DNA from: a virus
Direction: 5' to 3' (one strand)
Length of the DNA: 64,000 bases
Virus record (IMG/VR): IMGVR_UViG_3300027821_000007
Span: 1-64,000 of that record
The number at the start of each line of letters is the position of its first letter. Positions within the stretch are counted from its first letter, which is position 1. Both the position numbers and the translations under genes were made by a program. The notes below the pieces were generated by a model that saw nothing but the letters and a program-made list of their open reading frames with translations, made no database searches and was not told the DNA's origin. Below are positions 1 through 64,000 of this stretch, piece after piece.

Positions 1-407
1 TAGCCGCCACGGTCCTCACGCCCGCCGCGATCGTCGCGGCCGCCGCCGCCCTCACTGCTCGCTTTGCTGTCGACGAGCTGCAGTTCGCCGCGGTATTGCC
101 GCAGCACCACCTCGGTGGTGTAGACCTCGATGCCGTCCTTGTTCGTGTACTTGCGAGTTTCGTTCTGGCCCTCGAGGTAGACCTTGGAGCCTTTGTGCAG
201 GTACTTCTCGGCTACCTCGCCCAGTCGCTCGTTGAAGATGACGACACGGTGCCACTCGGTGCGCTCCTTGCGCTCGCCCGACTGCTTGTCGTTCCACTGC
301 TCGGAGGTGGCCACCGACAGGGTGACGATCTTGCCGATGGTGCTGCTGCGGACCTCGGGGTCGGCGCCCAGGTTACCCAGGATGATGACCTTGTTTATGC
401 CAGCCAT
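1..407 (-). CDS. ssb: Single-stranded DNA-binding protein (SSB), 3' end cut by window
   Basis: Binds ssDNA during phage replication and recombination. The protein starts MAGINKVIILGNLGADPEVR, the classic SSB OB-fold start, and continues with EWHRVVIFNERLGEVAEKYL and KVYLEGQNETRKYT, all recognisable SSB strands. After about residue 110 it becomes a Gly/Asp/Arg-rich flexible tail, cut at position 1, so the acidic tip is not seen. It follows, on the same strand, an unknown 96-residue gene and an ERF annealing protein: a recombination operon. The start at 407 is the only ATG that gives the full N-terminal strand. Confidence 0.95.
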   Translation of the reverse strand, partial: MAGINKVIILGNLGADPEVRSSTIGKIVTLSVATSEQWNDKQSGERKERTEWHRVVIFNERLGEVAEKYLHKGSKVYLEGQNETRKYTNKDGIEVYTTEVVLRQYRGELQLVDSKASSEGGGGRDDRGGREDRGG

Positions 408-429
408 GGATGTCTCCGTTGTTGGGGGT

Positions 430-720
430 TCAGTCGAACTTGACCGGGAGCGCTGCCTTCATCGCGGCGATCCAGGCATCGAGGTCGCGGCCGGCCTGGG
501 CAAGCCCTTTCTCGGAGCGCTTGTAGGCCGGCTTGTGCAGGAGCTTCTCGGCAAAAAGGCGCATGTTGGTGGGACTGTAGGCGCGGTTCACCGGCAGCCC
601 GGTCTTGAGGTAGAAGCTCATTGCCGAGCGCACCACGACGGCAGCGAAGAAGTTGGTGGCGTCTTCGCCGTGGAAAACGGTGGTGCCATCTTTCACCTCG
701 ACATAGCTGTCGTCGATCAT
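430..720 (-). CDS. Hypothetical protein between ERF and SSB genes
   Basis: 96 residues, starting MIDDSYVEVKDGTTVFHGED. It has a mixed alpha/beta N-terminus (ATNFFAAVVVRSAMSFYLKTG) and a helical, Lys/Ala-rich C-terminus. No family recognised. It sits 9 bp after the ERF gene and 22 bp before ssb on the same strand, so it is probably co-transcribed and may help recombination or replication; that is inference from position only. Confidence 0.75.
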   Translation of the reverse strand: MIDDSYVEVKDGTTVFHGEDATNFFAAVVVRSAMSFYLKTGLPVNRAYSPTNMRLFAEKLLHKPAYKRSEKGLAQAGRDLDAWIAAMKAALPVKFD

Positions 721-729
721 GGCGCTCTC

Positions 730-1485
730 CTATGCCCCCTGCGGTTCGGGCGGAGCGACGTCCCAGCGGTCCTGGTAGTCGTCCCTCAGGAGATTGTAGA
801 TCTGGTCGGAGCACCCGTTGAGCAGGACGGCGTTCGCGCGCCACAGCCTGTCGGCGTCGGAGCGGTTCACCGCGGCGCGCAGCCGGTGGCGAAAGGCGCG
901 CAGGTCGCCGTCGAGCGGTTCGTCGGGCGGCTCGTCGGCCTGCGGCGCCATCGCTTCGGGCGGCAGGTCGTCGCGGGGATCGTCGTGCCGGGGAGCGAAC
1001 GGCTCGGTCGGCGGCGGCCGTTTGGGCGGCTCGAAATCGTCGCGGTCGCGCTCTATGTCGGCGACGTCTGAGGGGATTTTAAACAGTGCGATACTGTATT
1101 GTTTTAATGCACTGGTCAACGCCTTGGCCGTTGCTTTATCGTCATAACTACCAGCTCGAAACTGGAACCGGCAGGCGGCGGAATACGACCCGATGTTGAT
1201 CACCGCCTGCTCTTCGCAGTAGGCGTCAAACTCGTATTTCATGATCAATATCCCGCCGATCACGGCGCGGCTGATCTCGCGCGGCGACAGCACCAGCTTG
1301 TGCTTGACCATGGCATCCTGCACATGAGCCATCAAGACCGTTGCTTCGACGAAACGATACTTATGCTCTTTATTGGTCCCGGACTTGGGAACCTCCTCGA
1401 CCTCGCGCATGACGCCCACGATCGCCTGGGCCACCTTGGGGGCGCCTTCAGGCGGAACGAAGATGGGCCGGACGATGTCGCTCAT
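730..1485 (-). CDS. ERF-family single-strand annealing protein
   Basis: Phage recombinases of the ERF family anneal complementary ssDNA and work with SSB. The 251-residue product has the family pattern: VAQAIVGVMREVEEVPKSG, then the NKEHKYRFVEA strand (about residues 38-48), a hydrophobic beta core, and the DDKATAKALTSALKQYSIAL segment (about 113-132) matching the conserved 'D.KA..KAL..A.KY' helix. The last 110 residues are acidic and proline-rich with a short helical end. The start MSDIVRPIFVPPEG follows GGAGG at good spacing; upstream in-frame sequence overlaps a terminator and is unlikely to be coding. Confidence 0.85.
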   Translation of the reverse strand: MSDIVRPIFVPPEGAPKVAQAIVGVMREVEEVPKSGTNKEHKYRFVEATVLMAHVQDAMVKHKLVLSPREISRAVIGGILIMKYEFDAYCEEQAVINIGSYSAACRFQFRAGSYDDKATAKALTSALKQYSIALFKIPSDVADIERDRDDFEPPKRPPPTEPFAPRHDDPRDDLPPEAMAPQADEPPDEPLDGDLRAFRHRLRAAVNRSDADRLWRANAVLLNGCSDQIYNLLRDDYQDRWDVAPPEPQGA

Positions 1486-1500
1486 CGGTGCCTCCAATGC

Positions 1501-1534
1501 AAAACCGCCCCGCCCCGGAATGGGACGAGGCGGC
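1501..1534 (-). terminator. Rho-independent terminator
   Basis: On the minus strand a 12-bp G/C-rich stem (CCGCCTCGTCCC with GGGGCGGGGCGG) is followed by TTTT. It lies after the small membrane gene at 1542 and just before the ERF start, so ERF probably has its own promoter or relies on read-through. Confidence 0.8.
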
Positions 1535-1541
1535 CTGGGAT

Positions 1542-1679
1542 TTAAAAAAGCGACGTCACGGCACGCCACGCTAGCCACACCGCCAGCGCTACAAGGAGGA
1601 GCTCGACCAGGACCTGACCCAGGGCCCGGCCGAAAGCCTCACGGAAACTCGGGCGGGGTGTCGGCGTCGGCTTATTCAT
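1542..1679 (-). CDS. Small single-pass membrane protein
   Basis: 45 residues. A basic, proline-rich start (MNKPTPTPRPSFREAFGRAL) is followed by one strong transmembrane helix (LVELLLVALAVWLAWRAV) and a very short tail. The ATG at 1679 follows GGAGG at 8-nt spacing. Function unknown; tiny membrane proteins recur in this genome. Confidence 0.65.
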   Translation of the reverse strand: MNKPTPTPRPSFREAFGRALGQVLVELLLVALAVWLAWRAVTSLF

Positions 1680-1890
1680 GCCAGCACCCTCCATGATCCA
1701 CCGCCCACATATGGCCCCGGCCTCGCCTTCAGGTAGGGAGTTGCCAGTAATATAGCTGGGGATAACTAAGCACATTAGGCTGGCCCACTCCCTGACCGAA
1801 GGTGTAAAAACCGATACCACGATGATGTGCCGGGTTACAAGAGGAAATCGCGCGCGCCGCTCAGATTAGTCCCGGGCCACCCAACGCACA

Positions 1891-1921
1891 ACGCCCCCCG
1901 GCCGCATGGGCCGAGGGGCGT
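1891..1921 (-). terminator. Terminator-like hairpin after methylase-fold gene
   Basis: 13-bp stem (ACGCCCCTCGGCC / GGCCGGGGGGCGT) with a CATG loop and a weak T-rich tail, 4 bp past the stop codon at 1925. Confidence 0.65.
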
Positions 1922-1924
1922 TTG

Positions 1925-2857
1925 TCAGGGCAGCGACGAGACCGCATCGTCGGCAATGATCTTCCATTGCATGATGCCGGGTCGCTGGATCGGGATCTCC
2001 GGCAACGCCGGATCGGGAGGGATGGGGTCTGGAGCCATGATGGCGATCGGCGCCTCGGCCACGGGCTCCTGGGCAATTCGCTCCGGCAGCTCGTGCTGAT
2101 CAGAAACCTGATCTACAAGCCCGGAGACCTGATCCAGTAGCTCCATGGCGTCGGCCGACGCCCGCTTGGCGTTCCAGCCATCCATCACGTGCATCGGCGT
2201 GTACCAATGCTCCTCCATTTTCGTGCTCAGGGCATTGCCCCGATAAACGATTGCCGGAATGCCCAACAGCGACAGGTGCACGTACGTCATGTGGACGCAG
2301 TGCGGATCTATGTCGACCGCCGAGACATGCAGGTGTTTCTGGAAATTTATGCCTTCATCCTTCAGGACCTTGGCCGCAGCCAGGACCATTCCACCGGCAC
2401 CGCAGCAGGGCTCCATCACAGTGATGAAGCCCTTGCGGCCCATGACTTTGCGGATGTCTTCACCCGAACAGAGGTTCATCTTGGCCATCATCAGGCAGAG
2501 ATGGAATGGCGAGAAGAACTGTCCCCAGTGCTTCATGGCGCTCGCGCTGCCGAGCTCGAGCCGCGACATGATCGCCTGCAAAGGCGGTTCGTCGAAGTCC
2601 TGCATGGCCAGCGAGAGCAGCGCCATCATCTCAGCCATCTTGCGGGCTTCCTCTTTCGAGTATTTGCCCACGATGGTCATGTAGCGAGCCTCGCGTTCGT
2701 CATATTGTCTGATGTCGACGGAATTGGAGATAGCTAATGCGCACATCTCCACCCAGTCGCAAAACACATGGTCGACGCGGTGACGGGAGTCGAAGGAATT
2801 CAGGGTCCGCGCCAACTCATCCAGAGGAGGGCGCGTGACTTTTTGCAGCTTTGACAT
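1925..2857 (-). CDS. N-6 adenine DNA methylase-fold protein lacking the NPPY motif
   Basis: 310 residues. It belongs to the phage/plasmid 'N-6 DNA methylase' group: GQFFSPFHLCLMMAKM (112-127), the SAM-binding loop VMEPCCGAGG (147-156), and SAVDIDPHCVHM (179-190), which resembles the second nucleotide-binding strand. The catalytic NPPY/NPPF (motif IV) expected next is not visible; the fold ends with GNALSTKMEEHWYTPMH. The C-terminal 80 residues are Pro/Ala-rich. Known relatives are annotated as methyltransferases but are often equally short, so it may bind SAM or DNA without methylating. It is the first gene after a leader element and ends at a terminator-like hairpin. Confidence 0.75.
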   Translation of the reverse strand: MSKLQKVTRPPLDELARTLNSFDSRHRVDHVFCDWVEMCALAISNSVDIRQYDEREARYMTIVGKYSKEEARKMAEMMALLSLAMQDFDEPPLQAIMSRLELGSASAMKHWGQFFSPFHLCLMMAKMNLCSGEDIRKVMGRKGFITVMEPCCGAGGMVLAAAKVLKDEGINFQKHLHVSAVDIDPHCVHMTYVHLSLLGIPAIVYRGNALSTKMEEHWYTPMHVMDGWNAKRASADAMELLDQVSGLVDQVSDQHELPERIAQEPVAEAPIAIMAPDPIPPDPALPEIPIQRPGIMQWKIIADDAVSSLP

Positions 2858-2912
2858 GGTTGATGTCTCTCTGCCGGGCGGGATTGCCCGGAACCTTGCG
2901 GTTTCGGCATCA
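2858..2912 (-). promoter_or_regulatory. Three-way-junction leader RNA, copy 1 (variant)
   Basis: Lies directly before the ATG at 2857. Closing stem TGATG/CATCA, a GNRA-capped hairpin AACC-GCAA-GGTT, a second hairpin CCGGGC/GCCCGG, and the conserved CAGAGAGA. The order of parts differs from the other copies and the closing stem has a different sequence, but pairing is kept. Confidence 0.65.
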
Positions 2913-2920
2913 GGACGACG

Positions 2921-2950
2921 AAAGCCCCGCCGCCTCGCGGCAACGGGGCT
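2921..2950 (-). terminator. Terminator hairpin
   Basis: Minus-strand AGCCCCGTTGCCGCG/CGGCGGGGCT stem followed by TTCG. It closes the 2969-3172 gene just before leader copy 1. Confidence 0.6.
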
Positions 2951-2968
2951 GGAAAACCCTTACACGGT

Positions 2969-3172
2969 TCAGTCGCCTATTGTTCTCGAAAGCGAAAATT
3001 CGGACAGCACCTCCATCACCTCGTGCGGCTCGGGACAACCCTGGTTTTCCAGAGCGTCCCTAAAGTCGAAGAGCCGACGAATGATGCGTGTCTTGGTTCG
3101 CATTGATGGGGGATCGAGCATGGCGAGCAGCAGGCCGTGCAAGGCTTCCGTTGTGGTCGTCTTTTTGGCCAT
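2969..3172 (-). CDS. Hypothetical protein, 67 aa
   Basis: Small, mainly helical protein: basic N-terminus (MAKKTTTTEALHGLLLAML), an Arg-rich segment TKTRIIRRLFDFRDALE and an acidic C-terminus. Family not recognised. It has its own leader RNA and terminator, so it forms a one-gene cassette like its neighbours. Confidence 0.7.
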   Translation of the reverse strand: MAKKTTTTEALHGLLLAMLDPPSMRTKTRIIRRLFDFRDALENQGCPEPHEVMEVLSEFSLSRTIGD

Positions 3173-3239
3173 GGGATGACCTTTCGCCGGACTGTCAGGC
3201 CGGCTCTCTGCCGCACAGGATTGCCCTGTGCGAAAGGTC
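3173..3239 (-). promoter_or_regulatory. Three-way-junction leader RNA, copy 2
   Basis: Best-formed copy. Closing stem GACCTTTCG/CGAAAGGTC (9 bp), hairpin 1 GCACAGG/CCTGTGC, linker GGCAGAGA, hairpin 2 GCCGG-CCTGACAGT-CCGGC, then the start codon 5 nt on. The AAAGG of the closing stem is the Shine-Dalgarno sequence. Confidence 0.85.
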
Positions 3240-3277
3240 GGGAAGGAACCCGCGCCGGTGAGGGCGCGGGCCCAGTT

Positions 3278-3427
3278 TCAGATGCCGTGCAGCTTTTTGA
3301 ACTTCTTGAGGTCTTGCAGCGATCTGCTCGATGCGCTCGACCTCTGCTGCAGCTTCTTGAGGAGTTGCGGCCCAACGACGGGCCCGTACTTCTTTATGAA
3401 GCTTTTCAGAGTGCGGATGATTTCCAC
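3278..3427 (-). CDS. Possible small basic helical protein, 49 aa
   Basis: An open frame ends with TGA at 3278 and encodes a Lys/Leu/Gln-rich amphipathic sequence (RTLKSFIKKYGPVVGPQLLK). A perfect AAAGGAGG lies at 3428-3435, preceded by a CCCGGG/CCCGGG hairpin. The start is unclear: GTG at 3427 overlaps the ribosome-binding site and no ATG is in frame, so a downstream ATC or CTG could be used. It fills an otherwise empty stretch with its own terminator. Confidence 0.4.
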   Translation of the reverse strand: MEIIRTLKSFIKKYGPVVGPQLLKKLQQRSSASSRSLQDLKKFKKLHGI

Positions 3428-3487
3428 CTCCTTTCACCCGGGTTGTTCCCGGGATCATCTGCCCCGCGGTGCGGGGAAGGCGCCCGC

Positions 3488-3727
3488 TTACGCGGGCGTC
3501 GGCTTCTTGCTGACGATGCGGCAATAGGGCTCTTCGCATTCGATCCATACCCGGGCCCCGCTCTTGAGCGGGGTGTCCGGCGCATAGACCACGCGCGCCT
3601 GGCCCTCGATCTCGACCTCCGAGGCCGAGATGCGCCGTCCGTTTCGCATGATGCTGATGGGTGGGGTGCGGTCGCCAGATTTCTGGTTCGCCGCTATGAT
3701 ATGGCGATTGATGTAGATCTTTGCCAT
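3488..3727 (-). CDS. Hypothetical beta-rich phage protein, 79 aa
   Basis: Begins MAKIYINRHIIAANQKSGDR and ends with the strand-rich segment VVYAPDTPLKSGARVWIECE. Similar small 'IYVNRHVIA...GARVWIET' proteins are, as I recall, common in phages and plasmids but have no known role. It starts 4 nt after the stop of the upstream 3732-3944 gene, so translation is probably coupled. The stop codon lies inside a terminator-like GCCCGC/GCGGGC hairpin. Confidence 0.75.
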   Translation of the reverse strand: MAKIYINRHIIAANQKSGDRTPPISIMRNGRRISASEVEIEGQARVVYAPDTPLKSGARVWIECEEPYCRIVSKKPTPA

Positions 3728-3731
3728 AGCG

Positions 3732-3944
3732 TTACTCTTTCAGGAAAGGGTTTGGATCTTCAGGAATGAAAGCGCGCTGATACAGCCGGGCAATTTCTTC
3801 CATTGCGAGGATCACGGTGAACACCGCGTTGGTGCCATCCGGCCCAAGGCCGATGACTTCCATCTCGACGCCCCACCGATCGGCCCCGACAAAACGGACC
3901 GTGCCGGCTTCCAACAACTTTCTATCGCGTTGCTTGATGATCAT
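3732..3944 (-). CDS. Hypothetical protein, 70 aa
   Basis: Starts MIIKQRDRKLLEAGTVRFVG and continues with a beta-strand-like core (GVEMEVIGLGPDGTNAVFTV) and an acidic end. Family unknown. First gene of a two-gene cassette with 3488-3727, controlled by leader copy 3. Confidence 0.7.
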   Translation of the reverse strand: MIIKQRDRKLLEAGTVRFVGADRWGVEMEVIGLGPDGTNAVFTVILAMEEIARLYQRAFIPEDPNPFLKE

Positions 3945-4004
3945 GGTTTGCCTTTCGCCGGCATGCAGCCGGCTCTCTGCCGTGCGGGGATCCGCACGAA
4001 AGGC
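3945..4004 (-). promoter_or_regulatory. Three-way-junction leader RNA, copy 3
   Basis: GCCTTTC/GAAAGGC closing stem, hairpin 1 GTGCGG-ATCC-CCGCAC, GGCAGAGA, hairpin 2 GCCGGC-TGCAT-GCCGGC, then AAACC and ATG. A GCCCGC/GCGGGC hairpin holding the previous gene's TAG stop directly abuts the 5' side. Confidence 0.85.
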
Positions 4005-4009
4005 GCCCG

Positions 4010-4342
4010 CTAAGCGGGCGTCCCGAAAACCACCTGTCCTGGGAACAGGTAGTCTTCTGCTTCTTCATCGTCGGGCTTCATGCCTGATGAGTTGTCGAGG
4101 CAGTTCTCGAGGACGACTTCCGCCGCCTCGACCAACTCCGCGTCCAGCAGTACCGTGTAGGGAAAGGTCGGTACGTTGCTGTCCGGGTAGCCGGTCTCCT
4201 CGATCAACCTCAGCAGCGCATCGGCCCGGGCGATCTCGAACGGGTCCGCGTTGTCGCGGACGACCTCCTCCATCCCCTCGGCCATGCTGTGAAAGACACA
4301 GAGGGCGCGAGGGTCGGGGAAGGTGATGATGTTGGCTGGCAT
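4010..4342 (-). CDS. Hypothetical acidic protein, 110 aa
   Basis: MPANIITFPDPRALCVFHSM start, then a long acidic helical region (VVRDNADPFEIARADALLRL) and a Glu/Asp-rich C-terminus. No family recognised. Acidic small early phage proteins are often inhibitors of host proteins, but nothing here proves that. One-gene cassette with its own leader. Confidence 0.7.
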   Translation of the reverse strand: MPANIITFPDPRALCVFHSMAEGMEEVVRDNADPFEIARADALLRLIEETGYPDSNVPTFPYTVLLDAELVEAAEVVLENCLDNSSGMKPDDEEAEDYLFPGQVVFGTPA

Positions 4343-4402
4343 TGGGTTTGCCTTTCGCCGCGATCAGGCGGCTCTCTGCCGGACCCAGCGGGGCCGGAAG
4401 GC
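4343..4402 (-). promoter_or_regulatory. Three-way-junction leader RNA, copy 4
   Basis: GCCTT/AAGGC closing stem, hairpin 1 CCGGCCC-CGCT-GGGTCCGG, CAGAGA, hairpin 2 GCCGC-CTGATC-GCGGC, then AAACCCA and ATG. Preceded by a CCTGCGC/GCGCAGG hairpin after the upstream gene. Confidence 0.85.
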
Positions 4403-4430
4403 ACCTGCGCTGTCGGGCGCAGGGCCGGGC

Positions 4431-4655
4431 TTAGTAATGCGTGAGGCGATAGCTGAACTGCGCCTCGGGGAGGTTCTTCAGCATGGTCATAAGCCGACCC
4501 TCGGCCCACATGTCGATCCGCTCCATCGGGGCATCGCCAGGGAATGGCGCCTCCTCGATGCAATAGAGAACGAACACGTGGTCGGCTGGCGAACGGACCA
4601 TGAAGGTCACGTACCAGCGTGTCGCGGCGTCGGAACAGGTGATATTGATTGCCAT
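4431..4655 (-). CDS. Hypothetical protein, 74 aa
   Basis: Begins MAINITCSDAATRWYVTFMV and has a beta-rich N-half and a helical C-half. The start at 4655 lies 4 nt after the TAG of the upstream gene (coupled translation); longer in-frame starts would run through that gene. Family unknown. Confidence 0.7.
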   Translation of the reverse strand: MAINITCSDAATRWYVTFMVRSPADHVFVLYCIEEAPFPGDAPMERIDMWAEGRLMTMLKNLPEAQFSYRLTHY

Positions 4656-4659
4656 CGCA

Positions 4660-4884
4660 CTACCACTGCCAGTTGGATGGAAGTCTCTTGTGGAGATCAT
4701 CGCATCGTTTTTCGAAATACAGGGCGTCGTTGATCTGGCCCGCAACCCGCATCAACATCGCCGCCCGCTTGTTGTGGGCGAAATCGAGCAGCACTTGCAG
4801 GTGGGTGGCGAAATCCGCCAGGTCCTCCGGCATCATGTTGTCCGCATTGATGTTGTCGAGGTCGTAGGCGAACGCGTTCGCCAT
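4660..4884 (-). CDS. Hypothetical helical protein, 74 aa
   Basis: All-helical product with Asp/Asn-rich N-terminus (MANAFAYDLDNINADNMMPE) and two predicted helices (LADFATHLQVLLDFAHNKRA). Family unknown. First gene of a two-gene cassette under leader copy 5. Confidence 0.7.
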   Translation of the reverse strand: MANAFAYDLDNINADNMMPEDLADFATHLQVLLDFAHNKRAAMLMRVAGQINDALYFEKRCDDLHKRLPSNWQW

Positions 4885-4946
4885 GGAATTTCCTTTCGCC
4901 CAGTCAGGGGCTCTCTGCCGGTCGCCGTTATGGGCCGGGAGGAAAT
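4885..4946 (-). promoter_or_regulatory. Three-way-junction leader RNA, copy 5
   Basis: Closing stem changed to ATTTCCT/AGGAAAT with compensatory substitutions. Hairpin 1 CCGG..CCGG with an ATAAC loop, CAGAGA, hairpin 2 GCCC-CTGACT-GGGC. Start codon follows AATTCC. Confidence 0.8.
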
Positions 4947-4953
4947 GAGTGAT

Positions 4954-4974
4954 GGTGGGGGCATCGCCCCCACC
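4954..4974 (-). terminator. Strong terminator hairpin
   Basis: GGTGGGGGC-GAT-GCCCCCACC, 9-bp stem, immediately after the 4977-5312 gene. The following tail is only weakly T-rich (ATCACTCATTT). Confidence 0.65.
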
Positions 4975-4976
4975 AG

Positions 4977-5312
4977 CTAGGACGCGCTAATCGTGTGTTC
5001 GAGAAACACCGCCATGCAGTGAACCAACCGCTTCCGCCGCGCTTCAAAATCCTTGGCCGGAATGCTGCGAATGTTCGCCAGCAATTTGTGGGTTTCCTCG
5101 AGCAACACAACAGCCGCGATGATGTCCTTGGCTGCAAGCGCGGTTCGCTCCGCGTCTTCAGCCCGATATTTCAGGTCGTTATGGTCCGTCTGGTTTACGT
5201 CGTTGGCTCGCGCATCGGCCAACTCGTGCAACCGGTCAGCCTGCGCATCGGCAAGGATGACCAGTTCGTCGAGAAGCTCCATGCTGATCACGACGACTTT
5301 CTGGTGGGACAT
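4977..5312 (-). CDS. Hypothetical coiled-coil-like protein, 111 aa
   Basis: MSHQKVVVISMELLDELVIL start, then a long charged helix (residues about 10-80) rich in Ala/Asp/Glu/Lys that could form a coiled coil, and a basic patch DFEARRKRLVHC near the end. The ATG at 5312 follows leader copy 6; the longer in-frame extension only reads through the leader. Family unknown. Confidence 0.7.
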   Translation of the reverse strand: MSHQKVVVISMELLDELVILADAQADRLHELADARANDVNQTDHNDLKYRAEDAERTALAAKDIIAAVVLLEETHKLLANIRSIPAKDFEARRKRLVHCMAVFLEHTISAS

Positions 5313-5372
5313 TCGGTGCCTTTCGCCGCAGTCAGGCGGCTCTCTGCCGGTTGCCGTTATGGGCCGGAAGGC
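5313..5372 (-). promoter_or_regulatory. Three-way-junction leader RNA, copy 6
   Basis: GCCTT/AAGGC stem, hairpin 1 CCGG-CCCATAACGGCAA-CCGG, CAGAGA, hairpin 2 GCCGC-CTGACT-GCGGC, then ACCGA and ATG. Confidence 0.85.
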
Positions 5373-5389
5373 AGCGATAGGCGGGCGCG

Positions 5390-5689
5390 TCACTCGGACG
5401 CGCCGCCGTCATCAGTGGGGTGAATTCGCCACGGCGGGTCGACGAAAATGCGCTGGTTCCGGTGTTCCGGCTCCAGCGTGTGCTTGGTGATCATGCGCGG
5501 GATGAGCTCATCGAACTTCGTGTGCATCACGTGCACCTGTCCCTTCGTGAGAAACTCGTCCCACATACACCGGAACGGGTCCGGGTCCGGGGACCCCCGC
5601 TTAGCACTGTCCATGCGTTCGTCGCGCTTGTCGGCGACCTTCTCCAAGGTCATCCGCAACCGGCGTGGATACTTCTTCGGTTTGGCCAT
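5390..5689 (-). CDS. Hypothetical basic protein, 99 aa
   Basis: Strongly basic N-terminus (MAKPKKYPRRLRMTLEKVAD), then a helical, His-containing region (GQVHVMHTKFDELIPRMITK) and an acidic tail. The TGA stop sits inside a GGCGCGTC/GACGCGCC hairpin. It could bind nucleic acid, judged on charge only. Family unknown. Confidence 0.7.
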   Translation of the reverse strand: MAKPKKYPRRLRMTLEKVADKRDERMDSAKRGSPDPDPFRCMWDEFLTKGQVHVMHTKFDELIPRMITKHTLEPEHRNQRIFVDPPWRIHPTDDGGASE

Positions 5690-5750
5690 GTTTGGCTTTC
5701 GCCGGCACACAGGCCGGCTCTCTGCCGGACCCGTCATGGGGCCGGAAGCC
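5690..5750 (-). promoter_or_regulatory. Three-way-junction leader RNA, copy 7
   Basis: GGCTT/AAGCC closing stem (C-G to G-C change kept paired), hairpin 1 CCGGCCC/GGGTCCGG, CAGAGA, hairpin 2 GCCGGC-CTGTGT-GCCGGC, then AAAC and ATG. Confidence 0.85.
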
Positions 5751-5788
5751 AGTCGAGATGGACGCGGGAGCTTGCGCCCCCGCGCCGC

Positions 5789-6610
5789 TCAGGCGTCGAG
5801 ATCCTCGATCGCCTTGTGAACGACCGCTGACCGCTTGTCGATTTCGTCCTCGACGGACCCGAGGTCGGGAAACATGCCGCGGATCGCGGCGACCTGATGG
5901 TCGATCATCTTGATCACGTCATGCAGGTTTTCCCGCTCGGCCTCGTCACGCACCTTGAGCGCGTTGGCGACGAACTCGGCGGCCCAGGGCCGCAAGAAAC
6001 CACGCGGATGCTTGAGCGGATGGTTCTCCAGATTAGCCAGAATCGTGCGGCGGATATTGGTGCAGATCTCCATGTAGGCCGCATTGAGGCGCCCACCCGG
6101 CTTGACGACTTCGTCGTCCTGCGTGGTCGGCCACTCCTTCATGGTGAAGATGTCCCTGATCGGGACGCCCTGGAGCACGGACAGCGTGTCAGCCGCGGCC
6201 CACCGGAATATCTCCTGGTAGTCCTCGGGGATGTCCGCATCCTTGATGGTGTTCCCCAGCGCATGCAGGATCTCGGCACGCCCGACCATCTCGTCAGGAC
6301 GCCCGCCGCCAAAAGCGATCAGGGCGCGCTGGTGATAGGCCAGTCGCTCGACCTCCACGATGCGTTGCATATGAGGCTGGTTGGGGAAACTTCTCCAGGT
6401 CACCAGAGGGCCGGCGAGGATCGCCGATTGCTTTTCGGCAACCGGCCTGCTGAACCCGAGCATCGCGTGAATGTCGCGAAATAGGGACAGGCTCTCGGGC
6501 GGCACGCCATAGAGGGCACACTCCGCGAGCACGAGCGCGAAGAAATCGCTTTCCTTCGCGGTCTGCATCAGAGGGTTCCGGAGCATTCGGATGATGTCTG
6601 TTGATGGCAT
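5789..6610 (-). CDS. Hypothetical protein, 273 aa
   Basis: Largest gene of this block, predominantly alpha-helical, starting MPSTDIIRMLRNPLMQTAKE. No motif or family recognised; no signal peptide or membrane segment. It ends at a GCGGGGGC-GCAA-GCTCCCGC hairpin and is preceded by leader copy 8. Confidence 0.75.
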   Translation of the reverse strand: MPSTDIIRMLRNPLMQTAKESDFFALVLAECALYGVPPESLSLFRDIHAMLGFSRPVAEKQSAILAGPLVTWRSFPNQPHMQRIVEVERLAYHQRALIAFGGGRPDEMVGRAEILHALGNTIKDADIPEDYQEIFRWAAADTLSVLQGVPIRDIFTMKEWPTTQDDEVVKPGGRLNAAYMEICTNIRRTILANLENHPLKHPRGFLRPWAAEFVANALKVRDEAERENLHDVIKMIDHQVAAIRGMFPDLGSVEDEIDKRSAVVHKAIEDLDA

Positions 6611-6675
6611 TGGTTTGCCTTTCTCCCGGGTATGCAGCCGGGTTCTCTGCCGTGCGGGGGATCCGCACGAGAGGC
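6611..6675 (-). promoter_or_regulatory. Three-way-junction leader RNA, copy 8
   Basis: GCCT..TC/GA..AGGC stem with one mismatch, hairpin 1 GTGCGG/CCGCAC, GGCAGAGA, hairpin 2 CCCGG/CCGGG with a CTGCATAC loop, then AAACCA and ATG. Confidence 0.8.
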
Positions 6676-6686
6676 AAAAGCGTGAA

Positions 6687-6716
6687 GGGGTCCCAACGAG
6701 CGTATCGCTGGGACCC
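6687..6716 (-). terminator. Rho-independent terminator
   Basis: GGGTCCCA..TGGGACCC stem extended by a GCGA/CGT inner stem, followed on the minus strand by CTTCACGCTTTT, right after the gene at 6720. Confidence 0.75.
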
Positions 6717-6719
6717 GGT

Positions 6720-7271
6720 TCAGGATCTGTCGAGGAACTCCCACTCGGGAGCGTCCTCGGGGGCCGCGTCGGCTATCTTCAACGGGCCCGAGGTTTCGAT
6801 GGCGCCATGGGTGGCGTCCATCATCGCAGTGGCGTAGCGGCTATAAAGCTCTGTTCCGAATTCTGTGTTTTCGCGAACGAGACGCTTCCACAAAGCCTTT
6901 ACGTCGTGTTCAGTCTTGGCTTTCAGGCGGATCCGGACGGAAACCGGACGGTCCTGAACCAGGAACAGGTCCATCTCATAGAGATGAGGGGCCAGTTCCT
7001 CGCGGGTGGTGACTTGTTGGGTTTCGATCTTGCGATACTCGGAAACCGAGATCGCGACGTCGTAGAGGTCCTCGAAGCTCAGGGCTTCGTCGGTATCCTC
7101 GTGCGGTTTGACCACCGCCTGGCCGCCCGGCAACCCAACGAGGACCGTCAGGTTATGCAGCCGGGCGTGGAGGATCATGTTGGCTGAATCCGTGCCAACG
7201 GCTTGCCTCATGCAATCGAGGTGTTCGAGCTGCTCGGTGGGGTGGCCCTGGCGGAAGACCGACATCTGCAT
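6720..7271 (-). CDS. Hypothetical protein, 183 aa
   Basis: Starts MQMSVFRQGHPTEQLEHLDC. Mixed alpha/beta, including a beta-hairpin LVQDRPVSVRIRLKAK and a helical end. It begins 1 nt after the stop of the upstream gene (TGACATG), so the two are translationally coupled and probably act together. Family unknown. Confidence 0.75.
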   Translation of the reverse strand: MQMSVFRQGHPTEQLEHLDCMRQAVGTDSANMILHARLHNLTVLVGLPGGQAVVKPHEDTDEALSFEDLYDVAISVSEYRKIETQQVTTREELAPHLYEMDLFLVQDRPVSVRIRLKAKTEHDVKALWKRLVRENTEFGTELYSRYATAMMDATHGAIETSGPLKIADAAPEDAPEWEFLDRS

Positions 7272-7272
7272 G

Positions 7273-7782
7273 TCAGGCCCTCCGCTGGTCGGTGAGAAGG
7301 TAATACGGCTGGACGTTGATGATTTTAACGTCCTCGATGGCCGTCACGTCGCCGATTTCCAGTTTTCCCATCAGGGAGGAGATTTCCTCCGGCTTGATCT
7401 GGACAAAGAAGTCCTTGGGGCGGGGTTGCTGTCCCGTGAAAACGTCGTGGACGGTGCCCTTGACGTTGTGGTCGGAATGACCTCGACACTGGATCTTCAC
7501 TGGGACAATGAGCGTGAGCTCGGCGTCCACCAGGTAATCCTGTGTCATGCGCTTGGGTTGGGACAGCATGAGATGCTGCTGGATCGGCTCGGCATATAGT
7601 TCTCGTGGACTTCGCCATACTTTGGCGGGGCCGTCCGTGAGTTCGACAACTCGTCTGACGTTGCCGCTGAGCTCCCACAGGAGGTCCTCGACCACGTCCT
7701 TGTCGGCCAGCATGCTCAACAGGGTGAGCCCGCTGACGTTGAGGATTTCGCCGTTGTCCTTGTGGATCATGAAATAGGACAT
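7273..7782 (-). CDS. Hypothetical protein, 169 aa
   Basis: Starts MSYFMIHKDNGEILNVSGLT and contains a beta-rich middle (YLVDAELTLIVPVKIQCRGH) and an acidic, strand-rich end. The ATG at 7782 is chosen because it follows a leader-like structure; the longer frame would read through it. First gene of the leftward block. Family unknown. Confidence 0.75.
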   Translation of the reverse strand: MSYFMIHKDNGEILNVSGLTLLSMLADKDVVEDLLWELSGNVRRVVELTDGPAKVWRSPRELYAEPIQQHLMLSQPKRMTQDYLVDAELTLIVPVKIQCRGHSDHNVKGTVHDVFTGQQPRPKDFFVQIKPEEISSLMGKLEIGDVTAIEDVKIINVQPYYLLTDQRRA

Positions 7783-7860
7783 GGGGTTTCCTTGTCTACC
7801 CGACGGTGCGCCGCGGTATGCGTCGCTTGCCTGCCGGAAACCTTGCGGTTTCGGAAACCC
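7783..7860 (-). promoter_or_regulatory. Leader RNA, copy 9 (divergent variant)
   Basis: Closing stem GGGTTTCC/GGAAACCC (8 bp) and GNRA-capped hairpin GAAACC-GCAA-GGTTTC. The CGGCAGGCAAG linker only partly matches GGCAGAGAG and hairpin 2 is larger. It is the leftward block's first leader. Confidence 0.6.
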
Positions 7861-8267
7861 GTCCCGGGGTGGCCTGGCGTAGCCAGGCGTAACCATACGG
7901 GGCGATATTCGTTACGTATATATGGCGATTATGCCGAGATGGATCAACCGGTTATCGACAATATTGTGGTGGACCTGAAATTCTCCGCTTGCGCGCGCCG
8001 GGCGTGGTGCTAGGTTTCCGGCTTCGCCGAAAACGAGTGAAGGCCCGGCGAGGACCGGGCCTTCGATCGATTTGAGGCGGAAAACTAGGCTTCCGGGTGA
8101 ATCAAAAGAGGATAGATAGGTCAGGCACGTCGTCCAGCAGTCTCCTGATATATAGATAACGCTCCACCCTACGCAAGCGTTTGTAGGTCAAGGCACCTCA
8201 CCCGGGCATCACACCGCCGTATGACAACCGTCATGCGGGCGTTACACCGGGGGGAGGAAACCGTCCC
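7861..8267. promoter_or_regulatory. Divergent intergenic region with hairpins, no clear gene
   Basis: About 400 bp between the leftward block and the rightward primase unit. Visible: an AT-rich stretch at 7908-7933, a CCGGCTTCGCCG hairpin near 8018, a bidirectional terminator-like hairpin AGGCCCGG/CCGGGCCT at 8041-8061, and an AT-rich TATATAGATAAC at 8150-8160. It probably holds divergent promoters, but none matches a consensus well enough to place. The minus-strand frame here shows no coding character. Confidence 0.5.
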
Positions 8268-8357
8268 ATGCGTGCATGCACAATTTCGATTTCGGTGGTC
8301 CAGCCGCATGGGAAAGCACGCGTCGACGTGAAGGACGTGATGCTGCCCTCCTTGTGA
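8268..8357 (+). CDS. Possible 29-residue leader protein before primase gene
   Basis: An ATG preceded by an excellent ribosome-binding site (GGGGGGAGGAAACC) opens a 29-codon frame starting MRACTISISVVQPHGKARVD. It ends in TGA ten bases before the primase ATG, so it could couple translation of the primase-helicase. No family. Confidence 0.5.
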   Translation: MRACTISISVVQPHGKARVDVKDVMLPSL

Positions 8358-8367
8358 GGGGGCGGCC

Positions 8368-10554
8368 ATGGACGACGCAGATCTCCACCGCTGCCAGAAC
8401 GACGGCCGGTTGCTGCGCTCCTACGTCGAGCGGCAGGTAAGGCTAAGGAAAGACGGGAAAAACTGGAAGGGGTTGTGCCCCTTCCACGACGAAAAGGACG
8501 GCTCCTTCACCGTCTACGACGACGGCCATTTTAAGTGCTACGGCTGCGGCGAGCGCGGCACTGTCTTCGACTACGTCAGGCTGCGTGACGGGATCACCAT
8601 TCCCGAAGCGATCGAACTGGTCGGACGGGAACAAGGCATGCACTCGTCGGAGCGGAAAGACCGGCCCCGGCCGGATCCAAAGCCCAACGGCGCCCACAAC
8701 GCCAATGGCGCCCACAACGCCAACGGTGCGCACGCCGAAACCTGGGTACCGCTCGCTCCGCCGCCACCCGACGCCGCCAAGCCAAGCGAAGCGCAGCTCG
8801 CCTGCGAGATGCTCCACGAATATGTCGGCGCCGACGACCGGGTGCTGTTCTACGTCCGCCGCTTCGAAGCCAAAGGCGACAAATCCAAGAAATTCCTGCC
8901 CCTGACCTTCGGCGCACTCGATGGCAAATGGGGCTGGCACACCCGAGCCGTGAACGCTCCCAAGCCACTTTACCGACTAAACGCCCTGGCCTTGGCTCCG
9001 CCCGACGCCGTGATCCTGCTCTGCGAGGGCGAGAAGGCCGCAGAAGCCGCCCAGAGGCTGTTTCCCGACCATGTGGCCATGGCATGGATGGGCGGGGTCA
9101 ACGGCGACGGCAGCGCCGATTTTGGGCCCCTGGCGAGCCGTGCAGTGGTCCTGTGGCCGGATGCCGATCAACCCGGCGCCGACGCCATGGACCGGATCAC
9201 CAAGCGGCTGGGCGAGCTACGCGTGCGCGATGCGCCCGCGCGCGCACGCGTGAGACGCCTCGACGTCAAGGGATTGTTCAAGGGGTTCGATGCCGCCGAC
9301 CTCGAGGCCGACCCGCCGGAAGACCCGGAAATATGGCTGAAAGAGCGGCTGGAGCCCGAACCGGAAGATCCCGACCTGCCCGCCGGCGAGATCCAGATCG
9401 CCCAGGGCACCATCCGGCCGATCAGCGCCATCCCGCCCCGCCAGTGGGCCTACGGCAGCTTCATGCTGTTCGGCTCGGCCGCCGTCATCGGCGCCATGGA
9501 CGGGGCCGGGAAAGGCATCATCGCGGTCGGCACGCTGTTGGCCTTCATCACCGGCAAACCCCTGCTGGGCGAGCATGTGTGGCGCAAGGGACCGGTCGCG
9601 ATCATCACCTACGAAGACGATCAGGAGGAATGGGAACGCCGGATCGCCGCCGCCTGCATGCTCCACCAACTCGACTACGAGACCGTCATGGCCGACATCT
9701 ACTTTTTCAACAAACCCGGCGGCAAGGTGACGATCGCCGCCCCGACAAAGAACGGGCTCGTGTTTCCGGACAGCCCGCGCATCGTGCATTTTCTCAAAAA
9801 ATACCAGATCACCCTGCTGATCATCGATCCGTTCAACAGCGCCCACACCCTGGACGACGGCAACAACAACGTGGCGATCGCCGCGGTGGCCCAGGAAATC
9901 ACCGCGATCGCCCAGAAAAGCCGGGTCGCCTGCCTATTGCTCCACCATCTCCGCAAGGGCGCCGTGGGCAGCGTCGACGATCTCATGGGCGCGGTCGCCC
10001 TGCGCGCCAACTTCCGATCCTGCCGGATCCTCCAGGTCGCCGACGAGGAAACCGCCAAAAACATGGGGATTACAGCCAAAAACGCTTGGCAATACCTCTC
10101 CGTGGTCGGCTCGAAAGAAAACTACGCCCCGCCCCTGGCCGACCGGATGTGGTTCCACAAAGCCAACTTCGACCTGGGCAACCCCGACGGTCTCTACAAA
10201 GGCGACAGCGTCGGCGCGATCGAACTCTGGAAACCACCCCCCGTGTTCGAAGGCCTCGACCTCTCCGTGCTCCGCGACGTGTTCGACGTCATGGCTGCAA
10301 CGCTGCATGCCAAAAGCCCGCTTTGCAAGGAGTTACCTTGGATCGGAGACCCGCTGGTCGCCCAGGACAAGACCGTCGCCGAAGCCAAGAAGATAGTATC
10401 TATCTGGTTGGAAAGTCAGACACTTATCCCCGGCAAGGAATTCAGGAACGAACGCCGCAATCTGGTCCAGACGCTGGTCCCCAACCCAGTCAAGGTCGCC
10501 GAGATGATCGCCGATTTGGCTGGTAGTTCGAACCAGGGGTTCGCCGATGACTAA
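8368..10554 (+). CDS. Primase-helicase (CHC2 zinc finger, TOPRIM, RecA/RepA-like helicase)
   Basis: Key replication enzyme, 728 residues, combining RNA-primer synthesis and DNA unwinding. N-terminal CHC2-type zinc finger: C37, H40 (CPFH) and C57, C60 (CYGC). A TOPRIM-like domain follows at about 215-270 (VILLCEGEKAAEAA, then VVLWPDADQPG). C-terminal AAA_25/RepA-like ATPase: Walker A GAMDGAGKGIIA (about 375), Walker B LLIIDPFNS (about 484) and the LLLHHLRKG sensor strand (about 523). A poly-Ala/Asn/His linker (NGAHNANGAHNANGAHAET) repeats NGAHNA. It lies alone on the plus strand and directly precedes an origin-like repeat block. Confidence 0.9.
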   Translation: MDDADLHRCQNDGRLLRSYVERQVRLRKDGKNWKGLCPFHDEKDGSFTVYDDGHFKCYGCGERGTVFDYVRLRDGITIPEAIELVGREQGMHSSERKDRPRPDPKPNGAHNANGAHNANGAHAETWVPLAPPPPDAAKPSEAQLACEMLHEYVGADDRVLFYVRRFEAKGDKSKKFLPLTFGALDGKWGWHTRAVNAPKPLYRLNALALAPPDAVILLCEGEKAAEAAQRLFPDHVAMAWMGGVNGDGSADFGPLASRAVVLWPDADQPGADAMDRITKRLGELRVRDAPARARVRRLDVKGLFKGFDAADLEADPPEDPEIWLKERLEPEPEDPDLPAGEIQIAQGTIRPISAIPPRQWAYGSFMLFGSAAVIGAMDGAGKGIIAVGTLLAFITGKPLLGEHVWRKGPVAIITYEDDQEEWERRIAAACMLHQLDYETVMADIYFFNKPGGKVTIAAPTKNGLVFPDSPRIVHFLKKYQITLLIIDPFNSAHTLDDGNNNVAIAAVAQEITAIAQKSRVACLLLHHLRKGAVGSVDDLMGAVALRANFRSCRILQVADEETAKNMGITAKNAWQYLSVVGSKENYAPPLADRMWFHKANFDLGNPDGLYKGDSVGAIELWKPPPVFEGLDLSVLRDVFDVMAATLHAKSPLCKELPWIGDPLVAQDKTVAEAKKIVSIWLESQTLIPGKEFRNERRNLVQTLVPNPVKVAEMIADLAGSSNQGFADD

Positions 10555-10562
10555 CCTCCAAA

Positions 10563-10840
10563 ACCTCAGCAAAACCTCAGCAAACCTCGACGGTCATTCC
10601 ACTGCTGAGGTGCTGAGGTTTTTCTATACTACGTATAGGGGTAAACCTCAGCAGCAAAATCGCCAAAATGCACCTCAGCAAAACCTCAGCACCGCTCCGC
10701 TGCGCTCGGGTCGTGACCTCCCCCCCCCACCAAGAGGGGGGCGCCTAAGCGCGCCCCCCCCCGTGCTTTGGGCACGGGGGAACCTCTTGGTGGGGGGGTA
10801 CGGCACGGGTCACCTGGGCGAAAAAGTCAGCACCTCAGCA
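10563..10840. repeat. CCTCAGC iteron cluster, origin-like
   Basis: Six direct copies of CCTCAGC (at 10564, 10575, 10646, 10673, 10684, 10833) plus two inverted copies (10604, 10612) lie within about 275 bp after the primase gene, several spaced as AACCTCAGCAAA. An AT-rich segment (CTATACTACGTATAG) sits in the middle and a cloverleaf inverted repeat on the right. Iterons plus AT-rich core beside a primase-helicase is the usual picture of a replication origin; not proven. Confidence 0.6.
10722..10798. repeat. Long inverted repeat with two inner hairpins (cloverleaf)
   Basis: A perfect 16-bp arm (10722-10737 with 10783-10798) encloses two further hairpins: GGGGGGCGC/GCGCCCCCC around 10736-10758 and CCCCCGTGC/GCACGGGGG at 10758-10780. 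It can extrude as a three-armed structure in DNA or fold in RNA on either strand. No T-tract, so it is not a normal terminator. Confidence 0.75.
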
Positions 10841-10861
10841 TCGCAAGAAAGGAACCGTCCA

Positions 10862-11371
10862 ATGGCTGAGATCAAGACCATGTCCACCATCGAAGCCCTG
10901 GAACTGCGCATCCTGGAACTCGAGGAACTGCTCGATCAGCGGCCTCGTCGGTGGGGAAATCCACACCAACACCGGCGTGATCGGCAGAAAACCAGCGCCA
11001 CGGTCAGCCTTATCCCGATGGGAGACGCGGGAGTGCTGCAATGTCCCAGATGTCGCTCAGAGGACGGCTATCTGCACCACAACGAGATCACGGTGTTCGA
11101 TCGGGGAGAGGATGACGTCTGGACTGAAGTCACCACCGTACAGGGCGGCAGGATCTCCTCTCATCGACTTCCGTCAAGGCTTTGCGACAATCCATCCTCC
11201 CGCAGGGATGGCATCCGTATCGGCTTCTGGTGCGAGGTGTGCGGCCCCGAACATCCCTATGACGCATCCACCATCTGGCTGGAATTCGCCCAGCACAAGG
11301 GCAACACCCTGGTGTCCTGGCGGTTCGATCCGGACGAAGCGCACGTGAGCTCGTGGGGCGACCAGCGGTAA
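10862..11371 (+). CDS. Zinc-ribbon hypothetical phage protein, 169 aa
   Basis: Short helical N-terminus (TIEALELRILELEELLDQ), then CPRC and CEVC pairs about 78 residues apart enclosing a beta-rich region with YLHHNEITVFDRGEDD, NPSSRRDGIRIGFWCEVCG and AQHKGNTLVSW. This 'LHH...NPSSRR...FWCE.C' pattern marks a conserved phage/prophage family of unknown role, probably metal-binding. The ATG at 10862 has GAAAGGAA upstream; the longer in-frame extension reads through the origin-like repeats and is not coding. Confidence 0.75.
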   Translation: MAEIKTMSTIEALELRILELEELLDQRPRRWGNPHQHRRDRQKTSATVSLIPMGDAGVLQCPRCRSEDGYLHHNEITVFDRGEDDVWTEVTTVQGGRISSHRLPSRLCDNPSSRRDGIRIGFWCEVCGPEHPYDASTIWLEFAQHKGNTLVSWRFDPDEAHVSSWGDQR

Positions 11372-11386
11372 ACCGCCAATCGTGGA

Positions 11387-11434
11387 AATCCGCCAATCTG
11401 CGGACGGCAGATTTAGCCGGCAGATTGGCGGATT
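11387..11434. repeat. 15-bp inverted repeat upstream of array
   Basis: AATCCGCCAATCTGC and its exact reverse complement flank an 18-nt loop, just after the zinc-ribbon gene. It could act as a terminator (no T-run), an operator, or the boundary of the array. Confidence 0.7.
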
Positions 11435-11438
11435 ACGC

Positions 11439-11468
11439 GCGGTTATGTGCGGTTACGTGCGGTTACAT
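11439..11468. repeat. Three tandem 10-bp repeats GCGGTTAYRT
   Basis: GCGGTTATGT, GCGGTTACGT and GCGGTTACAT in direct tandem, followed by a degenerate GCGCGGTTGCGC. Ten-base spacing places each copy on the same face of the helix, as expected of a protein-binding iteron site. Confidence 0.6.
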
Positions 11469-11486
11469 GCGCGGTTGCGCGAAACT

Positions 11487-11514
11487 GCTCGAAAATAATC
11501 AGCTAGTTTCGAGC
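11487..11514. repeat. 8-bp hairpin GCTCGAAA/TTTCGAGC at array edge
   Basis: Inverted repeat with a 12-nt AT-rich loop, ending 6 bp before the first recognisable array motif. If the array is transcribed leftward, this lies at the 3' end and could end or protect the transcript. Confidence 0.55.
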
Positions 11515-11520
11515 AACCCA

Positions 11521-14500
11521 GGCGCTCAAGCTCAACGGTTCACTCGCGCGACTGGGCTGCGCTCGTGGATTTCGGTTCAGTCGGTATTTTCGGCTGCGCT
11601 CGCGGACAACGGTTCGGTCAGGATCTCTGGCTGCGCTCGTTCAGCACGGTTCGCTCCAGTGGAACGGCTGCGCTCACTTATGTCGGTTCGGTCAGAAAGC
11701 TCGGCTACGCTCGACCTGTTCGGTTCGATCATCTTTCACGGCTACGCTCTCGTGGGCGCGGTTCGATCATCTGTCACGGCTGCGCTCCTACATCACGGTT
11801 CGTTCGGGGGCCCGGGCTGAGCTCGTCAAGTTCGGTTCGGTCGGCTGTCTCGGCTGCGCTCACACCCCACGGTTCGATCGGTGTGGTTGGCTGCGCTCAT
11901 TGAGATCGGTTCATGCGGTTTGCCCGGCTGCGCTCTTGTGCTTTGGTTCGGTCTGCGGTCAAGGCTGCGCTCTGTAACGACGGTTCACTCCCAATCTCTG
12001 GCTACGCTCGTGACTGGCGGTTCGCTCCAATTTTGCGGCTACGCTCGTGGAGCAAGGTTCGATCGCGGACAACGGCTGCGCTCTGGCGTGTGGGTTCGAT
12101 CTCATCAATCGGCTACGCTCTCCTACTACGGTTCCCGCGGTGATTGCGGCTGCGCTCGATGGCGGCGGTTCCTTCCTGTATTGCGGCTACGCTCCATTGA
12201 TACGGTTCTCTCGCCCGAGGAGGCTGCGCTCGTTTGCCGCGGTTCCTTCCTTATCGACGGCTACGCTCCATTGGCACGGTTCTTTCGCCCCATCGCGGCT
12301 GCGCTCAATGGCCATGGTTCGTTCGGCCGGGTCGGCTGCGCTCGTCTGCCGCGGTTCAATCATCTTACACGGCTGTGCTCGCTATTGACGGTTCGCTCCT
12401 TTGCGTCGGCTGCGCTCGTTCGGTTTGGTTCACTCCCGAGGGTTGGCTGCGCTCACATACTTTGGTTCGGTCGTTCCGGTTGGCTACGCTCTGTCATGAC
12501 GGTTCGTTCAGCCTTGATGGCTACGCTCTCTTTTCTCGGTTCGTTCGGAGACCTCAACTGCGCTCGCAGAACACGGTTCACTCGCAATAGCCGGCTACGC
12601 TCATCGGATACGGTTCACTTCCCACTGCATGGCTGCACTCGACTTGGACGGATCCCACGACGATTGCGGTTGCGCTCTTTGGTGCCGTTTCATTCGGCTG
12701 GCCTGGCTGCGCTCTTATAGCCCGGTTCGTTCTCCCTTAACGGCTACGCTCGCAAAGCTTGGTTCTCTCGCTGTCTATGGCTGCGCTCCTGCGAGACGGT
12801 TCATTCCAGCGGAACGGCTGCGCACGGTTACGATGGTTCGCTCCTTCACAACGGCTACGCTCATATCACGCGGTTCACTCTTGCGATGCGGCTACGCTCG
12901 ATTGTCACGGTTCCTACCTTGCTACGGCTACGCACAAGGGCATCGGTTCTGTCACGCTTGCGGCTGCGCTCGCACACTTTGGTTCGCTCCACGAGCAGGG
13001 CTGCGCTCACAAGACACGGTTCGCTTCACTGTCACGGCTGCTCGATGAAAGCGATGACGGCACGAATTGCCAGGAAAAGAGCGAAGCCTAACCATACTGC
13101 GTCGATGAACTCAGTCATGACTAACCGCACTCCCATTCTACTGTTCACTCGAATTCCCAGGTTGCGCTCTTGGCACGCGGTTCGATCTACTGTTTCGGCT
13201 GTGCTCGACAAGTGCGGTTCAGTCTACTTCCCCGGTTACGCTCCCGCATTCAGGTTCATTCTTCAACAACGGCTGCGCTCATGGCCTGCGGTTCGCTCCG
13301 TTCGCATGGCTGTGCTCTCTCGCTTCGGTTCTTTCAACCAGTTCGGCTACGCTCTGCCTTTCAGGTTCAATCCGATGTGACGGCTACGCTCACATACTTC
13401 GGTTCTCATCCGCTCACCGGCTACGCTCTCTTCAGACGGTTCATTCAGCCAATCGTGGCTGCGCTCACACCACACGGTTCATTCACTCTCAACGGCTACG
13501 CTCTCCCTAACACGGTTCACACCGATACCACGGCTACGCTCATGCCTTCCGGTTCATTCCGAGACGCGTGGCTGTGCTCAGCTCTTCCGGTTCGTTCCAA
13601 GACTTCGGCTGCGCTCTTCATTCATGGTTCTCTAGCTGCTTATGGCTGCGCTCGTTATCTCCGGTTCGGTCGAAAATGGCGGCTGCGCTCAAGATCTACG
13701 TCTCAGTCTCGAACTTCGGCTGCGCTCCATCGTGACGGTTCGCTCTAGTACGTCGGCTGCGCTCCAGTGTCTCGGTTCGTTCAGTTCTCCTGGCTGCGCT
13801 CATGATCAACGGTTCCATCTCGATAAACGGCTGCGCTCTAGCTCATCGGTTCGTGCGATATTTACGGCTGCGCTCTCGGTTTTTGGTTCAGTCCTTTTCT
13901 CCGGCTACGCACCTACGTTGCGGTTCTCTGATGAGGATCGGCTACGCTTCTTGACATCGGATCGGTCTTTTCTGCCGGCTACGCTCGCTACCTCCGGTTC
14001 GGTCTTCTATGACGGCTACGCTCGCATTTAACGGTTCGTTCCAACGCTTCGGCTGCGCTCGCGTCCAATGGTTCAATCCGGCAAGACGGCTGCGCTCTCG
14101 GACTTCGGTTCGTTCATTGTTAGCGGCTGCGCTCAACACAACGGTTCCATCCTGTCGTTCGGCTGCGCTCCTCGCAGGCGGTTCACTCAGAATCCATGGC
14201 TGCGCTATCGTTTCACGGTTCACACTCTGCGTTCGGCTGCGCTCGGCAATTATGGTTCGGTCAGGCTCTATGGCTGCGCTCCCTTTGGTCGTTTCATTCA
14301 AATGCGTCGGCTGCGCTCCTGCGGCCCGGTTCACTCCGAACGCTCGGCTGCGCTCAGTCTCGACGGTTCAGTCGCATCGTTCGGCTGCGCTCGCCGCACG
14401 CGGTTCATTCTGATGCGAAGGCTGCGCTCCTGTCTGACGGTTCATGCTCAAGGTGTGGCTGCGCTCACGTGGGCAGGTTCGTTCAGTTCTTCCGGCTGCG

Positions 14501-15355
14501 CTCAACAAAGACGGTTCACTCTTCGCGTCCGGCTAACGCTCTTCTGCGTCGGTTCACTGCCAGCGGTCGGCTGCGCTCAGCGGTGTTGGTTCGTTCCTGT
14601 GGATCGGCTGCGCTCTGCGGCAACGGTTCTCTACCACTGTACGGCTGCGCTCTCCAACCTAGGTTCATTCCGATGTTACGGCTGCGCTCCCCTGGTGCAG
14701 TTCTCTCGGTCTCGTGGGCTACGCTCGCTTGCAACGGTTCATTCATCCATAACGGCTGCGCTCCTGGCGTACGGTTCGGTCATTTATCACGGCTGCGTTC
14801 AAGCCCCTTGGTTCGCTCTGGCACGATGACTGCGCTCCCTAACTTCGGTTCAGTCGGCGATTATGGCTTCGATCTCTTGCCATGGTTCACTCGTTTCCTC
14901 TGGCTACGCTCTCTCTTTACGGTTCACACCCTTGAATAGGCTACGCTCACCTTGCCCGGTTCTTTCGTGACAACCGGCTGCAATCGCCTGTTTCGGTTCA
15001 TTCAAACAACTCGGCTGCGCTCATGGAGAGCGTTTCAATCGAGGATCACGGCTGCGCTCAACTTCGTTCGGTTCCCTCCGGCGCGACGGCTGGGCTCGCG
15101 GTGGTAAGGTTCACACCCGCAAGGTGTCGGTTCGCTCGCGAAGTACGGTTCCTTCCGAGATGTTGGCTACGCTCGCAGACTTAGGCTCGGTCTCGTGCTT
15201 CGGCTGCGCACGGTCTCTCCGGTTCCCTCACACAACACGGCTGCGCTCCCGCGGCTCGGTTCATTCGCAATTTATGGCTGCGCTCTTGCGCATCGGTTCA
15301 CTTCATCGACGCGGCTACGCTCGCACCAATCGGTTCATTTACACGATGCGGCTAC
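11521..15355 (-). repeat. 37-bp two-motif array with variable 9-nt spacers, ~100 units
   Basis: On the plus strand the unit is GGCTRCGCTC, 9 variable nt, GGTTCRNTC, 9 variable nt. I parsed about 100 units by eye from 11521 to 15355. Spacers are nearly always 9 nt (a few 8 or 10, one 12), usually end in C and differ almost everywhere. Motif variants are mostly single substitutions (GGCTACGCTC, GGCTGTGCTC, GGTTCATTC). The single gap (13043-13140) carries a tiny minus-strand ORF. The array's right end is in phase with the stop codon of the 15352-16347 gene. A 37-nt period is not a multiple of 3, so plus-strand frames stay open by composition, not because they code. Minus orientation is inferred from the two minus genes attached to it. 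Confidence 0.9.
13032..13118 (-). CDS. 28-residue membrane peptide inside the array
   Basis: The only sizeable interruption of the array carries an ATG-initiated frame: MTEFIDAVWLGFALFLAIRA, then a short tail ending in Pro and TGA. It is one strong transmembrane helix with an acidic N-terminus. A GGGAGTG ribosome-binding candidate lies upstream with long spacing. The stop codon overlaps array sequence. Coding is supported by composition and by its exact fit to the interruption; family unknown. Confidence 0.55.
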   Translation of the reverse strand: MTEFIDAVWLGFALFLAIRAVIAFIEQP

Positions 15356-16347
15356 TTCGTCGTCATCGGCCAGTTCGGCGGCGGCCGATAGTGGGTGTGG
15401 AGCGCATGGGTCATTATGTACGGAACTGGGGGCTTGGTGCCAGTCGCAATCTCCCACCACACCGCCTGCATATGGCTGAGGAAGAACTTCGTCGCATAGC
15501 GCTTCGCTCGCAGATGGATCCTGGCTGGCGGCAAATGACCCTCCGTGTAGTGCTTGTGCGCATCCGTCTTCGGATCGAACTTTTTCGCCTTCAACGACGC
15601 CGCGGCCTGGTCGGCAAACTTGCCGGCAGCATTGTTGGCCTCCTCGAGCGCCTTCCGCTCTTTGTAGATCTGCCCGTAATACGCGTTCTCGTTGCCGGAT
15701 ACCTTCACGAACGATTCCCCGACGATCCAGCATAAACGCTTAAGACTGGCATTGAATGGCCGTTTTTGGCCCTTTTCCCACTTCACCGTGGGATCGAGGC
15801 CGGCAAATCGCCAGATGTGCCCCGCGGTCGGGCAGGAGAACTCCGGCATATACTCATGCGGCGTTAGCTTCCGCTTCTTGTCGTCACACCGCCGCTGATG
15901 CTCCACCGGGTTGCGGCCGTGACAGATCTTGCACCACTCGCCCATATAAATGTGCGCCATCATCCCGGCTGAGATGACCGGCCCGATGCCGTGGATCGAC
16001 CGCATCCACTGACCGATCTGCTTGGAGGCGCTGTAGGCGTCCAGCGCCTTGCCGACCTGGCTCTCCAGGCTCTCCCGCTGCTCGAGCAGCCACTCCATGA
16101 TGGTGTTTGGTTCCCTGTTTTCGCCCAGGGCTCGCATCTGATGCGCGGCGCGAATGCGGTCAGCCTGCATTGCGTAATAGCTATCCACCAAGAATCTCGC
16201 TTCGTCATCGGACAGAATGCGCGCCGCCACCCGCAGGTCGCGGGTCAACCTGGCGATCGGCGTCAAGTCTATCCCCATCGGCCCCAGCGGCGGCTTCGGT
16301 CCGCTACAGCCGCCCCCGTTGGGCTTCTCCTCTGGTTGATCGGTCAT
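15352..16347 (-). CDS. IS110-type Transposase_20-like protein without the DEDD domain
   Basis: 331 residues. The helix-hairpin-helix SIHGIGPVISAGMMAHI (117-133) and HIWRFAGLDPTVKW (177-190), then KRPFNASLKRLCW and a C-terminal Arg/His/Trp-rich helix, match the C-terminal Transposase_20 domain of IS110/IS116/IS902 recombinases. The N-terminal DEDD RuvC-like domain of true IS110 enzymes is missing, replaced by a helical region (about 45-110). The position of the usual catalytic Ser (in 'ISKRG') is not a clear Ser here. An inserted Cys cluster (C139, C142, C154, C172) may bind zinc. Similar stand-alone proteins are annotated 'transposase' in phage genomes. No insertion-sequence ends seen; its stop codon lies within the repeat array. 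Confidence 0.7.
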   Translation of the reverse strand: MTDQPEEKPNGGGCSGPKPPLGPMGIDLTPIARLTRDLRVAARILSDDEARFLVDSYYAMQADRIRAAHQMRALGENREPNTIMEWLLEQRESLESQVGKALDAYSASKQIGQWMRSIHGIGPVISAGMMAHIYMGEWCKICHGRNPVEHQRRCDDKKRKLTPHEYMPEFSCPTAGHIWRFAGLDPTVKWEKGQKRPFNASLKRLCWIVGESFVKVSGNENAYYGQIYKERKALEEANNAAGKFADQAAASLKAKKFDPKTDAHKHYTEGHLPPARIHLRAKRYATKFFLSHMQAVWWEIATGTKPPVPYIMTHALHTHYRPPPNWPMTTK

Positions 16348-16364
16348 TGGGTACTCTCCCTCGG

Positions 16365-16832
16365 TTAAGCCGCCGCGGACCTGCCGCGCCGGCGCCGGAA
16401 ATCAAACACTGTCTGCTCAGGAAAGTCCACCATGGTGTGCGGAATTTGCTCGTCCTCCACCACGTCCCAGAACTCCCGGACACTGCGAACAACGTCAACC
16501 TTGTGATCCATCCAGGCCAGCGTGTCATGCAACTCGGCCTGCTCCTCGCTCAGCGTGGTGCGGTCGTGGTGCAACGTGCGCGCCAGCTTGACCTCAATCC
16601 AGCGACAACGAGCCCTGTGTGTCAGCAGCACGAGATCGGGCACGCCGCGCACCAGCCCCATGCGGTTGAGCAGGTCGGTCGTCTCGGGCGTGCGATACCC
16701 GCCGTTCGCGATCATCGCCAGGATCGCGTCCCAGGGCCGCACATGCCGCCGAAATAGCGTCACCAGGTAGATCTGCAACTTCAGCTCGTGCTGGCTCGAC
16801 TTCCGAGGGGCTGTGATCTCGCCAGTGCTCAC
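16365..16832 (-). CDS. VRR-NUC family nuclease
   Basis: PD-(D/E)XK-type endonuclease of the VRR-NUC group, common in phages. 155 residues with GVPDLVLL (63-70), RWIEVKLAR (77-85) and SEEQAELHDTL (95-105), giving the D, E-x-K and Q residues of the active site. It starts with GTG at 16832, inside the upstream zinc-finger frame, and ends 17 bp before the IS110-like gene, so the two are probably co-transcribed. VRR-NUC enzymes cut structured DNA such as junctions; a link to the neighbouring array is speculative. Confidence 0.85.
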   Translation of the reverse strand: MSTGEITAPRKSSQHELKLQIYLVTLFRRHVRPWDAILAMIANGGYRTPETTDLLNRMGLVRGVPDLVLLTHRARCRWIEVKLARTLHHDRTTLSEEQAELHDTLAWMDHKVDVVRSVREFWDVVEDEQIPHTMVDFPEQTVFDFRRRRGRSAAA

Positions 16833-16950
16833 GGCAATACCACCGACTGCGCGCCAGATACATCAGCATGGGCACTTCGCGCACCGTCCCGGTCGGACAG
16901 ATCCCGAACGGGGCGTTGGGCGCCCCGCAATCGGCACATGGTATTCTCAC
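16594..16950 (-). CDS. Possible zinc-finger ORF overlapping the VRR-NUC gene
   Basis: Starts with GTG at 16950, overlapping the upstream stop as GTGA. The first 45 residues look real: MRIPCADCGAPNAPFGICPT and RWYCREHW give a CxxC...CxxH zinc site. Beyond the VRR-NUC start the frame runs 240 bp antiphase to a clear nuclease gene and looks shadow-like. Either the gene truly overlaps, or the zinc finger is fused to VRR-NUC by frameshifting, or the real end is disrupted. Confidence 0.4.
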   Translation of the reverse strand: MRIPCADCGAPNAPFGICPTGTVREVPMLMYLARSRWYCREHWRDHSPSEVEPARAEVADLPGDAISAACAALGRDPGDDRERRVSHARDDRPAQPHGAGARRARSRAADTQGSLSLD

Positions 16951-17321
16951 TGGATGCGGGCTTTGCGGGCTTTACCATGTGCGCGCGGCTTGGGTTGGAC
17001 AGCGATCGGCTTGGCATGCAACGGCGGCCGGCCGGGACCGCGCCGGGCCGGAAACTCGAACTTCTTGCCTTTCCTATGCGCCTGGGCCCGCTCGACCAGC
17101 CTGGCCAAGGCCACCATCGTCTCCGGCTTGGGCATCCAGTCGCGATCCCGCAACCTGAGCAGGCTGTTTTTGTGCAGGCCGGTGACCTCCTGCATTTTCC
17201 ACAACGTGTAGCCGTGCCAGGAACGCAGATAGGCGGCCGCGCGGCGGATCTCGTCCAGCAGCGCATCCGATCGGTCTACGTGGGCCGAAACCTTCTCCGC
17301 GAAGGACGTCTGGATCGTCAT
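16947..17321 (-). CDS. HTH DNA-binding protein with AT-hook-like tail
   Basis: 124 residues. A helix-turn-helix-like segment around 30-75 (LWKMQEVTGLHKNSLLRLRD) is followed by a basic tail with an AT-hook motif (RRGPGRPPLHAK). Likely a transcription regulator of the leftward unit (zinc finger, VRR-NUC, IS110-like, array). First gene of that unit, transcribed from the AT-rich divergent region 17322-17422. Confidence 0.65.
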   Translation of the reverse strand: MTIQTSFAEKVSAHVDRSDALLDEIRRAAAYLRSWHGYTLWKMQEVTGLHKNSLLRLRDRDWMPKPETMVALARLVERAQAHRKGKKFEFPARRGPGRPPLHAKPIAVQPKPRAHGKARKARIQ

Positions 17322-17422
17322 GTGGTGGTCGTGTCCTTTGAGAACGCAAGATATTGATATAGTTATACCCCGAACCAGACCAGGGGGCGGTCATATCTCG
17401 TCATCGAGTTCGGGCTGCGACC
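17322..17422. promoter_or_regulatory. AT-rich divergent promoter region
   Basis: Separates the leftward HTH gene from the rightward 17423 gene. It contains AGATATTGATATAGTTATACCCC, split here as an AT-rich block of about 20 bp at 17348-17368, the most AT-rich spot nearby. Exact -35/-10 boxes cannot be assigned with confidence. Confidence 0.4.
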
Positions 17423-17875
17423 GTGGACCTTATTATCAAAGATGGCACCCTCGTGCCAATCGCGGCGATCACCCCAACCGCAGAACGTATCGCCAAAGGC
17501 GACGTCGTCGGACAACGCTCCCTCACTCCCGGCGTGCTCGAGCAACTCGCCGCCGCCGGCGACCTCGGCGAGAACGTCCCCGCCCTGGTCGCGGCCGCCG
17601 AATGGTTCATGGAACAGGCCGAGCTCTCGCAGGTGCGCGGGCGGATGGTGGTGAGCCAACTCATGACCAGGCTGCCGTCCTCGGCTCCGGCCGGTAAGAC
17701 GCAAGCCCGGCTGATGCTGCTGCGCTCTTACGACTGGCTCGGGCACGACGGCTGGAACGTGCTCTACGACGTGCTGGTGTGGAACAACCAACTCCGCGGG
17801 CCCGAGCGCCGGGCGATGTTCCGGATGGCGCTGCACGGCCTGTCCCAGGCGCTGGACGCAAAAAAACCCCGCTGA
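17423..17875 (+). CDS. Hypothetical protein, 150 aa
   Basis: GTG start, MDLIIKDGTLVPIAAITPTA, then helical regions including LVAAAEWFMEQAELSQVRGR and a C-terminal amphipathic helix. No family recognised. A single-gene rightward unit with a strong terminator. Confidence 0.7.
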   Translation: MDLIIKDGTLVPIAAITPTAERIAKGDVVGQRSLTPGVLEQLAAAGDLGENVPALVAAAEWFMEQAELSQVRGRMVVSQLMTRLPSSAPAGKTQARLMLLRSYDWLGHDGWNVLYDVLVWNNQLRGPERRAMFRMALHGLSQALDAKKPR

Positions 17876-17907
17876 GACCGAGTTCGTTAGAACGGTCTCA
17901 ACGGGGT
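17868..17907 (+). terminator. Strong hairpin terminator
   Basis: AACCCCG(C)TGAGACCG and CGGTCTCAACGGGGTT form a long stem around a 12-nt loop, overlapping the stop codon of the 17423 gene. No T-tract, but A/T flanks make it usable in both directions. Confidence 0.65.
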
Positions 17908-17935
17908 TAGGTGGTAATCAGAAGCGTAGATCGCG

Positions 17936-18480
17936 TTGGCAGATCAACGCTTCAATGGGGGTTTGGTTTCGACTGGCACGTGGGGGCACCAGCTCGTCTG
18001 CCTGCTTCCCATCAAGGGCAGCAGAAACCTGGCCGCACCGCCAGGCGCCCGCCGGGGGCTAAGGCCCGGCGTAATGCAATTTGCCTGTGCAAGCACAGGC
18101 GTAGCTTTGCGGCACCTAACGGTGCGACCACCCGCCGTTCCCAGCTACCCGGATCATGCCTGGGCGGGGCACCTCCATCCTTGCGGTCGGAGGAATTTTC
18201 TAGGGGGAACGGCAAGCTGGCCAACCCATCGACCGCCCCGGGCCAAAAGCCAGGGCGCCGGCCGCGTGACTGGCAGCAGGACATTGCTACATGAGCGAGG
18301 ACATGCCGGTGGTCGCGGTATCGACGGATTGAAATTCTAGCTGACCAAATCTCCAAACCCCGGTGGCCTGGAGAACCTTTTCGGCGCCCCTTGCGGGGCA
18401 GCCTATCGGCACTAACGGGACCGATGGTCGACCGTTGATCAACTCTGATAAGGATATGGCGATTATGTAACGGTCCTTCA
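17936..18480. ncRNA. Candidate structured non-coding RNA, ~400-500 nt
   Basis: No gene-like frame, but many nested stems: a long-range pairing GGGGTTTGG (17958) with CCAAACCCC (18353) closes about 400 nt. Inside are CTGCT.CCC/GGG.AGCAG, CCTGGC/GCCAGG, CGCCGGG/CCCGGCG, GCCTGTGC/GCACAGGC, GCACC-TAAC-GGTGC, CCGTTCCC/GGGGAACGG and CCTCC/GGAGG. The 5' GGTTTCGAC resembles the start of tmRNA, but no T-arm or tag frame is evident. Strand uncertain. Could be a phage large ncRNA of the GOLLD/ROOL kind or something new. Confidence 0.6.
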
Positions 18481-18495
18481 AGGCTTTTTTGCAAC

Positions 18496-18528
18496 AAAAA
18501 ACGCCCCGCGAGGATCTCTCGCAGGGCG
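18496..18528 (-). terminator. Rho-independent terminator
   Basis: CGCCCTGCGAG-AGAT-CCTCGCGGGGCG followed by TTTTTT on the minus strand, 6 bp after the stop of the 18534 gene. The best canonical terminator in the window. Confidence 0.9.
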
Positions 18529-18533
18529 GAATT

Positions 18534-19157
18534 TTATGCGCGTGAGCGCAGCGCATCGATCTGCGCAGGAAGATGCGCATAACCATACGGACGATACACA
18601 ATCCGCGCCGCAGGCTTGTTCCAATCGTCGACCAGAAACTCAAAGGTCGCGGTGCCGTCAAGGCTGTCATCAGGGTCGAGCTTGTAAAAGCTATGAGCCT
18701 TGGCGAAGGCCAGAGCTACCCGACACGACAAATGCAGCATGTCAGCGGTGGAAACCTGCGGCAGCATGCCATGCTCGGTCATCGGATCCTGGGTGGGATC
18801 ACACAGACTTTGCGGGTCGAGGGCATGCTCGGCGGTCCAACTCGCCATCCAAGGACGGGGCTGGAAGGATATCGCGTGGCCGGCGCCGTCCTCTATGCGG
18901 ACGATCGCACGCTGAACCTCAGCGCGAAACGCGAAACAGGCGAGTATGGCAAGGCCCATTTGAACGGCCTCCTCATACGCCTTGGGTTTTGGCCTGGGTT
19001 TGCCCAGGCGCTGGTGATACAGCGGCATGCGAAGCGCCAGGAGCGTATTGTTATAGGCGGTCCACAGCAGTTTATGAGGCCGGGTCGTCGCCGGCAGGCT
19101 GTGGAACGGCGCCGTGGTACGCAGGTCTTCGACTATGCCAGCTATTATGTCGGGCAT
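18534..19157 (-). CDS. Hypothetical protein, 207 aa
   Basis: Starts MPDIIAGIVEDLRTTAPFHS, with a helical middle (YEEAVQMGLAILACFAFRAE) and a C-terminus ending in DWNKPAARIVYRPYGYAHLP. No family recognised. The ATG at 19157 is set by leader copy 10; the long in-frame extension upstream reads through leader and terminator. Last gene of the second leftward block. Confidence 0.75.
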   Translation of the reverse strand: MPDIIAGIVEDLRTTAPFHSLPATTRPHKLLWTAYNNTLLALRMPLYHQRLGKPRPKPKAYEEAVQMGLAILACFAFRAEVQRAIVRIEDGAGHAISFQPRPWMASWTAEHALDPQSLCDPTQDPMTEHGMLPQVSTADMLHLSCRVALAFAKAHSFYKLDPDDSLDGTATFEFLVDDWNKPAARIVYRPYGYAHLPAQIDALRSRA

Positions 19158-19222
19158 GGTTTGCCTTTCGCTTCCAGTGGCAGGGAAGCTCTCTGCCCCA
19201 CATGGGATCATATGGGAAAGGC
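19158..19222 (-). promoter_or_regulatory. Three-way-junction leader RNA, copy 10
   Basis: GCCTTTC/GAAAGGC, hairpin 1 CCCATAT-GATCCC-ATGTGGG, GGCAGAGA, hairpin 2 GCTTCC-CTGCCACT-GGAAGC, AAACC, ATG. Confidence 0.9.
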
Positions 19223-19232
19223 AATAAGGAAA

Positions 19233-19254
19233 GGCCCCACCCGAAGGCGGGGCC
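19233..19254 (-). terminator. Rho-independent terminator
   Basis: GGCCCCGCC-TTCGG-GTGGGGCC then TTTCCTT on the minus strand, after the 19262 gene. Confidence 0.8.
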
Positions 19255-19261
19255 ATGGCAG

Positions 19262-19678
19262 TCAGAGCGGAACGCCGCGAGGACGAAATTCCTGGTCCTC
19301 CTTTTGCTCCCACCTCTCGGGCGGCAGCATGTCGATCGGCGTGTCGTCGTCGGGGTGATAGAGCACCGGCGCCCACATTTTGGCGTCCTCCCAGAAACTC
19401 AGCCCGTCCTCCACCTTGAGGGCGTAGTCGAGCTGCTCCTGGATCGTGCTGTCATAGCCGCACTGGACTTCGTAGTAGGAGCCGAAATCATGCGCCATCG
19501 AGGCGACGAATAGTCGCACCCCCTCGGGCGGCTCACCGAAAACACGCTTGAGCGCCGCGATGTAGGCGCGGCATTCGATCTTCTGCACATGCGCCCAATC
19601 GTACTTTTTAGAGCCGGTCGCGGCGCATGGTTCCTCGGAAGGGGTTGTTCCGATGTAGACGAGACCTCGTGTGTTCAT
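19262..19678 (-). CDS. Hypothetical protein, 138 aa
   Basis: Starts MNTRGLVYIGTTPSEEPCAA. Mixed alpha/beta with a tyrosine-rich centre (SYYEVQCGYDSTIQEQLDYA) and an acidic, proline-containing end. Family unknown. One-gene cassette between leader copy 11 and a clear terminator. Confidence 0.75.
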   Translation of the reverse strand: MNTRGLVYIGTTPSEEPCAATGSKKYDWAHVQKIECRAYIAALKRVFGEPPEGVRLFVASMAHDFGSYYEVQCGYDSTIQEQLDYALKVEDGLSFWEDAKMWAPVLYHPDDDTPIDMLPPERWEQKEDQEFRPRGVPL

Positions 19679-19748
19679 GAGGTATTGTCCCTTTCGCGCC
19701 CAGCAGCAGGGGCGCTCTCTGCCCCATGCCGAATGACATGGGAAAGGG
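19679..19748 (-). promoter_or_regulatory. Three-way-junction leader RNA, copy 11
   Basis: Closing stem CCCTTTC/GAAAGGG (compensatory change), hairpin 1 CCCATG/CATGGG, GGCAGAGA, hairpin 2 GCGCCC-CTGCTGCT-GGGCGC; start codon follows ACAATACCTC. Confidence 0.9.
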
Positions 19749-19758
19749 ATGGGTGGCT

Positions 19759-19854
19759 TCAGCCATGCCGCGCGGATCGCAGCATGGGTGGCATGTGGGG
19801 AAGCCTCCGGAGAGGCGGGGGAATGAGGGGGCCGGCCCCGGCGGGACCAGCCAT
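19759..19854 (-). CDS. Possible 31-residue proline-rich peptide
   Basis: An ATG 5 nt after the stop of the 19860 gene opens MAGPAGAGPLIPPPLRRLPH, ending with a TGA inside a GGCTGAAGCC mini-hairpin, the same stop-in-hairpin arrangement seen for several real genes here. Too short for coding statistics. Confidence 0.35.
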   Translation of the reverse strand: MAGPAGAGPLIPPPLRRLPHMPPMLRSARHG

Positions 19855-19859
19855 GCCGC

Positions 19860-19952
19860 TCATTTGACGATGAAGCCCATGATGAGAAGCCAGGCCCCTA
19901 AGAGCCAGGCCCACCACGGGACATAGAGCAGGGCGCAGGCCAATAGGAACAT
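19860..19952 (-). CDS. 30-residue membrane peptide
   Basis: Starts MFLLACALLYVPWWAWLLGA and is almost entirely one hydrophobic helix ending in FIVK. AAGGCAACC precedes the ATG at 19952. One of several tiny membrane proteins in the genome; no family assigned. Confidence 0.6.
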   Translation of the reverse strand: MFLLACALLYVPWWAWLLGAWLLIMGFIVK

Positions 19953-19980
19953 TGGTCGGTTGCCTTGTGCTGGGGGTTGC

Positions 19981-20017
19981 AAAAGAAACGCCCCACCCCG
20001 GAAAGGGCTGGAGCGCT
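19981..20017 (-). terminator. Rho-independent terminator
   Basis: CGCTCCAGCCC-TTTCC-GGGGTGGGGCG followed by TTTCTTTT on the minus strand. An ATCAAT-ACG-ATTGAT palindrome just upstream (around 20033-20047) could be an operator. Confidence 0.75.
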
Positions 20018-20064
20018 TCTCATAAATGGTGATCAATCGTATTGATTGCAATGTAGGAATGAAG

Positions 20065-20102
20065 AAAACCCCCAACCCTTCGATGAGGGCTGGGGGTTTT
20101 TC
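20065..20102 (-). terminator. Bidirectional terminator
   Basis: AAAACCCCCAGCCCT and AGGGTTGGGGGTTTT pair with an A/T tract on both sides, right after the 20106 gene. Confidence 0.85.
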
Positions 20103-20105
20103 TGT

Positions 20106-20411
20106 TCAGCTAACGACTTCGGCGTCGACCGGAGCGGCTTTGGCCTTCTTCTCCTTGGCGGTGAAGGGCCATACGGTCTCGGGCTTCTCGAAGCGGATGT
20201 TGCTGACTTTGCGGTAGAGGTACTTGGTCGACTTGACGGTGCCGTAAGTGGCGCCGCCGACGACCGCGAGGCCGCCGATAACAACAGCCGACTTGCCCAG
20301 GTTGTAGAACCCAGCCTCGACACCCCAGCGCAGGTTTTCGCCAGCGCGGCGGAGCGAGATGAAGGGACGAACAGCCTTGACGGCATCGGCAACAGTGGTT
20401 GTGTCAAGCAT
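20106..20411 (-). CDS. Membrane-associated hypothetical protein, 101 aa
   Basis: Short amphipathic N-terminus, then a glycine-rich hydrophobic helix (SAVVIGGLAVVGGATYGTVK, about residues 40-60) and a basic then acidic tail. Probably a single-pass or inner-face membrane protein. Family unknown. Preceded by variant leader copy 12 and an AT-rich promoter-like region (TTGCAT, 16 nt, TATATC on the minus strand around 20500-20530). Confidence 0.7.
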   Translation of the reverse strand: MLDTTTVADAVKAVRPFISLRRAGENLRWGVEAGFYNLGKSAVVIGGLAVVGGATYGTVKSTKYLYRKVSNIRFEKPETVWPFTAKEKKAKAAPVDAEVVS

Positions 20412-20482
20412 TGTAGCCTCCTTGGTTTCGCCGGCCTTTTCTAGAGAAGCCGGCTGATCTCCCCCCGCGAGGGGGTACCAAG
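20412..20482 (-). promoter_or_regulatory. Leader RNA, copy 12 (divergent variant)
   Basis: Same architecture with new sequence: closing stem CTTGGT/ACCAAG, hairpin 1 CCCCC-TCGC-GGGGG, linker AGATCA instead of GGCAGAGA, hairpin 2 GCCGGC..GCCGGC extended by a TTCT/AGAA stem. Shows the fold is kept when sequence drifts. Confidence 0.7.
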
Positions 20483-20587
20483 TCTTTTCGCTTGTGTTAT
20501 AGATATAGGGTTTAGTTGTATAAATGCAAGTGTTTTGTGTGATTTTGTTGAATAAAATCAGTATTTTATGCGCTTTTGAGGGGTCCG

Positions 20588-20614
20588 GCCCCGATCCCTG
20601 TGCAGGATCGGGGC
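20588..20614 (-). terminator. Terminator hairpin
   Basis: GCCCCGATCC-TGCACA-GGGATCGGGGC after the 20625 gene. The following tail is C/A-rich, so termination may be partial. Confidence 0.6.
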
Positions 20615-20624
20615 GAACTTCTCA

Positions 20625-21023
20625 CTAAACGTGCGAACGCGGAGCTGGATGCAGCCGCTGCAACGTCCGGCGAAGCGCCTTACGCGTCTCCTCCGGCACG
20701 TCGTCGTTCAACGACATCTTGACGGCAGCACGAAAAACATCGCGCTGGCCCTCGAGATACTTGATGGCTTCGACCGGAATTTCCTCCGAAGCAAGCAGCA
20801 AGCAGAGAACAACGCTATTGCGCTCCCTGCGCATCCCACTCTGCGAACGCAAGCGGGAAAGAAGCCCGCGACCCTCCTCGGAAACGATGTGATACCCCGC
20901 CGTGATGACAATCGCACTCGCCGCAAACCCCACGGCATAAGCCATGGAGCCAAGCGACTTGCCATTCGTCATCCGGCGGACCGCATCGCCACCGTTAAGG
21001 GGCGCATCGGTGCCAAAACTCAT
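20625..21023 (-). CDS. Membrane hypothetical protein, 132 aa
   Basis: Starts MSFGTDAPLNGGDAVRRMTN. One transmembrane helix (LGSMAYAVGFAASAIVITAG, about 24-43), then a charged helical domain with LEGQRDVFRAAVKMSLNDDV and a very basic C-terminus. Family unknown. Confidence 0.7.
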   Translation of the reverse strand: MSFGTDAPLNGGDAVRRMTNGKSLGSMAYAVGFAASAIVITAGYHIVSEEGRGLLSRLRSQSGMRRERNSVVLCLLLASEEIPVEAIKYLEGQRDVFRAAVKMSLNDDVPEETRKALRRTLQRLHPAPRSHV

Positions 21024-21090
21024 TGGTTTTGCCTTTCGCACCCCAGTAGCAGGGGATGCTCTCTGCCAGCCCCGGAAGGGACTGAAAGGC
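21024..21090 (-). promoter_or_regulatory. Three-way-junction leader RNA, copy 13
   Basis: GCCTTTC/GAAAGGC, hairpin 1 AGTCCC-TTCC-GGGGCT, GGCAGAGA, hairpin 2 GCATCCC-CTGCTACT-GGGGTGC, AAAACCA, ATG. A GGTCCGG/CCGGACC terminator hairpin abuts its 5' side. Confidence 0.9.
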
Positions 21091-21121
21091 ACGGTCCGGG
21101 ATTACCGGACCGCTTGGGTTC

Positions 21122-21241
21122 TCAGAAGCAGCGGTATTTACCGCCGCCTGTCGAGTAGCAATAAGCATCGGCGCTATGCGAGTACGCATAGCCGCCGGCA
21201 AGGGCCACAATGACACTGAGAGCGAGCAATATTCGCTTCAT
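21122..21241 (-). CDS. 39-residue secreted or periplasmic peptide
   Basis: Clear signal-peptide start MKRILLALSVIVALAGGYAY, then a short mature part with two Cys (YCYSTGGGKYRCF). It has its own leader RNA and a stop codon, and was small enough to be overlooked. Probably exported to the periplasm; function unknown. Confidence 0.65.
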   Translation of the reverse strand: MKRILLALSVIVALAGGYAYSHSADAYCYSTGGGKYRCF

Positions 21242-21305
21242 TTGGTTTTGCCTTTCGCGTCCAGTCAGGGACGCTCTCTGCCAGCTCCGGATGGAACTGA
21301 AAGGC
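21242..21305 (-). promoter_or_regulatory. Three-way-junction leader RNA, copy 14
   Basis: GCCTTTC/GAAAGGC, hairpin 1 AGTTCC-ATCC-GGAGCT, GGCAGAGA, hairpin 2 GCGTCC-CTGACT-GGACGC, AAAACCAA, ATG. Confidence 0.9.
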
Positions 21306-21334
21306 GACCCGCGCAGTGGCGGGCCTCCGGAGTG

Positions 21335-21550
21335 CTAGCACCTCCAGTAAGGGCAACGATAAACAACGACCGGCGGCGTGTAATAGTAGCTTGGCTGGCT
21401 CGCCGAATAGACTTCGGCAGCGCCTAACGCAGCAGCGCCGACCCCTAAGGTAACAGCGCCGATCGTGTGCCAATCCACCGAACCATCGGTGTTGCAGCCG
21501 CTGAGCAACATGCATATGCATGCCGTCACTAGCTTCCTTGTGTAAGACAT
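21335..21550 (-). CDS. Small lipoprotein, 71 aa
   Basis: Signal peptide with lipobox LLSGC (Cys at about residue 19): MSYTRKLVTACICMLLSGCN. The mature part has a glycine/alanine-rich stretch (GAVTLGVGAAALGAAEVY) and a Tyr/Pro/Cys-rich end. Likely lipid-anchored in the host envelope; small phage lipoproteins can act in superinfection exclusion or lysis, but the role here is unknown. Confidence 0.75.
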   Translation of the reverse strand: MSYTRKLVTACICMLLSGCNTDGSVDWHTIGAVTLGVGAAALGAAEVYSASQPSYYYTPPVVVYRCPYWRC

Positions 21551-21619
21551 TTGGGGGTCTGCCTTTCGCATCCATTCAGGGACGCTCTCTGCCGGTCCCC
21601 GGGATCGGGGCCGAAAGGC
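21551..21619 (-). promoter_or_regulatory. Three-way-junction leader RNA, copy 15
   Basis: GCCTTTC/GAAAGGC, hairpin 1 CCCCG/CGGGG, GGCAGAGA, hairpin 2 GCGTCC-CTGAAT-GGATGC (includes a G-U pair), AGACCCCCAA, ATG. Confidence 0.85.
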
Positions 21620-21645
21620 GACCCGCGATGCGGGCCTCCAACCCG

Positions 21646-21864
21646 CTATGCGGGCTTTTTCCGAGGGGCGAAGATCGCGGCGAGGATCGCGCCGAAAGCG
21701 CCAGCGGCGTTCAGCATGTTGACCTCGTCCCAGAGCTTCTTGGCCTCGTCGTCAGGCAGTGCCTTGAGCACCTTCTGAATGGCGACGGCCTGGTTGGCCT
21801 TGTCTTCCGTCTCCGTGAGGTAGTGGAAGAGATGGCTCTTGGGGCCGTTGAAGGGATTGTACAT
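21646..21864 (-). CDS. Hypothetical protein, 72 aa, hydrophobic C-terminus
   Basis: Starts MYNPFNGPKSHLFHYLTETE, helical, with a C-terminal hydrophobic helix (NAAGAFGAILAAIFAPRKKP) that could anchor it to the membrane by its tail. Family unknown. Confidence 0.65.
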   Translation of the reverse strand: MYNPFNGPKSHLFHYLTETEDKANQAVAIQKVLKALPDDEAKKLWDEVNMLNAAGAFGAILAAIFAPRKKPA

Positions 21865-21929
21865 TGGCGTGTGCCTTTCGCGCCATGCAGGGCGCTCTCT
21901 GCCGGACACCCGTGTCGGGGCCGAAAGGC
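21865..21929 (-). promoter_or_regulatory. Three-way-junction leader RNA, copy 16
   Basis: GCCTTTC/GAAAGGC, hairpin 1 GACAC-GG-GTGTC extended by CCGG pairing, GGCAGAGA, hairpin 2 GCGCC-CTGCAT-GGCGC, ACACGCCA, ATG. A CCCCGC/GCGGGG hairpin precedes it. Confidence 0.85.
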
Positions 21930-21953
21930 ACCCCGCACATGGCGGGGCAGTCT

Positions 21954-22190
21954 TCAGTCTTGGGCGCCCAGCCACACGACGGGAAAACCGTCATGCTTGG
22001 CGGCTTCCTGCAGATGGTCGATCCAGTTGATGAGACCGTCCAACCCAGGATCCGTGTCCGCGAGGCTGAGCAAGAGCTGTTTTTGTTGGGAAAGTAGCTT
22101 CCAGTCCGTCGCGGCGAAGATGTCTTCGACGTGCAGACCGGCCCAGTCATCCCGCAGTGAGCGGGGACCGTTGGGAGGTGGGGTAAGCAT
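21954..22190 (-). CDS. Hypothetical protein, 78 aa
   Basis: Starts MLTPPPNGPRSLRDDWAGLH, helical, tryptophan-containing. It has an ordinary AAGGAAG ribosome-binding site and no leader element, so it may open the transcript of this leftward block. Stop lies next to a CCCCGC/GCGGGG hairpin. Family unknown. Confidence 0.65.
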   Translation of the reverse strand: MLTPPPNGPRSLRDDWAGLHVEDIFAATDWKLLSQQKQLLLSLADTDPGLDGLINWIDHLQEAAKHDGFPVVWLGAQD

Positions 22191-22390
22191 TTGATGCTTC
22201 CTTGTGTTTGGGGATATGGATTTCGTCGGATTTCCTAGAGACAGGCCATCATGGTGGGATCGTGCGATCCGCGGGCCTTCCCGACTGAACTCGCCGGGCT
22301 TGAAGCCGGCTATCCATCGCGTAGTCTAAAGGTGGTGTTTCGTAATGAAAAATCAAGGTGTAAGGCAGTTTTCTGCCATTTGAGGGGGTT

Positions 22391-23488
22391 ATGAGACGCG
22401 AAACAGCGCCCGAAATGGTGCTATTGGCCAAGCTGCTCTACGAAACTAGGGAAATCAGTTTCTCGCAGTTGACTGGCCAATTCGACATCCAAAAGACGTT
22501 GATTGGCGGATTTTCCAATAAACAAGGCTGGACGCCGTTCCCAAATGTGGTGGAACAACTCGCCAAACAGGTGGAAACTGAGGCTATGGAAGCGGTGAAG
22601 AAGCATCGGCCTGGGCGGCCCGTCAACGGCCAGAAGCCGTTCGAGCTACCCAAGCGCTCGCCAGGTCGGCCACGCATATACCCGCGTGATCGCAACGCCA
22701 GGCCAACCACCGAGGAGCAGATCCTCATCAAGCAAGCGCGCGAACTGTGGGAGGCCGGCAAGGGCAACAAGGCCCAGGTCGCGGCTTTGCTCGGTATCCC
22801 GGTGACCCGGCTTTACCACGCATCGAAGGTGCAGAACTGGGTTGATCCACGGCTTGCCAAAATGAAAGCAGAGTATCCAGAGAGTTTTGCGACTTCAGGA
22901 TTTATTATTCCACCACCTTCGCCGGACACAGCCAAAGCACAGTTGCAAATAACGCTATCGGCTATTCGCGGTATGATGTCGAGGCGGCAAATATACCAAC
23001 TCGATGACTTCGAAGAGCTCATAGCAAAATACGGTCATCTTATAGAAGTGTATCTTGATCCTCATCGCTTTGTTGATGAGCGAGGACTGTCTGCCGATGA
23101 AATCGTCAGGCGGGTCGCGGAGGTACAGGGCACGGCTCTGCGGTTACTGACCCCCACCAAGCAGGACAGCCTGAGCGGATCGCTCAAGACCTACACCGAC
23201 GCGCTGATGCGCAGCATCGAACTCAAGCGCGCGATCGCCGGGCTGAACAAGCTGGTGCCGCCACCCGATGGCGAGGTCGACGAGGAACAAGGCGGCGATC
23301 GCCACATCCTCGACATGCAAACCCTGTCGACCGAGGAGTTGCGGGTCGTGCAGCGTGGGATGGAACTGCTCGAGCGCCACCAGAGGGCAGCGCGCAGCCT
23401 GCCGAGGCCGCCGGCGCCGGACGGCATCGACGACCTGCTCGGCCCCGAACCTCAGGTGGTCCAAGACCCCGATATCGCGCCGCGGTAA
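22391..23488 (+). CDS. DNA-binding protein, possible terminase small subunit
   Basis: 365 residues. Two AT-hook-like motifs (HRPGRPVNG 72-80, RSPGRPRIY 89-97) precede a helix-turn-helix (LWEAGKGNKAQVAALLGIP, about 119-137). The C-terminal half is helical and charged, as in oligomerising small terminases. GAGGGGG precedes the ATG, and a GGCAG-TTTT-CTGCC hairpin lies just upstream. A small terminase would recognise the packaging site, but the large subunit is 7 kb away; it could instead be a regulator. Confidence 0.5.
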   Translation: MRRETAPEMVLLAKLLYETREISFSQLTGQFDIQKTLIGGFSNKQGWTPFPNVVEQLAKQVETEAMEAVKKHRPGRPVNGQKPFELPKRSPGRPRIYPRDRNARPTTEEQILIKQARELWEAGKGNKAQVAALLGIPVTRLYHASKVQNWVDPRLAKMKAEYPESFATSGFIIPPPSPDTAKAQLQITLSAIRGMMSRRQIYQLDDFEELIAKYGHLIEVYLDPHRFVDERGLSADEIVRRVAEVQGTALRLLTPTKQDSLSGSLKTYTDALMRSIELKRAIAGLNKLVPPPDGEVDEEQGGDRHILDMQTLSTEELRVVQRGMELLERHQRAARSLPRPPAPDGIDDLLGPEPQVVQDPDIAPR

Positions 23489-23709
23489 CCAACCCGGTTC
23501 GGATGGCGCCAGGTCATGCCGTAGGCTATGTCGCAATGCTCGGCACAGTACGAATGGCCGTGCACGACCGGAGCGCAGCAAAACTGCGGGTTGCGGCCGG
23601 CGCGCTCCCGGTGCGGCCACATCGGCCACTGGCAGGGCTTCACCAGCGGCCCCGGCTCAGGCAGCGGCTTCCTCTTCCGGCCAGACGGGTTGAACACGAA
23701 ATTCAACAT
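23452..23709 (-). CDS. GcrA-like zinc-domain protein
   Basis: 85 residues. CQWPMWPHRERAGRNPQFCC and HSYCAEHCDIAY match the C-terminal C(R/Q)WP...FC...G..YC..H...AY signature of GcrA, an alphaproteobacterial regulator of methylation-dependent transcription. The N-terminal HTH of GcrA is absent; a separate HTH-only GcrA-like gene lies at 26437. Its 3' end overlaps the convergent 22391 gene by 37 bp. It may redirect host transcription; this is inference from the family. Confidence 0.75.
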   Translation of the reverse strand: MLNFVFNPSGRKRKPLPEPGPLVKPCQWPMWPHRERAGRNPQFCCAPVVHGHSYCAEHCDIAYGMTWRHPNRVGYRGAISGSWTT

Positions 23710-23760
23710 CCACGCCGCTGTGCCGGGTTGTTCGCGATTCGCGCAAGCGCGACGTGCGGC

Positions 23761-23940
23761 TCAGGCCTCCTTCAGGACCTTGGCCACCGGCTCGACCAGC
23801 CAGCCGCGCGCCTTGGCGCAGCTTTCGCACCAGGCGCGGTCGGGGACAGCTCGGAAAATCGTGATGTTGCCGGGGGTCAGGACGGCATCGACCCCGGGGG
23901 AGAAGGTGATCGCCTTGCGGCCGCACTCACATCGGGGCAT
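23761..23940 (-). CDS. Small zinc-ribbon protein, 59 aa
   Basis: Starts MPRCECGRKAITFSPGVDAV and has CxC and CESC pairs (C4, C6 and two near residue 40) typical of a zinc ribbon. The ATG overlaps the end of the upstream gene by 13 nt, so translation is coupled. Family unknown. Confidence 0.65.
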   Translation of the reverse strand: MPRCECGRKAITFSPGVDAVLTPGNITIFRAVPDRAWCESCAKARGWLVEPVAKVLKEA

Positions 23941-24145
23941 CGATCTCCTTCAGCGGCACCGGGCAGGAAGGCTTCATGCCGCGCGGGCGATAGGCCCACT
24001 CCGCCAGAAAGCGCTTGCAGTTGCCGCAATAGCGAACTTCGGCTTCAGCCTCGTCGGTGGCAGTGGCGCCACAAATCGGACAGACGATATCGTGCGTCAT
24101 CATAGGCTTCCTGGGGATAAAGGTCACCCTTTGCGGCGTTTTCAT
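23927..24145 (-). CDS. Zinc-ribbon protein, 72 aa
   Basis: CPICGATATDEAEAEVRYCG and NCK form a two-CxxC zinc ribbon (about residues 22-43). ATG at 24145 overlaps the upstream stop as ATGA. Part of a tightly overlapping run of small genes. Function unknown. Confidence 0.7.
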   Translation of the reverse strand: MKTPQRVTFIPRKPMMTHDIVCPICGATATDEAEAEVRYCGNCKRFLAEWAYRPRGMKPSCPVPLKEIDAPM

Positions 24146-24360
24146 TCGAGCGGCAACCCCTCCTGCACCGGCTTGTCGGTATCACGCAGGGCCAGCAGCG
24201 TCGCCAGCACCGCTTCCATGGACAGGATCTCCTCGTCGGCGATCTTCTGCGTCATGCGATGGCTGGCCACCCATTTCGGATAGTTGTAGTGGCGCATCCG
24301 CACCTCGCGCTTGATGCACTCGATCTGGCGCTGCAGGCCGGGAACGAAGGGTGGACTCAT
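24142..24360 (-). CDS. Hypothetical helical protein, 72 aa
   Basis: MSPPFVPGLQRQIECIKREV, then KWVASHRMTQKIADEEILSM and a Leu-rich helix. The 'GRMT...AD.EI..MEAVL.TL' type of sequence recurs in small phage proteins of unknown role. ATGA overlaps at both ends. Confidence 0.65.
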   Translation of the reverse strand: MSPPFVPGLQRQIECIKREVRMRHYNYPKWVASHRMTQKIADEEILSMEAVLATLLALRDTDKPVQEGLPLE

Positions 24361-24590
24361 GGCGAGCCCGGAGGCGGCGCGCCCTTCTGTACCTGTCGCA
24401 GTACCTGCCGGATGTGCTTGTGCATTGCATCCAGCACGGACACCGCGCCCCTTTTCCCCGCTTTCAGGGACTGCCTGGTCATCACGAGCTCAATGATCTT
24501 CATCTGGGTGACGGGGTCATACTCATCGAGGATGGCGGTGACGCGGTCGACGAACGGCATCAGGTCGATGTCGAGGTAAGCGGTTGGCAT
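24357..24590 (-). CDS. Hypothetical helical protein, 77 aa
   Basis: MPTAYLDIDLMPFVDRVTAI, helical, with a basic C-half (RQSLKAGKRGAVSVLDAMHK) and proline end. AAAGGAA lies 6 nt before ATG. Family unknown. Confidence 0.65.
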   Translation of the reverse strand: MPTAYLDIDLMPFVDRVTAILDEYDPVTQMKIIELVMTRQSLKAGKRGAVSVLDAMHKHIRQVLRQVQKGAPPPGSP

Positions 24591-24608
24591 GGCAGTTCCT
24601 TTCGGTTG

Positions 24609-24710
24609 TCAGTCCAGATCGCCTCGCCAGACGCGGTACATCAGCGTCAGGCCGCCGTAGATCACGCCGATGATCGCGGCGAAGAACAGGATCCAGATCA
24701 GGTCGCTCAC
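24609..24710 (-). CDS. 33-residue membrane peptide
   Basis: GTG start overlapping the previous stop (GTGA), MSDLIWILFFAAIIGVIYGG, one transmembrane helix, then a short basic/acidic tail. Translationally coupled to the Acb2/Tad1-like gene upstream. Confidence 0.6.
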   Translation of the reverse strand: MSDLIWILFFAAIIGVIYGGLTLMYRVWRGDLD

Positions 24711-24925
24711 GTGCGTGGCGACCCGTCTGCGTTGCGGGTGATCGCGACATTCGACCACATCGCGCACTCCCGAAGCTTGCGCATCACGTAGGTCCGGTCG
24801 GGGCCTTCAGGGAGCAATTCCGAGAGGATGTCGGCCAATTCGGTGAACGCGTTGCGCACCTCAACCATCAGTTCAAGCTGCTCGTCCGTTGGCTTGAGAT
24901 ATTGGAACGCCGTTGGGTCGATCAT
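24707..24925 (-). CDS. Acb2/Tad1-like small protein (candidate cyclic-nucleotide sponge)
   Basis: 72 residues, two-helix hairpin. The C-half YVMRKLRECAMWSNVAITR matches the 'L..LEEA.MWA..AIAR' pattern of the Acb2/Tad1 hairpin domain, preceded by VRNAFTELADILSELLPEG. Characterised members sequester cyclic dinucleotide or gcADPR-type signals and block CBASS or Thoeris immunity. Here the ligand is unknown. It sits in a string of overlapping small genes (ATGA junction upstream, GTGA downstream), typical of an anti-defence/accessory locus. Confidence 0.6.
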   Translation of the reverse strand: MIDPTAFQYLKPTDEQLELMVEVRNAFTELADILSELLPEGPDRTYVMRKLRECAMWSNVAITRNADGSPRT

Positions 24926-25590
24926 CGGAGTCCTGCTCCACTCATTATGGCCCTGATCAAATCGATAGATGTTTGATGATCCGATGTCCCCACGGATGCG
25001 CGGCGTACCAGATTGTCCCTGACAAGCCGGTCCGCCATGGTGATGGGCATGAGATAGGCGTGCATGTGTTTGAACCGTGCGATGGGTTCGTACTCCAGGT
25101 AGAAATTGTCGGTGGCACGCACCAGGCAAAGATCCTCAGGCTCAAAGCTCTTATGGATCTTGGTCCAGTATCGACGGGCAATTTGATAATCCTGCTTGGA
25201 CGGGACCGTGGGTGCCGTGGGAGCGTATTGCCGGTCGATGAGGATTTGAACGAAGGCTTCCCGCCGTTTCCTTTCGGCTTCTTTTTCCTGACGCGCTTCC
25301 TTGGCCCATTTCTCGGCGAGCGACATTGGCGGTGACGGTGGCGGCGGTGGTTTGGCGTAATCATGCAAGCCAGAGAGCTGGGGACTCCTGCGCGAGAACG
25401 CCTCCGGGCTGTCGCCCGACGACGGCAGGATGACATCGACCGTTTCGACATGGCCGGCGCGGCAAACCTGGTTGATGAAATCCGCCGTTCCCTCTTCGTC
25501 GTCTATCCAGTCGAGGAAGATATCCAGGTTTTCCAGCGCCATGCTGCGCTGGATTTTTTTCGATCCATGCCTGCGGTGTGGCGATGGCAC
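24922..25590 (-). CDS. Hypothetical protein, ~222 aa
   Basis: Acidic N-terminal domain (DIFLDWIDDEEGTADFINQV), a proline stretch KPPPPPSPP, a charged coiled-coil-like helix (EKWAKEARQEKEAERKRREA) and a C-terminal mixed domain. The start is unclear: GTG at 25590 or ATG at 25542. Family unknown. Confidence 0.6.
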   Translation of the reverse strand: MPSPHRRHGSKKIQRSMALENLDIFLDWIDDEEGTADFINQVCRAGHVETVDVILPSSGDSPEAFSRRSPQLSGLHDYAKPPPPPSPPMSLAEKWAKEARQEKEAERKRREAFVQILIDRQYAPTAPTVPSKQDYQIARRYWTKIHKSFEPEDLCLVRATDNFYLEYEPIARFKHMHAYLMPITMADRLVRDNLVRRASVGTSDHQTSIDLIRAIMSGAGLR

Positions 25591-25594
25591 TGCC

Positions 25595-26179
25595 TTATGT
25601 CGTCTTCACCACCAGGAACGGCGCGCCGTTCTTGCGCTCGACCCCCTCGAGCACCTCGCCATCGTCGAGGACGGCATCCTTCACCGCCTTCTCGTTGAGG
25701 GAGCGACTGACGAAGCGGTCCTGCTCCATCAGCTTGGCCGGGTCGGTGATGATCACGCCGTCGGTGCCGCGCTGGACACGCGCGTCGACCAGGGTCGACT
25801 TGAATGCCAGCAACGCCTTGCTCTTGCCGGCGGGACGGAACAACTCGGGGAATTCATTCATAATGCCGATCGCGGCCTTGCGGGTGTTCTCGGCCTTCTT
25901 CGATCGGCGTTGCTGACGGATCAGCAGCTTGTCGCGGCGGGCCTTGATCGCGTCGGCCTCGGCGCGGGCCTCGTCGCCGGCGAGCAACAGCGCTTCCATG
26001 AGGCGGCCAACGTCAGCGCCCTTGCCCTTCAGCATCTCGAGCAGTTCTTCGGCGTCGCTCATGGCGTCGGGATCGTCGGGATCGGCTTCGGCCGCGATCG
26101 CGTTGAGGTGCAGCGAGGCGATCTCCATCGCTTTCATGATCTGCCAGCCCGAAGGCGGCTCCAGCGGCTTGTCCATCAT
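25595..26179 (-). CDS. Siphovirus Gp157-like protein
   Basis: 194 residues. Helical region with AIKARRDKLLIRQQRRSKKA, then the beta segment DGVIITDPAKLMEQDRFVSR and GVERKNGAPFLVV, the layout of the Sipho_Gp157 family (a phage resistance-related protein of unclear mechanism, often beside recombination genes). ATG at 26179 is preceded by GGGGGAGGA and overlaps the upstream stop. Longer upstream frame is not coding. Confidence 0.7.
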   Translation of the reverse strand: MMDKPLEPPSGWQIMKAMEIASLHLNAIAAEADPDDPDAMSDAEELLEMLKGKGADVGRLMEALLLAGDEARAEADAIKARRDKLLIRQQRRSKKAENTRKAAIGIMNEFPELFRPAGKSKALLAFKSTLVDARVQRGTDGVIITDPAKLMEQDRFVSRSLNEKAVKDAVLDDGEVLEGVERKNGAPFLVVKTT

Positions 26180-26433
26180 TCCTCCCCCATCCAGTTGCGG
26201 TGGCAGGCCTCGCACAGCATCGTGGTCTCGTCCTCGCCGATGTAGAGCCGGGCGGCGTCGGCGTTCTCGCAATCCTCGCAGACCTGGCGGCCGCTGCCCT
26301 CGCATTCGAAGCATTCGCCGGCATCCCACACGTCTGGGTCGTTGCCGCCGTATTTCGAGGCAATGATGCGCCCCTCGCCGCCGCAGGCGCCGCAGTTGAA
26401 GAAGCCGAACAGTTTGCTCGCGGGGGCGCTCAT
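26176..26433 (-). CDS. Cysteine-rich DnaJ-type zinc-finger protein, 85 aa
   Basis: Four CxxC pairs: CGACGGEG, CFECEGSG, CEDC and CEAC. This resembles the CxxCxGxG zinc domain of DnaJ but is free-standing. Likely binds two zinc ions and mediates protein contacts. Function in phage unknown. Confidence 0.75.
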   Translation of the reverse strand: MSAPASKLFGFFNCGACGGEGRIIASKYGGNDPDVWDAGECFECEGSGRQVCEDCENADAARLYIGEDETTMLCEACHRNWMGEE

Positions 26434-26436
26434 TCC

Positions 26437-26724
26437 TTATTCCTTCTTCATGGCCGCAAGCTCGCTGGGCAGCGGCGGCAGCGTGTGCGCGCCCAGCGCC
26501 AGGGGTTGCGGCGGGGGTGGCGCGTCGCTCTGTGGAAAGCAATAAGGCGGCGTTCCGCGTAGCTTGCCGCGCGGCACGAAGCCCATGCGCGCGCCTTCAT
26601 TGCGCAGGTTCTCCATCGAGACGCCCATGCGCAGCGAGATCGCCGTGTTCGACAGCTTCGTGTCGTGCCACAGCTCACGCAGCCGCTCGTGCATATCGTC
26701 GGTCCACAGAATGCGCCGTACCAT
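26437..26724 (-). CDS. GcrA-like HTH protein
   Basis: 95 residues. LWTDDMHERLRELWHDTKLS and NTAISLRMGVSMENLRNEGA follow the N-terminal GcrA pattern 'W..E....L..LW..G.S...IA..LG.....V......LGL'. The C-terminal GcrA zinc domain is missing and replaced by a proline-rich tail. Probably a DNA-binding regulator that may pair functionally with the zinc-domain protein at 23452. Confidence 0.65.
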   Translation of the reverse strand: MVRRILWTDDMHERLRELWHDTKLSNTAISLRMGVSMENLRNEGARMGFVPRGKLRGTPPYCFPQSDAPPPPQPLALGAHTLPPLPSELAAMKKE

Positions 26725-26733
26725 GAAACCCTC

Positions 26734-26988
26734 CTACTTCGTTTCACCATGCATGCTGCTGTAGATATCCTTCAGGTTCACCATCAGCAGCAGGAAGGTG
26801 AAATGCGGATCGCGCGCGACGGTTCGGAACAGCTTTTCGGACAGGGCCAGGATACAGGAGATAATTGCCGCCTCCTGGTTTATCGGATCCAGGTCGCCGA
26901 ACTGGGAGAGCAGGTCCTCGATGGTGGTCCCTACCTTGATTGCCACCTCTTCCGAAACCGGCGGTCGTTCCATCTGTCGGTCCATCAC
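26734..26988 (-). CDS. Hypothetical protein, 84 aa
   Basis: MMDRQMERPPVSEEVAIKVG, then LDPINQEAAIISCILALSEK and a helical end. No family. First gene of this leftward run; a 77-bp divergent promoter region separates it from 27066. Confidence 0.65.
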   Translation of the reverse strand: MMDRQMERPPVSEEVAIKVGTTIEDLLSQFGDLDPINQEAAIISCILALSEKLFRTVARDPHFTFLLLMVNLKDIYSSMHGETK

Positions 26989-27065
26989 ACTGTGCTCAAT
27001 AACAAAGCTAGCCCGTTGTCTGTCAGGGCGTCAATGGACTAGACTGCATCAAATCGGAGGCTGTC

Positions 27066-27416
27066 ATGGCATTGGAACCACCCCGGATCGGATCACCGCC
27101 GCCGGAGCAACCCGAGGTTCCCATCCTCGATCGTCTGATCCGCTCGAACAAGCGGGCCAAGGTCATCATCGACCTGCAACGCGAGATAACCGAGACCATG
27201 CAGATGGTCTCGATCGGCGGTCAGGACGCGGTCAAGAAGCTCAACGTCGATGGCGAGCCGTTGCTGACCGAAGAGCAGTTCGAGGCGTTCTGCGGCGGCC
27301 TCGAGAGGATGGTCAACAAACTCATCGAGGTTCGCGCTGAACTGCAGGGGGTCATCCAGGGACTGACCGAGGCGATCGGCCGGCTGCCGTCGAACGACTG
27401 GAGGACACAGCTATGA
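27066..27416 (+). CDS. Hypothetical helical protein, 116 aa
   Basis: Proline-rich start (MALEPPRIGSPPPEQPEVPI) then two long helices (SNKRAKVIIDLQREITETMQ and GGLERMVNKLIEVRAELQGV) that may form a coiled coil. CGGAGG precedes ATG. Family unknown. Confidence 0.7.
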   Translation: MALEPPRIGSPPPEQPEVPILDRLIRSNKRAKVIIDLQREITETMQMVSIGGQDAVKKLNVDGEPLLTEEQFEAFCGGLERMVNKLIEVRAELQGVIQGLTEAIGRLPSNDWRTQL

Positions 27417-27691
27417 TGAACTGCTTCTGGTTTCACACCGCGCTGCGTGATGCTTTCAAAGTTACCCTGCACACGGAGGGCTGCCGGATCCGCACGCGGA
27501 TGAAGGACAGCAAAGGCTGGACCGGTCCGCTCACCATCCAGCAGGTCGCCATCGTGCCGCCTGGTTCCTACCGCACCTGCAAGTCATGCCGCAGTGCCGA
27601 TCCGTTGCCGGCTAAGCAACGCTCCTACGGGCCGCGCAAGGTGCTGTCGCCGCGGCAGCGGAACCAGCACGCGCGGATGCGCGAGGCATGA
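27413..27691 (+). CDS. Hypothetical basic protein, 92 aa, CxxC
   Basis: MMNCFWFHTALRDAFKVTLH beta-rich start; CKSC and a further Cys pair suggest metal binding; strongly basic C-terminus (RSYGPRKVLSPRQRNQHARM). Overlaps 27066 gene's end by ATGA. Confidence 0.65.
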   Translation: MMNCFWFHTALRDAFKVTLHTEGCRIRTRMKDSKGWTGPLTIQQVAIVPPGSYRTCKSCRSADPLPAKQRSYGPRKVLSPRQRNQHARMREA

Positions 27692-27769
27692 ATGATCCTG
27701 CGATGCGCGTTGTTGCTGCTGTTCGTGCTCTCGCTGGCGGGTCTGCTGCGCTCATGTGCCAAGGTCTGA
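27692..27769 (+). CDS. Possible 25-residue membrane peptide
   Basis: MILRCALLLLFVLSLAGLLR, then SCAKV and TGA. Hydrophobic helix with Arg and Cys. A competing frame (ATG at 27688, ATGA overlap, 28 codons) covers the same DNA, so which is used is unclear. Confidence 0.4.
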   Translation: MILRCALLLLFVLSLAGLLRSCAKV

Positions 27770-27770
27770 C

Positions 27771-27863
27771 ATGACGACCTTCGCCCTAGGCTTCCTCGTC
27801 GGGGTCGGCGTCACCTATGTCTGGTCGCGGTTGCACCGGCCTCGCTGGCTGGCCCGGCCCTGA
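27771..27863 (+). CDS. 30-residue GxxxG membrane peptide
   Basis: MTTFALGFLVGVGVTYVWSR and a basic tail (LHRPRWLARP). One glycine-zipper transmembrane helix. It resembles the pair at 30005 and 30096. It overlaps antisense the 3' end of the RHH gene on the other strand. Confidence 0.5.
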   Translation: MTTFALGFLVGVGVTYVWSRLHRPRWLARP

Positions 27864-28010
27864 CAACCCGCGCTCGAGGATGTGGCGGATGGCAGCCGCC
27901 CGGCTCATCAGGCGATGCTCATGCCAATAGGCATCTATCCGCTCTGCCATAGACGACGGTATGCGCAGTGGCATTGTGACGAATGCTTCCATAGCTGATG
28001 GATGATGCAT
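27786..28010 (-). CDS. Ribbon-helix-helix DNA-binding protein, 74 aa
   Basis: TMPLRIPSSMAERIDAYWHE followed by SRAAAIRHILERGL is the beta-alpha-alpha pattern of CopG/Arc-type RHH repressors. C-terminal tail is acidic. Probably represses a nearby promoter. Its tail region lies opposite the plus-strand membrane peptide. Confidence 0.7.
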   Translation of the reverse strand: MHHPSAMEAFVTMPLRIPSSMAERIDAYWHEHRLMSRAAAIRHILERGLSGPGQPARPVQPRPDIGDADPDEEA

Positions 28011-28113
28011 CTGCGTCGATCATGTCAATGGCATTCACGGCAGCGTGTGTCGTGGAACTTTACACCGACACCCAGTCAGAATGGGTTTTGGCATTGAGGG
28101 GGAGTTTCAATAA

Positions 28114-28377
28114 ATGGACGAAGCGACAAAGAAAGCGGCACAAGAAGAGACAAGGCAGGCCAGACAGTCGGGACTAATCAAACCGAAGCCATGCCAAAAC
28201 TGTGGTTACGATGATCGGCGCGTGGTGCATGCACACCATCCGGATTACAGCAGAGTGCTGGAGGTCGTGTGGCTTTGTCGCAAATGCCACGCGAAAGAAC
28301 ATTCCCGACTTGCCCGCGAAAAGCGGGAGCGGCTTACGGAAAGTCTGATGGCCATCCGCCGAAGGCAGTTAGTGTAA
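28114..28377 (+). CDS. Zinc-finger/HNH-like small protein, 87 aa
   Basis: CQNCGYDDRRVVHAHHPDYS and WLCRKCHAKEH form a CxxC...HH...CxxCH site typical of HNH-like phage proteins ('AHHPDY..PL.V.WLC..CH'). The basic C-terminus suggests nucleic-acid binding. GAGGGGGAG lies upstream. Confidence 0.75.
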   Translation: MDEATKKAAQEETRQARQSGLIKPKPCQNCGYDDRRVVHAHHPDYSRVLEVVWLCRKCHAKEHSRLAREKRERLTESLMAIRRRQLV

Positions 28378-28516
28378 GCTCTGCCTTACATACACCCTAT
28401 AATCATGTCATTATCGACACTTAGTTTTGAGCGATATCCTTTTGTTGTGACCGTGGCGTCTGGTTTGCATGTCTCTTAGGCTGTCGCTTATGGCGACACA
28501 ACCAAGGGGAGACACC
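28378..28516 (+). promoter_or_regulatory. Promoter region of PEP-CTERM operon
   Basis: AT-rich stretch (unlike its surroundings) with a perfect TATAAT at about 28399 but no good -35 box at 17 nt. GTCGC-TTAT-GGCGAC hairpin near 28484 and AAGGGGAG ribosome-binding site before 28517. Confidence 0.45.
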
Positions 28517-29248
28517 ATGCGGATCCACTATCTCATCATCGGCGCGATGGCCACGGCAGTTGCCGTCGCTGCCGCGTTTCCGGCTCACGCTACACTTCAG
28601 GTAGCTGCCCAGTTCGGTGCCACCACGTTTAACTGCGTGGACAACGACAACACCTGCGACACCAATCTGTCCACAGGCACGATCCAGATCGCCAACCAGA
28701 CGATTGGTGGCGTCACGGTTAATGGCTCGGTCCAGACCTCGACCGGCACGCCGGCGAACCCTGGCGCACAGGACATCCTGAACACGTCCTCGCTGAACCT
28801 GATCAACGTGGCAGGCGTTGCGGTCGCCTACACCGTGACGATCAGCGACACATTCTTCGCTGCTCCGGTTAATACGTTCACGGCGACCACTGCCGGGACG
28901 TGGCAGAACGCGATCGGCTCGACCGCCCAGACCCGTCTGTGGGCCGATCCGCTGAATGCGCAAGGGGCGGATGACATCAACGACCATCCCGGTGCGTTGC
29001 TGGACAATTTCACTTCGACTGCTCTGATTTCTGCCGACAGCTACAGCCACAACGCCAGCGGCGCGTTCGTGAGTGCCAATGCGTTTTCGATTACGGAACA
29101 GGTCACCGGTTCATTGTCTGCTGGTGGTCAGCTCATCAATCGTGGGCAGACTGCAATTCTGGAGAATGTGCCTGAACCTGCTTCAATGATGCTCCTGGGT
29201 GCCGGTCTGGTCGGCCTGGGTGCGGTTTACCGTAGGCGGCGGGCATGA
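28517..29248 (+). CDS. PEP-CTERM sorted surface protein 1
   Basis: 243 residues. N-terminal signal peptide (MRIHYLIIGAMATAVAVAAA..FPAHA), a Thr/Asn/Ser-rich beta domain, and a C-terminal PEP-CTERM sorting tail: VPEPASMMLLGAGLVGLG then YRRRR. Exosortase (EpsH) in the host would cut this tail and attach the protein to extracellular matter. Host-type sorting on a phage gene is unusual. Overlaps the next gene by 4 bp. Confidence 0.85.
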   Translation: MRIHYLIIGAMATAVAVAAAFPAHATLQVAAQFGATTFNCVDNDNTCDTNLSTGTIQIANQTIGGVTVNGSVQTSTGTPANPGAQDILNTSSLNLINVAGVAVAYTVTISDTFFAAPVNTFTATTAGTWQNAIGSTAQTRLWADPLNAQGADDINDHPGALLDNFTSTALISADSYSHNASGAFVSANAFSITEQVTGSLSAGGQLINRGQTAILENVPEPASMMLLGAGLVGLGAVYRRRRA

Positions 29249-30015
29249 AGAACTTCCTCGTCACCGGGGTTATCGCGATGGCAGCATTCTCCGCTGCCAT
29301 CATGCTTGGTCCGAACCCTGTCCACGCCGATATCATCAGTCTGCTGGGATTCACTCCCAACCTGTCCACCAGCACGCTTACCTTGGTCGCGGTGCCGCCG
29401 CCGGGCAATCAACCGATCAATAATCCCTGCTTGATTTGCGGCACGAATCAACCGCAGCAACCTGCCAACTTCGGCTTCAACAACTACCAGCAGGGCGGCA
29501 ATCAGACAGCGTTCTCTGACTTCTCGACGGCGGCGACAGGCCACCAGAGCCTTGGAAACGACACGCAGGGCACGGGATATGCTGCATCGTTCCTGCGCGC
29601 GTTCCTCATCTCGCAACTGGATTTGAACGGCGTATTGAACGTCGGCATCGACGTGAATACCGCGACGGGTGCGGGTGCTGAAGTGCTGGAGCGGTTCGTC
29701 GTGCTCGACGTGGTCAACAAGACCATCCTCGCGGACTACAACCCGCTGGTTGGGACGCCTTTGCCGACCAACAACAACGGCACCGGCTTTCCCGATTACC
29801 TGCTGACCGGCTTTAATATCGACCGGAACGACATCTTACCTAACACCCAGATCGAGTTCTACGCCCGGTGGTCGAACGCGAGTGACGGGGCGGAGAGCTT
29901 CTTCCTCGTCTCGGCTCCCGGCGACGAGCCTCCTCCCGTGCCGGAACCCGCCTCATTGGCGTTGCTAGGCGTCGGCCTCGTTGGGCTGGCCGCGCTGCGT
30001 CGTCGTGTGGTTTAG
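29245..30015 (+). CDS. PEP-CTERM sorted surface protein 2
   Basis: 256 residues. Signal peptide MKNFLVTGVIAMAAFSAAIM to HA, Asn/Gln/Pro-rich beta domain, and tail VPEPASLALLGVGLVGLAALRRR. Overlaps the first PEP-CTERM gene (ATGA), so both are made together. Mature sequences are not close to each other, which argues against a recent duplication. Role may be altering the host surface after infection. Confidence 0.85.
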   Translation: MKNFLVTGVIAMAAFSAAIMLGPNPVHADIISLLGFTPNLSTSTLTLVAVPPPGNQPINNPCLICGTNQPQQPANFGFNNYQQGGNQTAFSDFSTAATGHQSLGNDTQGTGYAASFLRAFLISQLDLNGVLNVGIDVNTATGAGAEVLERFVVLDVVNKTILADYNPLVGTPLPTNNNGTGFPDYLLTGFNIDRNDILPNTQIEFYARWSNASDGAESFFLVSAPGDEPPPVPEPASLALLGVGLVGLAALRRRVV

Positions 30016-30088
30016 CCTGGGCTTGCTAGTCGGCTTCGCAGTCGGTGTCGTGGCGACGATCGGCACGGCGACGTTTTACTACCGCTAA
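30005..30088 (+). CDS. 27-residue GxxxG membrane peptide
   Basis: GTG start, MWFSLGLLVGFAVGVVATIG then TATFYYR and TAA. Overlaps the end of the PEP-CTERM gene. Near-twin of the next ORF. Confidence 0.5.
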   Translation: MWFSLGLLVGFAVGVVATIGTATFYYR

Positions 30089-30095
30089 TCTCGCC

Positions 30096-30188
30096 ATGTG
30101 GTTCTTCATCGGCTTCGTGATCGGGGTCGTGGTCGGCGTCGCGGCGGTCATCACCCTCGCAGTGTCGACCACGTCGCGGTGGTATTAA
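30096..30188 (+). CDS. 30-residue GxxxG membrane peptide
   Basis: MWFFIGFVIGVVVGVAAVIT then a short polar tail. Same MWF-(I/L)G-(F/L)-(V)IG pattern as the 30005 ORF seven bp upstream, suggesting a tandem duplication of a mini membrane gene. No strong ribosome-binding site is visible. Confidence 0.5.
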   Translation: MWFFIGFVIGVVVGVAAVITLAVSTTSRWY

Positions 30189-30275
30189 GCATTCTCGTTT
30201 GATAAGCCGAACCTACCGGTGCGGCGGTGCCACATGGTGCCGCCGTTTCCTTGTCGCCGGGCGGGGAACAGCCCA

Positions 30276-30644
30276 ATGGGCGACCACCAGCAGCAGAAGC
30301 CCGAAAGAACGCGTCCGAATTGGATTACCCTTTCGGTGTTGGGGGTGGCTGCTTCAATCGGGCTCTACGTGTTCACCATCGGCAGCGAACTCGGCGCGAT
30401 GCGCCAGAAGCTGGACACCGACGAATTCCGCATCACCGCGCTTGAGCAACACGGCAGCGGCCCGGTGCAGACCGCCGCGGCACGGGTCGAGGCCGTCGCC
30501 CAGCGCGCCGACCGGATTTTAACCGAGCTGTTGTTGATGCAGCAGCGCATTTCGGAACTGGCGGCAACCCAGCAAACCCAGGGTGTCATCCTCAACAGGA
30601 TGCAGCAGGATATGCAGGGGCGTGACAAGGAGAAGACGCCCTAG
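30276..30644 (+). CDS. Membrane protein with coiled coil, 122 aa
   Basis: N-terminal transmembrane helix (WITLSVLGVAASIGLYVFTI, about residues 15-34), then a long heptad-rich region (about 50-110) with many Gln/Glu. The layout is like an inner-membrane spanin or a phage holin-associated protein, but no lysis gene is adjacent. GGCGGGGAA precedes the ATG. Followed by a strong terminator. Confidence 0.6.
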   Translation: MGDHQQQKPERTRPNWITLSVLGVAASIGLYVFTIGSELGAMRQKLDTDEFRITALEQHGSGPVQTAAARVEAVAQRADRILTELLLMQQRISELAATQQTQGVILNRMQQDMQGRDKEKTP

Positions 30645-30671
30645 AAACTTCGGGATGAGTTTCGTTAACTC

Positions 30672-30712
30672 GGCGGCCGGTCCGCGCCATCCCGGCCGCC
30701 GTCTCTTTTTTG
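30672..30712 (+). terminator. Rho-independent terminator
   Basis: GGCGGCCGG/CCGGCCGCC stem then GTCTCTTTTTT. Separates the accessory block from the structural block. Confidence 0.85.
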
Positions 30713-30750
30713 TGGTATGGATCCGGGAAAACATCTAACCCGCTGATCTC

Positions 30751-32253
30751 ATGCCATTCGACGATCAAGGCTCAACCAAATACCTGACCCGCCGCATCGA
30801 GACCGAGCGCGAACTCGGCCGCCGCTCGTTCCACGATTTCTACACGATGGCCTGGCCGTTCATGGATCCGGCGCCATACGTCGAGGGCAAGCATATCCGG
30901 GTCATCTGCTACCACCTGCAGCGCGCAGCTCGTCGCGAGGTGCGCAAGATCCTCGTCTGCATCCCGCCACGCTACAGCAAATCGCTGATCTGCAGCGTCG
31001 CCTTCCCGGCCTGGGTGTGGACCTGGTGGCCATCGGCCAAGTTCATCACCTGCTCCTACGACCAGAAGCTCGGCGCTCGCGACAGCCTCGCCACCCGCCG
31101 GCTGGTCGAGCACCCGTGGTATCGCGAGCGCTGGCCCGAGGTACGTCTCGAGCGCGATCAGCATCAGAAGATGTGGTACCAGACCACCGCCGGGGGCGTG
31201 CGCTATGTCGGCTCGCCCAGCACCGGCGTGACCGGTCACGGCGCCGACTTCGCCCTGTTCGATGACCCTCATGACGTCGTGGCGGGCGAGAGCGAGGCCG
31301 ATCGGGTGCGCGCGGTGACGTTCTGGTTCGAAAGCATGTCTTCAAGGTTCAACGACCCTAGCGAGGGCGTCTCGATAGTGATCGGCCAGCGCGTGCACCA
31401 AAATGACGTGCAAGGTGAATGCGTTCGTCGCGGCTACGACACCGTGGTGTTGCCGGCGCGTTACGAACCCGACCATCCGGAACTCAATATTTACGACTGG
31501 CGGCGCACACCGGGCGAGCCGCTGTGGCCGGAGAAGTTCGACGACGACGTGCTGATCGGGCTGTGGCAGACGCTCCGCGACTACGCCGTCGCCGGGCAGC
31601 AGCAGCAGCGCCCGACCCCGCGCGAGGGCGGGCTGTTCAAGCGCGAGTGGTTCGAGGTCGTGGACCTGCTGCCGGAAGATATCGTGTGGGCGCGCGGCTG
31701 GGATCTCGCCGGCACCAAAAAGAGCGTCAAGGCGGACCCGGACTGGACTGTGGGTGTGAAGATCGGCCGCCACCAAGTTACGGGGGTGATCTACATCGCC
31801 TCGGTGGTGCGGCTGCGCGAGGACCCGGGTGGGGTGCAGGAACGCATCAAGGCGGTGGCGCAGCAGGATGGGCCGCACACCAAGATCGGCCTGCCGCAGG
31901 ACCCGGCCCAGGCCGGCAAGTTCCAGGCTCAGGTCTACGTCACCCAGGTGCTGGCGGGCTATCCGGTGCACGTCTTCCCGCAATCGGACACCAAGATGGA
32001 CCGCGCCGATCCGTTCGCGGCACAGTGCCGAGCTGGTAACGTGAAACTCTACCGGGCCAACTGGAACGACGCCTTCATGGACGAACTGACCGCGTTCCCG
32101 GCCGGCAGCCATGACGACCAGGTCGATGCGGTCAGCACCGGCTACATGCTGCTGATGGATCCGACCACCGGCATCCTCGACTACATGCGCGAGTTGTCGC
32201 TGACCCGGCGCACCGAGGACCTCGAGATGCGCCGCCAGATGGGGCTGCGATGA
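30751..32253 (+). CDS. terL: Terminase large subunit
   Basis: 500-residue packaging motor. N-terminal ATPase: deviant Walker A IPPRYSKSL (71-79), Walker B FALFDDPHD (167-175). C-terminal RNase H-like nuclease: RGWDLAGT (about 312-319) and DDQVDAVSTGY (about 454) carrying the metal-binding Asp residues. Both domains are in one chain, as usual. It starts the structural region after a strong terminator. Adjacent genes are tail and accessory genes, and the portal is about 17 kb downstream, which is unusual. Confidence 0.95.
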   Translation: MPFDDQGSTKYLTRRIETERELGRRSFHDFYTMAWPFMDPAPYVEGKHIRVICYHLQRAARREVRKILVCIPPRYSKSLICSVAFPAWVWTWWPSAKFITCSYDQKLGARDSLATRRLVEHPWYRERWPEVRLERDQHQKMWYQTTAGGVRYVGSPSTGVTGHGADFALFDDPHDVVAGESEADRVRAVTFWFESMSSRFNDPSEGVSIVIGQRVHQNDVQGECVRRGYDTVVLPARYEPDHPELNIYDWRRTPGEPLWPEKFDDDVLIGLWQTLRDYAVAGQQQQRPTPREGGLFKREWFEVVDLLPEDIVWARGWDLAGTKKSVKADPDWTVGVKIGRHQVTGVIYIASVVRLREDPGGVQERIKAVAQQDGPHTKIGLPQDPAQAGKFQAQVYVTQVLAGYPVHVFPQSDTKMDRADPFAAQCRAGNVKLYRANWNDAFMDELTAFPAGSHDDQVDAVSTGYMLLMDPTTGILDYMRELSLTRRTEDLEMRRQMGLR

Positions 32254-32522
32254 AGGAGTTTGTGGAATTCGTGGCGTGGGCGTTCTGGCCGGTCGGCATC
32301 ACTGCCCTCGAAGCCCTGGCGATCGTCATCCTGCTGCTCGGCCTGCGCGATCTGCGCAGTCGCCATAGGGCTCTCGGCCAGGAAACCACGTACGTGCTGA
32401 TGATGCACCAGGACAACCTGGCCGCGATCGACGCCCGACTGCGCGCCCTCGGCTCGCGCACGACCGGCGATATGCCGATCCCCACAGCCGAGGAAGCGGT
32501 TGGGGGACGCTGGATGCGATAG
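32250..32522 (+). CDS. Membrane protein, 90 aa
   Basis: Hydrophobic N-terminal half (VAWAFWPVGITALEALAIVI, LLLGLRDL) and an amphipathic coiled-coil-like half. ATGA overlap with terL. Possibly an inner-membrane lysis or accessory protein; not resolved. Confidence 0.7.
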   Translation: MKEFVEFVAWAFWPVGITALEALAIVILLLGLRDLRSRHRALGQETTYVLMMHQDNLAAIDARLRALGSRTTGDMPIPTAEEAVGGRWMR

Positions 32523-32582
32523 CGTGTCGGAGCCGGAAAAACGTGCTATTCGCCATTGATATGGCTCGAAAGGGGTGCAGGC

Positions 32583-32981
32583 ATGGGCCCGGGGAAGTTC
32601 CCGCTGACGCTGTATCGCGGCGATAGTGCCCGCTGGGGTTTCGTGCTGTGGGCCGATGCTGACAAGACCATCCCGGCTGATCTGGTGAGTGTCACTCCCA
32701 AGGCGGAAGTAAGGGACAAGCCGGCTGGTACCAAGATAGTAGCCCTGGACTGCGTGATCATCCTGCCCAACACCATCACCATGACGCTGACGGCCGACAT
32801 GGCGCGCATCCTGCCAGCGACCGGCGTCTGGGACCTGCAGTTGACGTACGATGATGGGGACGTTGCCACCATTCTGGCCGGCTCTGTGCTGGTGACGCCC
32901 GACGTCACTGACAGCAGCCTGGCGGTTCCCACCCCATCGACGCTGTTGGTGGTTCCGAACCGCGTGCGCGGCGCGGCATGA
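32583..32981 (+). CDS. Small beta-rich structural protein, 132 aa
   Basis: Starts MGPGKFPLTLYRGDSARWGF; beta-sandwich-like pattern (VTPKAEVRDKPAG, ITMTLTADMARILPATGVWD) seen in phage baseplate or tail accessory proteins with a BppU-like N-domain. AAGGGG precedes the ATG at 32583. Overlaps the next gene by 4 bp. Confidence 0.65.
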   Translation: MGPGKFPLTLYRGDSARWGFVLWADADKTIPADLVSVTPKAEVRDKPAGTKIVALDCVIILPNTITMTLTADMARILPATGVWDLQLTYDDGDVATILAGSVLVTPDVTDSSLAVPTPSTLLVVPNRVRGAA

Positions 32982-33523
32982 GCGACGTCATCACCGAGAC
33001 CATCGTCGTTGACGTGGTGGTCGACGCGCCGCCGGTACTGGTGGTCGACGTCATCATGCCGGCGCCGATCGCGCTCGTGGTCGACGTGCTGGCGCCGCCG
33101 CCGCTGGTCGAGGTCGTCGAGATCGCCGATTTCGGGACGGTGCCGATCGGCTATCCCCAGCTTCCGGTCGAGTTGCGCCAGTTGCCGATCAGCTTCCCCT
33201 ACGCCGGGCGCCCCGCGGCTGGTACAGAAATCAACCTGCCGATGAGCTTCGCGCTGACTGTGCCGGTCGGCCTGGCGGGCACGGTGAGTTATGCCAAGGC
33301 TCCGCCGGCAGCCAATGCGGTCTTTCTGCTCAATCGGTTGAGCGAAACGGACGGCGTCGTGGAACTGGGTACGATAACACTCACCCCAGCCAGCCGTTCG
33401 AGTTGCCTGCTTACCGGCGCTGGCGGCTTGCTCGAGGTCGGCGACGTCATGCAGCTCGTGGCGCCGGAGCAAGACTTGCTGCTCGCCGACGTCGGCATAA
33501 CCATACTTGCAAATCGGATGTGA
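32978..33523 (+). CDS. Tail-associated protein with Val/Asp/Pro repeat N-terminus, 181 aa
   Basis: N-terminal VDVVVDAPPVLVVDVIMPAP-type repeats then a beta-rich C-domain (NAVFLLNRLSETDGVVELGT, GDVMQLVAP, LADVGITILANR) common in phage tail accessory or fibre genes. No enzymatic motif. Confidence 0.65.
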   Translation: MSDVITETIVVDVVVDAPPVLVVDVIMPAPIALVVDVLAPPPLVEVVEIADFGTVPIGYPQLPVELRQLPISFPYAGRPAAGTEINLPMSFALTVPVGLAGTVSYAKAPPAANAVFLLNRLSETDGVVELGTITLTPASRSSCLLTGAGGLLEVGDVMQLVAPEQDLLLADVGITILANRM

Positions 33524-33525
33524 CC

Positions 33526-34152
33526 ATGGGTTCAACGATCTTCGACTGCGCCACGATCGAAGAAGCAAAGTCGATCATCCTCACGCCCGAAATGGGGCTG
33601 TCGACCGACGAGCGCTGGAAGCTCGAGACCGAGTGGCTGATCGAGAAGCTCGATTTCGTGCCGCTCGACATGGTCGTGGACTACGGCTGTGGCATCGGCC
33701 GGATGAGCAAGGCCATGGTCGACCGGACGAGCTGCTGCGTGGTCGGGGTCGACCAGAGCGCCTCGATGCGCGCCATGGCCACGACGTATGTGGGCAACCC
33801 GGAGTGGTTCCAGGCGGTCACGCCGCGGTTCTTCAACTGCATGGTCGAGAACGCTTTCCTGGCAGATGGCGGGCTGACGGTGTGGTGTCTGCAGCATATC
33901 CCGATGCCGATCCTCGACGGGGTGATGCGCACGCTAAAGGCGGGGATCAGCCCTGGTGGCACTCTGTGCACGATGGAACGGCCGGAGCGTTTCGTGCCGG
34001 TGCGCGAGGGCCAGATCTGGGGATGGGCCGACGATGGCGTGTCGGTTTTTGAACGGCTGGATCACCACGGCTTCACGTCGGTATCCGCGCTGCCGGTGCC
34101 GGAAACGCTCTGCCAGCCGGGGGCAATGCTACGCAAATGGAGGAATGAATGA
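33526..34152 (+). CDS. SAM-dependent methyltransferase
   Basis: 208 residues. Class I SAM-binding loop: VVDYGCGIGRMSKAMVDR (about 49-66), then VVGVDQSASM. Rossmann fold with later LTVWCLQHIPMPILDGVM. Motif I (DYGCGIG) matches D-x-G-x-G. Target unknown. Tight packing with a glycosyltransferase-like gene suggests small-molecule or glycan modification of host or virion. Confidence 0.8.
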   Translation: MGSTIFDCATIEEAKSIILTPEMGLSTDERWKLETEWLIEKLDFVPLDMVVDYGCGIGRMSKAMVDRTSCCVVGVDQSASMRAMATTYVGNPEWFQAVTPRFFNCMVENAFLADGGLTVWCLQHIPMPILDGVMRTLKAGISPGGTLCTMERPERFVPVREGQIWGWADDGVSVFERLDHHGFTSVSALPVPETLCQPGAMLRKWRNE

Positions 34153-34385
34153 CTGAAGAAGCTCTATTGGGTGCGGCCGATGACTACCCGGCCCTGGCGG
34201 CTTGGGTAAAAGAGAAGGCAGCTGAATTACACCAGTTGTGGCAGACCTCGCCCGACAAGTATCCGGCGGCGCTCGAGGCGACGCGGGCGGAATACCAGGC
34301 CAAGCGGCCGCCGGGCGACGGCCAGCCCAAGACCGTTGTCATCGACGAGATCATCCACATCAGCGCCCAGGGCAGCGCAGGGTGA
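34149..34385 (+). CDS. Hypothetical protein, 78 aa
   Basis: MTEEALLGAADDYPALAAWV, acidic/helical N-half, then a proline-containing tail ending in VIDEIIHISAQGSAG. ATGA/GTGA overlaps both sides. Family unknown. Confidence 0.65.
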   Translation: MTEEALLGAADDYPALAAWVKEKAAELHQLWQTSPDKYPAALEATRAEYQAKRPPGDGQPKTVVIDEIIHISAQGSAG

Positions 34386-35422
34386 GCCGGGCCCTCGTGG
34401 TTCGGCTCGGCGGCATCGGCGACAATCTCATCGCCGCTTCAGCGCTATCGCTGCTGGCCAAAAACCACGAGGTCGACGTCATGGCGCAGGCGCCGCAGGC
34501 CTGTGTTTTCGAGAATAACCCCTACGTGTCGCGGATTATCGTCAAGAAGGAAGGTGATATTCCGTCCGGTGGCAACGGCGAGCAATGGCATGCCTGGATG
34601 CGCGACCGCGGCAGCGAATACGACTGGTGGGTGAACCTGTCGCACAGCTGCGAAACCAAGCTGGCGCTGTTCAGGAATGAATGCGCGTTTTGGTGGCCAG
34701 ATGCCTTCCGACGCAAGATGTGCGGTCACAACTACCTCGAATATGTCCACGACATTTGCGGCGTGGCGCACCAGTTCGATCCCGGTCCGCGCTTCTACCC
34801 GACCGAGAAAGAGCAGATGCAGGCCGGGGACACGCTGGACAACGTACGTGACGGCGTGAACCGCCGGGTGGTCGGCATCGCCATCTCTGGTTCGCGCCTT
34901 GATAAGATTTGGCCGTACTTGCCGATGCTGGTGGTGCGCCTGCTTGGCGAGCTCGAGGTCAGGGTAGTGCTGTTCGGGGCCGGCGAGCGCGATCACAAGA
35001 TGGCGCAGCACGTCCAGGACTTCGTACAGCTCTGGCGTGGCTCGCTTGACGGACTGCACGCCGCCATTTCCCCCGATCCCAAGAACCCATCCTGGCCGAT
35101 CCGCCGGGCGCTCGCCACCATTCAGCAATGCGACCTGGTGCTCACGCCCGACACCGGGCTGGCCTGGGCGGTGGCGATGGAGAAGATGCCGAAGGTGGTG
35201 GTGTTGTCGCACGCTTCGGAAGAGAACATCACCAAGCACTGGGTTAATACGACGTCCTTGCACGCCGATCCGGAGCGCGTGCCCTGCTATCCCTGTCACA
35301 GGCTGCATGACGACGCGAGCACCTGCGTCAAGGCTGCTGACGCCGAGGCGTCGAAGTGCATGGCGGACATCGCACTCGACACGGTTTTCACCGCCGTCCG
35401 CTCCAACCTGAAAGGACACTGA
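34382..35422 (+). CDS. GT9 / ADP-heptosyltransferase-like glycosyltransferase
   Basis: 346 residues, GTG start. SRALVVRLGGIGDNLIAASA is the classic GT9 N-terminal motif, and the second half has RRVVGIAISGSRLDKIWPYL, CDLVLTPDTGLAWAVAM and a C-terminal Cys-rich segment (PCYPCHRLHDDASTC). GT9 enzymes transfer heptose-like sugars to LPS core. Here it may modify host LPS (superinfection exclusion) or virion glycans. Confidence 0.8.
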   Translation: MSRALVVRLGGIGDNLIAASALSLLAKNHEVDVMAQAPQACVFENNPYVSRIIVKKEGDIPSGGNGEQWHAWMRDRGSEYDWWVNLSHSCETKLALFRNECAFWWPDAFRRKMCGHNYLEYVHDICGVAHQFDPGPRFYPTEKEQMQAGDTLDNVRDGVNRRVVGIAISGSRLDKIWPYLPMLVVRLLGELEVRVVLFGAGERDHKMAQHVQDFVQLWRGSLDGLHAAISPDPKNPSWPIRRALATIQQCDLVLTPDTGLAWAVAMEKMPKVVVLSHASEENITKHWVNTTSLHADPERVPCYPCHRLHDDASTCVKAADAEASKCMADIALDTVFTAVRSNLKGH

Positions 35423-35423
35423 T

Positions 35424-35822
35424 ATGGCTGGCATTACTCCATATGGCGTGAAAGCGATGCTCGATTACACGCTGGGCGGCGCGGCCGAGCCGGCGATCGC
35501 CGCCTGGGCGGTGGCGGTGGCGACCAGTACGGCGCCGACCACGGCGAGCATGTACGAGATCGCCACCGGCGAGGGCGCCAACCGGGCGACGGTGACGATG
35601 GGCGCCGCGGCCTCGCCGGCCGGGTCGTGCTCGAACGCCAACACGCTCAGCTACGGGCCGTTCAGCAGCGCGCGCACGATCTCGGGGATCTCGATCTGGG
35701 ACACGGCGGCAGTGACGGGCGGCAACGCGCTGTGGTTCGGCACGCTGTCGGTGGCGCGCACCCTGGCGATCGGCGACAGCCTGCTGATCAACCCGGGATC
35801 GCTGCTCATCACCCTCGCCTGA
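35424..35822 (+). CDS. Tail fibre-associated structural protein, 132 aa
   Basis: Beta-rich, Ala/Thr/Gly-rich, MAGITPYGVKAMLDYTLGGA, with YGPFSSARTISGISIWDTAA and GDSLLINPGSLLITLA, the pattern of small phage tail-fibre proteins. 1 nt after the glycosyltransferase stop. Confidence 0.7.
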   Translation: MAGITPYGVKAMLDYTLGGAAEPAIAAWAVAVATSTAPTTASMYEIATGEGANRATVTMGAAASPAGSCSNANTLSYGPFSSARTISGISIWDTAAVTGGNALWFGTLSVARTLAIGDSLLINPGSLLITLA

Positions 35823-36079
35823 TGTGGGTCCGGTCAGGTGAGTGCTGTCACTGCGGTGACTGTTGTATCGGCTCGCCGCCGGGGGAAGCCGCCCCCGTCG
35901 ACGGCATGTGCCCCCGTCTGCGCCCTGGTCCGGAGGGCAAACGGCTATGTTCTGTGCATGATACCGATCACGCCTACTGGCAAGGTGCGTGCAGGCTCTG
36001 GCCAAGTCACCCAATACACGTTGAAGCCTATGCTCGGTGCACGTTTAGCTTTGCCTGGGTCGAGGAAGGACAGGGTTAA
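35822..36079 (+). CDS. YkgJ-like cysteine-cluster protein, 85 aa
   Basis: GECCHCGDCCIGSPPG near the N-terminus, then further Cys (CPRL, CSVH, CRLW, CTFS), giving the multi-Cys pattern of YkgJ-family iron-sulfur or zinc cluster proteins. Overlaps both neighbours by one to a few bases. Such genes occur beside phage structural genes; role unknown. Confidence 0.75.
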   Translation: MWVRSGECCHCGDCCIGSPPGEAAPVDGMCPRLRPGPEGKRLCSVHDTDHAYWQGACRLWPSHPIHVEAYARCTFSFAWVEEGQG

Positions 36080-36549
36080 TGCCCTCATATAGCGCCAACA
36101 ATCGTCTGGGCGGCACCCAGCAGGTCATGACGACGACCTACAAGACGTGCCTGTCGGTGAGCGCACAGACGACGGGCCTGCGTCGGGCGCACATCTACGA
36201 ACTGAACCTCGGGGTAGATGGCACGCCGGCCGACAACGTCGTGGTCTGGGATGTTTCACGCCAGACGACGGCGGGCACGGGCGGGGCCGCGGTTACACCG
36301 CTGGTGACCGAACCGGCCGATACCGCCTCGACGATGGTTGCCTACGCCAACCCGACTGCTGAGCCCGGTATCACGGCGACCAGTTCCATGCTGACCGTCG
36401 CGGTCAACCAGCGGGCGACCTATCGCTGGGTCGCGGTGCTCGGGCAGGAGTTGGTTATTCCGGCGACCAACCTGAACGGCATTGCCACGCGCGCGCTCAG
36501 TCCGGTCTACACCTCGACTTTCCTCGCCACTGTGATGTGGCTGGAATGA
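36079..36549 (+). CDS. Putative structural protein, 156 aa
   Basis: Thr/Ala/Val-rich beta protein with a periodic strand pattern (MTTTYKTCLSVSAQTTGLRR, NQRATYRWVAVLGQELVIPA). Consistent with a virion decoration or fibre component. No named family. Confidence 0.6.
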   Translation: MPSYSANNRLGGTQQVMTTTYKTCLSVSAQTTGLRRAHIYELNLGVDGTPADNVVVWDVSRQTTAGTGGAAVTPLVTEPADTASTMVAYANPTAEPGITATSSMLTVAVNQRATYRWVAVLGQELVIPATNLNGIATRALSPVYTSTFLATVMWLE

Positions 36550-36552
36550 GTG

Positions 36553-36816
36553 ATGCGACGCCCGGGCGGTTACGCGGTCATTACCGGGCCTGACGGCACC
36601 AAGGAGCGGGACACTTTCACCTGCTTCCACTGCCAGCACATTGTCCACGTTCCGCCCAAGGCCGATCCGGCCGCGATTGGCGGCATGTGCTACCAGTGCA
36701 TGCGATTGATTTGTCCGAACTGCGTTGGTTTCGGTGGCTGTACTCCGTTCGAGCGCAGGCTCGAGGCCATGGAGCGGCGGGCTGACGCGCTGCGGTCGTA
36801 TGGGGTGGGAGAGTGA
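36553..36816 (+). CDS. Zinc-finger phage protein, 87 aa
   Basis: Three CxxC pairs (CFHC, CYQC, CPNC) within GGYAVITGPDGTKERDTFTC..., then CTPFERRLEAMERRADAL. This is a conserved tail-region phage protein family with unknown function. ATG at 36553 (GTG at 36550 is alternative). Confidence 0.75.
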   Translation: MRRPGGYAVITGPDGTKERDTFTCFHCQHIVHVPPKADPAAIGGMCYQCMRLICPNCVGFGGCTPFERRLEAMERRADALRSYGVGE

Positions 36817-36817
36817 G

Positions 36818-37135
36818 ATGGAGTGGGTCAGTGGCAACGTCTTCATTCGCAAAATCCAGCCGACGAAAGGCGCTACATCAGGCGGCCATACCCACAATTT
36901 TGATCACACAACGATTGTCTTTAAGGGCGCCGTGCATGTCTCGGCCACGCTGCCCAACGGCACGGTCATAGAGCGTGACTTCCATGCCCCGACGCACTTC
37001 CTTGTTCGTCGCGACGTGTTGCACGCGATCACCGCGCTAGAGGACGGCACTGAATACTGGTGCGTCTACAGCCACCGCACCCCGCAGGGTGAGGTGGTGC
37101 AGGAATGGGACGGGTGGCGCGAGGCCACCGTGTGA
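36818..37135 (+). CDS. Cupin-like protein, 105 aa
   Basis: GGHTHNFDHTTIVFKGAVHV carries the cupin metal-binding HxH(x)n pattern, followed by strand-rich RDFHAPTHFLVRRDVLHAIT and a third His. Single-domain beta-barrel enzyme or sugar-binding protein. ATGA overlap downstream. Confidence 0.8.
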   Translation: MEWVSGNVFIRKIQPTKGATSGGHTHNFDHTTIVFKGAVHVSATLPNGTVIERDFHAPTHFLVRRDVLHAITALEDGTEYWCVYSHRTPQGEVVQEWDGWREATV

Positions 37136-37548
37136 TGGCGGAAATGCTGCTCTGGATGCAGGACCGGCAAGGCGCTGACATCGAGCACACCAGCAAGCTG
37201 TCGCAGCGTGGCGACGTGATCGTGGTGCAGCCTGACGGCTGGGGCTGGAGCTTGGCCGAACAAACCGACCCATTTGTTGTGGTCGTGGTGCCCGATGCTA
37301 CCGTGACCGATCTGGAATCATTCTTATCGCCCGAAATGCCGCAGCCGGGGAACGAGGACGCCCAATGGTGGGACACCACCAACACCCTGCAATTTCGCGG
37401 CTTCAGGGTGGACGTGGACAGCTACACCGGCGGCGTCTTGCGTTCCGGCGCCAATGTTCCCCTGGATGAAGTGCTGGCCTTGAAAGTACAGAAGCCCCCG
37501 CTCCCCGATCCGAAGGTGATCGGTGATAGCGGAAAGATAATTGGTTGA
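37135..37548 (+). CDS. Hypothetical structural protein, 137 aa
   Basis: MAEMLLWMQDRQGADIEHTS, beta-rich middle (GDVIVVQPDGWGWSLAEQTD, PFVVVVVPDATVTDL) with conserved Trp/Gly pattern, as in tail accessory proteins. Stop overlaps the TTG start of the giant fibre gene. Confidence 0.65.
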   Translation: MAEMLLWMQDRQGADIEHTSKLSQRGDVIVVQPDGWGWSLAEQTDPFVVVVVPDATVTDLESFLSPEMPQPGNEDAQWWDTTNTLQFRGFRVDVDSYTGGVLRSGANVPLDEVLALKVQKPPLPDPKVIGDSGKIIG

Positions 37549-40500
37549 CCGTCACCAGTAACATCCACACCGGCCTGGCAGCCTGGAGCAACCACAGCTT
37601 CGCGCTAAACGAAGCATGCTCGAATGCCGGCAACGCCTACCGATGCACCACGGCAGGATCATCGACCGCTGCCCCTACCGGCACCGGAACCGGGATCAAC
37701 AACGGCGGCGTTGCCGTCTTCAAATGGCTCTCGACCTACGGGGCTTCGGACTATTCCACCATCGATGCGTGGGTCACGTCGATCCCCGGCACGCTGGCGC
37801 AGGCATACGAAGGCTTGATCTGGAACAACGGCGACATTGTTCGCACCACGTATGTGTCGATTACGGGGCACACGACAACCGCCGCCAACATCATCTCCCT
37901 GAAATGCGCGCCGGGTGAAAGTTTCGCCGACAATCCGAACCGCGCCACCAACCCGCTAATCCCCAGCGCAAGCTATGGCGTGCAGATATCCCGATCAGGC
38001 AACTATAGTTACAATATTATCCTCCAAGAGGATTATGGGCTTCTGGACGGCCTGCAGCTTGTTCGAGCGCCAGGCGCGATCCATCAGAATGCCAGTCTGG
38101 CCCTGGGAAAAAACGGCAGCAGCGGCACCACGACGGTCAGCCGGATGGTTGTGCGCGGGGAAAATTTCGAGCAGGCCAACAACGGCATCATCGGGGCTGG
38201 CGGAAGCTCATCGGTCGATCATGTCAACTGCGTGTTCATCGACGAATCGGTGGCAGGGTCAGGCAGCCCGATATGGAACGGCCAAAACAATAGCTGCAGC
38301 TTCACCAACTGCGTGATGATCGCGCTGAACTCACAAGCCGGTTTCGATGCCATCCACCGCAACTACTCCGGCACCACGACGGTCACGAATTGCATAATCA
38401 TGGGGTGGGGCGGCATCGGTAATGCCAACCTGACCTCGGGCGTCGCGCGCAACAACGTCGTGAACTGGACCAGCTATCCGTCAGGATGGACCGATACCGG
38501 GACGCTGTTCAGCAAGACGGCGGCAAACCAGTTCGTAGGCATTGGCACCGACTTCAAACTGAAGGCGGGAGCCGACGCGCTCAACACGGGCTACACCGAC
38601 ACCGTCCACATCCCCAGCGCCACAGACATCTATGGCACGACGCGGCCGCAAGGCAGCGCGTGGGACGTCGGCCCCTATGAAACCCCTGCGTCGTCTGCGG
38701 CCTTCTTCGACTACATTGCGGAGGCTCGCCTTGTCCGCCAGCCGCCGCGCGCGCGACAGCCGCCTGCCCTGATAGCGCCGGTCTTGCGGCCGGTTCCCGG
38801 CGCGGGCTCGCCCAAGACCCTCTACATGCTGAACACGGCGGCCACCACGCCGGACTGGTTTGGCGTGATGCAGGACGGCGGCACCGCACCCACTGCCGCA
38901 GCTAGCGCGTTCGGATGGACGACTGCCAAAACTGCCACCACCACGCCTTTCTGGCGCGCTCGAATTGGCGCCACCGCCACCGCCACAGTTGCGTCCGCGA
39001 CGAGCAATCTCGACTTTGCCGTTGATCCGAACGCCGGCACCGGCGCCACCATCACCACCTCGGGCGATGCGTTCCGTTCGCCCGTGCGCTATGCCGGTAC
39101 GTTTGGCGCCGGCAACTGGACGCTCAATTTCGGCATGCGAACCCTCGCGGCAACGGTCGTGGGGAATATGCGCTGCCGGATCTGGGCCGGCCCCGCTTCG
39201 AACGGCGTCAACGCGCGAGAGCTGACCAGCGGCGCTCTGACCGGCTCGACCGTGTCGATGATAGCGACTGCGACGACCTACACGTCCACCATCACCTGGA
39301 ACGCGCCGACCATCATCCTGGATGGCGAATACCTGTTCTTCCAGGTCGAGTGGAACGAGACCACCGCGGGCACGTCCAATTCCTGCGCAGTGGTCTTTTA
39401 CCAGTCCGCCTGTACCATAGCGACCGCGAACTGGTCGGCGGCCGCGGGGGTCACGGCGGCAACGACGATTGCCGGACAAGGGCAGTTCGACACGCCGGAT
39501 AATATACCCCAGGTCTTCGCGATCGGCACGGCACAGCAAAAAACGGGCGGCGGCGCAACGCCGGTCACCTTAACGGCTAACGTGCCGGCCGGCTCCTTGA
39601 TCGTAATATACAGCGCGTCAGTCACGGCTTCCGGCGGTGCCAGTTTCAACAGCCCCCCTACTGATTCGGCAGGGAATGTTTACACCCAGGTCCCCGGAAA
39701 CTGGATCCTTACTACACCCTCATTCGGTGTAACCAGAGCTTACTGTCCCAACTGCCTGGCGCTAAGCGCCGGCCAAACCATTACGATCCCTATTGTTGGA
39801 ACCGCTCTAACCGCCGCCATTTCGATCTTTTATGCGACCGGATTGCAACGGAGCGTGCTTCCGACGCCTCAAAGCTCATTTACTCAAAATACCGCCATTA
39901 CTAATCCGAGCCGGAATTTTAACCCTAGTTTGGCTTATGGCGTGTTGATAGGGGTGAGTGCCGTCGCCGGCGACGTTGTCGAGACGTTCACTAACGACAC
40001 CACCCATAATTGGACTACTCCGCCGCTTACTCGTGTCGGCAATACCGGCGGCGTCGCGAACACGAATGCCACTCTCAACGGAGCGTGGAAATACATTCAA
40101 GACACCACCCAGCAAACCTACTCTCCGACGTTGGGAACCGCTCGCGAGAATGTAATCGCAGTAGAAAACTGGGGTGCGGCCACCCAGGGCAGGCTCAGCC
40201 AGAACCTGGCCGCCGCCGTTTCTATTGCCGGCGTCGGCGCCGTCGCGGTCGATGCGACGCGGATAGGCCCTGCTGTCTATACCGCCAATGCAACTCTTGC
40301 TGGCGTCAGCGGTCGGACCAATTCGATCCGCAACCCCCGCGCCGAGGGCGCTGTCGCTGGCACGCCAGGCACCGCTCCTACTTTCTGGAACGGATGGGGC
40401 GACAATTTAGGCCTGACGTTCAGCATCATCGGTATCGGCACCGAAGACGGCATTCCCTACATTGATGTCCGCTACGCCGGCACGACTAACGTCGCTGGTT

Positions 40501-43500
40501 TCTTCACCACCGCTTACTTCGAGCCCACTGGGACGGCGGGCATTCCCAGCGGATTTGCCGACACGTGGTGGTTGAGTTTCTACCACCGCTTAGTTGGCGG
40601 CAGCACGGTCAACACCACCGGGGTCCAAGCTGGCTGGCGTGAATTTAATGCCGCCGGCACTGCGGTTGCGGTCCACAACAACGGCGCTCCCTTCGACCCG
40701 ACCACGGCGCCCCTCATAAGCCAACGTCAGTTGGTTGTCGGGCCCGGCCAAAATCTGGATCGCAATACCTACTATGTTTCTCCATTTTGGGGATTTGGTG
40801 TTACCGGAAGTGGTGTTGCTATCGACATCACTTTTAGGATCGGCGCTCCGCAATTTGAACTAGGGAGTAACGTCTCCGGCCTGATCCTGCCGCCGATCGG
40901 CACACCGGGCATCTCGTCGCGTGCCATCGAGATCCGCGAGCGTGTCAGCGCGGTCGCGAAATCGACGATCGCGGGCCTCGGCGCCGTCGCGGCCGATGCG
41001 ACAGTCGTGGCGGGCACGGCCGGAACCACCTACACCGGCGCCGTCACGATCGGCACGCTGCCGTCGTGGAACCCGCTGTCCCCGGACGCGCCGGCCACGA
41101 CGCTGTTCACGAACAACAACCGCACGATCACGAAAACTGCCGGCGGTTTCGACGGCGCCAAGGGCAACTCCGTCGTCAGCAGCGGCAAGTTCTACGCCGA
41201 ATTCACGCCGGGCAGCGGCTTCGACGGGAACAGTAGCTTTGGCGTCGCCACGACGGCCCTCACCACCTATTTCGAGGTCTATTCCCCGAGTACCCACTGC
41301 TGCATAGCCGTACCCGGCATGGGAGTGCTGCTGAACGGCTCTAACACGGGAATACTGTTCTCCTGGTCGACCGCGTCGATCGCCATGGCGCTCGACATGG
41401 ACAATAAGCGGATTTGGTTCCGTCAGCTCCCGAGCGGCAACTGGAACGACAACGCCTCGAACAGTCCGACCACGCCGTCGACCGGCCTGGACATCAGCGG
41501 CCTGGTGCCGGTCACGCCGCTTTTCATAGTGACCCAACTGGGGGTGAATTCCGGTATCAGCGCCACGGTCGAGATGGGCCTGGGCTCCTTCGCCAACACT
41601 CCGCCCTCGGGTTACACGGTTTGGCCCTCCACCCCGGGCGGCACCGGCTACGTCAAGGCGTACGCCACGGTGCACACCGGCACGGTGACTGCTGCAGCCA
41701 CCATCGCCGGCGTCAGCGGCAGAACCAACTATATCCGTAACCCACGCGCGGAAGGCGCGGTTGCCGGAACGCCGGGCTCCATTCCGACCTACTGGAGACA
41801 GATAGTAAACAACGCCGGTCTTACCCAGCAGATCGTCGGGACCGGGGTCGAGAATGGCATCGACTACATCGACGTTCGCTTCACCGGGTCCACGCCCGGC
41901 GGCGGTGAGATCACCATACAGCCTGCCCAGGATGGCGATGCGACACCGGTCCCAAGAACCTCGACCTGGGCGTCGTCGTTCTACATGCGCATTATCCCCG
42001 GCGATGCGTCGTTCATCGATTACCTCTGGGTGTCGATGCAGAGCTACGCCAATAGCGGCGGGCAAGTCGATTGGATTACTGACACCTACTTCACCCCTTC
42101 GACCCTGGTGCAACCAGGCGGATTGGGCACCCGCTACGTGTCGGTGGCGAACAACGCCACCACGACAGCCGGCGCCGACTACATGCGTCAATATATCTAT
42201 GTCGATACCAAGATAAGCGGAGCCGCGCTTGACTTCACGCTGCGCATTGGTTGGCCACAACTGGAGAACGTCGAAACCACCGGCAATATCCTGCCGCCGG
42301 TCGGTGCTCCAGCGATAATCACACGCGCGATCGAGATCTACCCCAGGTTGCAGGCCGTTGCGGCAGTGACGATCGGCGGCGTCGGCACCATCGCGGTCGA
42401 CGCGACCCGGGTGGCCGGTGCGGGCACCCAGTGGACCGGCGCCACGACGATCGTGGCTGCCGGCAACGTCGCGGTCAGTGCCGTTCAGCGCCAGGTTGCG
42501 GTCAGCACAATCGCTGCTGCCGGCAATGTTGCGGTCGATGCGCGGCGCATTGTCTATGCAGCCAGCACGAGCGCCGGCGTTGCTGTGGTCAGTGTTGCCG
42601 CGGTTCAACGCCAAGTTGCCGCCAGCACGATCGCCGGCCTGGGTGCGGTTAGCGATAGCGCTGTTCTGAGAGCGCGAACTGTCAGCACTATCGGTGGCTT
42701 GGGCAATGTCAGGGCCTGGGATTTTCACCCGGTCTACACAGCCTCGACGACTGCGGGCGTTAGCGGCCGGACCAACGTCATTCGCAATCCGCGCGGGGAA
42801 GGCGGAAGGGCGGGCGATCCCTCCACCAGTGAAGGATCGCCGCCGACCTACTGGACCGGGTGGGGAAACCCACCGTCCGGCCTGTTCGAAACTATTGCCG
42901 GCGTCGGCTACGAAGACGGCATTCCCTACATCGACATTCATCTTGTTGGTACGGTGGCGGGGAGCACGGCCTACTATCCGCATTATTTCGAAGACTACGA
43001 CACCATCCCGGTACCCCCGAGGAAAACCTGGTCAAGCAGCATCTACGTCAGACTGGTTGGAGGCAGCACCTCCAATGTTGCGTCTCTTGCCGTTGGCTGG
43101 ACAGAATATAGTAGTAAATTTGCTGATATAATCGGAGATTTCGATACCGGGCAAGTGCCGACGTCGGCGCCTTTGTCAAGCCAAAGATACAGCTACGCTA
43201 ATCCTACCACCGCTCTCGCCACCTACATTCGTCCGTATTGGAAAATATACTTTACCAGTCTGGGCGTTCCGGTTGACATCATCATTCGGATCGGTGGCCC
43301 GCAACTCGAGTTGGGACCATCTGCTTCCGGTCTGATCCTGCCGCCGGTCGGTGTTCTCGCGGTCACGTCGCGCGCGATTGAAATCCGTGACAACGTCAAG
43401 ATCCAGACGAACGTGGCTATGGGTGGAGTTGGCCGCGTCGTCTGCGAAGCGCTGGTCCGAAATCCGGCAGGACATATTGCCTACGATGCTTTTGCCACCA

Positions 43501-46500
43501 TCGCTGCCACCACAACCTTCAGCCCAGTCAACGTTTTTCTTCGACAGTCGGCAGTCACTTCCATCGCCGGTCTTGGCGGCCAGGCGAACTACATCCGCAA
43601 CCCACGCTTCGAGGGCGCGGTCGCGGGCACTCCGGGCACCGTCCCGACCTACTTCTCGGACTGGAGCGCCGCAGCCGCGAGCGTGGGACTGAGCTTAACC
43701 ATCCTCGGCACGGGTTACGAAGACGGCATCCCCTACATCGACGTCCGCATCTTCGGCACCACCGACGGGGTACACTACAGCTCGGACTTTTATTATTTCG
43801 AAACCAACACAGCCATCCCGGCAGGCTACGACCAGGGATGGCTATTCAGCTTTTACCTCAAGCAACTGGTGGGCGAGGGCATATGGGGCCCCGTCAGCAT
43901 GTTCTACATAGGCTGGGAAGAGCTCGACGAAAACGGAGTCCACTACAGCAATCATTCCGACGGAAAATCCGCTTTCACGGGACCGTTGTGGGATTGTAGG
44001 CACGACATCTCGGACACCAACACCTTTTCAGATGTCCGCTTCATCAGGCCTTACTGGGGCTTTGGCCTCGACAGCGCCGCCGCCGTTCCCTTCGACAACA
44101 CTCTACGAATTGGCGCCCCGCAACTCGAACTCGGCTACTCGGAGGACGGTCCCAGCGATCTGATCTTGCCGCCGGTCGGGGCGCCGGCCGTTTCGTTCCG
44201 CGCCATCCAGATCCGCGAACGCGTCACCATGGTCGCGGCAGTGACCATTGCCGGCGCGGGCAACGTCGCCGCGATACTGGCCCCCGACTGGGTGTCACCA
44301 GGTGCGCAGATCCACATCGACTTCATCGGAGGATCTCCACAGGGCCGAGCTTGGGTGCAAGGGGTCGGCGTCGTCGGCATCAACACCCTCGTCGGCAACG
44401 ACCCGCTCGCGGACGCCGGCTGGACGACTACGGGCTACAACAGCGCCGAACTGACCCCCGACGGCTATCTGCCAACGATGTCCGCGGCTTTCATCGGCGA
44501 AGCCCGTAACTTACTGCTGACAGCTACGACGGTGCGAACCGTCCACACCCAAACCGGTCAAAATATTTCAGGATCATCTACCGGATGTGTGGTTCTTTCT
44601 GTTTTTTCGCCGTCCGGCGACAACGGCGTGGAAATTGACTTAACCCCCTTCGCCCCTGGCGCCTCTAGCCATCTCGACGTTTCTACATGGGGCGGTCCGG
44701 CCTACGGCGACATCTTAGGCGCAGCCAATTCCGCCGTCGGCGCGATCAACGTGACGGCCTACACCGTCACCGCGAACCGTCTCGAAGCCGACATCAACGG
44801 CTATTCCACCCCCATCGCTTTGACTTTGATCGATGCGGACCGTCCGACAGCGGACTCCTTCAAGGCGGCAATATTCGATCACAGACCAATCCAAGGCGGC
44901 TATGTCGCCGTCCGGTCAATCCAATTCTATGCTCCCTTACCCACAGCGGCAGGCCTGATTCCCCTATCTGCTTTGCCGGCAACTATCGAACCTGTGGCGA
45001 GCATGGCCGCGACGGGAAACGTTGCCGTCAGCGCACGGCAAGTTTCCTATGGCGCCACGACGATCGCGGGCGTCGCCAGCATCGCGGTCGACGCGACCAA
45101 GGTAGCCCCAGCAGGCACTGTATGGACCGCTGCCGTCACTATCGCGGCCATTGGCAACGTCGCGGCGTCTGCCGTCCAGCGTCAGGTCGCGGCCAGCACG
45201 AGTGCTGGCATTGGCAGCGTTGCGATCAATGCCATCAGGGCGCAGCCGGCCGCCAGCACGAGCGCCGGCCTGGGCGCAGTCGGCGTTGCCGCTATCCAGC
45301 GCATGGTGGCGGCCAGCACGAGCGCCGGTGTCGGTACCGTCGGGGTAGCGGCCGGCAAGCTGATTTATGCTGCGACGACGATTGCGGGCGTCGGCAACGT
45401 CAGCGCCGCTGCCGTAACGCCGGAAGCTGCTGCCGCTGGCATCCCGGGTTTCGGCACCGTCAGCGTCACGGCGATACAACGGCAGTTCGCGACGATCGCG
45501 ATCGCTGGCGTTGGCGCGTTCGGCGCGAATTCGGCCGGCTCGCAGCCGGGCAATGTCGCCATTGCGGGCCAGGCCGCGGTCAGCGTTGACGCGATCGCGC
45601 GCCGGTTCGCGACGATCCCGATTGCCGGACAGGGCAGCGTTGCGGTCGATGCCGGCAAGATCGTCTATGCCGCGGCGACGATCGGCGGCGTTGGCAGTGT
45701 CGCGGCCTCGGCCGGCAAGCTGATCTATGCCACGGCCAGCATCGCGGGCGTCGGCAACGTCACGGCTGATGCGCAGTTCGTCAGCGGGGCGGTTTCCTAC
45801 ACCGCCGCCACGACGATCGCTGGCGTCGGCAGCATCACGGCATCCGCCACCCTTAATCTACCGGCAGCAATCGCGATCGCGGCCACCGGCAGCGTCGCCG
45901 CCTCCGCCGTCCTGAACCTACCGGCCGCCACGACCATCGCGGGCCTTGGGGCGTTCGCCGCAAGTGCCGCAGCGGCCGGCGTGCAGACAGCGACCATCAC
46001 GATCGGCGGCCTGGGCAACGTCGCGGTCGACGCGCGGCGCAGCTCACCAGCCATAGCATCGATCGACAGCCAGGGCGCGGTCAGCGTCGCGGCCGCGCAG
46101 CTCCAATTCGCTGCCGTCAGCGTCGCCGGCGTCGGCAACGTCCTCGGCGCGGGGGGTGAAGCGCAACCCGCAGCCGCCTCGATCGTTGGCGTCGGCGCGG
46201 TCAGTGCTGCCGCCGGCGGTATACGCCCGGCGGCGGTGGCGACGGCCGCGCAGGGCGCGGTTAGTGCCGGCAGCGTCCTGACCCAAGTTACGGCGGTGGC
46301 GGTTGCTGGACTGGGCACAGTCAGCATCGCCGCCGGCGTACGCCAGTTCGCCACGGTCTCGATCGGCGGCGTCGGCACCCTCCTCGTCAACGCAATCCAG
46401 CAAGGGCGGCAGGAAGGCACCACCGCGATCGCGGCCTCGGCCACGGTCAGCATCTCCACCACCCAGCGCATGGTCGCGGCCAGCGCGATCGCGGCCCAGG

Positions 46501-46928
46501 CCAGCGTCAGCATCGATGCCGCGCGCATCACCTACGGCGCCACATCGATCGCGGCCCAGGGCAGCGTGGCCGTCGATGCCTACAAGGCGCAGTTCGCGAC
46601 AATCGCGATCGCCGGACAGGGCGCGGTCAACGTCAACGCTACGGCGTTGCGTGCTGCCGTCGTTACCATCGACGCTCAGGCCAGCGTCACCGTCAGGGGC
46701 AACACCCGCCAGGTCGCAGCCACGCAGATCGACGGCGTCGGCGGCGGCGGCTTCACCGCCTATGCGATGTGCCCGGTTTCGGCGATCATCGTCGGCCAGG
46801 GCAACGTCCAGATTGGTTCGGCACGAACCATCTTCATGGGCGTTGACATTGCTGGTGCGGGTCACGTCGCCGTTTCGGCCAGAACCCAGGCCCTCGCCAG
46901 CCAAGCGCGCGTCATGATGATGGCGTGA
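37545..46928 (+). CDS. Giant modular tail fibre / adhesin, 3127 aa
   Basis: Receptor-binding candidate. N-terminal parallel beta-helix-like domain (about 1-390, with repeated NC..N strands), a jelly-roll-like domain (about 425-640), a fourfold repeated ~190-residue module starting near 921, 1388, 1737 and 2009 and marked by 'RTN.IRNPR.EGAVAGTPG' and 'EDGIPYIDV', a SPRY-like domain (about 1170-1365: SGKFYAEFTPGSGF, DNKRIWFRQ), and a C-terminal shaft (about 2480-3110) of many ~20-residue TIAGVGNVAVDA-type repeats. It starts with TTG overlapping the upstream stop and is by far the largest gene in the window. Confidence 0.85.
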   Translation: MTVTSNIHTGLAAWSNHSFALNEACSNAGNAYRCTTAGSSTAAPTGTGTGINNGGVAVFKWLSTYGASDYSTIDAWVTSIPGTLAQAYEGLIWNNGDIVRTTYVSITGHTTTAANIISLKCAPGESFADNPNRATNPLIPSASYGVQISRSGNYSYNIILQEDYGLLDGLQLVRAPGAIHQNASLALGKNGSSGTTTVSRMVVRGENFEQANNGIIGAGGSSSVDHVNCVFIDESVAGSGSPIWNGQNNSCSFTNCVMIALNSQAGFDAIHRNYSGTTTVTNCIIMGWGGIGNANLTSGVARNNVVNWTSYPSGWTDTGTLFSKTAANQFVGIGTDFKLKAGADALNTGYTDTVHIPSATDIYGTTRPQGSAWDVGPYETPASSAAFFDYIAEARLVRQPPRARQPPALIAPVLRPVPGAGSPKTLYMLNTAATTPDWFGVMQDGGTAPTAAASAFGWTTAKTATTTPFWRARIGATATATVASATSNLDFAVDPNAGTGATITTSGDAFRSPVRYAGTFGAGNWTLNFGMRTLAATVVGNMRCRIWAGPASNGVNARELTSGALTGSTVSMIATATTYTSTITWNAPTIILDGEYLFFQVEWNETTAGTSNSCAVVFYQSACTIATANWSAAAGVTAATTIAGQGQFDTPDNIPQVFAIGTAQQKTGGGATPVTLTANVPAGSLIVIYSASVTASGGASFNSPPTDSAGNVYTQVPGNWILTTPSFGVTRAYCPNCLALSAGQTITIPIVGTALTAAISIFYATGLQRSVLPTPQSSFTQNTAITNPSRNFNPSLAYGVLIGVSAVAGDVVETFTNDTTHNWTTPPLTRVGNTGGVANTNATLNGAWKYIQDTTQQTYSPTLGTARENVIAVENWGAATQGRLSQNLAAAVSIAGVGAVAVDATRIGPAVYTANATLAGVSGRTNSIRNPRAEGAVAGTPGTAPTFWNGWGDNLGLTFSIIGIGTEDGIPYIDVRYAGTTNVAGFFTTAYFEPTGTAGIPSGFADTWWLSFYHRLVGGSTVNTTGVQAGWREFNAAGTAVAVHNNGAPFDPTTAPLISQRQLVVGPGQNLDRNTYYVSPFWGFGVTGSGVAIDITFRIGAPQFELGSNVSGLILPPIGTPGISSRAIEIRERVSAVAKSTIAGLGAVAADATVVAGTAGTTYTGAVTIGTLPSWNPLSPDAPATTLFTNNNRTITKTAGGFDGAKGNSVVSSGKFYAEFTPGSGFDGNSSFGVATTALTTYFEVYSPSTHCCIAVPGMGVLLNGSNTGILFSWSTASIAMALDMDNKRIWFRQLPSGNWNDNASNSPTTPSTGLDISGLVPVTPLFIVTQLGVNSGISATVEMGLGSFANTPPSGYTVWPSTPGGTGYVKAYATVHTGTVTAAATIAGVSGRTNYIRNPRAEGAVAGTPGSIPTYWRQIVNNAGLTQQIVGTGVENGIDYIDVRFTGSTPGGGEITIQPAQDGDATPVPRTSTWASSFYMRIIPGDASFIDYLWVSMQSYANSGGQVDWITDTYFTPSTLVQPGGLGTRYVSVANNATTTAGADYMRQYIYVDTKISGAALDFTLRIGWPQLENVETTGNILPPVGAPAIITRAIEIYPRLQAVAAVTIGGVGTIAVDATRVAGAGTQWTGATTIVAAGNVAVSAVQRQVAVSTIAAAGNVAVDARRIVYAASTSAGVAVVSVAAVQRQVAASTIAGLGAVSDSAVLRARTVSTIGGLGNVRAWDFHPVYTASTTAGVSGRTNVIRNPRGEGGRAGDPSTSEGSPPTYWTGWGNPPSGLFETIAGVGYEDGIPYIDIHLVGTVAGSTAYYPHYFEDYDTIPVPPRKTWSSSIYVRLVGGSTSNVASLAVGWTEYSSKFADIIGDFDTGQVPTSAPLSSQRYSYANPTTALATYIRPYWKIYFTSLGVPVDIIIRIGGPQLELGPSASGLILPPVGVLAVTSRAIEIRDNVKIQTNVAMGGVGRVVCEALVRNPAGHIAYDAFATIAATTTFSPVNVFLRQSAVTSIAGLGGQANYIRNPRFEGAVAGTPGTVPTYFSDWSAAAASVGLSLTILGTGYEDGIPYIDVRIFGTTDGVHYSSDFYYFETNTAIPAGYDQGWLFSFYLKQLVGEGIWGPVSMFYIGWEELDENGVHYSNHSDGKSAFTGPLWDCRHDISDTNTFSDVRFIRPYWGFGLDSAAAVPFDNTLRIGAPQLELGYSEDGPSDLILPPVGAPAVSFRAIQIRERVTMVAAVTIAGAGNVAAILAPDWVSPGAQIHIDFIGGSPQGRAWVQGVGVVGINTLVGNDPLADAGWTTTGYNSAELTPDGYLPTMSAAFIGEARNLLLTATTVRTVHTQTGQNISGSSTGCVVLSVFSPSGDNGVEIDLTPFAPGASSHLDVSTWGGPAYGDILGAANSAVGAINVTAYTVTANRLEADINGYSTPIALTLIDADRPTADSFKAAIFDHRPIQGGYVAVRSIQFYAPLPTAAGLIPLSALPATIEPVASMAATGNVAVSARQVSYGATTIAGVASIAVDATKVAPAGTVWTAAVTIAAIGNVAASAVQRQVAASTSAGIGSVAINAIRAQPAASTSAGLGAVGVAAIQRMVAASTSAGVGTVGVAAGKLIYAATTIAGVGNVSAAAVTPEAAAAGIPGFGTVSVTAIQRQFATIAIAGVGAFGANSAGSQPGNVAIAGQAAVSVDAIARRFATIPIAGQGSVAVDAGKIVYAAATIGGVGSVAASAGKLIYATASIAGVGNVTADAQFVSGAVSYTAATTIAGVGSITASATLNLPAAIAIAATGSVAASAVLNLPAATTIAGLGAFAASAAAAGVQTATITIGGLGNVAVDARRSSPAIASIDSQGAVSVAAAQLQFAAVSVAGVGNVLGAGGEAQPAAASIVGVGAVSAAAGGIRPAAVATAAQGAVSAGSVLTQVTAVAVAGLGTVSIAAGVRQFATVSIGGVGTLLVNAIQQGRQEGTTAIAASATVSISTTQRMVAASAIAAQASVSIDAARITYGATSIAAQGSVAVDAYKAQFATIAIAGQGAVNVNATALRAAVVTIDAQASVTVRGNTRQVAATQIDGVGGGGFTAYAMCPVSAIIVGQGNVQIGSARTIFMGVDIAGAGHVAVSARTQALASQARVMMMA

Positions 46929-46956
46929 GGCAGTAATCATGGTATAGGAGAATGTG

Positions 46957-47331
46957 ATGAGTAACGCATCGCGGAGACGCGAGATGGGCGAACCGCCCGA
47001 GCTACCGCTACCCCCCGACGCCGCCGATTTCGACCTGTTCAAGGTCGCCTGCCCGGCGCGCGAACTGGTGCGCATCCGCTACCTCCAGCGCCTGCCGGAC
47101 GACCCCGACCTGCCGGAGGAAATCCGCGAGCGCGGGCTCGAGACCATCGTCGAGGCCCACGCGATCTCTATCGACGAGAAGGGCATCACCTTCACCCCCA
47201 CCGTGCTTGAGCCGGAAAGCGAGAACGCCGAGGCGATGCAGAAGATCGCCGAACGCTTCGTGGCCCGTAAGCGGGTGCTGGAAATCCGTCGCATCGGCGA
47301 AGGCACGCCAGTCGTCGAGCACCGCAGGTGA
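46957..47331 (+). CDS. Hypothetical protein, 124 aa
   Basis: MSNASRRREMGEPPELPLPP, proline-rich start, then acidic/basic helical region (LEPESENAEAMQKIAERFVA). AGGAG precedes the ATG. Family unknown; GTG at 46954 is an alternative start. Confidence 0.65.
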   Translation: MSNASRRREMGEPPELPLPPDAADFDLFKVACPARELVRIRYLQRLPDDPDLPEEIRERGLETIVEAHAISIDEKGITFTPTVLEPESENAEAMQKIAERFVARKRVLEIRRIGEGTPVVEHRR

Positions 47332-47660
47332 CCGACCCGGTCATCATCGGCAAGTGGCACGCGTTGGTACATCAATGCGATGCCAAGGTTGCCGCGTGCA
47401 TGGCCGATCCGCAGAACGCCGCCCTCGAGGGGATAGCCCCGGCCTACGAGGGCGGCGCCTCTGAATTCGTCACCTTCGGCGGCTATCGCGACAAGCAGGT
47501 GCAGAACGACACCGCGGCGTGGTTGCGCGCGGTGGCCCGCGAACTGATCGACGACAGCATCTGGAACTACAAAGTCGTGGAAGCGATGGGCGGAACGGCC
47601 TATCTCGCGCTGATATCCGTCAACGAAACCGGCTACCGGTTCGGAGAGGATGATGAGTAG
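47328..47660 (+). CDS. Hypothetical protein, 110 aa
   Basis: GTG start overlapping the previous stop. MTDPVIIGKWHALVHQCDAK, then FGGYRDKQVQNDTAAWLRAV and LALISVNETGYRFGEDDE. No family recognised. Confidence 0.65.
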   Translation: MTDPVIIGKWHALVHQCDAKVAACMADPQNAALEGIAPAYEGGASEFVTFGGYRDKQVQNDTAAWLRAVARELIDDSIWNYKVVEAMGGTAYLALISVNETGYRFGEDDE

Positions 47661-47961
47661 CGAGCATGGCAAGGATCCGCTGGGGCATTTGCGCTCGATG
47701 TTCGAGGTCGGCCGGCGGCGCCAATACGCCCGCGGGGAATTCGCCAAACGCCAGCAGATAGGGCTCACGCCGGGCTGGATCACCTGCGGTTTCTGCAGCG
47801 GGCAGACGATTTATAGCCGGTTGGAATGGCGACAGCATCTGAGCTGCCTCATGTGCGGCGGCCAGATGATTGCCCAGATCACCACCGAGGACGACAAATT
47901 TCAGTTGGTCCTCTATCCGGTGGTACGCGGGCCGCCCTATCGTGAGTGGAGCGTCGAATAA
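47650..47961 (+). CDS. Zinc-ribbon protein, 103 aa
   Basis: CGFC and CLMC pairs (about 45 and 66) framing YSRLEWRQHL; basic N-half. Overlaps the upstream gene by 11 bp. Unknown role. Confidence 0.65.
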   Translation: MMSSEHGKDPLGHLRSMFEVGRRRQYARGEFAKRQQIGLTPGWITCGFCSGQTIYSRLEWRQHLSCLMCGGQMIAQITTEDDKFQLVLYPVVRGPPYREWSVE

Positions 47962-47964
47962 TTT

Positions 47965-48513
47965 ATGAGCAAAAACAACACTCCGGCTGATCCGGTTCCA
48001 CCCGATGCGGAATGGCGCGTTGTGGAATGGAACGACAATTATGGTGTGAGTGAGTATGGACACCTTCGTCGTGAGCGCGACGGATCAAATAGCAAGGCCG
48101 GCAAGATCATTAAGCCCCGATGGAACGGACGGTATTTTCAATACGGGCTTCAGCGAAATTGTGAAAAGCGATACGTCACTGCGCATGTTTTGGTTTGTGA
48201 AGCCTTTCATGGACCGCGACCAAGTCGCTTTCATCAGACGGCTCATTGGGATGGAAACAGTCGCAACTGCCACAAAGGCAATCTTCGATGGGCAACGGCG
48301 CTCGAAAATTCTGATGATCGCGATCGGCACGGCCGCATACCACGAGGAACTGATCATCCCTTGTACCGAAGCAACCTCACGGAACAGAAGATCCGAGAAA
48401 TCTGCTCATCTACTGACAGCCAACGAACGCTTGCGCGCAGGTATGGCGTTGGACAACCAATGATCTGGTCAATCCGCGCTGGAAGAATTTGGAAGCACGT
48501 GCCTCGGTGTTGA
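47965..48513 (+). CDS. HNH homing endonuclease (NUMOD4/HNH_3-like)
   Basis: 182 residues. WRVVEWNDNYGVSEYGHLRR is NUMOD4-like, HVLVCEAFHG...HWDGNSRNCHKGNLRWAT is the HNH_3 core, and the end (KIREICSSTD, LARRYGVGQPMIWSI) is a small HTH. It is visibly AT-richer than its neighbours, as expected for a free-standing homing endonuclease that moved in recently. Confidence 0.85.
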   Translation: MSKNNTPADPVPPDAEWRVVEWNDNYGVSEYGHLRRERDGSNSKAGKIIKPRWNGRYFQYGLQRNCEKRYVTAHVLVCEAFHGPRPSRFHQTAHWDGNSRNCHKGNLRWATALENSDDRDRHGRIPRGTDHPLYRSNLTEQKIREICSSTDSQRTLARRYGVGQPMIWSIRAGRIWKHVPRC

Positions 48514-48824
48514 TTGAGAAGCCGGCTCGACCACGTTCGCGAGATCATCTCGTCTTCGTCTGCACTCTGCGATGCATCGTCTGTGGTGCCGCCCCACCTT
48601 CCGATCCGCATCATCTGAAATTCATGCAGCCTCGGGCAAGGGGGCTGAAATCCGGCGATTGTTGGGTTATTCCAATCTGTCGCCGCTGCCACGACGCGGT
48701 GGAGAATGCGGGCAACGAACTGGCGTGGTGGGAGCGCCTGGGGATCGACCCGGTGCCGCTGGCCAACGAGCTCTGGATGGTCTCGCGGGCGCAACTGGCA
48801 AGGCAAAAATGGCCATATCCTTGA
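48507..48824 (+). CDS. HNH-type nuclease (DUF968-like), 105 aa
   Basis: HLVFVCTLRCIVCGAAPPSD, then DPHHLKF..., DCWVIPICRRCHDAVENAGN: the CxxC, HH and CxxC-H residues of DUF968/Ref-like recombination nucleases. Start unclear; GTG at 48507 overlaps the upstream stop, TTG at 48489 is possible. Confidence 0.8.
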   Translation: MLIEKPARPRSRDHLVFVCTLRCIVCGAAPPSDPHHLKFMQPRARGLKSGDCWVIPICRRCHDAVENAGNELAWWERLGIDPVPLANELWMVSRAQLARQKWPYP

Positions 48825-48882
48825 AATAAACGAACATCGCTGCCTATGGTCGCGGACATAGCCGCTTCCTGGAGCAGAGCTG

Positions 48883-49164
48883 ATGCCCGATCCGCTTTAT
48901 TCAGACCGCTGGACCCAGATGTTCGTGGTGACGCCCTCGGCCGGGCCGATCACCGGGCCCAACCTGCCACAACGCGTCGCCCCGGCCGGCAACATCACCT
49001 GGATCTCCGGGTTCATGGTCGACGCCACCGGCACCATCACCTTCGAGCCCAAGGAAAGCTCCTCGGTGATCACTCTGGCGGTGACCGCCGGGGTCAAATA
49101 CGACATTGCCTGCAAGCGCGTGATCGCGATCACCGGCGCCACCACCGTCTTCGGCGCCCGTTAA
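48883..49164 (+). CDS. Small structural protein, 93 aa
   Basis: MPDPLYSDRWTQMFVVTPSA, beta-rich (TGTITFEPKESSSVITLAVT). Sits directly before the portal gene, with GGAGCAG upstream; a position often held by head-tail or decoration genes. Function unknown. Confidence 0.65.
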   Translation: MPDPLYSDRWTQMFVVTPSAGPITGPNLPQRVAPAGNITWISGFMVDATGTITFEPKESSSVITLAVTAGVKYDIACKRVIAITGATTVFGAR

Positions 49165-50943
49165 GTGGCGCTCACGCCTAGTTCCTGGAACATGCCGCAC
49201 CGGCCGATGAACCTGCCGGGAATGAACCGCGACAACGCCCCATCAACCCCGGTCGAGGCGGGACTGATACAGCGGATTTCCGGGCAGATGCGAACCTGGT
49301 TGGGGATGGGGCAGGCAGGGTCTACGGAACTGCCGTTCTTTCCGCCGGGCCGGCCGCTCGATCCCGTGGCGCCCGGGGCGGGTGGTCGGCGTTTCGATTA
49401 CCCCACTTCGTACAATACTATCTATACGCCGCGCTCCTTCGAGCCGATCAACTTCGAAAGCCTGCGCGCCATCGCCGACCCGGCCGTGGGCGGCTACGAC
49501 CTGATCCGCCTCGCCATCGAAACCCGCAAGGACCAGATCGGCAACCTCAAGAAGTCGATCATGCCGAAGAAGCAGGGCGATCAGGCGTCGCGGCCCAAGA
49601 CCGACGACCGCTGTCGCCAGCTCGAGGCCATTTTCGAGCGCCCCGACGGTGAGATCGGCTGGCAGCAATGGGTGTCGCAACTCGTCGAGGAACACCTGGT
49701 CATCGATGCCGCGACCATCGTGCGCAAGAAGAACCGCGGCGGCGAGACGGTCGGCTTTGAGCTCATCGACGGCTCGATGATCAAGCCGCTGCTCAACTAC
49801 GACGGCCGCACCCCGCTCGACGGGCCAGCCTACCAACAGGTCATGAAGGGCATCGTCGCGGCCGAGTTCTCCAAGGAGGACATGATCTACGCGCCGCGCA
49901 ACCGGCGGGTGAACAAGGTCTACGGCTGCAGCCCGGTTGAGCAGGTGCTGGTCACCGCGAATATCGGCCTGCGGCGTCAGGCGCAGCAACTCGCCTACTT
50001 CACCGACGGCACCATCCCCGACGCGGTGTGGCAGGTGCCTCCGACCTGGACCACGCAACAGATCGCCGAGTTCCAAGCCTATTGGGACACCATCGTCAAC
50101 GACGCGGTAACCCGGCGGAAGATGCGCTTTGCCCCGGGCGGCGTGACCCCGGTGATGACCCGCTCGCCCGAGGCGCTGGTCGACCAGTTTGACGAGTGGC
50201 TGGCGCGTATCATCGCCTTCTGCTTCTCGCTGCCGCCGACCCCGTTCGTTCGCCTGGTCAACCGCGCGACCGGCGAGACGATGTACGAACAGGCCCTGCA
50301 GGAGGGCCTCGCCCCACTTATGACGTGGATAAAGAGTCTCCTCGACTACATCATTGCCGATTGGTTCGGGTTTCCGGACATCGAGATGGTGTGGGACGAT
50401 TTCAGAAAAGTCGACCCCGCGGAGAAGGAACAGCGCGACGTCGTCCTGGTCAACGAGGGCGCGATCTCGCTCGACGACATCCGCACCGAGCGCGGCATGG
50501 AACCGCTCGGCGTGCCGCCCTTCGTGCGCGGCATCGGCCCGATGGGCTTCCTCTCGATCGAGGGCATCAAGAAGATCATCGCGAACGGCTGGGACGTCAC
50601 CGGCCTGCCGCAGCCGACGATGCCGGGCCAGGAGATGGCCGGACTGGGCGGCGCGCCCGGCGAGGGCGACCCATCGGTCGACGAACTCGTGCAGGGCCTG
50701 CCGCCGGAGATCATCGAGGCGCTGGGGATCGCGCCGCAAACTCCGGCAAACGGCGCCGAAACTCCGGCAAATGGCCAAATGACGGGCGCCATGGTGGGCG
50801 CTGAAGGTCAAATGGTGGACGCTGCCGGATCGAATGTCGTGCCTTTCCATGAACATCCCGGCGTTAAAGCAGCCTTGGCGCACGGCGAGCAGATGGCGCA
50901 CAAACATGCGGCGCAGTTGAGGTCGGCAAAGCGCGGCAAATGA
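49165..50943 (+). CDS. Portal protein (HK97-type)
   Basis: 592 residues, GTG start. Forms the dodecameric ring through which DNA enters and leaves the head. Core: NFESLRAIADPAVGGYDLIR, QLVEEHLVIDAATIVRKKNR, DMIYAPRNRRVNKVYGCSPV (about 240-260) and the helical crown DEWLARIIAFCFSLPPTPF. C-terminus is Gly/Pro-rich and basic. Overlaps the next gene by 4 bp. Confidence 0.9.
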   Translation: MALTPSSWNMPHRPMNLPGMNRDNAPSTPVEAGLIQRISGQMRTWLGMGQAGSTELPFFPPGRPLDPVAPGAGGRRFDYPTSYNTIYTPRSFEPINFESLRAIADPAVGGYDLIRLAIETRKDQIGNLKKSIMPKKQGDQASRPKTDDRCRQLEAIFERPDGEIGWQQWVSQLVEEHLVIDAATIVRKKNRGGETVGFELIDGSMIKPLLNYDGRTPLDGPAYQQVMKGIVAAEFSKEDMIYAPRNRRVNKVYGCSPVEQVLVTANIGLRRQAQQLAYFTDGTIPDAVWQVPPTWTTQQIAEFQAYWDTIVNDAVTRRKMRFAPGGVTPVMTRSPEALVDQFDEWLARIIAFCFSLPPTPFVRLVNRATGETMYEQALQEGLAPLMTWIKSLLDYIIADWFGFPDIEMVWDDFRKVDPAEKEQRDVVLVNEGAISLDDIRTERGMEPLGVPPFVRGIGPMGFLSIEGIKKIIANGWDVTGLPQPTMPGQEMAGLGGAPGEGDPSVDELVQGLPPEIIEALGIAPQTPANGAETPANGQMTGAMVGAEGQMVDAAGSNVVPFHEHPGVKAALAHGEQMAHKHAAQLRSAKRGK

Positions 50944-53900
50944 AAAAGCGGGAGCCTGACAAACCCGGTTGGGCGTCCAGGATTGCTGGGGCCGGGTTAT
51001 TGGCGGGTGGTGGTATCGCGGCCGGCATGCTTATGCGAGGCAAAGGGGCGCGTATTGCCGGGGCGATGCGGCGCAGATTCCGTTCAACCGCCGCGTCTGC
51101 ACCGCGGACAGCCTTCAAAACGCCACCCCCGGCAGCGGCGGCTCCGCGTCCCTCCGTGGCGCCCAAATCGGCCGCGCCTTCGCCGGCGCCGAAGCCACAG
51201 CAGTTTCACGGGCCGCCGCCCGCGCACGGTCCTGAACCCACCACCGACCTGGGGCAGCGCCGGAGAAAGGCGTTAAACAACTGGGTCAGCCACATCCACG
51301 ATCATGTCGGCAAGACCGTCAAGTTCAGGGACGACATCAACCAACTGCACCATTCAAAAGGGCAGATCATAGCCTCCCACGGCAAGGATGGCGGCGCGAC
51401 CGATGCGCATGTCGAGTGGGCGAAGAACATTGTCGAACCCATCGTGGCAGGCGAACCGATCGGATTGAAGAAACGCGACACCACCGGCTTGCTGTCGGCG
51501 GCCGAGCATCAGCAACGCGTCGCGGCCGCGCGCAGTCCCCGCCATCACGCCGAAACCGCGATCTCGGTACGCCAGGGCAGCACCGGAGCGCCGTCGAAGG
51601 CAGCGATCGGCCTGTTCCGGCAGGGTCAGCAACGCTCCGATACACGCGCCAGCCGCAGCGTCTGGGACACCCGCGGCACCGAGCAGGCGGTTGGCTCGAT
51701 GAACGCCCGCTTCAAGCTGCACCTGCCCCAGGCCTATCGCAGCACGCTGCCGGAATCGCTGCTGCCCTACCCGATGGGACGGCCTTTGCTGGCCGAAGCG
51801 TTGGCCGAGCCGCCGAAAAAGAAGGGCAAACAGAAGGTTGGGCCGCATCGTGACCTGACGATCGAGAACCCCAGCACCTTCACCGAAGCGATGCGCCATC
51901 CGCGCATGGTCGAGATCCTGCGCCGTTCGATTGGCGTGGTGCGCGATCACCAGAAAGGCGCGGTCGAATACGGTTACAAGAAAGGCCTTATCCCCAAAGG
52001 CACGCCGCCGGGGCTGGCGGCACGGGCCTACAAGCATGCGGCGCTGATGGCGGTGCACAAGGTCGGGGTCGGCCACTACGACTTCGCCATGGACGCGACG
52101 ATGCAGCGCGAACTCGAGCCGCTCCGGCTGTTCATGCAATACGCTCATCGCCGGGTATTCGACCGCCTGCACACCGAGAACCAGCCCGAGACGTTCGAGC
52201 CGTTCAAGCGCGAGTTCGGCAAGAAGTTCAGCAGCCGCAAGCACGGCAAGCTGACCGGCACCGAGCGTTACCGGATGTCGCCGAACAACGTTTTCATCAA
52301 GCGAGCGCCACTCACCCGTGTGCTGCGAATTGCCGGGCAGCATATTGGCGATCTGATCCGGCGGCCGACGGCGATCGGCAAAAAACCGTCATTTCCTGAG
52401 ATCAAGCGAGATCTGTTGCGGGCCAATGCTTTGCGCAGGGAACGGCTGATCATCACCGATCCAAAGGGGCATGTAAGTCATCGCGTCACCGGAAGGCCGT
52501 ATTCCACTCAGGTTAAAATGCCGATCAAAGGATTTCGTGATTTCCAAGGGTCAAACACATTTCACAACCATCCGACCAAAATCCCTCCAGGGGCATCAAG
52601 TGCTGACTATTCTTTTTCGATGGCTCTCGGTGCAACGCCTGAGAAGCCTCACACTATCATAACGCCCCATCATCGAGCGATCACACGCTACTTTTCCTCG
52701 CTTAAGCACGGAGTTGGTCTGAAAACGAGATACACTTCAGGCAAGGTTGAACAGCAGGGTGATTTCCCGCGGTCCCGAAAGGCGCCGCAACTCGGCAAGA
52801 AGAACGAGGGTGCGATGCGCAAGGGTTGGACCAACGCCACAGGGGTCATCAACGCACCCGGTCGCGGCCCGACCGACCAGCCCGGCGACCAGCCGCCCGG
52901 CAAGATCCATCATGCCCGGCTGAAGCAGGCGATGAAGCATGGCCATGGCATACGGCTGTCGTTGAGCGGGCCGGTGCCCGAGCCACCGGGCGGTCTGCCG
53001 CCGCCGGCACATCCTGGGCTTCACGTGAAACACGCCGCACGCGAGGTCGAGCGGCATTTCGGGGTTGGCAAGATCAGCGGCGCCGCCGGGCTGCGTAAGG
53101 ACTTCGACGATTTCATGCTGGCCGATCCCGGTTACTCGCCGGGGTTCAGCTACACCGACAACCCGGCCCTGCTGTTGCGCCGCTCGATGCGGCCGCGAAT
53201 TCGCCGACGCCGCCAGGGATTGCGGCTGAACACCCAGAAGCACATGCGCCGCGCCTTGTCCGGCGGGATCACCCGCCACGAACGCTGGCTGTTGGGCGTC
53301 AAGCCGGCGCGGTGGGAAGCGTCCAAGAGTGGGGACTCTGCTGACGCCAGACTGCAGAAAGGCATCATCGGTTCGGCGATGAACTTCGGTGCGACCCACC
53401 TGAAGCCGTTGTTGGGCCAGATCAGCGGCGCGGCCACGCGCGCGAAGGGCGCGATCGGCAGCGGCTTCAAGCGTGCCGGATCGGCGATCGCGGGCAGCCG
53501 TGGCGGCCAAGCTATCGCCGGAAAGGCGAAGCAGTTGGCGGCCACGCCAAGAGGTCAGCGCATCGTCGGCAGCTCGCGCGTTCAAGCGTTGCACCACGAA
53601 GCCAAAGCCTTCCGTGGTGGCGGGTTTCGCGAGGGCGTCATGGCGAATGTTGGCGGGTTTACCGGGGCGGCGCTTGGTGGCCATCGTGGCGCCAAGCTCG
53701 GGCGCACCGTGGGTTTCGCTGCCGAATACGCGCCGTATGCCTATGCTGGAGCCAAAGCCGCGCAGCACTTCATGGGTGGCAAGGATAAGGAAAAGGCGGT
53801 GGAGAAGATCTCGCCGCGGATGATGTTCGGGGCCGGGGTTGCCGCGGTCGCGGCCCGACGGGCGGCAGCCAAGCTTGCGACCCATCCGCGCGTTGCTCCG

Positions 53901-54329
53901 GTCGTGAACGAACTGCGCGCGCAAGGCACCATGAAAACCCCGCTCTGGCGCCTGGGACGTCTTACCGGCGCGGCCATTGCTGGCGAGAAGGGTGCCAGGA
54001 TCGGCGGCCATGTCGGGCGGACGCTTGAAATCGCTCCGATTGTCGCCGGCGGCACGCACATCCTGATCAACCGCAAGAAGCGCCAGCAGGAAACGAAGAA
54101 GCAGATCGACCGCCTGAAGGCGATGCCCGGCCAGTTAGTGATGGGCAAGAACAGTCCGGCCCGCGATATCTATACCAGCGACCTCAACGAGACCGTGCGG
54201 GCACATCTGCGCTCGATTTCCGGCGGCGGCTATTCGCCGCACCAGCTCGCCCAGGTCAGAGCAATCCTGGCCGCAAGTAGACGTCACACCCAGTCTCGGG
54301 CACAACCCGCGGCACAACAGAGCCAATAG
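50940..54329 (+). CDS. Large internal/ejection-type protein with JAB-like motif, 1129 aa
   Basis: Begins with a glycine-zipper transmembrane segment (IAGAGLLAGGGIAAGMLM), then Pro/Ala linkers and a long helical/basic body. Around residue 540 the segment GSNTFHNHPTKIPPGASSAD resembles the HxHP...S..D metal site of JAB1/MPN-type domains found in some phage toxins and tail proteins. C-terminal third has repeated Ala/Gly helical hairpins. Very basic overall. Likely ejected with the genome; enzymatic activity is a hypothesis. Confidence 0.6.
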   Translation: MKKREPDKPGWASRIAGAGLLAGGGIAAGMLMRGKGARIAGAMRRRFRSTAASAPRTAFKTPPPAAAAPRPSVAPKSAAPSPAPKPQQFHGPPPAHGPEPTTDLGQRRRKALNNWVSHIHDHVGKTVKFRDDINQLHHSKGQIIASHGKDGGATDAHVEWAKNIVEPIVAGEPIGLKKRDTTGLLSAAEHQQRVAAARSPRHHAETAISVRQGSTGAPSKAAIGLFRQGQQRSDTRASRSVWDTRGTEQAVGSMNARFKLHLPQAYRSTLPESLLPYPMGRPLLAEALAEPPKKKGKQKVGPHRDLTIENPSTFTEAMRHPRMVEILRRSIGVVRDHQKGAVEYGYKKGLIPKGTPPGLAARAYKHAALMAVHKVGVGHYDFAMDATMQRELEPLRLFMQYAHRRVFDRLHTENQPETFEPFKREFGKKFSSRKHGKLTGTERYRMSPNNVFIKRAPLTRVLRIAGQHIGDLIRRPTAIGKKPSFPEIKRDLLRANALRRERLIITDPKGHVSHRVTGRPYSTQVKMPIKGFRDFQGSNTFHNHPTKIPPGASSADYSFSMALGATPEKPHTIITPHHRAITRYFSSLKHGVGLKTRYTSGKVEQQGDFPRSRKAPQLGKKNEGAMRKGWTNATGVINAPGRGPTDQPGDQPPGKIHHARLKQAMKHGHGIRLSLSGPVPEPPGGLPPPAHPGLHVKHAAREVERHFGVGKISGAAGLRKDFDDFMLADPGYSPGFSYTDNPALLLRRSMRPRIRRRRQGLRLNTQKHMRRALSGGITRHERWLLGVKPARWEASKSGDSADARLQKGIIGSAMNFGATHLKPLLGQISGAATRAKGAIGSGFKRAGSAIAGSRGGQAIAGKAKQLAATPRGQRIVGSSRVQALHHEAKAFRGGGFREGVMANVGGFTGAALGGHRGAKLGRTVGFAAEYAPYAYAGAKAAQHFMGGKDKEKAVEKISPRMMFGAGVAAVAARRAAAKLATHPRVAPVVNELRAQGTMKTPLWRLGRLTGAAIAGEKGARIGGHVGRTLEIAPIVAGGTHILINRKKRQQETKKQIDRLKAMPGQLVMGKNSPARDIYTSDLNETVRAHLRSISGGGYSPHQLAQVRAILAASRRHTQSRAQPAAQQSQ

Positions 54330-54338
54330 GAGGATTAA

Positions 54339-54863
54339 ATGCCGACCGCCATGTTGATCGCGCCTTCCCCCGGATCGTCCTTCCTTTCCCGCAATGGCCA
54401 CACCTATACCGCCGACAATCGCGGGGTGATCCGCGACGTGCCGTTCGGCACCGAAGTGCAGGATCTGCAGTCCAGCGGCTGCAACCTGGTGCAGGCCGGC
54501 CGCTATCCGATGATGGCAATCAACGCTGACCTGAACACGCTCGAGGACCAGCGCTTCGACACCTCGCTGATCGGCAGCGGGTTGTTCCTCCCCGACAAGG
54601 TCGTGGCGTCGGGCGCCAGCATGCCGCTGACCGCCGCGGCCGGCAGCATCTACACTCGGAACAACAAGGAAGGCGACAAGATCGCCTCGCTGACGTTCTC
54701 GGCGCTGGACGGCACGACCGAACCGCAGGCGGTCGTGGTCCTCCTCGACCCGACGGTGGCCGGCAAGGTTCAGCACGGCGATCTGTGGTTCACGATGGAT
54801 ACGGTGCAGGGCGAGCCCGCCACCTGCACGATCTTCGTCTACGGGGATCTCGTCGCGGTCTGA
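54339..54863 (+). CDS. Head decoration-like structural protein, 174 aa
   Basis: MPTAMLIAPSPGSSFLSRNG, beta-rich, Gly/Ala/Thr-rich (KIASLTFSALDGTTEPQAVV). AGGAGG at perfect spacing implies high expression. No named match; position suggests head decoration or minor capsid. Confidence 0.65.
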   Translation: MPTAMLIAPSPGSSFLSRNGHTYTADNRGVIRDVPFGTEVQDLQSSGCNLVQAGRYPMMAINADLNTLEDQRFDTSLIGSGLFLPDKVVASGASMPLTAAAGSIYTRNNKEGDKIASLTFSALDGTTEPQAVVVLLDPTVAGKVQHGDLWFTMDTVQGEPATCTIFVYGDLVAV

Positions 54864-54886
54864 CCTAACCCAAAGGAGCCCATGCC

Positions 54887-55681
54887 ATGAGCGGCGTCCT
54901 ACCTCCAGTCAATGTCGACGTCCCCTACGCGTCCCAGAATGGCAATGTGTTGAATTGCACAATGGGCAACTGGCAAAACGAACCGACCGCATACTCTTAT
55001 CAATGGAATGACGGGACAGCGGATGTCGGCACTGACACTGCCGACTTCCCCATCTATCCGGCATACGTGGGCAGGACCTTCACCTGCGTCGTGACCGCGA
55101 CGAATGCCGGCGGCTCGACAGTGGCGCCGCCGTCCAACGGCGTTGAAGTCGTCGGTTCGGAGCCTCCCACCCAGGAGGATATCGATCGCGTGTTCAGGGC
55201 GGTGCGAGCGCAAAGCACGTTCCTGGAAACCCGCGAAAACTGGATCGAGCAATGCGAGCACTACAGCGTCTCGCTCAATGAAGCTTTGATCTTCTGCACC
55301 GGACCGGAACCCGAGACGCATCTTGCCGAGATCGGCGAACGGCTCGACTGGGCGATCGACCACGTCGGCGAACTGCGCGCCGAAGTGGCGGCGGTAGAAC
55401 CGCCGGCGCCGGCGGAACCATCGGGAACGCCGCCCGCGTCGTTGACCCAGCAGGAGGTCGATGCCGCGGAACGGATCGCCAACGCACTGCGCATGCTGGC
55501 CGAGTTGCAGGGCAACGTGCTCCGGCAATGCGACCAGATTACCGTGACACTGCAGGTCGCCAAGCAGTGGAGTATCGAAGAGGACGCCGCCGAGCATGTA
55601 CCCGCGATAACCAACGGGGTGCATGGCAGCATCGAGCAAACCGCCCGGCTACGCAGCATGCTGGGATCAACCCAAACCTGA
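54887..55681 (+). CDS. Structural protein with N-terminal Ig-like domain, 264 aa
   Basis: Residues 1-90 form an Ig-like sandwich (LNCTMGNWQNEPTAYSYQWN, YVGRTFTCVVTATNAGGST), the sort found on phage virion surfaces. The rest is helical with paired Cys and Pro/Ala linkers. Own ribosome-binding site (AAAGGAG). Confidence 0.7.
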   Translation: MSGVLPPVNVDVPYASQNGNVLNCTMGNWQNEPTAYSYQWNDGTADVGTDTADFPIYPAYVGRTFTCVVTATNAGGSTVAPPSNGVEVVGSEPPTQEDIDRVFRAVRAQSTFLETRENWIEQCEHYSVSLNEALIFCTGPEPETHLAEIGERLDWAIDHVGELRAEVAAVEPPAPAEPSGTPPASLTQQEVDAAERIANALRMLAELQGNVLRQCDQITVTLQVAKQWSIEEDAAEHVPAITNGVHGSIEQTARLRSMLGSTQT

Positions 55682-55743
55682 TGTCTGACAGGCGACGGAC
55701 AGGCGGCAGCCGCCGCCGGTTCGGCCCTTGGAGAGAGAATTCT

Positions 55744-56160
55744 ATGAGTGACGCGAAACCCATTCCGCCCGCCCGCGTGGCCGCGCAGGCCGGCGACAAG
55801 AGCTACGTGCCGGACTGGGATCCGGGGCAGAACGCGCTAACGGGCCAGCCGCCCCAGGTGGTGCCGGTGATGAACCGTCCGCTTGATGTCGGCGCGCCAG
55901 TGATGGTCGAGGGACTGACCATCCGGCCAGCCAAGCTGATGGACGCGCCCGAAGCGCGCAACACCATGTCGCGGATAATCAACGACATGCTGGTGTGGAT
56001 CGAGGATTTCCCGCACGACCTGGTGGGCGAGGGCGCGCATGTGCTGAAGGTGTTTCAGGACCTCAAGGCGCGCCGCTTTGCTCGCGTGATGGCGGCGCAG
56101 CACGACCAGGACATTGAGCCGGACGCGATCGACAAGGCGCGGTTCAAGCCCGGTCCATGA
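55744..56160 (+). CDS. Hypothetical protein, 138 aa
   Basis: ATG at 55744 after GAGAGAGAAT. Pro-rich start, then DAPEARNTMSRIINDMLVWI and a charged helical end. Probably a minor structural or assembly protein. ATGA overlap with the next gene. Confidence 0.65.
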   Translation: MSDAKPIPPARVAAQAGDKSYVPDWDPGQNALTGQPPQVVPVMNRPLDVGAPVMVEGLTIRPAKLMDAPEARNTMSRIINDMLVWIEDFPHDLVGEGAHVLKVFQDLKARRFARVMAAQHDQDIEPDAIDKARFKPGP

Positions 56161-56675
56161 TCCTTCCCACGCCGTTTCCGAAGCCGCCGGACCCTCCCGA
56201 CCCGCCGGTGCCGCCGGCGCCGCCCGAGATCCCGCAAATTCCCGGCGGCTTGCCGTCGCTGCTCTACTATCCGCCACCGATCAGCCCGAAGCCCGACGCG
56301 GTGCGCGGCCATCTGTTCGAGAAGCCGCGCTGGACTATCGCGGAGATCGGCCGGCCGGAGCGGCGGGCGCCCGATCAACGCGTTGGCGACGAACCGGTGC
56401 AATGGGGTGCCGTTCCCCAGGCGAAACCGCCGCCGACATTTTCCTGGCAGTGTCCCGAATGCCTGATCGGGCACTGGGAAAGCGCGGTGATCAAGCGCAG
56501 CACGTACAAGAGCACGATGCCGGTGGCGACGTTCTACGACAAGGCGAACACCCTGCATGTCCACGACCCCAACCTGCTGACCACGTGGTTCACCTGCACC
56601 CGCGCGCACATCTGGTCCATTCAGGAAACCCTTACCTGCCCGAACCTGAGCTGCATCTGGCCGACCGTTGTATAG
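56157..56675 (+). CDS. Proline-rich zinc-binding protein, 172 aa
   Basis: Very proline-rich N-terminus (PTPFPKPPDPPDPPVPPAPP). C-half carries two CxxC pairs (CPEC and CPNLSC region) spaced by about 60 residues with a FYDKANTLHVHDPN stretch. Unknown function. Confidence 0.65.
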   Translation: MILPTPFPKPPDPPDPPVPPAPPEIPQIPGGLPSLLYYPPPISPKPDAVRGHLFEKPRWTIAEIGRPERRAPDQRVGDEPVQWGAVPQAKPPPTFSWQCPECLIGHWESAVIKRSTYKSTMPVATFYDKANTLHVHDPNLLTTWFTCTRAHIWSIQETLTCPNLSCIWPTVV

Positions 56676-56687
56676 GAGGCCTTCACC

Positions 56688-56855
56688 ATGCTGATCTTGC
56701 TGATCGTGCTGCTCGTGCTGCTGCTCGCCGGAGGCGGATGGGGCTACAATGCCGGGCATGTCGCCTGGGGCAACCCTCTGGGCATCATCCTCTTCATCCT
56801 GCTGATCATGGTCATCTTCGGCCTGGTCGGCGGCCCGCGCTTTGGCTGGTACTAG
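56688..56855 (+). CDS. DUF3309-like double membrane peptide, 55 aa
   Basis: Two transmembrane helices: MLILLIVLLVLLLAGGGWGY and LGIILFILLIMVIFGLVGG, with a Gly-rich loop. This is the layout of DUF3309 small membrane proteins of proteobacteria. AGGAGG precedes the ATG. Membrane role unknown. Confidence 0.75.
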   Translation: MLILLIVLLVLLLAGGGWGYNAGHVAWGNPLGIILFILLIMVIFGLVGGPRFGWY

Positions 56856-56904
56856 TAAATAAACCCTTGCCGGTGTGCTGAATTCATGCGGGCATGGGCC
56901 CGTC

Positions 56905-57288
56905 ATGGCCATTCTTCCCGCTGACAAGCTGAAGCGCCTGATCCAGTTCTGCGGCATGCTCGGCAGCGATTTCCCCGGCGAACGGGCGAACGCGGCCAAG
57001 ATGGCCAACGACCTGTTGCGCGAGCACAAGCTGACCTGGGAAGAAGCGCTGGGCGGCGCCAAGCCGAACGGAGCGAACCCGTTCACGCCGCCGCCCCCGG
57101 GTTGGAAATCGTCGAAGCCGGTGGCCTGGCGCGAGCAGGCACGCGAGTGCCTCGAATATCCCAGCGAAATGAGCTCGTGGGAGGCCGAGTTCCTCGCCTC
57201 GATCCTGAAGCAACCCCGGGCCACGTTGTCACCCAAGCAGGCAGCGGTCCTCGACAAGATCTACGGGCGGCTTTTCGACGCCGATTGA
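56905..57288 (+). CDS. Helical protein, DUF2786-like, 127 aa
   Basis: MAILPADKLKRLIQFCGMLG then GERANAAKMANDLLREHKLT resembles the DUF2786 motif, followed by a proline linker and helical C-half. GTG at 56875 is an alternative start. Followed by a strong terminator. Confidence 0.65.
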   Translation: MAILPADKLKRLIQFCGMLGSDFPGERANAAKMANDLLREHKLTWEEALGGAKPNGANPFTPPPPGWKSSKPVAWREQARECLEYPSEMSSWEAEFLASILKQPRATLSPKQAAVLDKIYGRLFDAD

Positions 57289-57333
57289 GGAAAAGTTGCT
57301 TTTGTTTCAGTCATCGGGCAAAACTTGACTTCA

Positions 57334-57357
57334 AGCGGCCAGAGGGCCGCTTTTTTT
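57334..57357 (+). terminator. Rho-independent terminator
   Basis: AAGCGGCC-AGA-GGCCGCTT then TTTTTTT, after the 56905 gene. Confidence 0.9.
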
Positions 57358-57373
57358 GTGGGTTCAGTGCCGA

Positions 57374-59596
57374 TTGTCCCTGCTCAAACATAGTCCGGGC
57401 GCGCCCCTGACGCCGGCGGAATTGATCCAGCGGCGCAATGCCGCGCGTTCGCGCTGGAAGGCCGGCGGGGTGCAGGCTGGCGTTCTCGCGGCAGGCGGCG
57501 GCGTCGGCGGGGGTATCGGTGCGGGCGTCGGCGCCTACCACGGACTCAAGGAAGCTGGCGCGCGCGAATTCAAGCGCCGGTCGCAGGCTTCGGCCGAGGC
57601 CGAGGCGGCGTTCCGCACCAAGGCGGTCGAGGCGCAGCACGAGATCAACGCCGCCAGGCGCGCGTTGCGGGAGGCGCGAACCCGCGATTGGATGAAGCAG
57701 TACAATCGCTGGGCCGAGCAGCTCCGCGAGACGGTGCCGAAGCAACGGGGCAAGAAGCAGCCGAAGAAGACCCTGATCGAGGCGATGTACGGTTCGGAAA
57801 CCGTGCTCGAGATGAAGGCGCGCAAACTCGTCAACGAACGCAACGAAATGGGCATGGCGGGCGGCGCGCCGCGGATGACCAACGAAGAGGTCCACGAGAC
57901 CTACAACGAGATCCTGAACGATCTGAAGCGGCAGGCGCGTCCGGCGCCCGCGGTCGAGTTCAAGCCGTTCCGGCCGATTATCGGCAACAAGCAGAACAAG
58001 CTCATCTACGACCGCGAGATCTGGGACCTGAAGGAGAAGAAGCTCAAGCCGGCGATAGCGTGGCGGGAGCGGTTGATCACCAAGGAGGTCCTGGCCGTTG
58101 GCGGCGATCCGACCAATGCGGCCGAACGCGCCGAAGCCGCCGCGACAAACGCGGTAAGGCCGGCACATCTCGAGATTTCCGACATCAACCGGCAGATCAA
58201 GGATTTCGAGGACCTGAAAACCCGCGGCTTCCGGCGTCAGGCGCGCTCGGGCCATGTCCAGCAACGCAAGACCGGCAAGGTCAACATCGCCCCGCAGATC
58301 GTCGAGCAGCATCGCGGCGGCGACACTGTGGCCGGGATGATGGGTCGGCGCAGTAAGAAGAAGGCCAAGATCGAAGCGGACATGAAGCGGTTCCTGGGGC
58401 GGCATGACCTCCAGACCGCGCGCCGGGTCAAGGAACTCGAGCGCCACATCGCCGACCGACTGGTGAACGAGGCGAAGATCGAGGCCGGGTTTCGCCAGTT
58501 CAAGCAGCCGATCTGGGAAGCTGGCCCGGCCGCCGCCAAGGCCGGCGCGATCCATGGCGGCAAACTCGGCGCCGCGATCGGCCTGACCGCCGCCGGGGTT
58601 TCGCTGCTGGCCTACCACGCCGTCAAGGCGGTGCATCGCCGGCTCAAGAAGTCCGCCGACGGCCTGCCGCTACTGGCCAAGGCGGCCACGCCCGAGGACG
58701 AGGCGTCGATCAGCCTGGCGCGGGCCTATCGTCGCTGGATCGATCGCCTGCTGGGCCTCGACGAACGGCCGATCAATTTCGGCGACGGCTTCGCCGAGGC
58801 GCTGGCCCCGTTGATCTCCGACTCTTTCGCCAAGGGATTGACGACGGCGCCGGTCGTCCAGCCGGACGATCCGCGCTACCGCATCGACGTCGATTTCGAC
58901 CTCTTCGATCCGGCGCAGGAGCGCCACATCGCCGAATACGCGCTGCGCCAGATCGTCGAGATGAGCAACGCTCAACGCGAGGCGATCCGCGCCGCGGTGC
59001 GCGATCAGTCGGTGCTGGAAGGAATTGGTCCGATCGAGGTCGCGCGCACCATCCGCCAGGCGATCGGCCTGACCACCTACCAGCAAAGCGTCGTGGCCTC
59101 TTTCCGTACCCAACTCGACCAGCTCGACCCGCGCGCGCTCGAGCGCGAACTGCGCGACAAGCGCTACGACCGCACGCTGCGCGCCGCGATCGCGAGCAAC
59201 ACGCCGCTCGATGCCGACAAGATCAATGCCATGGTCGACGCTTATCACCGCCGGATGCTGGCGTTGCGGGCGCAGACCATCGCGCGCACCGAATCGATCC
59301 GGGCCGAAAGCTATGGCGGCCTGTCGCGGGCGCAACAGATCCTCGACCAGAACCCGGAGCTCGAGGTTACCAAGCGCTGGCTGGCGACGGCTGACAACCG
59401 TACCCGCGACACCCACCGCGACCTCAACGGCAAGGAGGTCGACGGCATGACCACGCATTTCATCACCTCGGCCGGCAATCAGATCCGCTGGCCGCTGGAT
59501 GACACGGCGGCGGCCGACGAGGTCATCAACTGCCGCTGCACGCTGCAATACATCTTCAAACCGAGACGGGGGCATCTCATGGCGGTCGCGGCATGA
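57374..59596 (+). CDS. Mu gpF-like head morphogenesis protein with large N-terminal extension
   Basis: About 740 residues. The C-terminal third has the Mu F-like minor-head motif: QTIARTESIRAESYGGLSRA, KRWLATADNRTRDTHRDLNG and ADEVINCRCTLQYIF. The N-terminal two-thirds, Arg/Lys-rich with a glycine-zipper membrane helix (GVLAAGGGVGGGIGAGVGAY) and long charged helices, is extra. Start unclear (TTG at 57374 or 57356). Confidence 0.75.
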   Translation: MSLLKHSPGAPLTPAELIQRRNAARSRWKAGGVQAGVLAAGGGVGGGIGAGVGAYHGLKEAGAREFKRRSQASAEAEAAFRTKAVEAQHEINAARRALREARTRDWMKQYNRWAEQLRETVPKQRGKKQPKKTLIEAMYGSETVLEMKARKLVNERNEMGMAGGAPRMTNEEVHETYNEILNDLKRQARPAPAVEFKPFRPIIGNKQNKLIYDREIWDLKEKKLKPAIAWRERLITKEVLAVGGDPTNAAERAEAAATNAVRPAHLEISDINRQIKDFEDLKTRGFRRQARSGHVQQRKTGKVNIAPQIVEQHRGGDTVAGMMGRRSKKKAKIEADMKRFLGRHDLQTARRVKELERHIADRLVNEAKIEAGFRQFKQPIWEAGPAAAKAGAIHGGKLGAAIGLTAAGVSLLAYHAVKAVHRRLKKSADGLPLLAKAATPEDEASISLARAYRRWIDRLLGLDERPINFGDGFAEALAPLISDSFAKGLTTAPVVQPDDPRYRIDVDFDLFDPAQERHIAEYALRQIVEMSNAQREAIRAAVRDQSVLEGIGPIEVARTIRQAIGLTTYQQSVVASFRTQLDQLDPRALERELRDKRYDRTLRAAIASNTPLDADKINAMVDAYHRRMLALRAQTIARTESIRAESYGGLSRAQQILDQNPELEVTKRWLATADNRTRDTHRDLNGKEVDGMTTHFITSAGNQIRWPLDDTAAADEVINCRCTLQYIFKPRRGHLMAVAA

Positions 59597-61098
59597 ACCC
59601 GAACAACCTTGGCCTGCTGGTGCCGGATCTCTTCGAGATCGGTGGGCGCATCTACGCCGGGCGGCAGAACCAGGACCAGCGTCCCCACAACGTCACCACC
59701 GCCATTCCGAAACCTCCCAGGCGCAGGAAGCCTGGTTTCATCAGCAAGCAGGAGGGTCCCGTGACCACAGAAACCACTGATCAGGCCGAGACCCAGCAAC
59801 TGCTGGATGACGAACTCGCCGCCTTCGTTGATGCCTGTCCCACCCCGGAGCGCAAGGCCGAGCTTCTGGTGAAGATCGGGTTCTATCGAACCGAACTCGC
59901 CAAGCAGGCCAACATGCTGGCCGACGTCGATGAGAACCTTGCCACCGAGGTGGCCGAGGAATGGTTCGCCGCCGGCGACGAACCGCTCAAGCGGGCGATC
60001 TGGAATTCGGCCGCCGGGTCGGAAGAGATCCCACTGCGCAAGCAGGCCCCGATCCCGGCGCCCGAGCAGGCGCTGGCGAAGATGGTCGAGGAGGCGCTGA
60101 ACGACAACGTCCGCGCCCACCTGCTGCACAAGATCGGCAGCTACACCAGCGAGTACCACAACATGATCCACGGCTTGTATGGCCAGCCCGACGACCGCGT
60201 CGAGGCAGTGGTGGAGGCGTGGCTGACCGCTGATCCGGCCGAGACCCAACTGAAGAAGAACATCCTCGACGCCGAGATGCCCTCATCCGGCAAGCGGATC
60301 TACGCCCAGGGCGTGCAAGCCGGCGACGTGGTGGATTCGCTGGCCGGCAACGCCTCGACCTACGCTGGCTCGAAGCTGCACGGCAGCGAGACCAATTCGG
60401 ACGGTGCGATCAAGCGCACCATTCCGCACCGTGGCAGCGGCCCCGGCGGCGGCAGCCGGGTCGGCAACAGCAAGGCGATGCCGGGGCAGACCGGTGGCGA
60501 AAGCCCGAGTCCGGGGTCGGGCACAGCCGGGCCAGAGGGTGGCGCACCCAACCTGCAGCCCACTACGGTGCTCCGTCGCAGCGGCACAACTGGCGGCCTG
60601 GGCAGCGTGGCCGGGGCCGATGGCGGCAGTGGCGCCGCGACAGTGCAGAACGACGAGACCCGCGGCGCGAGCCAGTGGAACGGCAAGAAGGGCAAGAAGA
60701 AGGTCAGCAAGTCCGACGACGACGTCGAGTACGACGAGATCGAGAAGGCCGATTTCATCGCTGACCTGATGAAGATCGCGCCGGACGAGATGGTCGAGGC
60801 GATTCTCGAACTGGACGAGGACGACCAGGGCGCCGCGGCCGAAATCGCCGCCGACCACGCCGCCGACCTGCTGGCCTGGACCGCGATGGAAGTGCCCGAG
60901 GAGGGCCTCGCCAAGCGCGATGTCGACGCCTCGGTCACCGAATGGCTGATGGAGAACCCTGACCAGATCCAGTTGAAGAAATGGGTCACCGAGGCGCTGG
61001 CCTCGGCGGAGGAGATCCCGCTCGACCTCGCTCAGGCGATCATCGACTGGGAACCGGAGGTGACCTCGCGCGTATCGGTTCGCCGCGACGCGGCCTGA
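59593..61098 (+). CDS. Assembly/scaffold-type protein, 501 aa
   Basis: Starts 4 bp inside the gpF-like stop. Repeated charged segments (DPAETQLKKNILDAEMPSSG, LMENPDQIQLKKWVTEALAS), a Gly/Pro/Ser linker and Lys-rich acidic helices. No named family; position before a protease-like gene fits a scaffold or head accessory role. Confidence 0.6.
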   Translation: MNPNNLGLLVPDLFEIGGRIYAGRQNQDQRPHNVTTAIPKPPRRRKPGFISKQEGPVTTETTDQAETQQLLDDELAAFVDACPTPERKAELLVKIGFYRTELAKQANMLADVDENLATEVAEEWFAAGDEPLKRAIWNSAAGSEEIPLRKQAPIPAPEQALAKMVEEALNDNVRAHLLHKIGSYTSEYHNMIHGLYGQPDDRVEAVVEAWLTADPAETQLKKNILDAEMPSSGKRIYAQGVQAGDVVDSLAGNASTYAGSKLHGSETNSDGAIKRTIPHRGSGPGGGSRVGNSKAMPGQTGGESPSPGSGTAGPEGGAPNLQPTTVLRRSGTTGGLGSVAGADGGSGAATVQNDETRGASQWNGKKGKKKVSKSDDDVEYDEIEKADFIADLMKIAPDEMVEAILELDEDDQGAAAEIAADHAADLLAWTAMEVPEEGLAKRDVDASVTEWLMENPDQIQLKKWVTEALASAEEIPLDLAQAIIDWEPEVTSRVSVRRDAA

Positions 61099-61122
61099 TC
61101 CGTCAGTGATGGAGGTCCATCG

Positions 61123-64000
61123 ATGACGGAGTTCACCTTCTTCCTGCCGCTGACCAAGGCGGACGAGGAAAAGCGTCTGGTGTGGGGACGGGCGGCGGTC
61201 GAGGAGCCGGATAAGTCCAAGGAGATAATGGATTATCTCTCGGCCAAGCCCGAGTTCCAGAAATGGAGCGACGGCTACTCCAAGGCCACAATGGGCAAGA
61301 GCTTCGGGAACATCCGCGCGATGCACAACCCGAAGCACCTCGCCGGCAAGGTGGCCGAGATCGTCTACAACGACGACGCCAAGGCGGTGGATATCTGCGT
61401 CAAAGTGTTGGATCCGGTCGACTGGGCGAAGGTCGAGGAGGGCGGCTACACCGGCTTCTCGATCGGCGGCGGCTACGTCAAGAAATGGGCGGACCAGGCC
61501 TCGGGGTGCACACGCTACACCCCGCGCATCCAGGAGATTTCGTTCGTCGACAGTCCGTGCATCCCCGGCGCGCGAATCATGGAGATGCAGAAGCAGGACG
61601 GCAGCCTCGAGGAGGTCCTGCTGAAAGGTGTCCCGCGCAGTTTCGCCGAACTGCTGCCGCCGCCAAGCTTCGCGCAGTTGCGCAAGGGCATCGCCGGGGA
61701 ACTGGCCGGCAGCGTTGCCGGCAACTTTATCGGCAGCAAGATCGGCGCGGTGGCGGGATCGGCGCTGGGCCCGGCCGGAACGGCGGTCGGCCATGTCGTT
61801 GGTGGTGAAATCGGCAGCATGGCGGGCAGCGCGCTCGCCGGCGCTAAGGCGCCATCGATGGCGGAGGCGGCGCAGGTGGCGGGAGGAAAGGCCCCCTCCA
61901 GCAACCTGAGGATCCCCAAGGCGCCGAAACCCAAGCAGGGGTTTCGCATGTCGAGCACCTTCAAGGGTGCGCCGGATGGCGGCATGGTCAAGCGTTGGGA
62001 TGTCTCCAAGCATCCGCGCGAGCATACCGGCGCGTTCGCCAGCAAGACCGGCGAGAAGGTCGGACGGTTCACGCTCGGTGGCGCCGGCGCGGTCGGCGGC
62101 ACGCTGCTTGGGCTGAAGCACGGCGAGAAGTTGGGCACGCAAGCTGGCCTCCATGCGTCATCGCTCTACCACCGCATGAAGGGCAGTCCCGGGTTCGCCG
62201 CCGGCGTGAAGGCCGGGGATATCGGCGGCTGGGCGGGCCGTCGCTATGGGGGGTTGATCGGCGCCGGCGCCCTCGGCCTCGGCGGCGCCCTGGTGGGCGG
62301 TGCAGGCGGAGCGCTGCTCGATACCGCCATGCGGCGGCGGCGGGCGAAGAAGGCAGGGCGGCTCGAAATCTACCACCGGTTGAACGCCAAGACGTCGGCG
62401 CGGCCGAACAGCTTCAAGCAGGTGAAGGCGTCCACGATGCGCGCGGTGAGCGCGGGCAAACGCGTGCGCGGCATTGCCGACGCGGTCATGGGAAAGGGCC
62501 ACGCCATGGATAAGCCGGTCGAGAAAGGCCTTGGCGGTGCGGCGCTCGGCGCCGGGCGGGCGTTGGGCGCGGCCGGGTTGGCGATGGGACGCCATGCCGG
62601 GATCAAGGTTCTTCCGCACTATATCGGCATGGCCGGCGCCGCGGCCGGCGTGAAGGCGGGTTTCCAGGGCGGTCGCCGGCTCGGGGCGAAGATCGCGGAC
62701 AAGATGATCGCGCGCAACCAGGCCAAGGGGATCGGGCCGATCACGGCGACGGCCGGCGCCGGCAAGCCCGGCCTGATCCGGCACGGCGAGAAGATCGTGC
62801 GCGGGGTTGGCGAGCAACTGACATCGCGGCAGAAGAAGATCCTGCTGGGCACGGTGGCGGGCACCGCAGTTGCCGGCGGCCTTGCCGGCGGGGTTGCCGC
62901 CCATCAGGCGTCCCACCACACCGTCAAGCATATCGACAAGAAGCTGACCCAGCGTTTCGGCCGGCCACGCGCGCCGGGCGAGCGGATGCAGTTCGACGCC
63001 AAGAAGTCGGCCCCGACCGGCAAGATGAACAAGTTCATCGTGCCGCTTGCGTTGGGCGTCGGCGGCGCAATGCTGGGAGGCCACCTCGGCGCAAAGGGCG
63101 GAGCGCGGTTGGCGGCTCACGGCCTCCATCGGCGCATGCTTAGCGGTACTGCCAGTCATTATGACCTTACCGGCGCGCCGATCTTTACCGGCGCGGGGAC
63201 TGGCGGCGTTGGCGGCATGATCAGTGGCGGCGGACTTGGCATCCATATCGGCCGCAAGATCGAAAACCGCGACGGCAAGGCCAAAAAGCAGGAACGGCGC
63301 GGCGATCTCGACAAGGCGTTCGGAGCGAAGCTTGCGCAGGGCGCGATGGCGGCGTTGCGCAAGCCAGGACGCGTGGGCGAAAGCATTGGCGCGAAAGTAG
63401 GACAGCGTGTTGGCAGCAGAATGTTCACTGCCGCCAAGGCCCGCGGAGCAAGCGACCACGAAGCAGCCCAACGCATGTGGCGCGCGATGGGCACCGGACG
63501 AACCGTTGGTCGTAACGTCGGCCATGGTCTCGCAGCCGGCGGCGCGGCCGCGACCGGCCTGGGCATCGCCGCCATGTCGCGGCGCCGCAATGCCGAGAAG
63601 CAGGAGCGTCGCGGTGATCTCGACAAGGGGATCGGCGGGTCGATCATGCGCGGCGCGCTCAACGCCATCGAAAGCCCGACCGGGCGCAAAGTCATCGGTA
63701 GCCTGGGCCAGGCCGGACGTTCGGTTAAAGGAGCCGCGACGTCGTTGGGGCAGAAAGCCAGCGGGGCCGCGACGTCGTTCAGGCAGAAGGCCACCGGCAT
63801 GGCCAGTTCCGCCATGGCGAGCCCGGCCGGACAGTCGGTCGCGGCGGCCGGCAACAAGGCGAGCGGCATGGCGCGGCGCGGGGCGATGAAAGCGATCAAC
63901 AGCCCGATAGGCGCGCAGACCATTAAAACCGCAGGCAAATTTGGGCAAACGATTGCCGCGCATCCTCGCGCCGCCACGGCTGTCCTGGCGACCGGGGCGG
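61123..64000 (+). CDS. Prohead protease-like (XkdF/S78-like) domain fused to a glycine-zipper protein, open at window end
   Basis: GGAGG precedes ATG at 61123. First ~140 residues match the XkdF/prohead protease type: MHNPKHLAGKVAEIVYNDDA (His region), then VDICVKVLDPVDWAKVEEGG and YTGFSIGGGYVKKW (Ser region) and SFVDSPCIPGARI. The rest, to the window edge, is a very long run of Gly/Ala-rich membrane-type helices separated by Arg/Lys segments (GLIGAGALGLGGALVGG and others). It is open at 64000. The comb of glycine zippers resembles phage ejection proteins fused to a protease. Confidence 0.75.
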   Translation, partial: MTEFTFFLPLTKADEEKRLVWGRAAVEEPDKSKEIMDYLSAKPEFQKWSDGYSKATMGKSFGNIRAMHNPKHLAGKVAEIVYNDDAKAVDICVKVLDPVDWAKVEEGGYTGFSIGGGYVKKWADQASGCTRYTPRIQEISFVDSPCIPGARIMEMQKQDGSLEEVLLKGVPRSFAELLPPPSFAQLRKGIAGELAGSVAGNFIGSKIGAVAGSALGPAGTAVGHVVGGEIGSMAGSALAGAKAPSMAEAAQVAGGKAPSSNLRIPKAPKPKQGFRMSSTFKGAPDGGMVKRWDVSKHPREHTGAFASKTGEKVGRFTLGGAGAVGGTLLGLKHGEKLGTQAGLHASSLYHRMKGSPGFAAGVKAGDIGGWAGRRYGGLIGAGALGLGGALVGGAGGALLDTAMRRRRAKKAGRLEIYHRLNAKTSARPNSFKQVKASTMRAVSAGKRVRGIADAVMGKGHAMDKPVEKGLGGAALGAGRALGAAGLAMGRHAGIKVLPHYIGMAGAAAGVKAGFQGGRRLGAKIADKMIARNQAKGIGPITATAGAGKPGLIRHGEKIVRGVGEQLTSRQKKILLGTVAGTAVAGGLAGGVAAHQASHHTVKHIDKKLTQRFGRPRAPGERMQFDAKKSAPTGKMNKFIVPLALGVGGAMLGGHLGAKGGARLAAHGLHRRMLSGTASHYDLTGAPIFTGAGTGGVGGMISGGGLGIHIGRKIENRDGKAKKQERRGDLDKAFGAKLAQGAMAALRKPGRVGESIGAKVGQRVGSRMFTAAKARGASDHEAAQRMWRAMGTGRTVGRNVGHGLAAGGAAATGLGIAAMSRRRNAEKQERRGDLDKGIGGSIMRGALNAIESPTGRKVIGSLGQAGRSVKGAATSLGQKASGAATSFRQKATGMASSAMASPAGQSVAAAGNKASGMARRGAMKAINSPIGAQTIKTAGKFGQTIAAHPRAATAVLATGA

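What the first reader, a model, noticed from the sequence alone, without database searches (positions are those of the whole stretch)
11521..15355. A ~100-copy 37-bp array of two fixed motifs separated by hypervariable, fixed-length spacers
Every unit is GGCTRCGCTC + 9 nt + GGTTCRNTC + 9 nt. The motifs are almost invariant, while the roughly 200 spacers are nearly all different yet stay at 9 nt. Constant length with variable sequence argues for selected spacing or for spacers with information content, not simple tandem duplication. Array size (3.8 kb, about 6% of the window) is a large cost for a phage. It is not a classic CRISPR (repeats too short, two alternating repeats, no cas genes visible), nor ordinary iterons (too long). 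Possible uses: an ordered protein-binding ladder (origin, partition, packaging, decoy), or a source of very short guide RNAs.
Basis: seen in the sequence. Interest (0 to 1): 0.95.

Follow-up and report, generated by a model that had tools for sequence, protein, structure and literature searches.

The report
Giant phage TIGR guide-RNA array
A virus of bacteria carries an unusually long store of about 102 tiny paired RNA guides next to the protein that uses them (TasA of the recently described TIGR-Tas family), so the strange repeat array is a known kind of RNA-guided DNA-binding system, with more guides than any other array found in this survey.

Summary
The array is real. It lies on the minus strand (15355 to 11524): 102 edge repeats (GAGCGYAGCC) alternating with 103 loop repeats (GANYGAACC), separated by 204 spacers, 184 of them exactly 9 nt and 203 distinct. 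It is a TIGR array (Faure et al. 2025, PMC12045711). The gene directly upstream on the same strand (15352-16347) encodes the Tas protein: it passes NCBIfam's TIGR-Tas model (174.7 bits, cutoff 100), its family profile hits solved TasR and TasH, and the ten best Foldseek matches are TasR or TasH. It has no HNH or RuvC domain, so it is TasA type. Of 99 relatives scanned, 92 have such an array. The window's is the largest (103 loops; next 53; median 19; published arrays usually 5-15 units). Among close relatives, simple gaps between arrays are always whole two-spacer units (49 of 49), while collinear spacers diverge little (3.0%; repeats 1.9%): spacers are inherited information, gained and lost as guide units. 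No targets were found. Likely function, inferred: RNA-guided DNA binding without cutting.

The parts
15352..16347 (-). tasA: 331-aa Nop-domain TIGR-associated protein, no nuclease domain, with a Cys-rich insertion (about residues 136-170) shared with L036/L038
   Evidence: NCBIfam NF052498 E=2.6e-51, above cutoff; PDB profile search hits TasR 9mty and TasH 21kl; AlphaFold2 plus Foldseek top 10 = TasR/TasH; no Pfam nuclease; insertion
11524..15355 (-). TIGR array: 102 edge and 103 loop repeats, unit about 37 nt, 9-nt spacers A and B
15350..15355 (-). 5'-truncated edge repeat GTAGCC at the array's 5' end, overlapping the TAG stop of tasA
   Evidence: sequence
11524..11527 (-). 3'-truncated edge repeat GAGC at the array's 3' end
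   Evidence: sequence
11456..11530 (-). stretch 3' of the array that folds into a stable hairpin (-30.6 kcal/mol), possible transcript end; no U-rich intrinsic terminator found
13035..13118 (-). 28-aa hydrophobic mini-ORF (MTEFIDAVWLGFALFLAIRAVIAFIEQP) in the only long interruption of the array; role unknown
16365..16832 (-). neighbouring ORF with weak VRR-NUC nuclease similarity, 17 bp upstream of tasA; not found beside tas in relatives, so not counted as part of the system

Best explanation
This is a TIGR-TasA system of a tailed phage. Shown: the anatomy, the repeat and spacer structure, and membership of the adjacent protein in the Tas family. Inferred from the published TIGR-Tas biochemistry: the array is transcribed on the minus strand, probably together with tasA, cut inside each edge repeat into about 102 tigRNAs of about 37 nt, and each tigRNA is held by a TasA dimer at its box C/D-like repeat ends. 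Spacer A pairs with one strand of a DNA target and spacer B with the other. As this Tas has no nuclease domain, the complex most likely binds and bends target DNA and so blocks its transcription or replication, rather than cutting it. The likeliest targets are host DNA or competing mobile elements that are not in the data I could search. The long array gives the phage about 102 different guides.
For: Membership: NCBIfam TIGR_Tas_endo 174.7 bits; profile hits to TasR 1.3e-21 and TasH 9.7e-13; fold matches. Array anatomy equals the published description: two alternating 8-12-nt repeats, 9-nt spacers, truncated edge repeats at both ends. 92 of 99 relatives scanned have an array of the same type, mostly directly downstream of tas. 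Information content: 203 of 204 spacers distinct; collinear spacers in close relatives diverge 3.0%, and simple gains and losses come as whole A+B units, 49 of 49, as expected if the A-B pair is the working unit.
Against: Transcription, processing and binding were not tested. No natural target was found in the own 91.5-kb genome, in related phages, or for three guides of a related array among 90 genomes of the genus of its Halomonas host. Whole-unit indels could also arise simply because recombination between like repeats removes whole units. The loop's third base is variable here, so one pair expected inside the repeat is not kept. No U-rich terminator was found after the array.
Confidence: 0.9

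Rival explanations
1. Same TIGR-TasA system, but its guides act on the phage's own genome (gene regulation, replication control or help to an integrase).
For: TasA is a binder rather than a cutter by domain content; the TIGR-Tas authors suggest blocking of transcription or help to integrases for TasA. One weak excess of 2-mismatch self matches in one geometry, 27 against 13.3 expected.
Against: No perfect or 1-mismatch composite sites in the own 91.5 kb at gaps 0-2 in either geometry; the weak excess is spread over gaps and, gap by gap, at most nominal (3 of 100 rotations) among many tests.
Confidence: 0.12
2. The repeats are DNA sites bound in series by a protein (origin, partition, packaging or decoy ladder), and the spacers are filler.
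For: Constant spacing and conserved motifs; some TIGR tasA genes are reported in operons with parB-like genes.
Against: Filler should drift: collinear spacers in close relatives differ by only 3.0%, near the 1.9% of repeats. The adjacent protein is an RNA-binding Nop protein of the TIGR-Tas family.
Confidence: 0.03
3. The adjacent gene is an IS110-type transposase and the array its bridge-RNA region or a tandem-duplication artefact.
For: PHROGs names the family 'transposase'; distant homology to IS621 and ISCro4.
Against: IS110 NCBIfam score 12.5 bits against a cutoff of 140; the N-terminal DEDD domain is absent; bridge RNAs are not arrays; no unit of this array is a recognisable copy of another.
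Confidence: 0.02

Closest known systems
TIGR-TasA systems (Faure et al. 2025, Science, PMC12045711)
   Same: Solo Nop-domain protein beside an array of alternating edge and loop repeats with two 9-nt spacers per unit, truncated edge repeats at both ends, in a phage
   Different: About 102 units against usually 5-15; unit of 37 nt (10-nt edge repeat) instead of 36; Cys-rich insertion in TasA; mini-ORF inside the array
TIGR-TasR and TIGR-TasH (PDB 9mty; 21kl, 9w02-9w04)
   Same: Nop domain homologous over most of its length; same array logic
   Different: No N-terminal RuvC or HNH nuclease here
IS110 recombinases (IS621, ISCro4)
   Same: Distantly related Nop-like domain
   Different: No DEDD domain, no bridge RNA, fails the IS110 model
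CRISPR arrays
   Same: Repeats separated by unique spacers of constant length beside an effector gene
   Different: Repeats of 9-10 nt of two kinds, 9-nt spacers, no cas or adaptation genes recognised near the array

Membership tests
TIGR-Tas | Adjacent Nop-domain Tas protein | tested here: met
   NF052498 E=2.6e-51 above cutoff; 9mty E=1.3e-21; Foldseek top 10 TasR/TasH
TIGR-Tas | Two distinct alternating 8-12-nt repeats with about 9-nt variable spacers | tested here: met
   10-nt edge, 9-nt loop, 184 of 204 spacers 9 nt
TIGR-Tas | Truncated edge repeats at both array ends | tested here: met
   GTAGCC at 15350-15355 and GAGC at 11524-11527 on the minus strand
TIGR-Tas | Edge and loop repeats share box C and box D-like ends | tested here: met
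   Both begin GA and end CC followed by a purine; across relatives both kinds mostly keep GA...C. The exact boxes of solved TasR are UG and CCA, so box D differs
TIGR-Tas | Rho-independent terminator after the array | tested here: inconclusive
   Strong hairpin but no U-tract match
TIGR-Tas | Array processed to about 36-nt tigRNAs bound by Tas | not testable with these tools
   Needs small-RNA sequencing
TIGR-Tas | tigRNA-guided binding of both target DNA strands | not testable with these tools
   Needs biochemistry; no natural target found
TasA subgroup | Solo Nop domain, no RuvC or HNH | tested here: met
   Homology to TasR starts at TasR residue 121, after its nuclease domain; no nuclease Pfam match
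IS110 transposase | Passes the IS110 family model | tested here: not met
   12.5 bits against cutoff 140
CRISPR-Cas | Single repeat type of 25-36 nt with cas genes | tested here: not met
   Repeat anatomy; no Cas domain among the ORFs next to the array that were scanned with Pfam; not every ORF of the window was scanned

The most novel reading that the evidence does not exclude
Phage TIGR arrays are evolving guide libraries: whole two-spacer units are gained and lost quickly while retained spacers are kept almost unchanged, arrays can be dispersed around one genome far from tas, and the window's TasA with its Cys-rich insertion uses about 102 guides to bind many sites in a host or rival, a multi-target DNA-binding weapon that does not cut.
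Probability: 0.35. Interest if true: 0.8.

Novelty: new member of a known kind. Interest (0 to 1): 0.5.

Why it matters
The TIGR-Tas discovery paper lists the natural targets and the way arrays arise and grow as open questions. This locus has the largest array in my survey and so the richest single guide set with which to look for targets once host and neighbour genomes are known. The comparison of related phages gives a testable description of array change: whole-unit gain and loss with conserved spacers.

Tried and rejected
Target searches: all 1134 distinct guides against about 1.2 Mb of related phage DNA in four geometries with permuted pairs as control, no excess; window guides against the own 91.5 kb; window guides against a repeat-sharing phage and the reverse (the reverse counts are inflated by one truncated guide and were redone); exact composite patterns of two guides conserved among relatives in IMG/VR, at about chance level and in unrelated genes; three guides of a Halomonas prophage array against 90 genomes of its genus, none. 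A general rule that new units enter at one end: clear in L004/L005/L006/L077 only, not in other groups. VRR-NUC gene as a conserved partner: not beside tas in relatives. Rfam: no family. Spacer duplication inside the window array: no unit pair closer than 6 of 16 core positions.

Full report
Observation. The array is real and far beyond chance. On the minus strand it reads edge GAGCGYAGCC, spacer A, loop GANYGAACC, spacer B. The exact edge-N9-loop pattern occurs 46 times, against none in 100 shuffles. Segmentation finds 102 edges and 103 loops with 204 spacers, 184 of 9 nt and 203 distinct. Spacer letters are close to random except the first base (G 69-77%, A 15-21%), so the repeat in effect ends CCR; spacers A and B of one unit show no similarity or complementarity. 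No unit is a recognisable copy of another in this array, whereas a relative such as L042 does contain repeated units.

Identity of the neighbour. The ORF 15352-16347 on the same strand ends with a TAG stop that overlaps the array's first, 5'-truncated edge repeat. It matches NCBIfam NF052498 'TIGR-Tas system RNA-guided endonuclease' with 174.7 bits (cutoff 100) and fails the IS110 model (12.5 against 140). A nine-member alignment finds TasR 9mty (1.3e-21), TasH 21kl (9.7e-13) and, far behind, IS621. The AlphaFold2 model (mean pLDDT 74.9) has TasR and TasH chains as its ten best PDB matches, then IS110 enzymes. Homology to TasR begins after TasR's RuvC domain and no nuclease domain is found, so this is TasA type, despite the word endonuclease in the NCBIfam name. 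Pfam alone misses it and PHROGs calls it transposase, which explains why it is easy to overlook.

Comparison with the published family. Faure et al. 2025 (PMC12045711) describe arrays of two alternating 8-12-nt repeats with mostly 9-nt spacers, usually 5 to 15 units, beginning and ending with truncated edge repeats, beside a Nop-domain protein, common in phages. The testable anatomical features are met here except a clear U-tract terminator. Differences: about 102 units, a 37-nt unit due to a 10-nt edge repeat, a Cys-rich insertion in TasA also seen in L036/L038, and a mini-ORF inside the array.

Survey. Scans of IMG/VR and of species genomes gave 99 related loci. In 92 of them my segmentation finds an array of the same type: 66 only downstream of tas, 17 only upstream, 9 on both sides. 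The window's array is the largest, 103 loops, then 53 and 47; the median is 19 over 95 loci counted, the window included. The counts depend on seven starting consensus pairs and on contig ends, so the other seven loci may have arrays of another type or cut-off arrays. Hosts named in the genome hits include Acidobacteria, Halomonas and Propionivibrio; the host of the window phage is unknown. Its terminase is nearest to Rhizobium phages at only 37% identity.

Array change between relatives. In 22 pairs of related loci I aligned arrays by spacer. Elements lying between two matched elements in both arrays differ in 3.0% of spacer positions and 1.9% of repeat positions; 7 of 351 were replaced outright and are left out of the rates. 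The pairs share members, so they are not independent. All 49 simple gaps were whole units. Turnover can be fast: L019 and L024 have tas genes 99.4% identical but share 17 of 45 spacers, while L021 and L024 share all 56 spacers (each within one mismatch) with tas 96.3% identical, which suggests exchange between arrays and tas. Distal units are the more conserved in one group, but no polarity holds in all.

Targets. No enrichment of composite sites was found in own or related phage genomes under either order of the two half-sites, with the 0-2-bp gaps tolerated by TasR. Database-wide exact searches are near the noise level for 17-18 specified bases and hit unrelated genes. So the function proposed, RNA-guided DNA binding against host or rival DNA, is inference from the family.

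Verdict. An already described kind of system; a new and unusually large member.

Noticed in passing
L012 7980-10109; L137, L138 and L140 (G094 56157-58217): TasA reading frames of 709 and 771 aa are split by a long insertion; in L012 it has Hint/intein-like sequence after the conserved SLKRLC, and the G094 insertion lies at about the same place. Apparent inteins in TasA.
   Followed up: partly
G093 (IMGVR_UViG_3300005764_000016): L135, L134, L126, L132: A 68-kb phage with the same repeat consensus as the window carries several small TIGR arrays dispersed over the genome, some more than 15 kb from tas and one on the other strand, with one guide unit shared between two arrays.
   Followed up: partly
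window 13035-13118 (-): 28-aa hydrophobic mini-ORF inside the only long interruption of the array; no homologue in the fetched loci.
   Followed up: partly
window 16365-16832 (-): Weak VRR-NUC nuclease-like ORF 17 bp upstream of tasA; not conserved beside tas in relatives.
   Followed up: yes
L076 9161 and L080 2851: Two loci whose tas genes did not group at 82% identity share one guide with all 16 core positions identical.
   Followed up: partly
L011 8800-9600: A 327-kb viral contig with a TasA relative and, downstream, a tandem region with a different, T-rich motif that my segmentation did not parse; possibly another array type.
   Followed up: no
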